Origin: Plicaturopsis crispa FD-325 SS-3
Taxonomy: Eukaryota; Basidiomycota; Agaricomycetes; Amylocorticiales; Amylocorticiaceae
Direction: 5' to 3'
Assembly (NCBI GenBank): GCA_000827205.1
Contig: KN832560.1
Span: 896,743-960,742 of the forward strand
DNA length: 64,000 bases
Below are positions 1 to 64,000 of the stretch, one piece after another. The notes beneath the pieces are model-generated. The model was not told the origin of the DNA. It was given only the letters and a program-made list of their open reading frames with translations, and did no database searches. Position numbers and translations under genes: made by a program. How positions within the stretch are numbered: the stretch's first letter is position 1; each line of letters begins with the position of its first letter.

Positions 1-1
1 G

Positions 2-1160
<1,159 letters not shown>

Positions 1161-1291
1161 ATAATTAGCTGCTGGTATATTTGCTTTCTGTATTCCTAGG
1201 GTTGTTTTGATATTTGAAGCTGTCGTATAAATAATAGGTTTTGACAAAGGAAAACATAACTTTCATCATGAACAACGAAATGCAGGACAAC

Positions 1292-4196
1292 CTATCTTGT
1301 CTGAGATGCATGCTCCCAACTCCCATCCCCACTACCCGGGCTTCGTGCACGGTCATCTGGACTATCCCGCCCAGCCCCTGCTTCCAGCGAGCTGTCATGA
1401 GCATCGGGCTCGTCCTTGTAAAGGGGCGTCGGGCCAGCGCTCTGAGGGTCATCGTCATCCAAGAAGCCCTCGTGGAAACCAAGACCTCCCGGAGAACGAT
1501 CCTGAGGTCGACCACCCCGTAGGCCGGTCGACTCGTCGGCATCGTCTTCGTCGTCCGACACCTCTCCGAAAGCATCGTAAAGCTCCTTTGTGCGTGGTGC
1601 ACCTGACCCAGTGTGGCCAGGCATGGAGCTCATGGCGAGACCGTCGCCGCCACTGAGCGCAGCATAGTTAGCCCGCGTCTGGCGGGCGACGCGACGCCTC
1701 CAAAAGAATACGCCCGCAGCGATACCGAAGATCATAACGACCGCAACGGCACCGAAGAACCATTTCTTGTTGGACGCCAAGTTTGACATGTCGGAGAACC
1801 AGCCCTCATCTGGGGTAGGCGTGGCTGTGGCTTCCGCAGCGTCATCTTGTGCACCCGGGAAAGCGGGCTTGCTAGCCTCTCCTTCCGCAGTGCCGTGGTC
1901 GCCGGGAAGATGGGCGGTAGGTTTGGGATGCGATTTGGTTGCGCTAGGCCCGCCAGAACCTGTTTTCGTTGTACCATCCGGCTGCGGTGGAGGAAGTATC
2001 GAATCGAGCATGGGAGATTCATACGGCTTCGCCTTCGACGGATCAATAGTGGACCCCCAGAATTTGAGGTTCCATCCAAGGAAATAGCCTAGCTGGATGT
2101 CGCTGTTTTGGTCTGCAACACGAATAGTCCAGTCACCAACAGGATCCTCCTCCCTATAGGATGCGTTAGACCTCTTCTTAAAGACGGATAAGATATGGGG
2201 ACATACCAGTGCTTGACACTCATGAAGGTCCATCCCGGGAATCCAGTCGTAGCGGCGTCAGATTTCCGAGGAGCCGCGAGTACGCTCTTGATACCGTGTG
2301 GGCTGACAAGTTCAACTTCTACGTCTCCGCGGCGAGTATGCTTGATCCACACTTTGATCGTGACGTGCTCTAGTTTTTCGAAGTTGTTTTCCTCCAACAT
2401 CTCCTTCGTCACTGTGATGGTTTCGGTGATGCCCCCAGGCGCAATGAATTTCCCACCAGACATCTCGTCAAGGAGGTTCATCGCTCCTCCATTGATTTGG
2501 ACCGTCGGGGTTTGGAACCACGCCTGCGGCTTGACGACCTGCCACGACTGTGCGGCCTTGACGTACGCATAGGCGTCGAGGGCTCCGAATCCGTATTTGT
2601 AGCTGAACTGCCGGCCTTCCGAGATTGTGTCCCAGTCCGGATCTTCAGGGTTAACCTTCCTGGCGGTGCGTACGCAGAGGTGCTGTATATCACGCCATGT
2701 AAGATCGGGGCTATAACGAGGCGTAAGTACATATGAAATGGTGGCTGATAGAGCACGTACCGTGCTTCTAATGCAAGGGCGAATACACCGACTGCGTTTG
2801 GGGCAGCCGCGGACGTGCCGCCATGACTCTTTGAGCACTTGTCCTTGCCAATGTCGGTAGTAACCTGCGGCAGAAGTATCAGAACACAACGCCGGGTCGG
2901 AGCACAAAAATGAACCCACGATGTGTTGTCCGCTACCCGAGCTGTATGCTACGATCATGTTCGCAGCGCAAGATTCGGAATAATAAGGGTGGAGACCCTT
3001 ATAATCAATTGCCGCCACTGTCACCGAGTAGATACTATTGGTGTAGCCGTCGAAGTTGCATTGGTCACCGTGTGCGGCTCCATTGCCGCTGGCGAACACA
3101 AAGACAGAGCCCTTCCCGTCCCGACCTTTTTCTACTCCATTTACGACGGCTTTGTTGATCAGGTAACCCGGGCCCTCCATAGACTTCCCGTCATCAGGAG
3201 GTCCCCAGCTACAGCTATAGATCGAGGTGTTCTGATAGGCGTAATTTAGAGCGGCGGCTTCGTCGATGTCGGAGATAGGCCCAGAGAGGATGCGTAGGCC
3301 AGCGACTTTAGAGTTGTAGGCAATGCCAACACCGCACAGTTCATTCTTCACAGCGGCAATTTGCCCACCGCAACGCGTACCGTGATGATCGTCGAACAGA
3401 GCGGGGGTGGGAAGGTCAGTGTGGTCGTTGAAATCGTATGATCCAGACGCGTCCTAGAAATGACAGTAAGTCATCTATCCACGCAAAGAACAGTACATTC
3501 AGATTTCAAGTAACTCACGAAATTAGCTGCCAAGTCATCACTACGATAATCCAATCCGTCGTCAACAAGGGCAGAGATGACGCCCTGACCGGTGAAGCCC
3601 AGTTCCTCCCAGACTGGTGTAGGATTCATCATGTGCTGGGGGAACTCGTCGTTGGCGATATGCCATTGTTCTACGAACAGAGGGTCCTTGAAGCCCAGCC
3701 GAAGAGCGATAGCTTTTGAAGAGTTGACGCCCTGGAAGGGCTCTTCGATGATTGGGGGAGGCGCCCTGTCGAGGAGGCTGTCATCACGTTTTGTCCGTTT
3801 GCGAAGGGTTTGTGGGGCAAGGTATTTGACCGACGAGACTACGCGGCGTGCACGCTGGGTCTCAGTAGACCGGCGTGAAAACCAGGAGTCGCGCTTTGAC
3901 GCCGCTCGAGTGCGTAGGGATTGGAACAGGTCAAGTACGCGGTCGCTCTCTCCACGAGAGAGGAGCCCTGAGACAGGCTTTTCCGCCCGGACAAGCCAGT
4001 GGTCACGAAGCTCTCCAGCCTGTTCTACCACTTCTACGCCGAGAGACCGTGCGCACTCGTCCAGCGATGCGCCAGCCCGAGGATCATGCTCTATAACATA
4101 GTAATCATGGGAGGAGTAATAGCGTTTAGCTGGGGCAAGCGCGAAGGCAGTCTGCTGGACCAAGAGAGTGAGAACCAGCGTCAGCGGGAGTCGCAT
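1292..4196 (-). CDS. KEX2: Kexin (KEX2) proprotein convertase
   Basis: Golgi subtilisin-family protease that cuts secretory precursors after dibasic sites. Exons, from the start codon: 4196-3519, 3453-2920, 2864-2761, 2710-2207, 2153-1292; about 893 aa. Residues 1-20 form a signal peptide. A propeptide ends at Lys-Arg 136-137, a likely self-cleavage site. Catalytic Asp about 213 (LVDDGLDY), His about 250 (DDHHGTRCGG) and Ser about 422 (HGGTSAAAP); the oxyanion Asn sits in FASGNGA. A P-domain follows (GDWTIRVAD). A Ser/Pro/Thr-rich stalk leads to one membrane segment around residues 740-760 (FFGAVAVVMIFGIAAGVFF) and an acidic cytosolic tail, the usual kexin order. All catalytic residues are present, so it looks active. 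Confidence 0.95.
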
Positions 4197-4475
4197 CCTG
4201 TGCAGCTTGTCCGCTGGAATTAGTTATGGCTGTTGAGCTGGCGTGTAAGGACAGAAAGACGACAGCGAGCGCCTAAGACGAATAAGTGAAGGCCAAGGCC
4301 GCGCTGTGCGAAACCACAGCCACCATCGCGCAAGCGAACAGCCTCGACCGTACCAGTCGGGGGTAAGTACGACCCGCTGCAAGTAAATATTCGATGGTCT
4401 GTCAACGAGTTCAAATCACAGTTCGATTACAGGAAAAGTACAGTAAAATACATGGAAGCACTAGACGCGGTCACT

Positions 4476-7400
4476 TCATTGTGAAATCGGCTCGCAAGAT
4501 ACAAGTTCATAGCCGCGCGGGTTCTCCGGGTCGGCGTCAGCGATCGCCCAACTGTCGATAACCATGTGCATATCGGACGTTATCGTGTTCAGCGACTTGT
4601 CCATACAGAGCGCGCGATGCACTTCGGGAATGTTGCCGATCAAGGGGGCCAAGCGCCTTTCGAATTCTGCGCAGGCTGCAGCATCCTCGCGTAAGTCCGT
4701 AGGTTCAAGACCTCTTAGCGGCGTGCACTACAGAAAATCATCAGTAATACATAGATGATGGACACACTGAGACTCACATTCCCATTGGAGATGGAGACGT
4801 GGAGGTGGGTGCCGTCGCTGTCCTCCAGGCGTAAGAAAAATCGATACGACCACTGCACATGCGACTCGGCCAAGTCGTCGCAGTTAACGCAGCCTTTGCG
4901 TTTTGTTGTATCGATACTACGTTGTATATTAGTTACATAGAATGACATGATACAACCAGGTCACGTACTCCACTTTACATTTGGTGCATCGCGCTACCAC
5001 GCAGTCTTCTAAATCCAGGGGATAAAAGTCGACTACTCGGGCCTTGAGGTGCCATCGGGACGGACATTTGTCACTGCTAACGATGTCTTTGATACTGGGA
5101 AGCGCGACAATCGTATGCACATGACTGGGCGCGTTCGTAACGCTGGGGTCGCGTTTGGCGCATCGGGCGGATAGCCGGTCGCGCTTGCGTCTGAGTACGG
5201 GCACGGTTGAGCGCTATCGTAGTACCCACGGAAAATTGTGAGACTTACTGTAATAAGAGGGTGAATTCTTCGCTGCTTGTACCGCCATCTTGGAGTTTGT
5301 GGATAAGCCGTTCTTGTCCGCCCAGCTGGCCTTGCAATGTCTTCCCTCCATAGCTCTTTTTCAGCTTTAGTTTCTTTATAGAGAAGAAGCATCCTGGCTC
5401 CATGCTGTTTGCCATGGCGGCTTGCGAGTCCCACAGTATGATTTTGATAAAGCGCCCACCGAGACCACGGGACCAAGGCGCATTGGCGGATTCAGCCTCA
5501 AATTCAGGGTTATGAGAGTAATCTGTGACCCATAAATGGGCCGGCGTCCCATCCACTTTGTGAAGGAGCTAAAGAGTCATCGGGTCAGCTACTAAGAATG
5601 AGAGTCCGTGTCTGACACACTGACACACCTCGACTGTGCAATTGAAAAACTCGCTCTTCTTGTCCTCGCCGAGGAGACTGTGTTCGAACTTATTCGCTCG
5701 ATCCTCTGAAGCATCGAGGGCGGCTTCGTATTCTTTCTTTCGGCTAGGACAAGAACCGCACCGGTTAGAAAGGAGCTCGAATAACTGGAAAAAAGGAAGA
5801 ATGACACACTCTAACAATGCTTTTAGCTGGGGTTCATTTTCGAGGTCCGTGTCGTCGATCTTATGCGTTTTCTCCGGAGCCGACATCGTCCCTTCGACGA
5901 AGCCTGAGCTGGCGATCTTCACCCTGCAATTATGCAAGTACCAGAAGTCGCCGACCTGCATGGTGCGCGCTAAATCGCCAGCCTCATCCCACATCCCAAT
6001 TTTGAGTATGCACTCAGCGAGCGCCGGAGGGGACCAATCGGTGTTTGTGGGAAGTACACCAGGGGGACGTGTATAATCTGTTACATAGATCTCTGCGGTG
6101 TTGTGAGGGAAAACATGCAAAATCTAATAACGCATGGCAACATATGTCAGAAACGAGTCAATCAGCAGGGAACCGGGTGGCGTACCTCGACGGTACAGTT
6201 GAAAAACCCATTGGGAGGCGTACTAGGAGAGGTTTCGTCTAAGAGTCTGTGAATCCTCTTCGGCGTCATACCCGCTATGGCGTGCATGTTTCCGATCTGG
6301 TGCACCGTGCTCGTCTCGACTTTTCTGTCTTCGTGGATTTCCTGCCACCAACCGTGAACACGGGCACAGTATGCTAGTTCATGTGGAGACGCCTCCCAGA
6401 AGGGAGTGAATAGATGGCCATAGCCATCCGCAAGACCGGCCACCCGAGGGATATCGCCGATGTCCGGAGGAGGCGCGCTTCGCGTCTCGGGGTCGAAGAC
6501 TGCCCAACGCAACTTATTGGTATATCCGGTACCCGTTGTCCTCCCATTATGACTCTTCGGCTGGTCGGTGAAGTGCGACGAGTAAGTGTCCGGATAGATG
6601 GATGCAATCTATGATCGAACGTACTTTCAATCCGTGCAGTATGACTATCTGTCCTACGGCCACAGTGGGGAGCCATTGTTCGTATTCCTTTGTGAAACAA
6701 TTCACCATAAATCCATCATAGTTGTCGTGATTAGACGGGTCGACAACTGTAAACGCCACCGACCAGTCTGTAGCAATGACGAGAAATGGGGTGAGCGTCC
6801 GGAAGTATCAGAAGAGTACATGTTCATACCACGTAGCCCTCTAGTGGCTCTCACCTTCGGTCGGACCGAGGTTACTATTCCGACTATGTTGAATGGACTC
6901 GATTTGATGTCGCGGATTAGAAGAATATCATTCTTTGAGACCATGATCAGAATAGCAGAAGGTGAAGTTACAGCATAGATGCATACCGGACGATGGCTAC
7001 AGTCTAGCGAGTCTAACTGCAGATTAATTTGCCTCGATGGTAGGTCAGGTGCGGGAGCGAGCGCAGCTATAGGTTCTGGAGAATGAACTGGCGCGGGAGC
7101 TGGTGGGCCAGGGGCAGCGGAGGGAACAGCAGGTGGTGCAGGAGCGGGTGCAACCGTGGACGAAACATTGTCAGGCGAAGTAGACGCTAGCAATTGAGCT
7201 GCGCGCTTTTCTTCCTTTCTAAGTTTCTTCGCTTTCTTGTTCGATAGCTGTGGCCGAGCATTGGATTCCGGTTGTATGCGGTTTAACGTGGTGTTGTTGG
7301 CAGTGGATTGCACAGCAGCGATATCCGACCGTGTCCGATTATCGCCAGGGATTACAGGTCCAACGTCCGATGGTGACAGCCTCTGCTTCTTCTTGGGGTT

Positions 7401-8147
7401 GATATTTGAGGTGTCCTCGAGCAACTTGCGTTTGTTCGAATCGTCGGCTTCACGCGGAGGTGCCTGGACGGTAGTATGGATGGTGTGTGAGGGGGCCTCA
7501 AGATGTCGGTCAGCTGAGATAGGTGATGCACTGTGGGAGGTCTCGGCGGCGGGATTGCTGTTCTGCGCGGATACAACGGAACCAGTCGTCGTGGCAAGTA
7601 ATGGTGTGGAGAACCAATCATCTGCAGGGACATCTTTAGCCCGCGCATCCTCTTCTACTACGGTTACGCGTCGTAAAGGCAAGGTTAGAGCAAGGACAGA
7701 CTATCCAGATGGAGGGCCTCACTCACGTTTCCATGTGTCTACGATCTTAAAGGGTGCCCCACTTCCAAGTGGAAATTTGACCACGACACCCTCCACGTAT
7801 TTCAGAACCATATGTAGCGCGCCTATCTTGGACGTGGGTGGAACTCTTTGAATTGTCGCGCCCTTGAGTGAAATGAGGAATTCCCCCCGCGCTTTGAGGC
7901 GGGGCTCGAGTTCGTCGAAGTAGTTGCTGCATACGTCGGATAGTTCGACGTCAAAGCTGTGGTTTCCAACGGTTTTCATGTTGAATCTCAGCTTCTTGTT
8001 CTTGACGGGCCACGCCATAAAGACCTTCCCCGAGAGAAAACCTTCACTATAGCGCGTGTCGGTGTCGATGCGGTCGTATAGGTCTTTGGCACTTTTCTCG
8101 TGAGATGGATCGAATAAGTCATTTTCCTCCACGTTCACGGAAGCCAT
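4476..8147 (-). CDS. POT1: POT1-like telomere single-strand binding protein, long form
   Basis: Predicted shelterin-type protein binding telomeric G-rich single strands. Exons: 8147-7727, 7657-6987, 6932-6830, 6767-6625, 6560-6186, 6123-5810, 5743-5629, 5568-5249, 5190-4969, 4916-4778, 4727-4476; about 1024 aa, against roughly 550-630 aa for yeast and human POT1. Seen in order: an N-terminal OB-like domain (1-140), a Pro/Ala-rich linker (about 145-320), the POT1 OB1 (about 335-446; FNIVGIV..RDWSVAFTVVDPSN..ILHGLK), a linker with KLRWAVFDPETR, then two copies of an OB2-like exon (572-676, IYVTDYTRPPG; 715-820, LWVTDYSHNPE). A C-terminal OB fold follows with two CxxC pairs (CTKC, CVNC), like the zinc site in POT1 C-domains. 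Start chosen as the first ATG after the promoter. The acceptor of exon 2 could be 7654 instead. Confidence 0.85.
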
Positions 8148-8488
8148 CTAGAGAGATAAGTCCAGGACCGATAACAATTACGAGTGCGAATCAAAGGAAA
8201 AGTCGAGGGAAAGGTCGACGGATGGTGGCACGGAACTGAAACGCGGGTAGGACCCCAGAAGACGCGACGCGTTTTGTCTCCGTACTTTTACTCCGCTTCC
8301 TACTAAGTGCATAGCCTACAACAAGTTGTATTGTCTATTGAAGCAACGGAGCTGATGTCGAGTGGAGGCACGTAAACCTACAGAAACGCGTAATATAGTC
8401 CGAATACAGTGTACAGTCCAAATAATATCAATAAGTATCATGCAGCGTGTCTTACTGAGTCAGTCCCATCCGAGTTCTTAACATAGCT
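8148..8488 (-). promoter_or_regulatory. Spacer between the POT1-like genes with an ACGCGT box
   Basis: This 341-bp gap holds the promoter of the long POT1-like gene and the 3' flank of the short one. A perfect MluI-type box (ACGCGT) lies at 8267-8272, about 120 bp upstream of the long gene's ATG. In yeasts such boxes mark G1/S genes bound by MBF. I see no remnant of the OB2b or zinc-OB exons here. Confidence 0.4.
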
Positions 8489-10446
8489 TCAATTTGTCTG
8501 CCATTCCCTCTTGCGCCTGGAGAGACAATCAGTAAAACACTCTTCTATAATGATAGTTCGACCCTCATACCGTAGCAGCTCCTCGGCCGGTGCCCAGCTT
8601 CGCGAGTCTAGTTTTGTAACCTTCGACCCCCGAATGCTTGCGAGCTTGCCTTCGATGCGTCCATGGTTGTCGTGCCGGATCAAGCAGTTCTCGATCGAAT
8701 AGAGCTCGCCCGCCTGCATGCTCTGGCCGGTAACGCACTGTCCATCCCACATTTCGATCCTCAACACGCTCTTGCTCTTGTACATGTTCGCGGGATAGAA
8801 CCGGTATGAAGGCATGATCGGATCCGGATTCAGGGTGTAGTCGGTAACCCACACGCTCCAGACGTCCGAGTTCACGTTGTGGTGCGATTTGACGACCTAG
8901 CGGATTGTCGAAGCGGAGAAATAAGTACATGTCCTGAGATCATGCGGGAGGAGAACTACTTACTTCCACGACAAAATCGTAATATGCGCCAGCCTCAATG
9001 TCGCAAATGAGCCCACGGGGTCGTCCTTTCCACTGGCTGTCCACCACCGTAGATGTTATCGATTCCCACCACTGAGAAATCTCATAGCACTGTCTCAACT
9101 CGTCAGGCGTAAAGAGTTCCTGGTCCGCCGCATATCGAGCGGCGAAAAGAGGATTGAAGACCTTCCACAAGCATCCATTTTTCTTCGCCTTACCCCGAGG
9201 ATCGGTGCCCTCAGCAAGGTATCCCGTCTGGTGGCGAAGATGCCTTCAGTCCAAGAACTAAAATGGATACTGAAGCAGGAAGATGACTGACGGTTATTCC
9301 CCTCAAGATGAGCACGTCCCCGCGCTTGCAGGTTGGTAAAAGCGCCTCTTCGCTGGCAAAACATGTCAGACCGAACATTTGCTTGGACGGATCACTGAGC
9401 ATCAGAGACTGGTAGAAATCTGGACATGGCTCGGAATGAGAAACCACGTCATACTGGCTGCGAGTAGAACGACCGCTCACCTCTACTGAATCCCCTTCGA
9501 CCGACGCTGGCTACCACTCCAATTACACTTTGTAGGGTTCTGTCATCCGCTTTGAGATAGTACAGGGGAGTAAATTTATTCATCTGTAGTTCCTACAACC
9601 CCGAATGTCATCAGCCGCGTGCACAGATTCGAAGCCGAAACAGAGAAACACGTACTTCAGGAACATCAGGGGATGAGAATCGCGGGCACGAATAAGCCAG
9701 CTCCATGTCGTCGTCGGGTTCTGACGGCTCCTCTGCGATGCGGCGGTTCTGGACCTTTGCGGAGAAGTCTCTTCCGAAGGAGGAAGTGCGATCAGGGCGT
9801 CCAATATCGACACGAGCTGGTCCGCAATACAGAGACGATGAGGCGGAATCAGGGCTCGGAGAACGGTCGATAGTCAAGTCCGCCATGACCGTATCGGTAT
9901 CGTCTGCCGAGGTCACAGAATTTCCGCGCGTAGAATCGTCGAACTTGTGGTGGTCTATATCGTTCATGAATGTCATTATTTATTCAATATCTTTCTCCCG
10001 GTGTCGCTGTGTATAAATATATACTCACCAATTTTACCAAGATCGAAACGCCTGGGGAGTTCACCTATGCGCCTCGATAACAACAGCAGGGAGAGTGATA
10101 TTGTATACGACATTCGCATGGGGAGAGCACCTGGAGCAGAAGACGCGCCCGTGCGCGATAGTGTTGCGCCTTTCAAGTCGAGGAACAACGCGTCGTTTAC
10201 TTCCAAGCTGAGACCGTCGGGGAGATTGAAACAATCGCCAGAAAGCGCGATGTCGAACTTGTAAGATATATCAGAGCTCGTGGTGCGTACAGTGAATAGA
10301 CGACGCGTCGAGTGGCCTGGGGGCGGCCAAACGCGTATAATCGCGATGGCAAGATAGCCTCGCATGGATCCAGTCTTGCAGACGACATCAGCCTCGACCA
10401 GAAACGCATCGTCGAATCTATCCAGAGGTTGAGGCTGTTGACCCAT
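8489..10446 (-). CDS. POT1-like protein, short tandem paralogue
   Basis: Second POT1-like gene, directly upstream of the long one on the same strand. Exons: 10446-10029, 9954-9656, 9592-9481, 9419-9292, 9227-8964, 8896-8571, 8516-8489; about 524 aa. Domain order copies the first half of its neighbour: N-terminal OB-like domain (shared LKGAT), an acidic/Ser-rich linker, OB1 (about 250-330; VIGVVASV..RDFYQSLMLSDPSK..DVLILRGI), a linker ending YYDFVVE, and one OB2-like exon (408-515; VWVTDYTLNPDP). It stops at RRKREWQTN just where the neighbour continues into its second OB2 copy, so the zinc OB is missing. Intron positions and phases match the neighbour. One donor is GTCAGT (9291). It could be a DNA-binding-only isoform, a decayed duplicate, or a telomere protein with its own role; I cannot decide. 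Confidence 0.75.
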
Positions 10447-10595
10447 ATTTTCCGACTGCTTTGCGTAGTTTGAGGTGCGAGTGACAAAAGCAAAGGAGAG
10501 CGAGGTCGCCGTCGGCGTTCGAGCTGGACGAGCGTCAAAAAGACAAGACGCGACAGACGCGACGGCGTCACGCCGATCAAAATCCACCACCACCC
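10447..10595. promoter_or_regulatory. Divergent promoter, short POT1-like gene / TAP42
   Basis: Only 149 bp separate the start codons of the two divergent genes. The stretch carries two close GACGCGAC copies around 10546-10563, similar to MCB-type cores. No TATA box is evident. Confidence 0.4.
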
Positions 10596-12039
10596 ATGTC
10601 CGATCTTCCACTGCCAACACTTTTCTCAAGGGCTCTCGCCGCTGCATCCAAAGCAAGCAACCTCCCAACGGCGGCGGATGGCACCCAGGTAGGGATATAT
10701 GTCTTCGAAAATGCACGAGTTTGGCTAATTTCAACGCGCTAGGAACTCATCCAGGGAGCTCTGGCCGATCTACGCCGTTTGAATTCCCGGATCGTGTCCT
10801 TGTCGCTATTTAGTCCAAACGAGACGCTCGAGGACATAGCGACGCGCGATCTGGTATTTCTGTTCGTGAGCTATGTATGTGCGGAGGTGCAAGGACGGGT
10901 GCGCACCGTGAATGGGGAGGAGCGGATAATTACTCTCAAGGAAGCGCAGGTGATTCTACTCTTTCTCATCGTGTGGACTTTATTCGGTGTTCATTACACT
11001 TGTGTCACGCAGACATATCTGAGAACATTCCTGTCCAACCTGGAGAACTACAATATCGTTCCAGAGGAAGAACGACAATTGCACGAACAGAAGGGGTCTG
11101 CGATTGGTGACCCCGCCATGCGACGTGAAACTAAAATCAAACAATACAAGAAAGAGAAGGAGCTCAGGACGCGTATTGAGGTATGTTGCCGTTTGCATGC
11201 TTTTCTCACCGATCTGACTTACGCAGGCTGTGCGCAAACGACGCCGCCAACGACCTGTGGAAGGAGCATCCACAACAGACTTTGATTTGATAGCTTCCCT
11301 CTTACCCTCTCCCTCAGCGACCTCGGCTGATGACGACGAGGATGATGACGAGACCGACGAAATTCTGCGTGAGACTGCTCTACTTCTGCTGCGCCTCACA
11401 TACGCCCAAGCGCACGCCCAGCTCGAGAGCATGGACCAGGAAACACAGATACTTCTGAACGCGCCTCCACCACCGCCGCTCCTCCAATCTCCCGGCCAGC
11501 AGGACCAGAGAGGGAAGCGCAAGGAGGAGGAAGACACTTGGAGATTGGACTCTCCAGCTACCCGGGGTGATCAAGGCCCGCTTCTGGACCCTGCGGGAAA
11601 GGTACGTTCTACCGTGTCTTCTCTGTTCTTATCTCTTTGACACTGCAAAACGTAGCCTCTCCGTCCGTTCACAATATTGTCGTCGGATGCCGCCGACCGT
11701 GCTCGGCTCCAGTCGCAGGTGTTTGGTCCAGGTCACCGTTTGCCAACGATGTCTGTCGACGAATACCTCGAAATTGAACGCCAAAGAGGCAATATCATCA
11801 CTGGCGGAGGGTCAGTCGTTCATCTCTCCTTGCTATTCGGTGCTGAACGATTGCAATTTATCAGTGCTGCGTCGGCTGCGGCACCGACAGACTCTGAGCA
11901 GCTCGCGATAGATGCTGAAGCAGATGGGACGGCTGAGGGCGCTGAGAAAGAAGAGCAGAAGCGGCTCAAGGATGAGAATTGGGCACGGTACACAGATGAG
12001 AATCCTCGAGGCGCAGGGAATACGATGAATCGAGGATGA
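10596..12039 (+). CDS. TAP42: TAP42/IGBP1, regulator of type 2A phosphatases
   Basis: TAP42 family protein that binds catalytic subunits of PP2A-like phosphatases and acts in TOR signalling. Exons: 10596-10688, 10743-10949, 11013-11180, 11227-11601, 11656-11810, 11865-12039; about 390 aa. The N-terminal half is the helical phosphatase-binding domain (FSPNETLEDIATRDLVFLFV, then TYLRTFLSNLENY, RETKIKQYKKEK). The C-terminal half holds the family signature DRARLQSQVFGPGHRLPTMS, followed by DEYLEIERQRGNI. The last intron has a GTCAGT donor and a length divisible by three (54 nt), so retention would keep the frame and add 18 residues. Another PP2A partner, RTS1, lies 40 kb away in the window. Confidence 0.93.
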
Positions 12040-12271
12040 GGGTGGTCGCGCACTCGACATCAATATCTGTACTTGAGTGTATAACATGTATCACAATAGA
12101 TAATGACAAGTACCTGTTGTTGTTCCAATGGTACATGGTACACGCCGTCGACTTGCTTTCGAATGGACCAGCACCAGTGGTCATACACAGTTAAGGAGAC
12201 GGGGCGGGGGCGTATATGTAGTGTGGTATATATATGCGCGTACAATACACAGAGCGGACATAGCAGCAGGA

Positions 12272-13204
<933 letters not shown>

Positions 13205-13471
13205 TGTAGAGGCCAAGTACTGAACAGAGAATACGAGCTAAGGATATGTCGGAGGCTGCAATGGACACGAGTGTATTTATTACGGCGGCTGCCACCAGGC
13301 TCATTTCAGAATCGCGTGCAGCCGCTGCGGTAATTTCCACGTGGCTCACACATGGCTACGTGGATCGCGTCTTCGGTGCGTGCCCGATGCAATGAAATTC
13401 GACCGCGACTTGTCCGTTTCTTGTTTTCTTTCTCTACTTATCCATCTGTCTTTGCTTACGCTAGGACGGCC

Positions 13472-15861
13472 ATGAAGCTCTCGGAAAAGATACGAAACCA
13501 CAGTTCTGTGCGGCCATTCTACACCTTCGAATTCTTTCCTCCGAGAACAGATCAGGTACCGTCCGAATAGTCATTGCCGCTTAGATCTGCATTCAATGTC
13601 TTCGTGTTATGTTCTGTAGGGTTTTGAAAATCTCATCTCGCGTATATCGCGTCTCTCTACCTCGAACCCGCTTGCGATAAGCATAACATGGGGTGCCGGA
13701 GGGTCTACGAAAGACAGGAGCCTCGAGCTTGCGGGCTTGACGCAGTCCGTGTATGGTATCGACACCATGATGCACCTTACATGCACGAACATGGAACAGG
13801 GTATGATCGATGATGCTTTGAGGGTAATTTCTAGTATCGCAGTCATTAGTCCACTACTGATTGCGTTCTGCAGGATGCCAAAGCGCGTAGAATCCAGACT
13901 ATACTTGCATTGCGCGGAGGTAAGTCCCTCCGTGTTGTTCTATTGGAAAGTAGTCAACTATAACGGCTTAGATCCCCCAAGAGGAGAAGAAGACTGGATA
14001 CCCGCAGATCCACGCTTTAAACATGGGATAGACCTAGTTTCGTACATCCGTTCGGTACCAGAATTTGCATCGCATTTCTGCATAGGCGTAGCAGGTTAAT
14101 CCTGACATTTATTACACGATAAAAATCATTGCTCACTTCACCCCAGCATATCCCGACGGGCACCCCGACCGCGACACAGACGAGGATACTGAGATCGAGT
14201 ATCTGCGGGCCAAGGTGGACGCGGGCGCCGATTTTATCATGACCCAGCTCTTCTACGACGTCGATCAATTCGTACGATGGTCACAGACAGTGCGGAGGAA
14301 AGGTCTGTCCCTTGTGATTCACTCTTCCAGGGGATGTGTTTCTGAATGCGCACAGGCATAAGCGTCCCTATCATCCCCGGAATCATGCCCATCCAGACAT
14401 ATTCATCTTTTCTCCGCATAATCAAACTTTGCGGAACGCGCGTGCCTGCGTCCATAATGGCTGCATTGGATCCTATCAAGGTGTGTACGGAATAGGGCAT
14501 ATTTTCGAGTGTATGTGACCCATAGCATCTCCCACCAGCACGACGACCAGAAAGTCAAAGACTACGGAGTTGTGCTTGCCGAACAGATGATTCGTCGGTT
14601 GACCGTAGAAGGTGGCATCCGTGGGGTCAATTTCTTGACTCTAAACCTCGAAAAGAGCGTCCAGCGCATACTCGAGACTTTGGAGTGGGTCGGTGGCACT
14701 CCGCATCCACAGAACCGACTAATCTCCGTAAGTCCACGATGCCGCGCGTGCATATACAGGCTGGTAACTGTCTTTACAGGAACAAGAGGCATTCCCTATC
14801 GCACATCCGCCACAAGGAGAAGCTGATTTAGTCGTGACTCCGACCGCCGCTGCCAGTACCGCTACATCCGGACTAGGCGATATTCCAGGAGGAGACGCCG
14901 AAGCTGGTAAAGGAGAATTGAACAACCCGGCATCTTGGGATGACTTCCCTAATGGCCGATTCGGCGACTTCAAAAGTCCAGCTTTCGGAGAACAAGGTCC
15001 TTGGGGTGGATCTGTTGTTTCTGTGAGTCAAACTCCGTAAGCTACAATTACCCTCTTCTAAAGGCGCGACGCACATGTAGCGAAGCGAAGCCCTGGCGCA
15101 GTGGGGAAATCCAAAAACTACAGATGACTTGACACAACTCTTCCTCCGACACTTGCACTCCGAGGTGAACACTACCCCATTTTCGCCGACGCCACTCTCT
15201 CCAGAGTCGCATATCATTCTGCCGCATCTGGAGCGACTGACGAAGCGAGGTTGGTGGACGGTGGGGTCACAGCCGGCTGTCGACGCTGCGAGCTCGGCTG
15301 ATGAGATAGTCGGCTGGGGACCGCGCGGTGGATATGTTTTCCAGAAATGTTTCGTAGAGTTTTTCGCAGAAAAGGAAGACGTCGAGAAGATCGAGGCCAA
15401 AGTGCGCACCGATGGCAGGGGCTGGGTCGATTATTTCGCAGGGAATCTCCAGGCAAGTGCCCGCAGTCGTCCCAAATGCATATTCAACTGACCTCATCAC
15501 TGTATCATTAGGGTGAATGCCGAAGTAATGTCCCAGAAGACGGTCGTAACGCTGTGACTTGGGGCGTCTTTCCGGGACAAGAAATTGCTCAGTCGACCAT
15601 TATCGAACGCGAGTCGTTCCTCTCTTGGAAGGTCCGTTTCTTGTATAATTGCTCTATGCCACTTTACCGATGCTATCAAAACAGGATGAGGCATTTTCGA
15701 CCTGGGCTGAATGGGCGTCGTTCTACCGTCCGGGATCGGAAGAAAGAAAGTTGCTAGAACGGATACGGAACCAGCGCTGGCTGGTGAGCGTTATACACCA
15801 CGATTATAAAGACCCAGAGGCTCTGTGGACTTTTCTGCTTGGCGACTCGGATGTATGTTAG
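13472..15861 (+). CDS. MET13: Methylenetetrahydrofolate reductase
   Basis: Reduces 5,10-methylene-THF to 5-methyl-THF, feeding methionine synthesis. Exons: 13472-13555, 13620-13823, 13874-13919, 13972-14094, 14147-14302, 14356-14480, 14539-14727, 14780-15022, 15081-15452, 15512-15631, 15685-15861; about 612 aa, normal for eukaryotic enzymes. The N-terminal TIM barrel shows FEFFPPRT, SITWGAGGS, LTCTNM, ALRGDPP and the QLFYD loop. The C-terminal regulatory half shows NPKTTDDL, GWGPRGGYVFQK, NAVTWGVFPG and the W-rich end. The intron after 15452 has a GC donor (AG|GCAAGT). Fungi often have two MTHFR genes, so MET12 rather than MET13 is possible. Confidence 0.93.
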
Positions 15862-16047
15862 GATGTATGCGGTACAATATAGTGTATAGTGGACGTTCAG
15901 ACCGTCGGATAACTTGGGGGTCCCCTCGTGGCCAGGATCGCGTCGCGCTTGTTTTTGGCCTTTCGCAATAATCCTCCCATTCAAATGCTGCAATCAATTA
16001 TCACTCGCTCTTTACGCGTTGCCTACTGTACCTAAGTCTCTTCTACC

Positions 16048-16654
16048 ATGTCCGTTACGTCGCCGACAGCCCTCCCACGGGAGAAAAGATTTCCTCAACT
16101 CTTGCCCAAAGCACCTCAGCCTCACATAACGCCCTTGGCTGAACGCGGTCGCGTCGCCGGGCGACTCAACGCGCGACGGGATCTTAACCGTGAAATGGAC
16201 GATCTCAGCGACGAGGAGAATGAACTAGACGATATGGTATGCATACCCTTCTTGGACACGCCCACTTGGGATGACACCCATTCGTCTTCTTCTTTACACA
16301 GAACACGGCCATCCGGGGACGAGGGTTTAGCTACCTGGTCCCCATAGGCCGAACTACGACACAGCAGGAGGAGAAGAATGACGTTCGTATCATCTCACTG
16401 TTTTATTGTTGCCTCCGATGACCTATGAACTATGCATATTGCAGGCGGATGACTCCACGGAAGGTGAGGGGAGCGAATCTGACGATAACCGGGGCGGCGG
16501 TGAATCTCTCGCCGACGATGGGGAAAACGACTCTGCTCCGGACCTTGACGCGAGCATGGAAGATATGGACGACGATGTCGGAGATGTCACAGGAGAGACC
16601 GACGACGTCGATAACACCGAGGATTATGAAGAAGAGCCCTCCGATAGCATGTAA
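16048..16654 (+). CDS. APC15: APC15/Mnd2-like anaphase-promoting complex subunit
   Basis: Small acidic protein of about 159 aa. Exons: 16048-16236, 16302-16382, 16445-16654. The diagnostic piece is FSYLVPIGRTTTQQEE, which matches the conserved LVPIGK core of APC15, a small subunit of the anaphase-promoting complex that promotes turnover of the mitotic checkpoint complex. It is followed by a long Asp/Glu/Ser tail, as in animal APC15. The N-terminal part (EKRFPQLLPKAPQPHITPLAERGR) is basic. No enzymatic motif is present. Assignment rests on one short motif plus composition and length, so it is moderately sure. It ends tail-to-tail with the CreC gene. Confidence 0.7.
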
Positions 16655-16875
16655 CCCGTACGAGTTGAAGCTCAGCACAATAACACTGTATGTAGTGCTA
16701 GTAATTTTTTGCAATAGCAATTATTGAATTATAACAAACAGCATCGAGCGTGAGTCTATAGCTGCAAAAGATATTGAACGTACATCCATCCACTAAGACA
16801 TAAGTTACATATAAAACAGGAGACCGAGTTGCGCCAGCACCCACGGCTGCCAAGTACAGAGAGGAGGATATCCAA

Positions 16876-19174
16876 TCAGTTGATTAAGTCCTGGATATCC
16901 ACAGAATAACTTCGATCCCTGGTTTTCATGTGGCGTGCTCTGATTGCCAGAGGTCGAATCCAGACCTTGATGTGCCCAGCTTTCGTCGCGGTCAACAAGG
17001 CGCGGGGGATGAACGAGACGGCAGTCAAAAGCTCAGATTCGACATGTTTTATCTACATGTCAGGCTGTTAGCAGTATGCGCGTGTAATACATCTGGAATT
17101 GTTTACTTACAAGGACAGGCTGAACGACAGAGACTTCATTCCGAGAGGGGGCAGGATGAAAGCGAGGCCCAGGACCATCCGCACCAGGGGATGCCGTCGA
17201 TGGGAGATGGAGAATAGACCCACCCCGGCGGAAGCCCAGCGATACAGTAGAGGCCATAGACATTCGTTGATGATGTGCCGCCTTGGTAGAATAGATAGCA
17301 CATCAGTAAGAGCCCTCCGTTGAGAAAGGAAAGATGTCGCTGACTTGAAACTTTGGTCGATGCAGCGCACCGCTCGAAAAATCCCACTGTAGGAGACAGA
17401 GAACATGAGAATATCTCGAGAGATTCAATGGAGAAAACATACCAGAATTAATTTGTTGTCTTCGCCTACACTGCCGAACCGGTAAGTGCGAGTATCGCAA
17501 CGTACATCATCAAATGCAACTGAGGATACAAAGGAGGAGTGGCCTTGACAGCGAGCGATTACACGCTGCTCCCAAGGTGAAATTATAGTTAAAAGGTCGT
17601 CTTGGCCCCCAGTCTGCAGTGTCTAGCAGTCAGTGCCCATAAAACGATGCAGTCGTCCGGATATCTTACTAGTATAAACCGTCCGTCGGGAGACCATGCT
17701 ACACAGGTCAAGGATCCAAAATACGATGCATAGCAGTCGACAAGCCTTTGCGCCATGACGTGAGACTATAAAAACCCAAAGAATTCGGGGAAAAGCACGC
17801 ACTGTTCTGCTAATGCATCTATTACTCGCAGACATCCGTCTTCTGAGATAGCCGCAACATATTTAACATCGGGGGAGAACACGAAATCTACTCACAGATG
17901 AATTTCAGGTGTATCGCACAATCAAATGCGGAACCTACCAACAACACCGCGCTGCGACACTCGCCAATGGCTAACGGGATTCTTTGCGGTCTTCTCCTTG
18001 TCGGATTTGCCTCCAAATCCGCTTGCAGGATGCCATGGGGGCATAGTCACAAAAATCGAGTCGGATGGATCCCATTTCTCTGGCGAAGATGATGCATGTG
18101 AAGTCGGAGGGGATCCGTTTGTTTGTGGCGCCTGGGAAATGCTGGGGCTCTGCGGAATAAATACGCCGTCCTCTCGCTCTTTGTCGTAGATTATTATTGT
18201 CCCATCGGCGTGGGACACAAGAAACAGGGTGGATGAAGAGGGCACCCATCGGACGGCGGTACATGGCGAATTTGAAATGCTGCCCTATGTATCGAGTTAG
18301 CTTCTACATATGTGGGTATGAAATTGATATGTGCCTGCTTGTTTAACCGGGTATACCGCAAGCATGTTGGGTCTGCAGAATGGCTTTAGTGTTATAATAC
18401 CTGAGCCGACTAAATCGACTTACCAAACCAAACAAGATCCCCGGTATTGAATCCAATGACAATGTCTATGTGTTCAGGTGAGGCTGTCGAGGTGTTCACA
18501 CCGTGGCAGGTAGGATATGCCGAGAATGTGATCCGTGTCAGTGGTTCCTAATAATGTAATGAGACGGTGCATTGAAGGGGAAAGCTAGAGCTGCGCACCT
18601 TGCTCTTGGAACCCATCTCTGCCCATACAAAACTCTTCGCAGCATTATAGAAGATGAACGTCGCCTCCCCATTTTTCGATTGCAGCGTCTTTGCCAATCC
18701 TTCCGTGGTTTGTAGCCGTGTAATGAACGTGGAAGACGTCGTCCGGATGTTGTGTTTGGGCCGGGAGGTGGCTTTCCTCTTGGAGGCGCCATTGGGTGCA
18801 GAGAACAGAGTATGCTGCTCGCTTATGAGAGGACTTGTCGAGGTATTCTCTGCTAATGGGGGATTCGACAGGTCAGGAGAATATGTTTCGTCGATGGGCT
18901 CGCTGCTGCCAGAGGCACTGAGGCCATCCTCCCGCTCCTTGTTCGCGGCCCATTTGTCCTTTTTGACATCCTTGTTCCCCCCGAGACGAAGCTGCCCAAA
19001 TCCCGGTGCACTAGTGTGTTTCGCCGCCGGAAACCGAATGGCGATCGTAGACAATCTGGTGGGGTATAACGGCGGCGCAGCGTTGGCGACATGGGCGTGT
19101 AGAGCAAGAGGTTTGTGCTCTTCTGTGACCGAGTAGACGCCTTCCGGTGCTACGAACGTGGATTCGTTCTCCAT
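16876..19174 (-). CDS. creC: CreC/WDR20-like WD40 repeat protein
   Basis: Homologue of Aspergillus CreC and animal WDR20, WD40 partners that stabilise or activate a deubiquitinase (CreB; USP12/46) in carbon catabolite control. Exons: 19174-18599, 18547-18424, 18372-18335, 18284-17939, 17887-17803, 17745-17670, 17613-17443, 17386-17345, 17281-17111, 17052-16876; about 601 aa. Family landmarks: [126 protein letters not shown] and [11 protein letters not shown]. The intron after 18335 seems to start with GC (CAG|GCACAT), supported by conserved LNKQG across the junction. Residues 60-140 are low-complexity. Confidence 0.9.
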
Positions 19175-19339
19175 CCTTCAGAAGGGACCGAAGTCGGTAT
19201 GTTCGCTGGGTGATGAACTCGACAGACTCGAAGACTTCAATCACTGAACATACAGCCACTTACCAAATTCGGCAATCATTGATACGATTTCCGTGACTGC
19301 CCCGCCTGACCGTCGCTCGGATCTTGTCTTCTTCCCACC

Positions 19340-21104
19340 ATGTTCGCGCAGAACAGCAGTATCGCGGCGAGACGAGCATGCAAGCCGTTTACGAAGGTGC
19401 GTAGCTAGCTCTTGATTTTTCACTATCGACAGTAGTGACTGTTCCTCAGGTTTGTTCGCCACGAGCGCGCCGTTGGCAGTCCACAGAACCTCCGCCAGCC
19501 AGTGGATTTGCGCCCTCGATCGCAACATCAAAACTGCTTCGGACTAGCAGGGAGACGTGCCTGCGGACGCCCGGACTATCATGGGCGGATGAGGATGACT
19601 CCGCCCCCGCGAGAACTATTGTCGGAGGTCGCGAGACGCGCAAGATGAATACCTACCAGGCTATACGCGACGCGATGTCGTACGTGCTCACGCGTTTTAC
19701 ACCCGTTGAATCATCCTAGAACTCAAACTCTATGTGCTGCAGCATTGCATTGCTGAAGGACGATAATGCTGTTGTTTTTGGTATGTTGTCCTGCCGTCTT
19801 ACTTGCGCGCCGTTAGTAGACGATATACCCTTCTGCAGGCGAAGATGTTAGCTTCGGCGGTGTTTTCAGGTGCACGATGGTAAGTATATCTTACGTCCTG
19901 CCGACATCGCCCGTATTTATACTGCCGATGGAATTAGGGTCTAGCGGAGGAGTTCGGTGGGTACTCCATATGATACGTGCAGGGTTTCTCTATAACGCGC
20001 ACGCCCTGATCACAGGTCGGGAGCGCGTATTCAATACTCCGCTTACCGAACAAGGCATAGCTGGATTTGCCATCGGTTTAGCTTCTATGGGCCATACTGC
20101 AATAGCAGAAATACAATTTGCGGATTATATATACCCGGCATTTGATCAGGCGCGCAGAGTCCCCTCCCTGTCACGTTTCCTTATCCTGACCCACACACAG
20201 CTTGTTAACGAAGCTGCCAAATTCCGTTATCGCTCTGGTGGCCAGTTTAACGTCGGAGGTCTTACAATCCGAACACCGACCATGTCAGTGGGCCACGGTG
20301 GATTATACCATTCTCAAAGTCCGGAAGGCTTTTTCATGGGCGCGGCAGGACTGAAAGTGAGAGATATGTAATTCTCGCGCAACACGGCGTACTGATCACT
20401 GGACTGCTGTTAGGTTGTACTTCCACGGTCTCCAATACAGGCTAAAGGCCTCCTATTGGCCTCCATTCGCGATCCCAACCCGGTCATCTTCATGGAACCG
20501 AAAATATTATATCGGTCTGCCGGTACGCCCTACTGCTGACGCTCTCATGCCCTTTGCTTACTCCGTGATAGTGGAGCAAGTCCCGGTGGATGATTTCGAG
20601 CTGCCTCTCGGGCGTGCCGAGACGCTCGTACCAGGCTCTGACCTCACTGTACTAACATGGGGAACGCCCGTCTTCCACTGCGAAACCGCCCTCCACATGC
20701 TCGCGTATCCCCCGGCGTCTCTCGAGCCCCACGTGCCCGCCTCCTTGCGCTCGGCGAAAGTCGAATTGATAGACCTGCGGACGATCCTGCCGTGGGACGT
20801 CCACACGATCACGGAGAGCGTGAAGCGCACCGGCCGGCTGGTTATTGTGCACGAAGCGGGCAAGACTGCGGGCGTCGGCGCTGAGATCAGTGCGGAGGTG
20901 CAGAAGCGGTGTTTCTTGAAAATGGACGCCCCGATAAAGCGGGTCACTGGATGGGAGTGAGTGTATCCGTCTCTGAAGTACGTGTGGCATGTTGACTGAT
21001 CTCGTGGTCTTTGCAGCACTCCTGTGCCGCTGCAGTATGAGAAGTTCTATATACCAGACGCTGTGCGCATATTGGACGCGATGGTAGAAACACTGAGTTA
21101 TTGA
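19340..21104 (+). CDS. BCKDHB: Branched-chain 2-oxoacid dehydrogenase E1 beta subunit, mitochondrial
   Basis: Beta subunit of the thiamine-diphosphate E1 of the branched-chain ketoacid dehydrogenase complex in the mitochondrial matrix (Leu/Ile/Val breakdown). Exons: 19340-19396, 19450-19679, 19743-19780, 19839-19879, 19938-19956, 20016-20149, 20201-20356, 20414-20522, 20572-20956, 21017-21104; about 418 aa. The Arg/Ser-rich first 40 residues ([19 protein letters not shown]) look like a presequence. Core motifs: [79 protein letters not shown]-like [11 protein letters not shown], and the C-terminal [13 protein letters not shown]. Exon 5 is only 19 nt. The donor after 20149 is unclear (GC, or GT a few bases on). 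Confidence 0.93.
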
Positions 21105-21230
21105 CGGAGCGGGCAATGTAACATAGTAATCCATGGTCGGACTGTAATATCATTTATCCGTAAAGGCGAAAGAACATGTGCAATGAGGAATGCAGCGGCA
21201 AAACAAGGAACTTGTACATGTATCTTGTTG

Positions 21231-22500
21231 TTATCTACTCACAACGACGACCCATCTCGCCAGATATCCGGTTTTGTAGAGACTGGTCTCCCAAGCTGTG
21301 AAGAGCAACTCCTCCCTGAGGCCTTCGAGACCATTTGACGCGGCGTCGGGCGAGCTGAGGCGCACTTCGATATCCCGGAGGCGAGCGCGCGAGGCTGCGA
21401 TGTGCTCTTCGGAGGCGGATTGAACAGAACGGATCGTGAACGGAGACGGCCCGCTGCTGAGCAATTCAATCGTGTGATGGAGAGAGGAGAATAGTGGCGC
21501 AGTTGTGTGCCGGGGTTCTTGTCCATGTGCGCGCAGCGTGAACGGAAAGGCGGCCAGTATGAAATCGGCACTGAAGAAAGAGATCCGGTGAGAAAGCGTC
21601 GTGAAGATAACCATGGCAGATTCGCCGCGAGCCAGGGTGACTTGGAGTTCACGGATCGCAGGCTTGATGTGAGAAGAAGGGAGCGAGTCGAGATACAGGA
21701 CTTCGGATAACAGCGGGACAGAGGGGCTAGAGTAGTCAGGAGCAAAGCGAGCGGTTGAGTTCTCGAGGGTGTAAGATGGCGGTAACATGTCTGCAGTGCG
21801 TTGTAAGTGGGGTATTCCAAGCATCCCAGAGCGCGTACTGACCTGAGGACTTTAACGACTATGCGTTGAGGTTCAGTAACTATATCATAGACAGAATAAT
21901 GCCGCTCACCTTGTATGGGGGAGCCGATAATTGCAAGTTGACAACGCAGCTGAGAATCTTGATGCAGCAGGACCATCTCGTGTGTATGCGTACAGACCAG
22001 CCGTCGGCGTCGATATCACCATGTATGAGCGCAGGAAGATCATGCTGGATATTTCTGAATTCTATCGATCCGCTGATGATGTCATTTGCTAGGTCGATGA
22101 GCGGAAGCATGAGCGTCCCAGACCGTTCGTGGACTGATTTCTTTGCAATAGCGGGATACGAGGACGGCCAGATTGAGCGAGTGGGTGAGATGACCGTGAG
22201 GAGAGCATGGAGGGCCATTCGGATTTCCGCAAGATCGGGTTTCTTTGTCGGGCGCCGCGAGGAGAAGACACATAGCAACAGGAACATTGACAGCGCAGCA
22301 TAGACCAGGATATAGTCAATTGTGTTGAACGTATACGAGGAGACTGAATTCCGGAGGTTGAGAATGGCAGCATGAGCCCGATTGACATGGCCTTTCCGGT
22401 CGAAAGATGCAATCAGATGCTGTATGTAGTGCGATGTCACGTCGTAAAGTTCGTCCAGGGTAGGTATTCTGTCGCCCACAGAGAGATGCAAACGTTGCAT
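21231..22500 (-). CDS. Uncharacterised protein with one or two membrane segments
   Basis: I do not recognise this family. Exons 22500-21910, 21858-21843 (16 nt) and 21790-21231 join in phase to give about 388 aa. The N-terminal part reads MQRLHLSVGDRIPTLDELYD and is helical. A hydrophobic stretch YILVYAALSMFLLLCVF (about 85-101) followed by SSRRPTKK looks like a membrane anchor with a basic stop. A later region (SFFSADFILAAFPFTLRA) is hydrophobic but less clear. The C-terminus is helical and charged (ARLRDIEVRLSSPD). The start is the first ATG after the divergent promoter shared with the S28 peptidase. Consistent phases over three exons argue that it is real. Confidence 0.6.
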
Positions 22501-22719
22501 AGTCAAGAAACGTAGAAAACGCGACCTTGGAAGTGGAAGACTTGAAGGTGGTGAAGCTGCCACTCCCGCGACGCGACGACGGTTCTGAACTCCGATCTAT
22601 CCGAGTTCCGATATGTTATCTACGCGACTTGCGAGCCTTGTGCTCGTCGCCGCCCGCCAAATTGTGATCGAGAACGAAAGACGGTACCGCCAGCGCACTC
22701 TTGCCCAGCGCCGTGTAAC

Positions 22720-24914
22720 ATGGCAAGACTCAACCTAGCTATAGCTCTGCTACTCGCTGTAGGCCTTCCTGCCGATGCCGTGTCTCCACTACATGCCCTG
22801 GGAGCGCAAGGCATCAACCTCTGGAAACTGCAACATACCGCGAGCAACGGTGTTCAATTTCAAACAGGCGTAGAATCTCATGGCGAACAGTACCCGGTAT
22901 CCGTTTCACGTTCAGAATTTGAGGCGCAATACTTCACGCAGCCATTGGACCATTTCTCGAACACTTCCCACACGTTCAGTCAAAGGTACTGGATCAACAC
23001 AAGGCACTACAAGGCTGGCACTGGAGGACCTGTCATTGTCTTGGATGGCGGAGAGACTAGCGGCGAAGACCGCATTCCATTCCTCGACACCGGAATTGTG
23101 GAGATTTTGGCCAGGGCCACGGGTGGTGTAGGCGTCGTCTTGGAACATCGCTATTACGGTGCGTCTCGTCAGCACACGCGGGTAAGACATATCTGACGCG
23201 ATACTACTGCAGGGGAATCGGTTCCTGTATTGAACTTCTCGACAGACTCCCTCAGGTAAGTGCCGGGTGCTACCATACACCGAATATCCTTGTCTAATAC
23301 GAGCCTTCAAAGATGGCTCAATAATGCGCAAGCCGCCGCAGACTCTGCGAACTTCATTTCAAACGTCAAATTTGCGGGTATCGAGGAGGACCTCACTGCG
23401 CCCAACACGCCCTGGATATATTATGGTGTATGCATGCACGTGTATATACGCCTCCGGCTGTTGTATTGACTCAGTATGTCAACCTAGGGTTCATACGCTG
23501 GTGCCCGCGCCGCGCATATGCGCGTCCTCTACCCTGACCTCGTGTTTGGTGCGATCGCCTCTAGTGGGGTGACGCATGCCAGCCTCGAGAATTGGGAGTA
23601 CCTGGAAATCATCCGCAAGGCGGCTGACCCGAAATGCGCGGCACACCTCGAAAACTCCGTTGCTACCATCGACGCGCTCCTCTCCAATCCTATCACCAGG
23701 AAGCCTATAAAGTCCCTGTTTGGGTTGGCTGACTTGCAGCACGACGAAGACTTCGCGTCGCTAATCTCGGTTCGCATTTAGCACCTGTTCCCCTGGGGCA
23801 ACTAGTCATCGTTCTCTACAGAATCCCATTTATGCATGGCAGTCCAAGAACTGGGACCCCAAGATTGACAGTACGGCTTTTGAAGCATTCTGCGAGGCGT
23901 TGGGCACGCCACCTATTGGCCATCCTGGACCCCATTCTGACCAGATATCGTACGGACAAAGCGAAAGACTAGTTGAAGTGGGTGGTCTCAGCCTCGACTT
24001 TTCCCTCGTAAACTATGCGCACTACGTCAAAGAGGTCAGTACTTCGAAGCCGCCCAGTCAGTAGTTAGATTCTGACACCATTTCTTCAGAATATCGTTTC
24101 TCAATGCCCCGATGGGGAACCTATCGAAGAGGTACGCCTGTGCAAGCACTGGTTCTGCAGGAAACTAAGTGACGATTTTACATGCAGTGCTTCGGAACTT
24201 TCGACGATGACCTATTCCAAGGTACTTCTTTGGACCAGACATGGCGTCTCTGGCTTTTCCAAGTGTGCACGGAGTGGGGTTATTTCTCCGTACGTATAAA
24301 ATTGTACACGCGATACCATTGCTCTCAGTCGTTGACATCTCTCAAAGACTGCGCCGCCAAAGGGCCACCCTCGCATTATATCGCGCCTTCTCACTCTCGA
24401 ATACCAGTCTCGCGTGTGCCACCAAGTAAGGGAACCTTACAGATTGCATCCGTAACGGTGCTCAATGCTCCCTCAGGCGTTCCCCGCAGGAAAACATTTT
24501 GCCGTGCCTCACTTGCCGAATATCACGGTCGTCAATGCGCTAGGCGACTACAGTATCGCCGCAGACCGACTAGCCATCATCGACGGAGAAGGTTCGATCT
24601 CCTTTACCCTCCGGCTTATGTGCAATACTAAAATTTCGATGCGCCAGTCGACCCATGGAGGCCAGTCACACCCCATAGCGAGTATGCCGAAGACCGCGAT
24701 GATACCATTCTCCGGCCCTTCAAACTCATACCTGGTACGCCCCCAGCATCCTTTCGGTTTGCCTCTGTTCTGACGTGCTGTAGGTGGAGTGCACCATTAT
24801 GATGAGTTTGGGCTCAAGAATATTGGGGACGAGCCGCCTGAAATCAGGAAGATCCACGGTGAGATGATCGTGTTTGTGCTCGAGTGGCTGAAGGACTGGA
24901 AGGTCGCGGAGTAA
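22720..24914 (+). CDS. Secreted serine peptidase, family S28
   Basis: Prolyl carboxypeptidase/dipeptidyl peptidase-2 type serine peptidase. Exons: 22720-23158, 23213-23255, 23313-23427, 23488-23769, 23822-24034, 24090-24131, 24188-24289, 24348-24425, 24477-24591, 24648-24734, 24784-24914; about 548 aa. Residues 1-20 (ARLNLAIALLLAVGLPADA) are a signal peptide. Family marks: QPLDHFSNT, QRYWIN, GPVIVLDGGE, VLEHRYYGES, the nucleophile Ser in YYGGSYAGARAA, QVCTEWGYF with TAPPKGHPRIISR, catalytic Asp in NALGDYSIAADR and His in GGVHHYDEF. The stop overlaps a strong donor (GA|GTAAGT at 24912); splicing there to 24976 would add about 35 residues. Expected to be secreted or vacuolar. Confidence 0.92.
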
Positions 24915-25087
24915 GTAGGGCTGCTGAGTAGTAGGACTTCATAATAGAATGGTTGTTTCAAATGGGTCTCGCAGCGCCTTCTATCAGCTTTCCAATTTGT
25001 TGCCGTCTCTCTCATGCACAAACATCGATATGTTCTCGATTTTACACTACATAGGTAGCACGGCGATGGTATAATCCACGGCACCTC

Positions 25088-26440
25088 TTAGGATGCTGTC
25101 CATGGGCCTAATGTATACGCAAACGATACGATCCCAGCGACGTACGCGATCGCGATGAATGCACCTATGCGAACATACAGGTAAGCCGCTGAACATCGAG
25201 AACACGAACGGATGACAATTCGCTCACCGTGTTCTCGCCTGAAATCTGGTGCCGGGAGCCCCCATAAGTTGCACCAGATGTGAGCGGAGACGGCTGGCCA
25301 CACGGAGCGGGTGCGCAGCAGGAGGAAGGCAGCGTACGCGCCAAATAGCGTCGTGTACGCGAACTGGAAGACTGGGAGTGACATGGAGGGAAAATTTCGT
25401 TAGAGGGTGAAGTTACAGATTCATTTGGCCGGGCTTACGAGATCCTATAATCGCTCGTTGTAACGCGGGTCGCGTCCGTCCGAGTCTTCTCCATGTATCA
25501 TATGCATGGTGTATATGTGCTAGGTGAAGAAAGACATAGTCAGCGTTAGAGAGAGAAAACAAAACTGAAGGCAAAGATATCGCAAGTGAAGGTAGCAAGT
25601 GCCTCGAAAGAAACTGGAAACCTTCGTCATGTCCCTTTCTCCGTCCTTGCCATCCAGGAAACAAGAGAGGCTGAAACCACAACTCACCGAAACCGAACCA
25701 CACGGGACTAAAGCCTATCAGGGAGCCTATGCCTCTCTTGTCGCTACCACCGCGCGCAAGAACGTAGACGGCCAGTACGCACGAACGAAACAAAAGCTCT
25801 TCAGTCAACGGAGCCTGTCCATCAGAAGTCCACAAATTATGAGCAAGTGATATAGCAGACAGCAGATGAAAGAGACATACGACTACATAATTCCGCATTG
25901 TTATCCAATTCATGCCTTTCCACGCGAACTGTCCGGTCAGTATCCGTCCAGCGTCCCGTCCCCACCTCCATGACCAGTATCCCCACTCCGAGTGGGGGTT
26001 TAGGAGCTCCTGGGACACAGGCCCGAGAAATAGAAGTGGCGCGAGGAAGTGCGGGTAGGGCGACCTGCTCGGACGGAGCGCTAGGACATCTATAGGATCT
26101 GGACGTGACGCCTGTGCGAGTGAAACATCCTGCCATTAGAACCACACGGACGAGACAAAACAGCAGCAACACGTACCCCGTCGTTTCCTGCCCGCAAACA
26201 CACGTAGCTCACGGTCGTAATGGCGGCAGCGGTTGCGATTGACACAGCGAGGAGACGTGCTTTGATGACAGAAGGGTCGTCTCTGTCTTTGGGCGGCACG
26301 ACCGTGCCATCGAGGCGTTTCCTCTGCCTGCCGTCGTAGTACGTGACACGAGCGTTCTTGAAGAGATAGATCGAACCGACATAACCGGTCGCGAACAGGG
26401 CGGCGAGGGAGTGAGCGGCGCGTAGGGATAGGACTGACAT
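25088..26440 (-). CDS. RCE1: CAAX prenyl protease 2 (RCE1)
   Basis: ER membrane endopeptidase that removes the last three residues of prenylated CAAX proteins such as Ras. Exons: 26440-26177, 26111-25881, 25814-25688, 25519-25439, 25371-25228, 25188-25088; about 315 aa, the usual length. Catalytic family motifs are all present: glutamates in PLTEELLFRS, histidine in FAHIHHAYD, and AHIWCNLWGLP. Several hydrophobic membrane spans are visible (LAVSIATAAAITTVSYVCL; FLAPLLFLGPV; QFAYTTLFGAYAAFLLL; IAIAYVAGIVSFAYTL). Tail-to-tail with the S28 peptidase. An ACGCGT box sits at 26453-26458 near the start codon. Confidence 0.93.
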
Positions 26441-26770
26441 GATGTAGGACAGACGCGTCGCGCGTCGCCTTTTTATCTGTACTGGCAGGCGGTCATAGCG
26501 CCTTCGATTCGTGCGTAAGGGAATAAAGGTCTACGCAGGGGCAATGCGCTTTGAAAGGGCCGCTTTGTGGACGCCAAAGGAACAAGGAGACGTCTTTCAC
26601 GAACTCATGCACGGTATCACAGAGGTCACACACACAGAACATTGCAAGCATGTCATATTATCATCACCCGAAGGAGAAATGGAAAAGCGATAATTTTTAT
26701 TGACGATCCAACACCACCCCGTCGTCCCAGGCAAGTGTCTAACCAAGCAACCGGTGAGTAGGGAACACGT
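26441..26770 (-). other. RCE1 promoter / ATP2 3' flank, no gene seen
   Basis: 330 bp between RCE1 and ATP2, both on the minus strand. It contains GC-rich repeats of CGCG type near 26451-26468 and a short A-rich stretch near 26690-26700 that may serve ATP2 3' processing. I see no coding sequence. Confidence 0.4.
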
Positions 26771-28775
<2,005 letters not shown>

Positions 28776-29966
28776 GGTGAGGGACGACGAAGGGATAAGT
28801 GAGAGTTGGAGGTGGAGGAAATATCAGAAGACTCGTCGTCGCTCCTTGAGCGAAACAACTCTCCGCCAAAGAATTTTGAGTTCAGTTTCTGTCTCCGACT
28901 CCGGCTCCTCCCGCCCCAGTCTCGGCATCTGTTTCCCCTTGCTCCCGCCACATCCCGCCGTGCACGTCGACCTCGTGCTAAACAGCACACTGATTTATGT
29001 TATAAACGTCTAGCGCGACGTACATACAGAGTGTTCCTGGTGTTTCATACGGTGTGCGCCAGGTTTTCTCTACATTTCTCTCGTTGAATACATGTAATCA
29101 GGAAGATGTTTGAATGCCAATGGTAGACGGCCTCTACTCCGATACGCGTTACTCTACCACGGCGGGCAAGTTGGGCGGCGTTTAGAATGTTACCATTGCC
29201 CGCTTTGCCATCTGCCGGATGCACAATCTTCGCAAACGCGTATGTGAACGAATACATCCACCCTGTTCGCAGTCAAGCTGACTCAAGGTGCTTAGCACGC
29301 ACTCCGTAGCATCGCAAGTTGGTCTTCATATAACAAGACTCTGTCTGGTACTCGCTCGGGACGCGACGCTGATTTTACACTCTTGAACCTTCTTGAACAC
29401 GCGCCGGATTATCCTCGGCTGTCGCCTGCCCGTTCGTTGGCGACATGAGCAAGTGTTGGACGCGCCCGATGCCTCGTGGAGACCTGCTTCATGTTCACGA
29501 GGAGGGCAACTCGAGGGCAGCGTGCGTCCGACTCGCAAATCTCACGCGCGTCATCATTGAATATCAAGTTTCAACGCTTGCAGTCGACCCAGAGTCGACC
29601 TATCACCCGCTGTATTCTATATTTTTTGGAACCACTGCAATGTATGCTCTGTCCTGTCACCGCGAGCATATATACCGGTTGGCACAAATAAATCGAACAT
29701 TTCCGAGTCCTGTTCAGCGTGTTCAGCTTGAGCTTGACCTCGACGCAATCGGCCGACCCAAATTCTAAATATAAGCGAGGCTGTATACGATGTCATTGAT
29801 ACTTCGCACCGCGGTGTCAGCGCCACTGACATACTTGAAACTTGTCTGCTGCATCCTTCCGACGCCGACTTTTCTTGCAAGATTCATTCTGAACTTCAAC
29901 GTCTCTGTCGACGACAACAGACTGCAGCCCTCAGCGAGACTCTGCTGAGCATCCAGGCTCTCCGCC
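28776..29966. other. 1.2-kb intergenic region, no gene recognised
   Basis: Divergent gap between ATP2 and the NADH dehydrogenase gene. It must hold both promoters. Short open frames exist (for example 29445-29768 on the plus strand), but none shows a family motif, clear splice structure or coding bias. A plus-strand frame around 29775-29965 runs open into the next gene's start in another phase and has ordinary composition (TDILETCLLHPSDADFSC). It could be a leader exon or a small unknown gene. I found no tRNA here. Confidence 0.35.
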
Positions 29967-32753
29967 ATGATCACGCCGCTGCGAGCAGCGCGTCCAGCGC
30001 TCGGACGCCATACTCCATTGCTGCGCTACAGCCACGTCCGGAGTCGGACCCTCGCCTCTTCTGCACCACCTCCCTCCCCAACCGGACCAGCACCACAAAC
30101 GCGGTCGGTTCTAGTGCGTCGCGTACTGAAGACTGCGCGGTACACCGGCTTGTTCGTTCTGTCCTCAGCAGTCGGTCTGATCACCGTTGGAACTGTGATC
30201 TTCATCCACGACGCGTGCACATATTCGGATAAGCACATCGACCGTGTTCCCGTATCACCCCTCGCCCTTCGCCCTGGGCGTGGTGGTCCCAAGAACTTGC
30301 CGATTGTCAGTGCATACATAGACGATGATGAGGACGAGGAACAGAAGTCTCTCGCAAAAAAGCCTCGTCTGGTTATTGTCGGTGGTGGCTGGGGTGTAAG
30401 CAGACGTCCTTCCTCTGCTTTATAGGCCCGCTAATTTACTGTCGAGCAGGCGATAGCGACACTGCAAACTTTGCGTCCCAAAGACTATCACGTGACTGTG
30501 GTGTCTGGAGAGACATTCACGACATTTACGCCCCTTCTTCCATGTACGTCTCTATTTCACGCGTTTTAGCTATCTTGATTGACACTATGTACTAGCCGCC
30601 GCGGTCGGTACCGTTCAAGTGCGCTCTCTTGTAGAGCCCATTCGAAAGATTATAGCGCGTCTGCGTGGCCATTTCATATCCGGGAAGGCGAAAGATCTTG
30701 TCATGTCCGAGCAACTGCTTGAAGTCGAGACCGTCACATCTACAGGCGGAACTGAACGGATATATATTCCGTAAGTGAGCCTGCGACATCACTCGCGTTC
30801 GATGTATTCACGCACATTGAGATAGGTACGATAAACTGGTCATTGCCGTAGGCTCGACGTCCAGTACGCACGGCGTTCCTGGACTGGAACACTGCTACCA
30901 GCTTAAAACTATTGCCGACGCTCAGTCGATCCGCAGGCGAATCATGGGTTAGTCTCCAGCCAGCATAACTAAAACTTTCTGCTGACGTCGTTTCAGACAA
31001 TTTTGAGACGGCATCTCTGCCAACGACTACACCTGAGGAGCGGAAGCGCTTGCTAAGCTTCGTCATTTGTGGAGGAGGTTTGTAATCTCACTTTCACACA
31101 TAACAAAGCTAATGGTACTCCTTGCTAGGTCCAACGGGTGTCGAGACAGCGGCTGTCAGTCCTGTTCATCTCCATTCCACCAAGTTCTACTAACACTTTA
31201 ATGCAGGAGATCTACGATTTCTGTCAAGAGGATATCATGAACTACGTATGTTTTCTTCCTGCATCCACTGGCATACAGCCTGACATGTTAGATACCAGTA
31301 CCCGAAAATATGCCGTCAGGAAGTATCTATAACAATAATCCAGTCCAGGGAGCACATCTTGAACACAGTACGTGTCTGCGTCATCTTTCCAAATGGCCGT
31401 GGTTGACGCTCGACTGAAGTACTCGGAAGCCATTTCAAAATATGCAGAGGTTCGTGCTTGCTGTCAATATCAAGAGCCGTATCCTGATTCGCCCCACTTG
31501 CATTGCACTTAGGCAAAATTCAAACGTGACAGAGTAGACCTTGTCACCACAGCTCGGTATCATCCTTCTACTTCAATTGCATTGTCGAGTCCATGCTTAC
31601 CACAACCCTCAGCGTCTCCTCCGTCACGCCGACAGAAGTATCCTACACCACGCGTGGCCCCGATGGCCAGGTAGAGACGCACTCCATCCCGACAAACTTC
31701 GTCCTCTGGTCAACTGGCATCGCCATGAACCCGTTCACGTCTCGCGTGTCTAGTCTCCTCCCCAACCAGGTGCACAAGAAGGCTATTGAGGTCGATGCGC
31801 ATCTGCGCGTGAAGGGTGCACCGTCCGGGACTGTCTACGCTGTAGGCGATTGCGCAACGGTTAGTGTCTCGCTATGTAGTAGCCTCTTGAAGAGGGCGTG
31901 GGTTTACCTTCCGTATGTGCTCACAGATTGAGACGAGCGTCGTCGGCTACTTGATGGACCTTGTCGACGAGGCCGATCGGGACAAGAACGGGAAGATTGA
32001 TTTCGAGGAATGGACATACATGGGTATGTCTATCTCACCATACCTGAATGTCTCTGCCTAAGCTGACTGTCCATACAGTCGGAAAAATCAAGGAGCGTAT
32101 ACCGATGGCCGAGACACATCTGGATAAAGTCCGCCCATCCATATTCTTTCGAGTGCAGCAGCGTTTTCTCAGGCAGCTACTGCTCTAGGTCCGGACGTTG
32201 TTCGACATGTACGACTCTGATGCCGACAACAGCCTGACTCTCAACGAGCTCGTGTCCTTGCTACAAGAGCTAGGCAGCAAAATCACCTCATTGCCCGCAG
32301 TACGCCCTCCCAACTCCTCCCTCCTGTCCCTCCCTATCTAACTATCCACTTTCTAGACCGCCCAAGTCGCATCCCAGCAAGGCAAGTACCTCGGCACGAA
32401 ATTCACCAAGCTCGCGCGTCAAGCGCCCGTGCTCTCCGCCAACGGCCTCTCCACGCGGCTCGACGAGGCCGTCTCGAAGCCCTTCCGGTACTACCACCTC
32501 GGCTCGCTCGCGTACATCGGGAACGCCGCGGTGTTCGACCTGGGGAACACGAGCTTCATGGGCGGGTTGATAGCGATGTACGCGTGGCGGAGCGTGTATT
32601 GGAGCGAGCAGGTCAGTGCGAGGACGAGGGCGTTGTTGATGATTGATTGGATTAGCCGGTTAGTTCGTTCGTTTGCGTTGTGGACTCTTGTGTGGATACG
32701 TTGGCTGATTATTCTGCAGTGGCATATGGGGGAGGGACGTGTCGAGGCTCTGA
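29967..32753 (+). CDS. NDE1: External alternative NADH dehydrogenase with EF-hands
   Basis: Type II NADH:ubiquinone oxidoreductase, rotenone-insensitive and non-proton-pumping. Exons: 29967-30395, 30450-30543, 30596-30770, 30826-30947, 30997-31077, 31129-31154, 31207-31245, 31299-31367, 31420-31449, 31513-31556, 31613-31859, 31927-32023, 32079-32128, 32189-32299, 32357-32658, 32720-32753; about 649 aa in 16 exons. A presequence is followed by a membrane span (LFVLSSAVGLITVGTVIFI), so the enzyme should face the intermembrane space. FAD site RLVIVGGGWGA; NADH site FVICGGGPTGVETAAE; TFTPLLPS; AVGDCAT. Two EF-hand loops, DRDKNGKIDFEE (about 470) and DSDADNSLTLNE (about 515), sit in the insertion typical of Ca-dependent external enzymes. 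C-terminal YLGTKFTK and YHLGSLAYIGN are conserved. Confidence 0.95.
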
Positions 32754-32914
32754 CGGCAATGCAAAAATATATGGGTTTCGTCGTGTTGGTTGCAGGTCGG
32801 GGATACGCTACATTTAATTATCGATGAACCTGTTGCTATGCTCTCGCCGCGGCGGCTGGTATTCTCGGACACGGTAGATGACGACGAATACACATAGATT
32901 TATTGTTGTATTCA

Positions 32915-34859
32915 TTACTCTGACCACTCGAAAGAACCGACTATAGCTGTGCGTCCTGCGTACGAGCCTTGATTCGGAGCGAGGATGGTCATTTTGCGGC
33001 GCGGGATGTCGAGTGCGGTTCTGCGAAATAACGACAGCGTGAGCACGAATAAGTGAACCAGACGAGACGAGAACAGTCGCTACGCACATGACTAGAAAAC
33101 CGGTGACGTTCAGGTCGAGGATCTCTTCGTCGTAGCGCTCGGATTCGTCGGGGTTTGGTAGAGTGAGAAGGGCAAGCACAGCGTTGAGGAGATGCGAGCC
33201 CGCTTGCGCAGGGTCGATCTCCACGGGCTGCATCTCGGACACGACTCGCGTGGCCCCGATTGGCAGCGCGGACGACGGAGCCATGGATTCTGCGCGGTAT
33301 GTCAGTGGGCATGTCGAGGTGAGCGAGGCACCCATGAACTCACCTGCGCCTATTCGGAATATCGACAGGTCGTCGAAGCTAATGATGGTCGAGGAGGGGG
33401 AGAGGACGAGATCCGACATTGTCTCTCCTCCTAATGAGGTCGAGGAGATTCCGGGAGGTGCTGCTATTACTTGGCCATACATATAGGTGTGCAGTTGGTA
33501 GTTTTGTACCCGTTCGCGGTAGCCGTGGTCTAACTCAACGACCTGGAGGCAGCACGATAATAAGCGAGCAGAAAACCGGAATATTGGATATCGAAAACGC
33601 ACGCCGCCCGATTTCGGTATTTTGACAACGGTTATTCGATTGCCGTATGTCCGTTGCATCTCGACGTTGAGTTTTTCATGGCCAACGACGAGGATGATAT
33701 TCACTATTTGTACGGTTATGCATAAGGTGAATAGTAAACCGTAAGCGCAGGACGCCCACCTTTGAATGCATCCACACATGCCTTGATGAGCGTGTGTCTT
33801 GCGTCGTTGTTTACAGCTGAACTCGGTCCTGCAGCAAAAGATGACGGGGTGTCTACAATCAACCCAGAGGTTCTTCCTGTAGCGACAAATTTTATTAAGC
33901 ATGACACAGGACTCCGGTGGATAGAACTACCTTCTGAATCCAAATCGTACTTATCATTCACATTGTCCCCCAAATTCCGAATCAAGCGATCGAGCAGTAG
34001 TGGATTTCTTTTGGTGTCTGAATGTCCATACCAATAAACAAGGGGTAGTAACGCATTGGACGAAAGAGCGGTAGGTGCAGATGTTGCTGCTGAACCCAAA
34101 GGGTTCGCGGGAGAACATGTCGGGAGAGGGCTGTGCACAGGAGCAGCAGATATGGCACCTGGAGCCGCCCAGCCTCCCTAGACGGATCGTCATGATTGGC
34201 CCCAAATATCGCAGCGGGCTGAGATGCGACGCACCTCACTCGGGTCTACATTTACTAGCAGAGGCGACCAGCCTTGACCTGCACGGATGGCGTAGTTTGC
34301 AAGTATCTTGCATACAGATGTTTTGCCCGAATTTTCCGGACCAAGAACAAGCACCCGGGGAGGTTCAGGATTTGCCTCGCGGTCGTTCTCCGAGGTCGGG
34401 GATCCGTGCAAGGCTCGTAGAGCCCTCACACGCATCTGCTCTAATGCGATATGAAGATTGGCATACGCTGACATTGGTGTCTCTTCCGAGACATACTCCG
34501 TAGACGGTTGACCTGTGACGTAGATGAGGAGTGTGGTAAGATAGTCGGCGGCATACAGCGCGGTTGAAGGGGGGACTCATCTCGATGGTGCAGCCCTGCC
34601 ATGTGTATACTGCTGCTTTACATTCCGAGCCGAAGAGGTAGGGTTTCCCTTCCGCCAATTCCGCGCCGAATACTTCAGCATGCCCACGGACAAGCTATGC
34701 ATGCAATGCGTTAGCCAAACCTATCATAATATGTCACGGTCAACAGAAAGTGTATACCTTGATGGCGAGAGACGTCCCGGGATCCAGCTCAAACCTGTAC
34801 TCTGTCTCCGGGTCAAGGTGCCACTCTCGGGGCTTAGCTGCACTCTCTTCAGAATCCAT
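32915..34859 (-). CDS. CLP1: CLP1, pre-mRNA cleavage factor subunit / polynucleotide 5'-kinase family
   Basis: Component of pre-mRNA 3'-end cleavage factor IA (CFIIm in animals). Exons: 34859-34758, 34694-34577, 34512-34235, 34177-33931, 33876-33760, 33703-33603, 33542-33344, 33289-33088, 33020-32915; about 489 aa. N-terminal beta domain: [34 protein letters not shown]-loop [14 protein letters not shown], then VNVDPSEGGWAAPG; Walker B-like [22 protein letters not shown]. The C-terminal domain has FRIGA and the ending [13 protein letters not shown]. The second intron has a weak donor (GTCCCC at 34576) but phase and [12 protein letters not shown] continuity support it. Whether it still phosphorylates RNA, as the animal protein does, cannot be told from sequence alone. 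Confidence 0.94.
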
Positions 34860-35727
34860 ACCGGACAGGCGTTGCAATCTTTTCAGACAAAAGGTCCTCA
34901 AAAATTCGAGCGACTACACACGCAAGCTGCCTGGCAATTGGCGCTCCTTGGACGTTTCTAGCACTTTGATTCGTCGCGGAGAATATCAAGCAACCGCGAA
35001 TACAAGTCTAGAATTGTGCCGTGCTATGCTACCCGTTGGAGGTCGACTGAGCAAGAAATTTGTTGACTAGAATAAGGATAAGAGGCGACTCTGTCTCTGC
35101 CGGAGCTCAACCCCGGACAAAAGTCGCGACGCCGACGCCCGCCACCGCCATGCGCGTCCTGGCGTCCAGCCTCTTGACCGGTGACCCCAGGCGCCAACGT
35201 TCGCACTTCACAAATCTACTTGTCCAGGTCGTTCTAACAACTTTCCACCATCGAAATGTTTGGATCCCGCAAATTGAAGAAACTTCAGGGTTGAAACCCC
35301 CCGGTCGATCACTGTTTCCGTTGCACACGGCTTGCACACGGCACCGCAGAACTTTGGCTGGAGAAGTTCGATGCTGGTCCCATGGTTTGAGGGCTTACGG
35401 CCCTGCGCGTCACATCCACATCGCTTCGTCCTCTTCTGTGGATGCCTGTCCCACGCCAACAACCGCGCGCCTGGAACGTGTAAGCGTTCGGAAGATAGAT
35501 AGGACAGTGTCTTAGTCGGCGGAAGTGCTTTGGAATCGCCTTTACAGTTTCAGGCCTTGGACGATCATTCTCACCGGTGTTGTCGGAGGAGACAGTAAGC
35601 GCTGGCGACCTCTTAAATCCTAAATGCTGTTTATAACTGCTGCGATGACCAAGGCCGACCTTGTGCGTCTTGCAAGCGTCTTACCACCCCCCATTGCCTC
35701 GCAGGTCCGACAACTTGACCACACGCA
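34860..35727. other. Divergent promoter region, CLP1 / MFS permease
   Basis: 868 bp between two divergent start codons. A frame at 35060-35515 is open but shows no motif, no family match that I know and no splice logic. I see no other gene. Regulation of the permease by nutrients would be expected to act here, but I find no site that I can name. Confidence 0.4.
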
Positions 35728-38276
35728 ATGGACAGCCCACTAGACAGCTCCGAAAAGCAGTCTCACGTCGGCCACACCTTTGACAAGGATGAGGTCGATG
35801 TAGCAGCCCAATTGACTGCCGGAGCCTCGGATACGACTCTGGACCCCCAAGAAGCCCTACGGTTGAGGTGAGCCCAACTCTTTCTGAGTAAATTCGTTCT
35901 GGGCATTGAACTTTGACATTTAGACGAAAGATCGATTGGCATATTATGCCACTCATGTGCCGTACGTCCTCAAAATCCTTTCGTGTATAGATTCCGTCTG
36001 ATCCGAGGTTGTCTCAAAAGTCATGTATCTGTAAGTGCGCTTCCCAATTTGAGCACGTCCAAATTGTTGTTTAAGCACCTTCTAGGATGACGTTTGCGGA
36101 CAAAACGACACTAGGACAGTCTGCAGTTCTAGGGATAATGTACGTCTCAGGCTTGACTGAGTTTTTTGAAATCCTGCTCATGATAAAACGCAGTCCGGGC
36201 GCCCATCTCACCCAAAACCAGTTCAACTGGCTCGGAACAATATTCTACTGTAATTTACACAGCACATTTCGGTCTGCTTCAGACGACTTATTCTTCATCT
36301 GCAGTGAGCTACTTGGTCTTCGAGTATCCACAAAATCTAGCCTTGCAGCGCTTCCCTGTCGGAAAATGGATGAGGTAAAGCCGTACAACTCAGTGTCGCG
36401 CTCTCACTCGTTAACGAGATATCGCTGCAGCATCAACATCTTCGTTTGGGCAATAGCGATATTATGCCACGCAGCGTGCAAGTCCTTCGGTGCACTGTTC
36501 GCCGTGCGTTTCATTCTAGGAATCTGCGAGGGTGCCATTACGCCTGGTTTCATGATCGTTACCTCCATGTTCTACACGCGCGCAGAACAGACGCGCCGCG
36601 TCGGCTATTGGTGTAAGTCGCTCTGCTTTGTAGGTTGCCGTGAGGGCGCTAATAGTTTATTTTAGTCTTGATGAATGGGTTCGCGGTGATCTTCTTGGGA
36701 TTCGTTAGCTTTGGCGTGCTGCACACAAATACGAAGAACTTTATGCCGTGGCAATGGTAGGCGCTTTATTTCCTGATCGGCATGCTACCAGTATACCTAC
36801 TAATATACTATAGGTTGATGGTTATCACCGGGATCATCACCCTCTTCACATCTGTTTTATTCTGGTCAGTACACTCGCTCACACGTTTCTAACTAATATT
36901 AACTGCGGTGCTTTCGGACCAGGTTCTTCTTCCCTGATTCACCGGCCACGGCGTATTTCTTGACCCCCGAAGAGCGTGTAGCGGCGGTGTTGCGCATCAA
37001 AGTCAACCAAACTGGTGTGGAAAACAAGCACTGGAAACGAGAGCAGTATGTGTGTTCTCAGGTTCCCTTAAGGCCGACTACTGAGCCCCGCAAAAAGATT
37101 CATCGAGACCTTTACGGATCCTAAAACATATCTGCTTGCTTTGTTCGCGGCCATCTCGTTCGTACAATTGATTTGTATCTAATGGTTGAAGCACTGACCT
37201 AATCACTTGTACAGAAATATTACCAACTCGGTAAGCTCTCAGGGTTTGTACGTTTGTAGCCGATATTCACTGGTCTCATTCCTTGTAGCTCACAAACCAG
37301 CGGCAACTAATTGTGAGCCAGTTTGGCTTCAGCGACATTCAAACCACTCTCCTTGGTTGTGTCGACGGTGTCGTAGAAAGTACGTTATTTTGCTGTATCA
37401 ATGTTATCCTGAATTCAACTCAAACATCGGTGGCCCCAGTCTTGACAATTCTGCTCGGTGTCACCTTGGCATCATACGGAAAAAACAACCGTGCATATGC
37501 CACTGCACTGATGTATGTCCCAGCCATCTTGGGTAGGTAGTTCAGGTTTCTGCCCCGATGTTTTGCTGATATCGTGCAGGTGCTATCTTGGTCAACACCC
37601 TGCCCTCGCACAACAAGGTGGGACTCCTGTTCTCGTACTGGGTCTCTAGTGAGCTCTTTAGTTTTCTTTGCTTGCATGAGTTGTGGCTGACCGCAGAGCA
37701 AGTATTCGCGATCACTCCTTTCGTCATATTCCTTGGGTGGGTAGGATCCATCACAGCAGGGCACACAAAACGTTCGCACCCCAGCTTCATTCTATTCACC
37801 GACGGCGCGTTGATCGCTGCATGCTCTAGGAATAACCACGAACGCCGTCGTTCTTTGCTTTTACGCCATTGGTAATGCAGCGAGTCAGTTCATGTGGAAG
37901 AAGCAGTACCAGCCCCGGTATGTCTTCACCTCGGTATGTCGATACACCCTTGTCTCTAACGAGATAAACTATAGTAACCACGTACCATGGGCTATCCTCG
38001 CTGCCTGCTCCCTCGCATCCGCTGTGCTGATCTTAGCTCTGCGATTCTTGCTTGCGGCTGAAAACAAGCGGCGCAACGCCGAACAGCCAGACGAGATATA
38101 CGACGATGCATATCTCACTGATGCGGCCGGTGGAAAAGCAGGGGAAGCCAGGGTTGACAAGGTAAGCAAGTATTCTAGACTGTGACGCGAACGACGGGCT
38201 GATCACCACCGTGACGACGCAGGCTTTCCTCGACTTGACAGATAGACAGAACCGCGACTATCGTTACGTGCTGTAA
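35728..38276 (+). CDS. MFS permease, Dal5/allantoate (anion:cation symporter) family
   Basis: Plasma-membrane transporter of the fungal Dal5/TNA1/VHT1-like branch, taking up organic anions such as allantoate, nicotinate or pantothenate; the substrate cannot be read from sequence. Nineteen exons: 35728-35867, 35924-35961, 36021-36030, 36086-36139, 36194-36249, 36305-36374, 36431-36612, 36666-36756, 36814-36864, 36923-37045, 37098-37157, 37215-37230, 37289-37379, 37440-37532, 37580-37648, 37697-37771, 37830-37917, 37975-38161, 38223-38276; about 515 aa. Family marks: RRKIDWHIMPLMCLMYLM, FADKTTLGQSAVLG, FYLSYLVFEYPQNLALQR, FPVGKWM, RFILGICEGAITPGF, FFPDSPATAYFLT, NTLPSHNKVG, FLDLTDRQN near the end. 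Exon 3 is just 10 nt yet encodes conserved residues. Confidence 0.93.
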
Positions 38277-38649
38277 TCTGGTAGAATGCTTGTAGACCAT
38301 TGCTAAGTAGTTTAGTACTCTTCGCCGAACATAATACCATGCTATCCGTTTCCACTACATCAGTGCTCCGTGCATGCAGTCGAGGAGTAATCTAGTGATA
38401 GTTCACAGCGTCGTCAGTGACACGATGTGCAGTCCGAGAAGCCCTGGATGGATTGTGGTGGTGGAGGATAAAGATACGAGCACAATAGTGTCTAACTATC
38501 CACCCATATATTACAAGCTTAAGACCAAGACACCGACTATGAATGGAACCCCAGAAAGATGAATTATGTATACAATAAATATGACTATCGGTAAAGACAG
38601 TGATGCATGAGATTCCGCATTGCGAGGCACGGCATACAGAGGCTGACCG
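38277..38649. other. Convergent 3' flanks, no gene seen
   Basis: 373 bp between the ends of the permease and the kinase. It is AT-richer than its surroundings and contains no convincing open frame; it probably holds the two 3' untranslated regions. Confidence 0.4.
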
Positions 38650-40390
<1,741 letters not shown>

Positions 40391-40780
40391 GTTGCATTAC
40401 TGGTGGGTATCGAAAAGGAGAGGCACAAGACTCCGAGCTGCTGTTATAGCACTCTGCAGCGTAGAGAACAAAGACAGCAAACTTGGAAGGCTCTTTGTCG
40501 TCGAAAATAACGAGGGTAAGGGTAAGGAACAGGTACACGGGTAGCCCTGGCGTGGGTGGTTGGCCATATTCGCGGCGCATCAACCCTTTACCGAACTTGA
40601 ACATTCCGGTCACCTACTTTGGACGGAGGTAAATGTCGACTCGGACTTGCTCCAGACTTGCTCACAAGTCAGACTGTTTCATATAGTATCATCTACGATC
40701 AGTCTCACAGATAACTTGCATGGTTGGCATGTGGTCGATGGCCACTCCTGTACAACAAAGTTGAATACCGTGACATACAA
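40391..40780. other. Kinase promoter / CTF18 3' flank, no gene seen
   Basis: 390 bp between the kinase start and the CTF18 stop, both genes on the minus strand. A plus-strand open frame beginning at 40560 runs on antisense to CTF18 and carries no recognisable motif; I do not count it as a gene. Confidence 0.4.
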
Positions 40781-43700
40781 TTACAAGAACGCTCCAGTCT
40801 TGATAGGTTTGCGAACAGCTGCTGAGTTGCCCTCCGTATATCGGTATGTGACCCTGTACTTGCCCTCGACATTCTTCCGCGCGGCGGCTTTCGTGCTACT
40901 CGCAGACGGCACGGTGATGAGCCGACCAAAGAAATCTACGGGAGGCTACAAAACCATGAGCATATTCCTGCGGTAGAACAAGCAAATAATGTTACTTTAT
41001 CGGCAATGTCTCGGAGGTCTTTTCGTGCTCGCTTGCTCGGAGGTTCTGTATCAACTCCGTCAACGGCCTTTGTCGCACTATCTTCAACCTCGTTCTCCTG
41101 CGCCTTATTGCCCCTGTTGTTCCTTCATCAGAACACAAGCGAACCCCCGGTAAGAGAGACGACTAACCTGGTTCCAAAGTAGTCGAGTTTGCGAGTTTTG
41201 CCTTTCTCTACAGCATCCGCTTGGTTCTGGATCATCATTGCCTCAATCTAGATAGTTAATACAGTTCGTTAAATCCAGGACATGCATCTGAGGCTGCTAA
41301 ACACGCGTACCTCCCCAGCAACCAAATGCCGGACAGCATATCTGGAGACGGCGATGTCACTTGCTCTTTTCCCGTCATACGTGACGAAGACGTCGATTGG
41401 GCTAAACAGACCATACAGTAAGTTCGTGTATCAGCTCTGGGAAATCGCAGCCATGCATACGGATTAAGTCTGTACACAAGTTGACCATCTTCGGCTCTTT
41501 CTTGAACGAAGTTTAACTCCAAGGCTGCCATAATGCTGACCAGTCTCGCCAGCAGCGCACGCTCGACAGGCCTGATGACTTGACTGTTGACCTGTGTAGC
41601 CGGTGAATAGCTGTGGTAGTACGTACTTGCTATGATGACTTACTGGACGCAATGGCGGGGATATAATGCGGTTGATGAAGGGTGCAAACTCAAGCTGCAA
41701 GACCTGCCCGCTTGCCATGTGTCGATAGGCACCAGCCTGACGAGCGCTCGCCGCCCGTAAACATCTCGAAAGAGACTTGTATATTTCCTCGTTCATCCTG
41801 GTGGCAAGGTGATGCTGCAAGGCATGTCAGCATTTTGTTTATGAATGAACGTTCAAAAAATCAACCGTACCTCCCAATCGGCCTGGCTTCGCTCAACTCT
41901 GGGGTTACCCCGCTCCTGGAAAAGTGGAAAGAAGGGGACGAGGGTGTATGGAAGGTACGCAACGAGTCCGAAGTCTCCCGAGTACATCGCGCCGGACAGC
42001 AGGTCGTAGGTCCCCAGCCATTCGTTAGCCTTCTCGTATCTCTCAAAAGTAGCGTCATGTCGTTTGAGGTTCGGGTATTGGGCGAAGCAGCCTTGCACGT
42101 TCGAATCCACTCAGCATCCAGATCCATATCACGAAACTGCAGTGGGGCTCACCGAGTGCTACTTTGGATGACTGGTCGCAGCCCTCCACCTCCTGACTAA
42201 GTCGTCCGACATATTTCGTTTCCTCCTCCCCGCCTATGCCTAGTTCCTTGACACGTTTCTTGGTCATAGGGGCAAACAAATCATTGAGCACTGTGATAAC
42301 AGACGTGTCGGCCTCCTTCATGCCAACTGTAGCCTTGCGTATGATAGGCTCCGTAACGGTTTCATTGCGGGCCTTGATGAACTATTTGCGGAGGCGTCGC
42401 GGTCAACGGACGGGCGCAGAAATCTCGATAGGAGACTGCGGACCTGGAGTGTGTTCAAGCATCCTCGTAGATCACCCTTGGCGACACCGACAAGCGTACT
42501 CAGAGCCCGGCCCTCTGCGTTGAGGCCTTCAATGTCACATATTTCCCGCAATCGCTTTACCAGTTGAATGTCGGTCGGGCGCTGAAACCGGAGATGCAAA
42601 GTATGCGGCCGGAGTTTCGCGAGCGAAGCCGCGAAGGGGTCATTGCATATGCAGATAATTGGGCGCAGAAGAGGCCGTTTGGCGTTGGGGTCACGGGCCT
42701 GCTTGCCGCGACCTGTAGTTCGATGATGATGAGCATACAAATAGATGGGCACACGGCTTGCACATACCTTTTTTCCGAGGCTTATCAAACGTTAGTTGTA
42801 TAAGTTTGTGAACAAATCCGCTAGACTGTACTCAACAAATGAGATGTCTAAAATAGGGAGAAATGTTACAGGATACGCACGTTGTCTCCGCCGCCAGTAG
42901 CACCGTCAATTTCGTCGATTATGATTAGTACAGGCTTTGTGCTGCCCACAGCAGATCCAGACTCCAAAGCAGGCTGTATTCGATCATCGACAATCTGGCC
43001 CGTGCGGGCATCGCTGTGCGGATGTCAATCATTTGGGTGGAGTACATTCAACAAATATTGACCTTGCGTTAATCTCCATCACTTCATACCCAGCCTGCTT
43101 GGCAATGACATGCGCCAGAGTCGTCTTACCCAAGCCCGCAGGCCCAGATACGAGCAACAACTATGCGTGCACATAGAGTGAGAAGATAAATACTAGTATA
43201 GAGGGGGGATGCATACGCACCCGCTCCTTCGGCCGGTGGTATTCATCTTCATAGCCGAAATTTTCTTCGCCTTCTCTTGGCCTCTTTTTGGCGCGGGCTT
43301 TCGCTTTCGCCTTGGCCGTACCAAACACACACCAGTCCCATTGCTTGACCCATGACATGGCCTCCCGCGCTACCCGTTCATTGCCCAGAAGGTCCGTAAA
43401 TCGTCGAGGACGGTACCGGTCGACCCATAACATGTCTTCAGTTCGAATATTTGATCCTGATGCCGAAGCAGGCGCGCTAAAAATCTTTATCTCAATGCGA
43501 GAACGAACGCAGTCAATACCAGAAGCTTACGGTAGTGATAATTTGGCTGCAGTCTCGGCCGATAACTGGTCCATCAGTCTGTGAATGGGCACGTCTAATA
43601 TTTTACCGATGCTTGCACTCGACATCCGGGAGGTCTGCAAATGCGTTAGCTGATGGATACCTTTCGTCCGGCGGGCACGAACATACATCTTTCACCCCGA

Positions 43701-44515
43701 GATCCACTCGTGTTCTACGTTTCATGAAAAGTGTCCTTCCCTCGTATGTAGTGGCGCGGACTGGCATGCGCTCCAGGTGCGTGGGCAATGCACGAGTCGA
43801 GGAGCCACCCACACGTTCCCGGTTGCTTGTACTATATGGCCGTAGAAGATCGGCCACTTCGGGGAACGACTCGTCTAATGTCCACACGTTAGCGGAGAGA
43901 GTGATATAGTGGGCTCATACTCTTGCCTTGGGAGGGTTGTGTGAGAAGCGATGGAGTGCCGAAGGAGCTGGTAGTGGGGGCTGTAGAGCATTCTCAGCAT
44001 GCAGACGCTTGTACCCTGACATCAAACTGACAAGAGCGAGTATTTCCGGAGAGCAATCCATTGGCCTTAAACGATTCACGAGTCGACGTGTCTGGGCAAC
44101 GATTAGATGCGAACGCAGGCGACGATGGAGGTCCATGTTCTGTACTGTCGAATTCTGTATCGGCATGTAGTAGCATGTCTGAACCAGCAGGTGTTTCATC
44201 ACTAGGTTCGGAGGCTGCAGGTTACACCGAATAGATATTAGGATCAACACCAATGTTCCTCATAGATGCCTTTGCACGCACTGGAATGGGGACCCGGCGC
44301 CGTGCTGGAGCCTATCCGGACGTCGTCTGCAACCATTTAAAGTGCATTCAGACAAGGAGAGCATTGTTTAGCTTACCATCCGGTGTCTCTTTCTCCTTGT
44401 CGCCACTACTACCGAGGAGTCCATTGGGCTTGAGAGGGTTCCCCAGAAGTCCATTCGACGCGAAATCAGATTTGGTCGAGCGGACTGCCAGGAGTCCATT
44501 TGGCGCGAATGCCAT
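40781..44515 (-). CDS. CTF18: CTF18, alternative replication factor C large subunit
   Basis: Large subunit of the Ctf18-RFC clamp loader, which acts on PCNA in sister-chromatid cohesion and checkpoint signalling. Eighteen exons: 44515-44377, 44214-44032, 43980-43921, 43874-43687, 43634-43531, 43476-43221, 43160-43063, 43013-42881, 42825-42768, 42712-42444, 42381-42153, 42109-41871, 41814-41644, 41591-41461, 41401-41311, 41247-41168, 41113-40996, 40945-40781; about 903 aa. AAA+ core: [25 protein letters not shown]-loop [47 protein letters not shown]. The C-terminus carries the CTF18-specific DFFGR and [15 protein letters not shown]. The first 100 residues hold four NGLL motifs. The ATG at 44515 is the first with good phase; an upstream coding exon cannot be excluded. 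Confidence 0.9.
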
Positions 44516-44863
44516 GCGGAAGCCTTGGAGTCTAGTTTCTGGAATTACAGATATTGTACCAAGCTGATCGTTCTGATGATATGGCGGCCGTAAAGCAGAA
44601 CTCCAGCAGAAATGAAGGGTAAGCTGTTGTGGAAGGGATCAAAACACGGACGCGTGCCACCAAACCAGACGCGCCTGTGGCGCGAACTCGTTCAGCCATG
44701 CTCAGCAATCTTCAAGCTTCAAGTTCATACTAGGTCTTCCAGGATGCAATGAACGAATTTCGACAAATTGCATGAATCTATATCTATGTATGTATCATTA
44801 TCGAGTACAGGCTGGACTATAACAAGCCCTTCAAAAATGAGGCCACGTCCCGGAAACGCGATC
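44516..44863 (-). promoter_or_regulatory. CTF18 promoter with ACGCGT box
   Basis: 348 bp between CTF18 and the 3' end of the aminotransferase gene. ACGCGT lies at 44650-44655, about 135 bp upstream of the CTF18 ATG, with a near copy (GACGCGCC) 20 bp away. Such MCB boxes drive G1/S expression of replication genes in yeasts; here the role is inferred. Confidence 0.4.
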
Positions 44864-46724
44864 CTAATGAGCAAAAAACTCTTTTAATACGCGGCCAAAA
44901 ATAATGACACCCTGCTCTATGGTGTCCTCGGTGCCAGAAAAAGTCAGCCGGTAGAAATTGGACCGCTGGAAGCATGGACATCAGCGACAGCACAAAGAAA
45001 TAGAGTAGACCATGCACGTACATCGTGAAGCGGCACGTATCCGCTCTCATGCTCAGCCCAGGAGTCGCCTGGCGTAGCGAAGACAGATCCAAGCATCACA
45101 AACAAGTTCTGCTCTTTGAACGTCTCAAAGAGCTCCTTCAAAAGAACCTGAGAATTTGTGCGGCCGTCTGTCGGAGTTCGTTCTGCCTCATGCCTGCGCA
45201 CGAATCGTGGATGCCGTTCTAGCCGTACGGCTGCCCACACAAACATCCCCGCCTGTGGAACGACCGCAGTCGCTAACGTGCGCTCGTCGTTGCTATCTCC
45301 CACTTCGCGCCGGAAGACTTCCAGGAGCCAGTCCCGTCTCCTCTGGTAGTCGTTGCAGAGGCTCCGTACCCAGCGCAGGAACCCGTCGTGCCCCCATCCG
45401 TCCGGGCCAAGCATTTCTGTCACGATACACTGCCCGAAGGCGGAGGGATGCTGTGGGCCCGCGTCGGTGTAATGCACGAGTTTGTCGTGAAATAATGGCG
45501 ACAAGGTGAGCCACCCCAGACGCATTCCCGGGGCTAGGATTTTGCTGAATCTAACGGGGAATCAGTCTAATGCTTTCTCTGAAGCTCATCCACTCACGAA
45601 TCAAGGCGCATCACACGCCCATCTACATCCATAGATAGGAATGAAGGAATGTATGTGGACGCAATCTTCTCAGCGAAGCTCTGGTTTTTGTTTTCGCCCG
45701 ACACCTTCTCAGGGAGATCGTACTGCAGGAAATAATAGGGATCTATGGGCGACTTAGTAAGGCTAAAGATACATAGGAAAAACACCGCCATGCCTACCGT
45801 CTTCAACAATCATGATATCCCATGTCTGGCATATTTCGTATATCTTGCGACGACGCTCAAGGCTTAGCGTGGTCCCCGTTGGATTTTGTCCGCACCTAGG
45901 AGCCGAAACGTCTCAGCTTCTGGCAAGTAATCTTGAAGAAGTGTAACTTACGGAGTGATATACAGCACATGGGGTCTTCTCCCCCTTGCCTCATCCCATC
46001 CTTGTAGCACTCTCTCCATATCCTCAGGTACCAGCCCACCTCGATCCATTCTGACGGGCACCCATTTGACCCCCCACGCCCTCGGGCCATTCGTACAGCC
46101 CGAAAAACAGAATTCCTCCGCAAAGAAGTAGTCGCCGCGATCCCCCAACATTCGGAAGGCCTTCGCGATCCCGTCAGCATTCCCCAGCGTCATACCCACC
46201 ATATGCCCCACGGACGGCGGGGGCCTGTGCAGAAGCTTCATGAGGTCCGTAGCAAGTTTTTGGGCGCCAGGGAGTCCAGCACCGCTGGTATACCCGAACG
46301 CGTTTTTGATGGGGATCGCGTAGGGATTGGCCGCAGTGCGTTTAGGGTCGTTTGACGTTGTCAGTGTCTGCGTCTCAACGCCTGCGTCTGTGCGCCATGC
46401 AGGGAACGGGTCCGGCTCGCTTTCGGTTATACGCGGGATAAACCACTCGATCTTGTTGAACGGGTATAGAGAGTAATGCGGGTCGCCTAATGAGAACTGA
46501 TATTAGTTGACCCGCATCATGGGTGGATGTGAAGAGATGAGCATACCATTCGCGAGACTGACAGCGGTGGCCGCATTTTTATGGGCAAGCGCCTGTCTCA
46601 TTGCCTCCTTCATCGGGTTGGGGGACATCGCGCGAGCCTCGCTGGACAGATGGCGCGAAAGGTCGGGAAGTGAACGCGTTCCATTGGTGATCTTTCCATT
46701 GCTATCGTGAATGGTATTCGTCAT
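44864..46724 (-). CDS. ARO8: ARO8-type aromatic/2-aminoadipate aminotransferase
   Basis: PLP-dependent fold-type-I aminotransferase of the Aro8/kynurenine aminotransferase branch. Exons: 46724-46547, 46486-45952, 45895-45798, 45742-45598, 45550-45022, 44965-44864; about 528 aa. Seen: ISLANG-like VSLANGDPHYSLYPF, FGYTSGAGLPG, the PLP-contact region PCGQNPTGTTLS, IVEDDPYYFLQYD, and the lysine in DSFSKILAPGMRLGW, followed by the C-terminal domain with FVMLGSVFATPGDSW and NFYRLTFSGTEDTIEQGV. Likely transaminates aromatic amino acids or 2-aminoadipate (lysine pathway); the sequence does not separate these. The start ATG follows immediately after a short leader and the N-terminal 60 residues match the branch (RHLSSEARAM). 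Confidence 0.9.
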
Positions 46725-47330
46725 GGTGGTGGTGAGTGACAGTGGGGAGGCGATTTTTCAGCCAAAAGATGGAGGCAGGCGAGCGATGTTATCAAGCCAA
46801 GCCAAGCCAACCAACTATTTGACTGGCAGGATTTACAGCTGGGGTAGCTTCTCTACGCGTTTCGGCGGGTTGATACCGATATCTACACTTCAGAGTCATG
46901 CGAACGGCCGAGTCAGAGGAAGCCTGAGAGACGCTGAAGCTGATAACGTACATATTCCTAGCTCCCGACAGTGATTGGTGGTGTACCTCGACAGCCGTGC
47001 ACGGCACAGTCGAATGCTGACCTGGCCCGGGCCATGCTCAGCATCACCTGCCTGTGCGCGTTTAGATGAGTCAGTCGGAACATATGAAATGGTGCCACTC
47101 ATTTCTAGGTAGCAGTAAGTACTCACCGGCATTTTGGGAGACCGCATTGGACGGACTTCCTTCCTAGCATGTCAAGTGGTTGATCAAGTGGACGTATCCT
47201 CTTGAGAGTTAAGATATGGCATTAGGCCAATCATATAAGAGCTCAAGCGCTCACGACTCCAAACAGAATGCCAGCTCGAGGAGCTCGACGCGCCGAAGTG
47301 CAATTCCAGTGATCGTCTGCAGTCTGCGGG

Positions 47331-47369
47331 TCAGACAAGGGCATCGTAGCCCGTGTGGTTGGAAGGTTG
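47331..47369 (+). repeat. 39-bp imperfect direct repeat, copy A
   Basis: Copy A starts TCAGACAAGG and includes AGCCCGTGTGGTTG. Base-by-base comparison with copy B at 47515-47553 gives 31 of 39 identical positions. The spacing between copy starts is 184 bp. Function unknown. Confidence 0.6.
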
Positions 47370-47514
47370 ACAGTCTCTCACCGGCTTGCTCATAGAGACT
47401 ACTCTGCGCGCTACTGTATGTAACGAGGCCTATATTGACCGGTGAATCTTGATCACTCGAGGGTCGCAACCAAGGGAGAGTTGAGGGAGAGTGCGCTTTG
47501 ACTTCCACGACGCG

Positions 47515-47553
47515 TCAGACAAGGATATCCGAGCCCGCGTGGTTGAAGGGTCG
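47515..47553 (+). repeat. 39-bp imperfect direct repeat, copy B
   Basis: Copy B starts TCAGACAAGG and includes GAGCCCGCGTGGTTG. It is followed at 47562-47570 by GGGTCGAAT. The GTGGTTGAAGG and GGGTCGAAT pair vaguely recalls tRNA A and B boxes, but the spacing is too short for a tRNA. Confidence 0.6.
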
Positions 47554-47816
47554 CATCCTTCGGGTCGAATAAAAGACAAGTAGGAAAGCAAAAGCGCTAG
47601 CGCTCAAAATTCGTTTCAGATGACAACGTGAACCTCACCGGCGTTCACACAAAGTGTTTCGTTGTAGAAATAAGATAAGAAGAGAAATTGATTCTACCAA
47701 TGTTATAACATACAAGTTGCGGTCATTATTTTGATGTCATGAGTCCAAGCAAGGTAGTCGTGCAGCAGATGATGATAGTAAGAAAGAAAACAAAAACGAG
47801 ACGCGAGACCGAGCGC

Positions 47817-48365
47817 TTAGTCGACCTCCTCGACGCTGGGGCCGTCCTCTGCACCAGCTCCAGGGAAGCCACCGGGTGCGCCGCCTGGTGCGCCACCAGG
47901 GAAGCCGCCGGGCGCACCGCCTGGTGCACCGCCCGCGCCGTAGAGCTTCTGCATGATCGGGTTCGCGACCGCCTCGAGCTCCTTCTGCTTCTCCTCGTAC
48001 TCCTCCTTCGACGCCTCCTGCGAGTTGTCGAGCCATTGGATGGTCTCGTCGACGGCGGACTGGAGCTTTGACTTGTCGGCAGCCTCGAACTTGTCCGCGA
48101 GCTTCTCGTCGTTTATCGAGTTGCGGAGGTTGTACGAGTACGACTCGAGAGCGTTCTTGGACTGGATACGTGCGGCAGCAGCCTCATCCTCAGCTGGAAA
48201 GGAAATATGTCAGTAAAAGATATCATAGATGGCGACGGAAGAAGACTCACCCTTGTACTTCTCGGCCTCGCTGACCATGCGCTCGATCTCCTCCTTCGAC
48301 AAGCGGCCCTTGTCGTTGGTGATCGTGATGCGGTTCGACTTTCCGGTGGTCTTGTCGGACGCGGA

Positions 48366-48398
<33 letters not shown>

Positions 48399-50014
48399 GG
48401 TGACCTCGATTTGAGGGACACCACGGGGCGCAGGGGGAATGCCGGAGAGCTCGAACTTTCCGAGGAGGTTGTTGTCCTTTGTCCGCGCACGCTCACCCTC
48501 GAAGACTTGGATGAGCACACCGGGCTGGTTGTCGGCGTAGGTGGAGAAGGTCTCGGACTTCTTGGTGGGGACGGTCGTGTTGCGCTTGATGAGCGCAGTC
48601 ATGACACCACCAGCAGTCTCGATACCGAGGGAAAGAGGGGCAACATCGAGGAGGAGGAGGTCCTGGGTCTTCTCGGAGGTGTCACCGGAAAGAATGGCGG
48701 CCTGGACAGCGGCACCGTAGGCGACAGCCTCATCGGGGTTGATCGACTTGTTGGGCTCCTTGCCGTTGAAGAAGTCGGAGACGAGCTTGACGATACGGGG
48801 GATACGGGTGGAGCCACCAACGAGGACGATTTCGTGGACGTTGGACTTGTCGATCTTGGAATCCCGGAGGACCTTCTCGACGGGCTCGAGGGTGCTGCGG
48901 AAGAGGTCCTGGCACAATTCCTCGAAACGGGCACGGGTGAGGGAGGTGTAGAAGTCGATACCCTCGAAGAGAGAGTCGATTTCGATGGAGGTCTGGGTGG
49001 CGGAGGAGAGGGTACGCTTGGCACGCTCGCAAGCAGTGCGGAGACGACGGAGAGCACGAGGGTTCGAAGAGAGATCTAGATGATGTAAAGTTAATCAGTA
49101 TGGGTGTTCACTAAAGAAAGGAATCACGTTGCACATACCCTTCTTGTTCTTGCGCTTGAACTCCTGGACAAAGTGGTTGACGAGACGGTTGTCAAAGTCC
49201 TCACCACCCAAGTGAGTGTCACCGGCAGTGGCCTTCACCTCGAAGATACCCTCCTCGATGGTGAGGAGGGAGACATCGAACGTTCCACCTCCAAGATCGA
49301 AGATGAGAACGTTGCGCTCGCCGACGACCTTCTTGTCAAGACCGTAGGCGATGGCAGCAGCGGTGGGCTCGTTGATGATACGGAGGATGTTCATTCCAGA
49401 GATAGTTCCCGCATCCTTGGTTGCCTGACGCTGCGAGTCATTGAAGTACGCAGGGACGGTGACAACAGCGTTTTGAACGGTGGTTCCGAGATACGACTCG
49501 GCGGTCTCCTTCATCTTGAGGAGGACCATAGAGGAGATTTCTTCGGGAGACTACAAAAACAAAATTTAGCGATCTGCGAGAACAAGACAAGTGCCACTAT
49601 GAACTTACGAATTCTTTCGTCTCCCCGCGGTACTCGATCTGGACGTAAGGCTTTCCAGCCTTGTCGATGACCTTGAAAGGGAAGTGCTTCATGTCCGCCT
49701 GAACCTCGGAGTCGGTGAACTTGCGACCGATGAGACGTTTTGCGTCAAACACGGTGTTGTGGGGGTTCATCGCGACTTGGTTCTTGGCGGCATCGCCGAT
49801 GAGACGCTCGTTGTCGGAGAAGGAGACATACGAAGGCGTTGTTCGGTTACCCTGGTCGTTGGCGATGATCTCAACACGATCGTTTTGCCAGACACCGACA
49901 CAGCTAGATAAAATTGACTATGGTCAGCATCGGGGCGATCTCAAAGCATAAAAATGCGACTCACGAGTAGGTAGTACCGAGATCGATACCGATGGCTTTT
50001 GAAGACGACGACAT
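47817..50014 (-). CDS. SSA: Cytosolic Hsp70 (SSA type)
   Basis: ATP-dependent chaperone of the cytosol and nucleus. Exons: 50014-49965, 49903-49609, 49550-49139, 49075-48251, 48193-47817; about 652 aa. All Hsp70 signatures are present: [46 protein letters not shown], a complete nucleotide-binding domain, the linker [15 protein letters not shown], the substrate domain and the helical lid. The C-terminus has GGAPGGFPG repeats and ends EEVD, the TPR-cochaperone docking signal of cytosolic members. Codon use is highly biased, which opens long frames on the other strand. Regulation is probably by heat shock; see the upstream site. Confidence 0.97.
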
Positions 50015-50617
50015 GATGTTAGTGGTCTAGAATGAAATCGATCTGTGAGTTTCGAGCGCGAAAATAAGGCGCAAAAGGTAGACGAACCTATAGGATTAGT
50101 GGGAGAGGAGATGGGGAAGTCGAGGGTGAAAACTGAAAGCAGTGAAGAAAAAACGGCAAGACCAGACATCTTTTATACGAGGTGGATTTCTGCATCCTTC
50201 CAGGACATTCCGTCACTCTTCGAGCACTTTCTCACGTCACGTGCGGGCGCCACCACGTTCGGCCACCTTCCGGCACCTTCCCCTTTCATCCATTCAGCCC
50301 CTGGACAATTCCAGAGGGAGCTCACACTCTTCGAAAGACAGATCCAGACGTTGCTGGAATAATATACTTCTATACGCCAACGAATGGTTTGATTGCTAAG
50401 TAATGGTGGGCACGTTCCGGATGAAGGTGGCGAAGAAAGGGAATGAAAGATGTGGCAGACAGATGCGGGCAATGTGTAACTGAGAGCAGACAAGACAAGG
50501 ATGAGCGTGAAAGAAAGAAAGGATTGTGTGTAGTAGGTGCCACAAACGTCCGCGACAACATATATTAGAAACACCACACGTTCACCGGAATCGGTCGCAG
50601 ACGCAAGACGAGAAGAC
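50015..50617 (-). promoter_or_regulatory. Hsp70 promoter: TATA box and heat-shock-like elements
   Basis: Reading toward Hsp70 on the minus strand, TATAAAAG lies at 50170-50177, about 155 bp before the ATG. Upstream, two TTCnnNNNnnTTC arrays with the spacing of heat shock elements occur at 50198-50210 (middle unit GGA) and 50219-50231 (middle unit GCA), each one or two changes from TTCnnGAAnnTTC. The part beyond about 50450 is probably the RTS1 3' flank. Confidence 0.5.
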
Positions 50618-53138
50618 TTAGGACGCTTGTCTATGTGGACGAGGGCCGCCAGTCCCCAATTGTTCATCAAGGCTTCTGTGCGCCTGGAGGTCTCGTATAA
50701 CGCTCGGATCAACTGCGGGGACAATGTAAGCAAGGACCAACCCAGTGAAAGGTGCACTACTAACCAGGAAGCACGCTTTTCCGGCGCACATGTGGGCTCT
50801 GACTCGTCGGCGAGTGATCAACGCCCACCTCCGGGAACGGTCTCTGAAAAGCCCTCCATCGTTAGCTCGTCGCGCCTGTGCGTCTTGTATCACTCACATC
50901 AAGTCCCGGATCTGCCGTGGGTACGCGCTCAATGCCACTATCATCAAGGTCCCCGGGAACATCTCCGTCGATCGACGCGGCATTGAGTTCCATTGAGAGC
51001 TCCATGATGTCTGCATCGTCGATGGACGAGGGTGGAGGCGGGGGCGCGTGCGGAATCTCGTGATAGCCCTCGGGGAGCTTGCCGCCAGGCGCGTTGTGAA
51101 GGGCTAGTTCTCGCATTTTTTGCCATGCCTCGTACCGGTCGACGGCATGTTGGCGTTCTCTATCGGACGTAGATGGGTTAAGTTATCTCGATGACAAGTG
51201 GCAAAGCGAGTTCCTACGCACTCAAGTTTTCGCTGCTTGTATTGCTGCATCGACTCATCGAAAAGATCTGGATTGATCTCCATGAATAATTTTAGAGCAT
51301 TATATACCATGCCGTGTATAGTCCTACGATTCCAGGTTAGAGGTGCACGCACATATGATGAACCGACCGTACTCACCGATTCCAATGTGATTTCGAATTT
51401 GTGTACAGGGCAGGGAATACGATCGGCAGTATGACCGCCAAGTTGTCGCTCATGAGGTTCACGACGTACTCGTTGTTCCAATACAGGAGAGCACGTTCCG
51501 CAACCTGGAAGTGCTGGCTGTTTATGCATCGTGCTAGCTGCTGGAACAGTGGGACTTGGATCTTTTGGAACTCCACTGGGTCGGTCACGTCAAGCACTTC
51601 TTCAACCTCGTTGAGGAACATGACCTCCTTTGGCGAGTTGACCTTGGGCCAATACTTGAGTAGGCCCATCATGACCTCCTCTGCTAGTGACGGGTCTTTC
51701 TCTAGGAACTGCACGACGCAGTACGCGAGCTGCGGGTGGTAGAGGGAGAGGCTCTTGACCTTGTGCAAGGGGATAAGCGCGCGCGTCAAAAACGTCTTGT
51801 GTTCCTCCTTGAGCGGCAGCGCAAACCCGTTGATGATGGACCCGAGAATCTCAAGCAGCTCCGCGATGCCGTTGTGCCGCTCGGTCTCGTACACAAAGTG
51901 GAAAAAGACGTTGTTGATGGAGCGCCGGATGAACGCGCGGAGGTTGAGGAACTTGCCGTATATGCGGTGGAGCGTGGTCTTGAGAAAGTCGCGCTCGCGC
52001 GGATCCTCCGAGTCGAAGAGCTCGAGGAGGTTGAGCACGAAGGCCTGGTCGATGTAGCGCTTGGCGAGGTTCGTGTTGAAGTCCGGGCTCTCGACGAAGC
52101 GGAGGAAAAACTCGTAGACGACCTGGAGGTGCGGCCACGCGAGCTCGAGCACGGGCTCGTCCTCCTCCGGGTCGAAAGCGTCGCCCGTCGGATTGACGGG
52201 CGGGGGTATGGAGCGGAAAAGGTTGGTGGCAAACTAAAGAGGAGGAGGAGAGTCAGGACACGCGGATGCGGACGCGCCATCGGGACACGCACCATGCCCA
52301 CCACCTCGGGGTATACGTTTTCGGTGATGACGCCGCGTTGAGTGGTGATGTACTCGAGCATCTCGTGCAGCGTCTGCGCCTTGATCTGCTTCCCCTTGAG
52401 TTCCGCGTTGGGGTCGTTGAAGTCGAACAAGACGCGACATTGGTTCAGTTTCTTGATAAACAGCTGCGGACGTTCCGTGGGCGGCGTTTCTGGCTGACGA
52501 TGAGCACACCCCCCTCCCGGAACGGACTGTGCGGCTTACCCATAAACGCTGGCAGTCGCTCGATCTCCACTTTCTCGGTGACCACGAAGCGGCTACTCCG
52601 CTGCTTGCGAGGCGGCTTTCCGATGGGGCCTATCGTGTCCTTGGGACCGGCCCGCAGGCGATTGAGGGTTCCAGCGCGAGGCGGCTGACCGGGACCGAGA
52701 CCGCTGTGGTCTATGCCGAGCGGGGTGCGTTCGGGCGATCCAAAGCCGACGCCTCTGGGTTCCGCGGGCGCATCGGAGCTCACGACGACTATGGGAGGAG
52801 CGGGGGATGGGTTATCGGAGGTGCCGTGTCTGCGATCGGGCGTAGCGGGGCCACTGCTGGCGGGAGAGGACGAGCGATTCGACGGCAAGGAATGGTTGCT
52901 GGAGTTGTTGTTGGAGAGATTGGAGAGGCTAGCCCCGGCAGAGTTGGGCTGCGGGAGCGTCTTGGGCGGTGGAGGCGGGGCGGCGGCGGCGGCAGCAGCA
53001 GCAGCGGCCGCACTCTTGGACTCTTTCTTTGAAGCGCTCGAATCCTTTCTGTTGAGCTGGTAAGAGCGTGTCAATACGCGTTTGAGATGTGTGGAACCCA
53101 AAAAGTGAGAGTACCAGAGTTTTCTTGAGGCCCTTCAT
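50618..53138 (-). CDS. RTS1: PP2A regulatory subunit B56 family (RTS1)
   Basis: B56 (B'/PPP2R5) subunit that directs protein phosphatase 2A to substrates. Exons: 53138-53115 (8 codons, MKGLKKTL), 53056-52540, 52489-52293, 52233-51377, 51323-51222, 51159-50898, 50843-50765, 50712-50618; about 710 aa. The N-terminal 170 residues are low-complexity, with a run of about 12 alanines followed by prolines and Ser/Asn-rich sequence. The B56 core starts at [18 protein letters not shown] and shows [107 protein letters not shown] and [20 protein letters not shown]. The C-terminal tail [17 protein letters not shown] is only recovered if the last two introns are spliced; an unspliced reading stops early near 50862. 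Confidence 0.94.
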
Positions 53139-53634
53139 GGTGATACAGAGTTGATGGAGATTCGGCCTGCGGTTAGACCAAGACACGTCGCTGCAGGCCG
53201 TAGAAGAGAGTTTTGTATGTTCAGCGCTGTCCGCTGTATGGATCGATGAGCTCGCTGCTTGCAGACAACTTGTAGAACTCGAATTCACGTACTGAGAGGC
53301 GTGACTGGAAGTCACAGCGTGACCTTGACCGCGGCCGGTCACTCTGGGTCTCAGCAACTCAACAGCAGCACTTATGTTTTGCGCTGTAGTTTCGACATTT
53401 GTTCAACTTTCCTGTAAGTATGTACCCATCCTCGATGTCGAAGGACAGTCCAGTCTAGTACAGTGTACGCAAGATACCAGAAGAACAATTTACATGCATA
53501 TTTGTAGTGATCTTGGCGTAAAATAAACGCTGGATTTGATCCCGCGCATCTTGTTTCCGTGCCACCACTTAACCGCTGCTTAACCGTTCGCGCTCGTTCT
53601 CGTTCTCGTTCCCTCGCTCTTTTCTTTCTCTAGT
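53139..53634. other. Divergent promoter region, no gene seen
   Basis: 496 bp between RTS1 and the proline-rich gene. It ends in a pyrimidine-rich stretch (53590-53632, CTCGTT and TTTCTTTCTC), common just upstream of start codons in highly expressed fungal genes. No coding sequence is evident. Confidence 0.4.
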
Positions 53635-54968
53635 ATGGCCGGTGAGCTTAGTTGCTGCCTGGATCTTCTCCTAGTACTGAAGATCGCGTATACAGCTATC
53701 TATGCAGTGTACACATCTCCAACGCACCCACCGATACCCAATCACCTTCCAACATTGATAGTCACCCCGCATGGTAACACAGCTCCTGCCCTTATACTCG
53801 CTGCGATGCTCACAGAGTGTACCAGGTCAACCCTCAAACATTCTGTACTCATATCTCCACACAAATTTCGTGCGTCTGTCCACACCTTCCCGCACGGCAC
53901 GCGCTGACTTGGCTGCGCATGTTCCCACAGAACGCAGAGAACTACCTGCTCACACCCTCTCCCCAAGGCGATCTCTGTGTCGCCAAGCTTTTCCCACCTC
54001 GCGCAAACCAGGGTCCGGGGGGCAAGGCGTCAGCCTCTGATCCCGGACATTCGTCGTCAGCCTCCCGCGTCGTGCGTTGCGAGGCATCCCGCAACCTCAA
54101 ATGGTCCATCGCCAACACAGGCGTAATCTCGCCAATATACAAGCTTTCCCTGCCCTCACCAGACTCGCCCGATCTCCCGCTCTTCCAGATCTCAAAACCA
54201 AATCCCAATGCTGCCTTCTGGAGCATGTTTTATTTCGCATACGCAGGGCACAACATTCCTCCCAAGCGCATCGAATTCGGCAAAATTCAGAAAAACCCAC
54301 CCGGCCCCAATGGCGGTGGTACAAGGATAAGCATCACCGGGAAGTCTGCGGAGGAAAAGGCGGTATGGCAAACACTCGGCGAAGGCAACGAAGATTGCGT
54401 GGAATGGGTCGTCCTCTGCGCAGCTCTCAATTTGCTTGAGTGAGCTATATTTAGCGTGTGCTTGACACAGAGTGTACTAATTTTACGGCCTCTTCTCAGC
54501 GACGAAATTATCAAGGCCGCCGAGAAAAACCCGCCGCCGCCTTCAACAGGAGCTATGCCGAACGGCGGCGGACGCCCCACACCAGTGTCGTTGCGCGATC
54601 CCGGTCCCGGCCCTGCAGGGTCTCCTTCGCCTTCGGCCGGGCGCCCGCCACAGCAGCTACCTCCGCACCGCGGGCCGCCCCCGCAGCAACACCCTGGAGG
54701 CCCTCCGCCTCGAGGGTACCCGCCTGGCCAGGGCCCTCCCGGTCCGCCTCGTGGATTCCCCCCCGGTCAGGGTCCCCCGCCCGGATTCGCACCGCCTCCG
54801 CAGGGCTACGGTCGCGGGATGCCGCCGCAGGGAATGCCACCTGGCATGGGGCCGCAAGCCCGAATGCCGAATGGCCAGGGCCCTCCGCCTGCAGGGTACG
54901 GTGGTCGTCCGCCTGCGCCACCGCACATGCAGTCGCAGCCGCCCCCACAGCAAGCGCGCCGATTCTAG
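53635..54968 (+). CDS. Uncharacterised protein with a Pro/Gly-rich tail
   Basis: I do not recognise the family. The end is secure: a long exon ending at 54439 (about 54439 from 53818 or later) joins at phase 2 to 54500-54968. The folded part (roughly 200 aa) contains NAENYLLTPSPQGDLCVAKL, RVVRCEASRNLKWSIANTG, NPNAAFWSMFYFAYAGHN and EDCVEWVVLCAALNLLDDEI. The last 150 residues are almost all Pro, Gly, Gln and Arg, with PPGQGPP and RGFPPGQGPP type units, resembling disordered RNA- or SH3-binding tails. The start is uncertain. A 7-nt first exon (ATGGCCG, 53635-53641, followed by GTGAGC) spliced to about 53818 would give MAVYQVNPQTF. It probably encodes a conserved fungal protein, but no function can be given. 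Confidence 0.55.
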
Positions 54969-55472
54969 CCCTGGCGCTCGCGTCACGCATGCTCATATCT
55001 GTCTCGTCCTTTCCCTCCCCCTTCGCCTCACCATGTACGATGACGTCTCGATAATTATCAGGCAACATAATCCGGGCAGGCGCGCAAACGATGATCGCGA
55101 AGTGAACACCGCCGCCTGTTCGTCCACGTAAATTCTGGGCGCGCCGGTAGTTGGACCTCTTCCCTCTTTATTTTGTGTGTCTACTTGTTGTTCTGCCTTG
55201 TCCTGATAGCGTTGATTTTGCTCTGGGATACCACTTTTTCTCCGTTTTGATCGTCCAAGTCTTCGTTGATAATTACCGGACCATGTATTACATTTACCAG
55301 ATTGCACTGTTGAGCTCAGTTCCTCTATTCATTGCCTTGTGAGACTCCCATGGCACAAGCCGCTCAAGTGACTAGTGACTGCCAATAACATACTGACAAC
55401 GTAGGTATAATCGTTACCCGTATATACGCCCTGGCGAAAGCACTCGTGAGTGGGACGAGGATGGCAAGCCAA
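54969..55472. other. Convergent 3' flanks, no gene seen
   Basis: 504 bp between the ends of the proline-rich gene and the citrate synthase gene. It contains T-rich stretches such as 55160-55200 and 55235-55265. No coding sequence or RNA gene is visible. Confidence 0.4.
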
Positions 55473-57589
55473 TCAGTTCTTGATGAGCTTCTCCAGCGCG
55501 TCCATAGAGTATGCTGCAGAATAACAAGTGAGTTGAGCAGCAAACCCAATTGCGACAACAGGTGTACTAACATTTTGGCCGTTCGATGGGCAGTCCGAGG
55601 GCACGCGCCCATACGAGCTGTGTTAGCGCCCCAAGTGCTAAGATACGATAAAGTATTGCTTGAATGAGTGGGATCCGTAAACGGAACGCAGAAGAACATA
55701 CCTCTCGAAACACCGAATATCACGGTGTAGTACTATCACGGGTAGGAAAGTACAATTAGCTGACAAGTCGACAATTGGTTCGAAGTTCATTCCATACCTT
55801 GAATTCAGTAAGACCGTAGTGGTACAACACGCAGCCAGAGGTAGCGTCCACGTTAGGGAAGGGATTTTTGGTCTACAAATATTGAGGTCAATTGAATGGC
55901 AGGGCTACATATAGATTACGATATAATTTACCTTTCCGTGCTCTGTCAGAACGCCGGGTGCAACTTCGTATGTCTGCAGCATGTGAGATATGAGCAACAT
56001 ACAAGTGCAACAGATTCTGAGCTGCTAACCTTCTTGACGAGCTGGATGATAGGACTGTCCTGGAGATCGGGTCGCGAGTCGCAGAATTCCTGGAGAGCAA
56101 TGAACCTAGGATCGGGGCTCCTCAAGACGCCATGCCCATAGCTGTTGTTCGACGCAGTGTCATTACAAAACAGGTTCGCAAGGAGAGATAAACGGGCTGA
56201 CCCTGGAACCACCTGGCCACTCTTGAGTGTGCGCCAGAGATATTCCTTGATGTTATCGTGCGTGATGTTGTCGCCAATCTCCTTCTGCATGGCAAGTTGC
56301 CAGCGGAGAACCTCTTGGTTTGCAAGCCTGGCACGATACATGAGGCACATGCCCCTTTATAGTACAGTAAAAAACTTACCCGTGAAGAGGGCCTGCGAGG
56401 GCGAAGAGTGCAGCGGAGTAGGACAGGTAAGGGTCCGAAAGGGTGGAGCCAACCAGATCTGCGCGAAACCATTCGTCAATAACTGGAAACGGCAAAAACA
56501 GAAAGACTTACGGGCGGTGTGCGCCGAGGCATTTCCTCCTTCGTGGTCACCGTGGAGTGCAATGTACAGTCGAAGGTACTCGGTCAAATCTTTGTTGTCT
56601 CCGTAACCAAGCTGGTTTACGTAGTTGCCTGCGCGCACGTTAGAATTATAGCAGCGAAGCGATACAATACGACACTCACCGACGAGGTCGAGGTCCTTGT
56701 TGATAGCAGGCAGTGGTTGTCCCGGACGGTACACGTTACGGTAGATACGTGCAGCCAATGCCGGGAGTCGGGCAATGAGATTGATGCAGTCATCCAATGT
56801 GTGAGACCAGTATTCGGTCTTCTTGATGCCCTTCTCATACGCAGCCTGGAAGGAGCTGTCGCGGTTCAAGGCAGCAACACCGATCCCAAGCTGGGTCATC
56901 GGATGAAGGGTCGCCGGCAAAGAGTCCAAGAGCTGCTCGACAAATTGCGGGAGTTCGCCCTTCTCTGCGAGTTCACGAGACAGAGCGCGGGTCTGTGCTT
57001 CCGTTGGTACCTGGCCGGTCAGCAGCAGCCAGAGCATGCTTTCGGCGATGATTTCCTTGCCGCCTGGAGCTGGCGTGAGTTGTTTTTGGCAGTCAGGAAT
57101 GGTCAGTCCGTGGAAACGGATGCCCTAGAGTGATCTCCGTCAGTTTCAATCTCGCATTATTCGATCCGAGAGGGTCGCACCTCGTTGGGATCAAGCACAG
57201 ATGCCTCCCATAGCATGGCTTTGAGCCCTCGCATGCCGCCCACAATGTGCTCGACCTAACAACCTCAGCATAAGGTAATACAAAGTATGTTATGACCTAC
57301 CTTGACGTCGCCCACAACAGCCTGTCCATGCTCGGCTTTCTATAAACGCGGGCCCGGTCAGAGGCGTAGCTAGGAACGGGCAACTCAGAAAGGTACCAAT
57401 TTCTTGAGCTGAGCTTGCTTAGCAGGAATCACTTCTTGCAGCGTTTCTTTCAGTGTCTGCTGAAAGTTCAGATCATGAACCTCGAATGCGGGGTAAACGG
57501 CTCACTTTGGTCGAAGCCAGCCTTCTGAAAGAGCTATAGGACGCATTCCTAGGAGTGGATTTCGCGAGCAAGCTGGTGCGTGCAAACAT
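55473..57589 (-). CDS. CIT1: Citrate synthase, mitochondrial
   Basis: Condenses acetyl-CoA and oxaloacetate in the first step of the TCA cycle. Exons: 57589-57506, 57459-57397, 57339-57301, 57255-57181, 57124-56680, 56628-56512, 56458-56380, 56327-56202, 56141-56030, 55973-55932, 55872-55798, 55732-55702, 55637-55572, 55513-55473; about 464 aa in 14 exons. The presequence [20 protein letters not shown] is Arg/Ser-rich and lies wholly in exon 1. Active-site regions: AGPLHGLANQEV (His), VVPGYGHGVLR (His) and [14 protein letters not shown] (Asp). Other marks: [29 protein letters not shown], and the end [13 protein letters not shown]. No peroxisomal targeting signal at the C-terminus, so it is the mitochondrial form. 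Shares a 236-bp divergent promoter with SEC66. Confidence 0.96.
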
Positions 57590-57825
57590 GATGAGTACGG
57601 GGCGAGTAGGAAGAGGCAGAGAAGTAAATCACAGTATTTACGATATAAGACGCCCCTGCTGTCCGAGTGGGACCGGTGACTGTGACCGAGGAGGAGATGC
57701 GGGATACTGCCACCGAGACAAACAACTGCACATCGCTTTTGGCAATATGCGTCGTGTCTTTCTTTGCCAGCAGCCAGCGCATTCTCAACAACGCTGGGCG
57801 ACCTTTCTCTCTTTCCACCGTCTCG

Positions 57826-58791
57826 ATGGCTTCAGTCCTGGTCCCCGTGCTATATATTGTCATCGTCTTTGGCAGCTTATTTGTCTTCAGTTCTGTCTAC
57901 AGAAAACGCGCTGCTAGTCAGTCTACATGTCTTCGACCATTCGTCATCTCAATCTGACATGTCATTCTAGACAAGCTATACGAACCGTACTTTCCTTCAC
58001 ATCCAGAACGCAATACATATGTCACCCTCTTGGGAAAAACAGACCCACCCGCTCCCGACGCGTTACTGAAGTCGGCCCTCGTCCGTCGCGCGATGGCAGA
58101 CGTACAACGTGTCATCCAACTTCGTGAAGACAAGCCAGCTCTCCAGAATTTGCTGCAGAAAGGATCAATAGGCGACGATTTGTGGAACAGCTTGCTCGCG
58201 GCAGAGAAGGAAATGGAGGCTGAGATCATGGAAGTGGTTGCGGAGGCCAATACATTTGTCGACGGATGGGGCCAGGTCATATTCCAGACCGCGAATGAGA
58301 TGCTTGCAAACGAGAAAATGCGCGCAATCTTCGAGCAGACGGGTCACGCACGAGCAGAGAAAGGTCAGTTTGTCACTAGGTATATCCCTGCCGTCGCTGA
58401 CACATGTGCACCTGTCTACAGAGCTCAAGTATGGCCCTAGCAGGTCCAGAGCTGCTGCAATCGCCCCGCCACCTGTTTCAATAGCGCCAATACATCCCAC
58501 ACCCGCTGCAGCACCCTCTACACCCGCTGCAACACCTTCTACACCTGCTGCTCCCACCACCCCCGCACCGGTTACACCGTTGTCTGCAAAATCGACAAAC
58601 GGTTTGGCTCCGCCAGGGAGTGCCAAGGCCGAGAGTGTAGCTGGTTCTAGTGATGGCGAAGGCCCTGATACACCAAAGACCCCCAACACACCGAAGACGC
58701 CAAAATCTGTGAGTCGTGCGGCCCTAGATGACAAATTTATATATTGACGAGTTCGCAGGCTAGTAGCAAGAAGGGCAAAAAACGGAAGTAG
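57826..58791 (+). CDS. SEC66: SEC66/SEC71, ER post-translational translocon subunit
   Basis: Subunit of the Sec62/63 complex that aids post-translational protein import into the ER. Exons: 57826-57916, 57971-58363, 58422-58708, 58759-58791; about 267 aa. One N-terminal membrane anchor (VLVPVLYIVIVFGSLFVF) is followed by VYRKRAANKLYEPYFPSHPE. The conserved cytosolic domain reads TYVTLLGKTDPPAPDALLKS, ALVRRAMADVQRVIQLREDK, and contains DDLWNSLLAAEKEMEAEI and NTFVDGWGQVIFQTANEM. The C-terminal 90 residues are Ala/Pro/Thr-rich, with TPAATPSTPAAPTTP and TPKTPNTPKTPK runs, then a lysine-rich end (SSKKGKKRK). The low-complexity tail is longer than in yeast. Two of three introns use GTCAGT donors. 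Confidence 0.9.
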
Positions 58792-59010
58792 TTTTGCGAC
58801 TCTCGCGCGCCTCTCCCTTGTGCTTCACGACCTAGCTGGGCTACATCACTATTTAATATCACACACACTGCGTACATGGCACCGACATTATTATGAGACT
58901 CCATTACACGGAAGTGGCTGAATGGGATCCTGAAAAACAAGTACAGTGTGGATTACTAGAGAACAAAAATATAACCCTAATCAACGATATCGCGCTGCGC
59001 AGCGACCACC

Positions 59011-63446
<4,436 letters not shown>

Positions 63447-64000
63447 ATCAGGAGCGCGCCAAAGAAAACGACTCTGTTCGTTGCGTCGTGGATCAGATTT
63501 ACGAGGATCTAGTGTGTTTTGAAGATGGCGGTGTGAGTAGAGGCCTGAGTCGATGATCCTTGGGCGTTTCTGGACAGTGACTGGCGGTGACCGGAATGAC
63601 AAAGGTGGTGGGAAACGCCACAAATACGTCACTACAATCCGGCACTATAAATTTGCTCGCCTACCCGATCGTTCTTTCTCTTCTGCTCGTCGTCGTGGAC
63701 GGCGTCGGTCGAATAAATCTGCTTTACTCACTATCTGGCTGCTTGTTGAACGTCGATTTTGTGCTCTCAATTCACCCTACACGGTCCTTAAATTGTCTCG
63801 ACAGGATGACCTTGTGTCTTCACCAGCCTTTCCGCTGTCTACTGTCGGTAGTGAGTCAAAACTGTGTAAGATCAAACCATTCTGACGCTGGCTTGTTGCT
63901 CTGATCTCGTCTTGAGATCAAGCAATTGGGATCGCATCCCCCTCGTCGATTGGTGCAGCCCACGCGCTTGGATGGGCACGCAGACACATCGTCATCTGTC
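63447..64000 (+). promoter_or_regulatory. Promoter-like region at the right edge
   Basis: The part next to UBP15 is its 5' leader. CTATAAAT at 63645-63652 on the plus strand is a good TATA match, followed about 25 bp on by TTCTTTCTCTTCTGC, a pyrimidine-rich start region typical of fungal genes. A plus-strand gene therefore probably begins here. The ATG at 63810 (in GGATGACC) and the one at 63974 (ATGGGCACGC) are candidates, but too little coding sequence remains to name it. Confidence 0.4.

Follow-up and report, generated by a model that had tools for sequence, protein, structure and literature searches.

Duplicated POT1 genes in rodents, plants and ciliates have been used to learn which tasks of POT1 are separable. 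The mouse, Arabidopsis and Tetrahymena pairs keep comparable domain sets, while C. elegans POT-1 and POT-2 and other partial POT1 proteins have a reduced, single-OB set of folds. The fission yeast S. pombe carries what we take to be a single Pot1 gene. According to the portions of the accounts available, the Tpz1-binding domain of S. pombe Pot1 is OB3 (PMC9333443) and the two mouse paralogues have split roles (PMC8448735). For basidiomycetes, the available part of PMC9119445 describes an additional domain, OB-N, in most Pot1s, within an extension of about 200–350 aa before OB1, as well as zinc motifs in OB3; in U. maydis, Rad51 is bound by OB-N and by OB12, and DNA by OB1–OB2 (PMC9119445). No fungal POT1 pair appeared in the titles or abstract openings of the matches listed from the open-licence PMC literature, where we also found no relevant paper on a five-OB POT1.

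We analysed a pair of POT1-family genes in Plicaturopsis crispa, within a window comprising a 64,000-nucleotide stretch of contig KN832560.1. The initial annotation had placed two neighbouring genes on the same strand at positions 4476–10446, 341 bp apart, and this layout is correct in every respect. Gene B, a short POT1 paralogue (10446–8489, minus strand; 7 exons, 521 aa), lies upstream of gene A, a long POT1 (8147–4476, minus strand; 11 exons, 1024 aa), and a spacer of 341 bp (8148–8488) separates them. The motifs cited for the pair are likewise real, with LKGAT encoded in exon 1 of both genes and the OB1 motifs reading RDWSVAFTVVDPSN in gene A and RDFYQSLMLSDPSK in gene B. Pfam profiles for the POT1 OB domains matched both products, gene A hitting POT1 and POT1PC and the short gene B hitting POT1PC. 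The description of two POT1-like genes therefore stands as regards family membership; the two are, however, not equivalent POT1s, since A has two OB2 domains and B lacks OB3. The doubled OB2 of A and the missing OB3 of B are what is new relative to the initial annotation, an N-terminal domain at this place being already known in basidiomycetes. Searches of the 33.2-Mb genome for a further POT1 copy found none, so that A and B are the sole copies among the matches. A telomerase reverse transcriptase gene and TTAGGG arrays are present in the same genome, and a search of it for TPP1 gave nothing above the Pfam cut-off (best E 0.045).

The predicted domain order of gene A is OB-N, OB1, OB2a, OB2b and OB3. 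Its exons lie on the minus strand at 8147–7727, 7657–6987, 6932–6830, 6767–6625, 6560–6186 and 6123–5810 (exons 1–6) and at 5743–5629, 5568–5249, 5190–4969, 4916–4778 and 4727–4476 (exons 7–11). Exon 1 (7727..8147), which contains LKGAT and matches exon 1 of gene B, encodes an OB-N-like domain of the kind described in PMC9119445, exons 3–5 (6186..6932) encode OB1 and the OB1–OB2 linker, and exons 9–11 (4476..5190) the OB3 region. In profile searches OB1 was recognized by Pfam POT1 at aa 375–481 (PF02765; E 1.4e-14, 54.5 bits, cut-off 29), to which the exon 4 frame responded by itself (5.8e-8), and POT1PC (PF16686) matched in two stretches (1.1e-24); S. pombe Pot1 (7cuh) aligned along the whole DNA-binding part (1.6e-10). 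The OB3 region had no Pfam or PDB match and contains two CxxC pairs, CTKC and CVNC at aa 889 and 904, that are candidate zinc ligands. OB1 begins at about aa 365 in A and about aa 240 in B, and in both proteins it is preceded by the common N-terminal domain, which by its position would be the counterpart of basidiomycete OB-N and whose OB fold is putative. Structure predictions for two single-exon pieces, from alignments of 2 and 3 sequences, were unusable (mean pLDDT 37.9 and 48.1), the value of 37.9 for the OB-N-like domain being too poor to serve as fold evidence.

One OB2-like exon per gene, bearing the motif WVTDYT..NP, had been described. This holds for B, whereas A has two OB2 exons, with YVTDYT in exon 6 and WVTDYS..NP in exon 8. 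OB2a comprises the end of exon 5 (FFNCTVE) and exon 6 (YVTDYT, MWD; 5810..6257, minus strand, start approximate), and OB2b the later part of exon 7 and exon 8 (WVTDYS, LWD; 5249..5692, minus strand, start approximate). The frames of both exons matched PF16686 by themselves, exon 6 with 8.8e-9 and 35.9 bits (cut-off 27.2) and exon 8 with 7.1e-9 and 36.2 bits, and OB2b was also returned by a six-frame scan of the genome. The two copies are 32% identical over 145 columns (5e-17), and their introns have equal phases (0 within, 2 after) at equivalent places, behind NCTVE (before I in one and L in the other) and at LL.RK. Exon 7 (5629..5743), which lies between introns of phases 2 and 0, is apparently chimeric in alignments: its 5′ part resembles the OB2–OB3 linker (RKKEY) and its 3′ part the OB1–OB2 linker (FFNCTVE). 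Among the introns that bound the doubling, 5, 7 and 8 were recovered in all nine settings of the blind test described below, and intron 6 in some. In support of family membership, a profile made from the three OB2s of the pair, with no outside POT1 in it, had 9 matches, all of them POT1 chains; among these were Pot1 of S. pombe at 1.5e-9 and human POT1 at 7.7e-4. None of the three OB2s keeps, in the alignment, the stacking Trp223 of the S. pombe domain. The two OB2s of the predicted A protein are a departure from the one-OB2 POT1 in architecture, not in descent. OB2a and OB2b grouped together in a five-sequence tree with 56% bootstrap. The AU test on that tree rejected neither alternative (0.19 and 0.30), so that either the OB2 or the whole gene may have been duplicated first; a quartet tree gave AU values of 0.08 and 0.32, the grouping of OB2a with the OB2 of B being excluded by RELL alone.

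A local duplication followed by wide divergence had been proposed for the pair, and the match between B and A and their 25% identity bear this out. In blastp B matched A with 78.2 bits over OB1–OB2 (E 4e-19), with separate matches in the N-terminal domain (4e-8) and to the second OB2 of A (4e-7). When B was shuffled 300 times, the highest score against A was 28.5 bits, which excludes chance as the source of the likeness. The first exons are 32% identical over 87–88 aa (E 4e-8 and 3e-10). The phases of the six B introns agree throughout with those of the first six introns of A (1,0,1,0,0,2), as claimed; the accompanying claim of matching positions survives for four of the six. Introns 3–6 fall in the same alignment column (offset 0) in three alignment modes, while the positions differ by 4 columns for intron 1 and by 28 for intron 2, each of which lies where the two proteins align poorly. 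Allelic or haplotype copies were rejected, as 25% identity speaks against them. Scans for outside relatives of the OB2 exons, in which A exon 8 and B exon 6 were compared with viral contigs and an OB2 alignment with genome contigs, gave 3, 8 and 30 pattern matches, none of them confirmed among the virus, bacterial and archaeal contigs; this is expected of collections made up of viruses, bacteria and archaea.

The duplication event is plausibly old, judging from the extent of divergence. Over the aligned DNA-binding part, A–B identity (25%) is near that of A and S. pombe Pot1 (23%), the corresponding values in a MAFFT alignment being 29% and 25%, and these similar distances could mean that the paralogy is older than this fungal class, with B-type genes widespread but unannotated and no local lineage event. 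We regard such ancient paralogy as possible but rather unlikely. In a three-sequence tree the B branch is about three times that of A (1.59 versus 0.54), so that fast evolution can explain part of the A–B distance and the distance may overstate the age, although a Tajima-type test of 32 versus 22 sites was not significant (p 0.22). The genes also still adjoin and have introns in common, and the available parts of the basidiomycete Pot1 literature make no mention of a second Pot1.

Gene B has its exons at 10446–10029, 9954–9656, 9583–9481, 9419–9292, 9227–8964, 8896–8571 and 8516–8489 on the minus strand; its ATG is uncertain, as free-start exon chaining added an upstream start at 10597. Exon 1 (10029..10446), the counterpart of A exon 1, encodes the OB-N-like domain (LKGAT) and had no Pfam match. 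Exons 3–5 (8964..9583) encode OB1 and the OB1–OB2 linker, and the end of exon 5 with exon 6 encodes OB2 (WVTDYT, MWD; 8571..8997, start approximate). Exon 7 (8489..8516) starts the OB2–OB3 linker (RKREWQTN) and the stop falls within it, OB3 being absent. A search of positions 8148–8488, after the stop, for a remnant of OB2b or OB3 found none recognisable (best tblastn E 0.37), and retention of intron 6 (54 nt, open frame) would add 18 aa only. The spliced protein matches PF16686 at aa 389–520 (E 9.4e-11, 42.3 bits, above the cut-off of 27.2); exon 6 alone scores 18.2 bits, below the cut-off, and the six-frame scan of the genome did not pick it up. B OB2 matched S. pombe Pot1 in a two-sequence blastp (E 0.002), and B alone against the PDB found no POT1 chain up to E 5. 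B OB1 had no PF02765 match in Pfam at E≤1, and its assignment rests on the match to OB1 of A (27% over 146 columns, E 3.6e-10). Ahead of the RD[WF] motif, the loop of B has a net four residues fewer than that of A, through a five-residue gap and one insertion. The corresponding loop of S. pombe Pot1 lies beside DNA-contacting residues and has a contact role. On these features the predicted product of gene B is a POT1-family paralogue and no full shelterin POT1.

The want of a PF02765 or PDB match and the short OB1 loop suggest that B may have lost telomeric specificity. B could accordingly work off telomeres after losing G-strand specificity, either as a cofactor for ssDNA generally or for Rad51, or by binding another sequence, a reading that we hold to be doubtful. 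Besides the altered loop and the lost OB1 family score, it is favoured by the binding of Rad51 by OB-N and OB12 in the available U. maydis account (PMC9119445) and by the basic OB1–OB2 of B (pI 8.4) as against the acidic OB1–OB2a of A (5.7). However, OB2 of B is still recognizably POT1PC, and the alignment still has Asp at the positions of D64 and D269 of S. pombe Pot1.

The exon models had first been drawn up manually, each with sight of the other gene (introns 3–6 generally, A intron 4 included, were chosen with B in view), and were therefore tested by deriving the introns anew with an exon chainer blind to homology. An alternative splice choice for A intron 4 was discarded because it would give a 16-nt intron. 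The chainer was given the start codon, introns of 48–90 nt and hand-set splice weights and was run in nine settings (three training sets by three intron costs). All six B introns were recovered in eight settings and five of six in the other, with 0 or 1 extra intron. For A, each setting recovered between 5 and 9 of the 10 introns and added between 0 and 6 others; introns 1, 5, 7, 8 and 10 came back in 9/9 settings and 2, 3, 4, 6 and 9 in some only. The splice model of B is robust to the blind test, and that of A only in part. The first training set included an ORF antisense to an HSP70 gene, for which reason the cleaner sets weigh more; two other ORFs in it matched nothing in Pfam, one of these being the N-terminal part of a kexin-like gene. 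With cleaner training the B introns held and the A introns did so partly. B lost some of its codon support: the assigned frame was the best of six for 6/7 B exons with the first set, 5/7 with the clean set and 4/7 with stops ignored, the figures for A being 11/11, 11/11 and 9/11.

It is improbable that B is a decaying copy, functionless and either open by chance or recently silenced. Such a copy would fit the long B branch, the missing OB3, an OB1 unseen by Pfam and the middling codon scores (5/7 exons), but at 25% identity an unconstrained gene is not expected to have six usable splice-site pairs and 521 open codons, and GC3 is the same (0.61) in gene B and in the first set of training ORFs. 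Although the phase-2 end of B exon 6 could be joined in frame to A exons 7 and 9, which start in phase 2, read-through of B exons into the A 3′ exons, giving alternative 5′ halves of one Pot1, is very improbable, because the last exon and stop of B were recovered blind in most settings and A has its own ATG. Fusion of B to A via the A start exon was also rejected, B having its own stop and the join of exon 6 to the A ATG being out of frame.

We consider it reasonably likely that A is the shelterin Pot1 and that B is a working, fast-evolving, OB3-less ssDNA-binding paralogue derived from tandem duplication, functions that we infer from the domains of each protein. In an intron-rich fungus, a POT1 gene most likely of basidiomycete type, to judge from its OB-N-like domain and zinc-motif OB3, would have duplicated in tandem, the downstream copy A retaining the full protein (OB-N, OB1, OB2 and OB3). 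The OB2 of A would have doubled by tandem duplication of a segment reaching from the OB1–OB2 linker exon to the OB2–OB3 linker exon, which would have left the chimeric exon 7. The upstream copy, B, also breaks off in the OB2–OB3 linker exon, as might result in one step if the tandem duplication was partial and had its 3′ end there; alternatively, the whole gene may have been duplicated and the 3′ end of B then lost. A would bind the telomeric G-strand via OB1 and OB2a/OB2b and join shelterin via OB3. B, reduced to N-terminal and DNA-binding domains, is probably without OB3–TPP1 docking; since it could not use that interface, we propose that it acts on single-stranded DNA, telomeric or otherwise, perhaps together with Rad51 via OB-N, and not as a shelterin subunit.

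The domain content of the pair suggests that the two genes share telomere work. We can sketch, tentatively and as something rather less than likely, a two-Pot1 telomere in which a five-OB A, its G-strand footprint lengthened by the doubled OB2, holds shelterin, and B, freed from TPP1, coats telomeric ssDNA or hands it to Rad51, so that capping and recombination would be split between tandem paralogues arising from two duplications that end in the same linker exon. In a group whose genes are open to deletion, the pair would naturally set DNA binding apart from shelterin assembly. That both copies keep the N-terminal domain and one lacks OB3 also bears on why basidiomycete Pot1 retains this domain.

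Compared with described systems, A has regions that would correspond to the OB-N extension before OB1, the OB1–OB2 for DNA and the OB3 of Ustilago maydis Pot1, with candidate zinc motifs like those described for basidiomycete OB3 (PMC9119445). The available part of that account gives U. maydis and most basidiomycete Pot1s four OB folds, from which A differs by its second OB2, and mentions no second Pot1 gene, whereas there are two genes here. S. pombe Pot1 (7cuh, 4hid; PMC9333443) aligns with A in OB1 and OB2 and with B in OB2, and shares the RK-rich linker after OB2. It lacks OB-N, ascomycete Pot1s being described with three OB folds in the same part of PMC9119445, and has one OB2. Mouse POT1a/POT1b, Arabidopsis POT1a/b and Tetrahymena Pot1a/b are duplicated POT1s too, in separate lineages, as far as the available part of PMC4748036 describes them. 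The P. crispa pair differs from these duplicates in that one copy is without OB3 and the other has a doubled OB2, and B differs from C. elegans POT-1 and POT-2 in that it retains an N-terminal domain, OB1 and OB2.

Two POT1-family genes lie side by side on the minus strand: a short paralogue, gene B (10446-8489; 521 amino acids), with a long gene, gene A (8147-4476; 1024 amino acids), 341 bp downstream in the direction of transcription, which upholds the adjacent same-strand pair of the initial annotation on exon models first drawn by eye. In Pfam searches of the spliced proteins, A matched PF02765 (POT1, domain OB1; 1.4e-14) and, across two stretches, PF16686 (POT1PC, domain OB2; 1.1e-24). 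The POT1-like character claimed for the short gene was borne out by a match of B to the OB domain PF16686 (9.4e-11); B gave no match to PF02765. Six-frame scans of the genome (33.2 Mb, 49 contigs) placed PF02765 once and PF16686 twice, all three within A; B was not returned by these scans because its single exons score too weakly. Genome-wide protein searches gave 11 places with A and 9 with B, every one inside these two genes. In the PDB, A matched S. pombe Pot1 (7cuh, 1.6e-10) and two more S. pombe Pot1 constructs, a fourth match, ApcG (E 0.12), being dismissed as noise; for B, POT1 was not found among PDB sequences, and its seven matches were chance ones (E 0.41 to 3.8). A profile built from the window's three OB2 domains alone found nine PDB sequences, all of them POT1 (S. 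pombe 1.5e-9, human 7.7e-4), and a further profile, which included the S. pombe sequence, reached human POT1 (1.2e-11) and, at 0.6, a single RNase P chain.

A and B descend from one ancestral gene. By blastp, B aligned with A over OB1-OB2 (4e-19) and the N-terminal domain (4e-8), and its OB2 with OB2b, the second OB2 of A (4e-7); real B scored 78.2 bits against A, and the highest score among 300 shuffled versions was 28.5. Each by-eye model had been made with the other gene in view, a source of bias, and we therefore re-derived the introns blind with an exon chainer (start codon supplied, introns of 48-90 nt, hand-set splice weights, codon scores trained outside both genes). All six B introns were recovered in eight of nine settings and five in the other, with at most one additional intron, located in exon 1. 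For A, 5 to 9 of the 10 introns were recovered, plus 0 to 6 additional ones; introns 1, 5, 7, 8 and 10 appeared in every setting and the remainder in some only. The matching phases described initially hold throughout, all six B introns having the phases of A's first six, while the matching positions hold for introns 3-6, which fall in the same column in three alignment modes, and fail for introns 1 and 2 (offsets of 4 and 28 columns, both in poorly alignable stretches). With a free start codon, the A start was unchanged and that of B shifted to an upstream ATG at 10597. Directly before A's ATG, TTATCTCTCTAG (8148-8180, minus) makes a good-looking 3' splice site, and A may carry a 5' UTR intron ending at the start codon.

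The OB2 domain of A is doubled. The frames of exons 6 and 8 singly pass the PF16686 cut-off (35.9 and 36.2 versus 27.2 bits), and both places were also recovered in the six-frame scan. OB2a, the first copy, shows 32% identity to OB2b across 145 aligned columns (5e-17). Both have a phase-0 intron after NCTVE inside the domain and a phase-2 intron at LL.RK after it; an RK-rich stretch 3' of OB2 is common to both, to B and to S. pombe. In the alignment, exon 7 resembles a post-OB2 linker at its start and a pre-OB2 linker at its end. A tandem duplication running from inside the pre-OB2 linker exon to inside the post-OB2 linker exon would produce this layout. Intron A6 (5744-5809), an open stretch of 66 nt, keeps OB2a and OB2b in one frame whether spliced or retained. 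With B6 (8517-8570) and A2 (6933-6986), both 54 nt, it is one of at least three introns divisible by three and stop-free in frame, retention of which would keep the frame open. Phase 2 is shared by the end of B exon 6 (8571) and the starts of A exons 7 (5743) and 9 (5190), which would keep read-through splicing from B to A in frame.

Beyond its last intron, B reaches its stop codon eight codons further on, within the same post-OB2 linker exon, and no remnant of OB2b or OB3 was recognisable in the 341 bp downstream (best tblastn E 0.37). In A, the OB3 region lies in the last three exons and includes CTKC and CVNC; it is named from position and cysteine pairs because Pfam and PDB searches of it gave no match; zinc motifs are described in OB3 of basidiomycetes (PMC9119445). 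The truncated copy is the upstream member, the position expected from a partial tandem duplication, which would yield such a B in one step; a whole-gene duplication after which B lost its 3' part is equally possible.

The duplication had been called old, which is plausible. A and B are 25% identical, and A and S. pombe 23%; branches of a three-sequence tree were 0.54 (A), 1.59 (B) and 1.91 (S. pombe). In a Tajima-type count over 240 ungapped columns, A agreed with S. pombe at 32 sites and B at 22, a non-significant difference (p 0.22). In a tree that also had human OB2, OB2a and OB2b came together at 56% and the AU test rejected neither alternative; for the OB2 quartet, RELL excluded one alternative, and AU, KH and SH none. 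The OB2 doubling may thus have come before or after the gene duplication.

At the A-B divergence, loss of open frames would be expected of a dead copy. The frames of B stay open across six introns, whose splice sites the blind model finds. Codon scores are a weaker argument: B's assigned frame was the best of six in 6/7 exons with a first training set that included an antisense ORF, in 5/7 after training on 1426 codons of five Pfam-confirmed ORFs and in 4/7 ignoring stops, and A's in 11/11, 11/11 and 9/11, respectively. GC3 of B (0.61) equals that of the first training set. A 335-codon open frame (48072-49076, plus) lies antisense to the HSP70 gene, so long open frames in the window need not be genes.

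Four consecutive TTAGGG repeats gave 13 overlapping matches on six contigs. In C47 they are terminal, in C32 no more than 65 bases from the end, in C1 and C49 about 430 bases or less from an end, and in C17 and C19 far from either end. At the left end of C1, a CCCTAA array (421-482) lies about 425 bases in and gives way to CGCTAAC variants, then other sequence; the C49 array is about 415 bases from a contig end. The genome has a telomerase RNA-binding domain (2.4e-15). An exon-by-exon search for TPP1 gave no match above the Pfam cut-off, which carries little weight for so fast-evolving a protein. B keeps the Asp equivalents of S. pombe D64, a contact residue, and D269; its OB1 loop before the RD[WF] motif is shorter by a net four residues, and in this alignment all three window OB2s lack an equivalent of Trp223.

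On either side of the POT1 pair lie a kexin-like protease gene (2092-4223, minus; Peptidase_S8 and P-domain in 2092-3453) and a TAP42-like gene (10743-12039, plus; 10743-11285 scanned with Pfam), a synteny handle for surveys. Other Pfam-identified neighbours, all minus, are ordinary: an ATP synthase alpha/beta-type subunit (27928-28503), HSP70 (48213-49094), a PP2A B56 subunit (51376-52233) and citrate synthase (56360-57124).

U. maydis Pot1 is described as binding the G-strand by OB1-OB2 and Rad51 by OB-N and OB12 (PMC9119445), and S. pombe Pot1 as holding Tpz1 by OB3 (PMC9333443). By analogy, the role of shelterin Pot1 would fall to A, whose footprint may be longer, and B would consist of just the N-terminal and DNA-binding parts. 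Domain content and short introns would fit a basidiomycete host. We found no report of a fungal two-Pot1 pair or a five-OB Pot1 in the open-licence literature, and reports elsewhere are possible; OB-N is already known in basidiomycetes (PMC9119445), and POT1 duplicates are known from rodents, Arabidopsis and Tetrahymena (PMC4748036).
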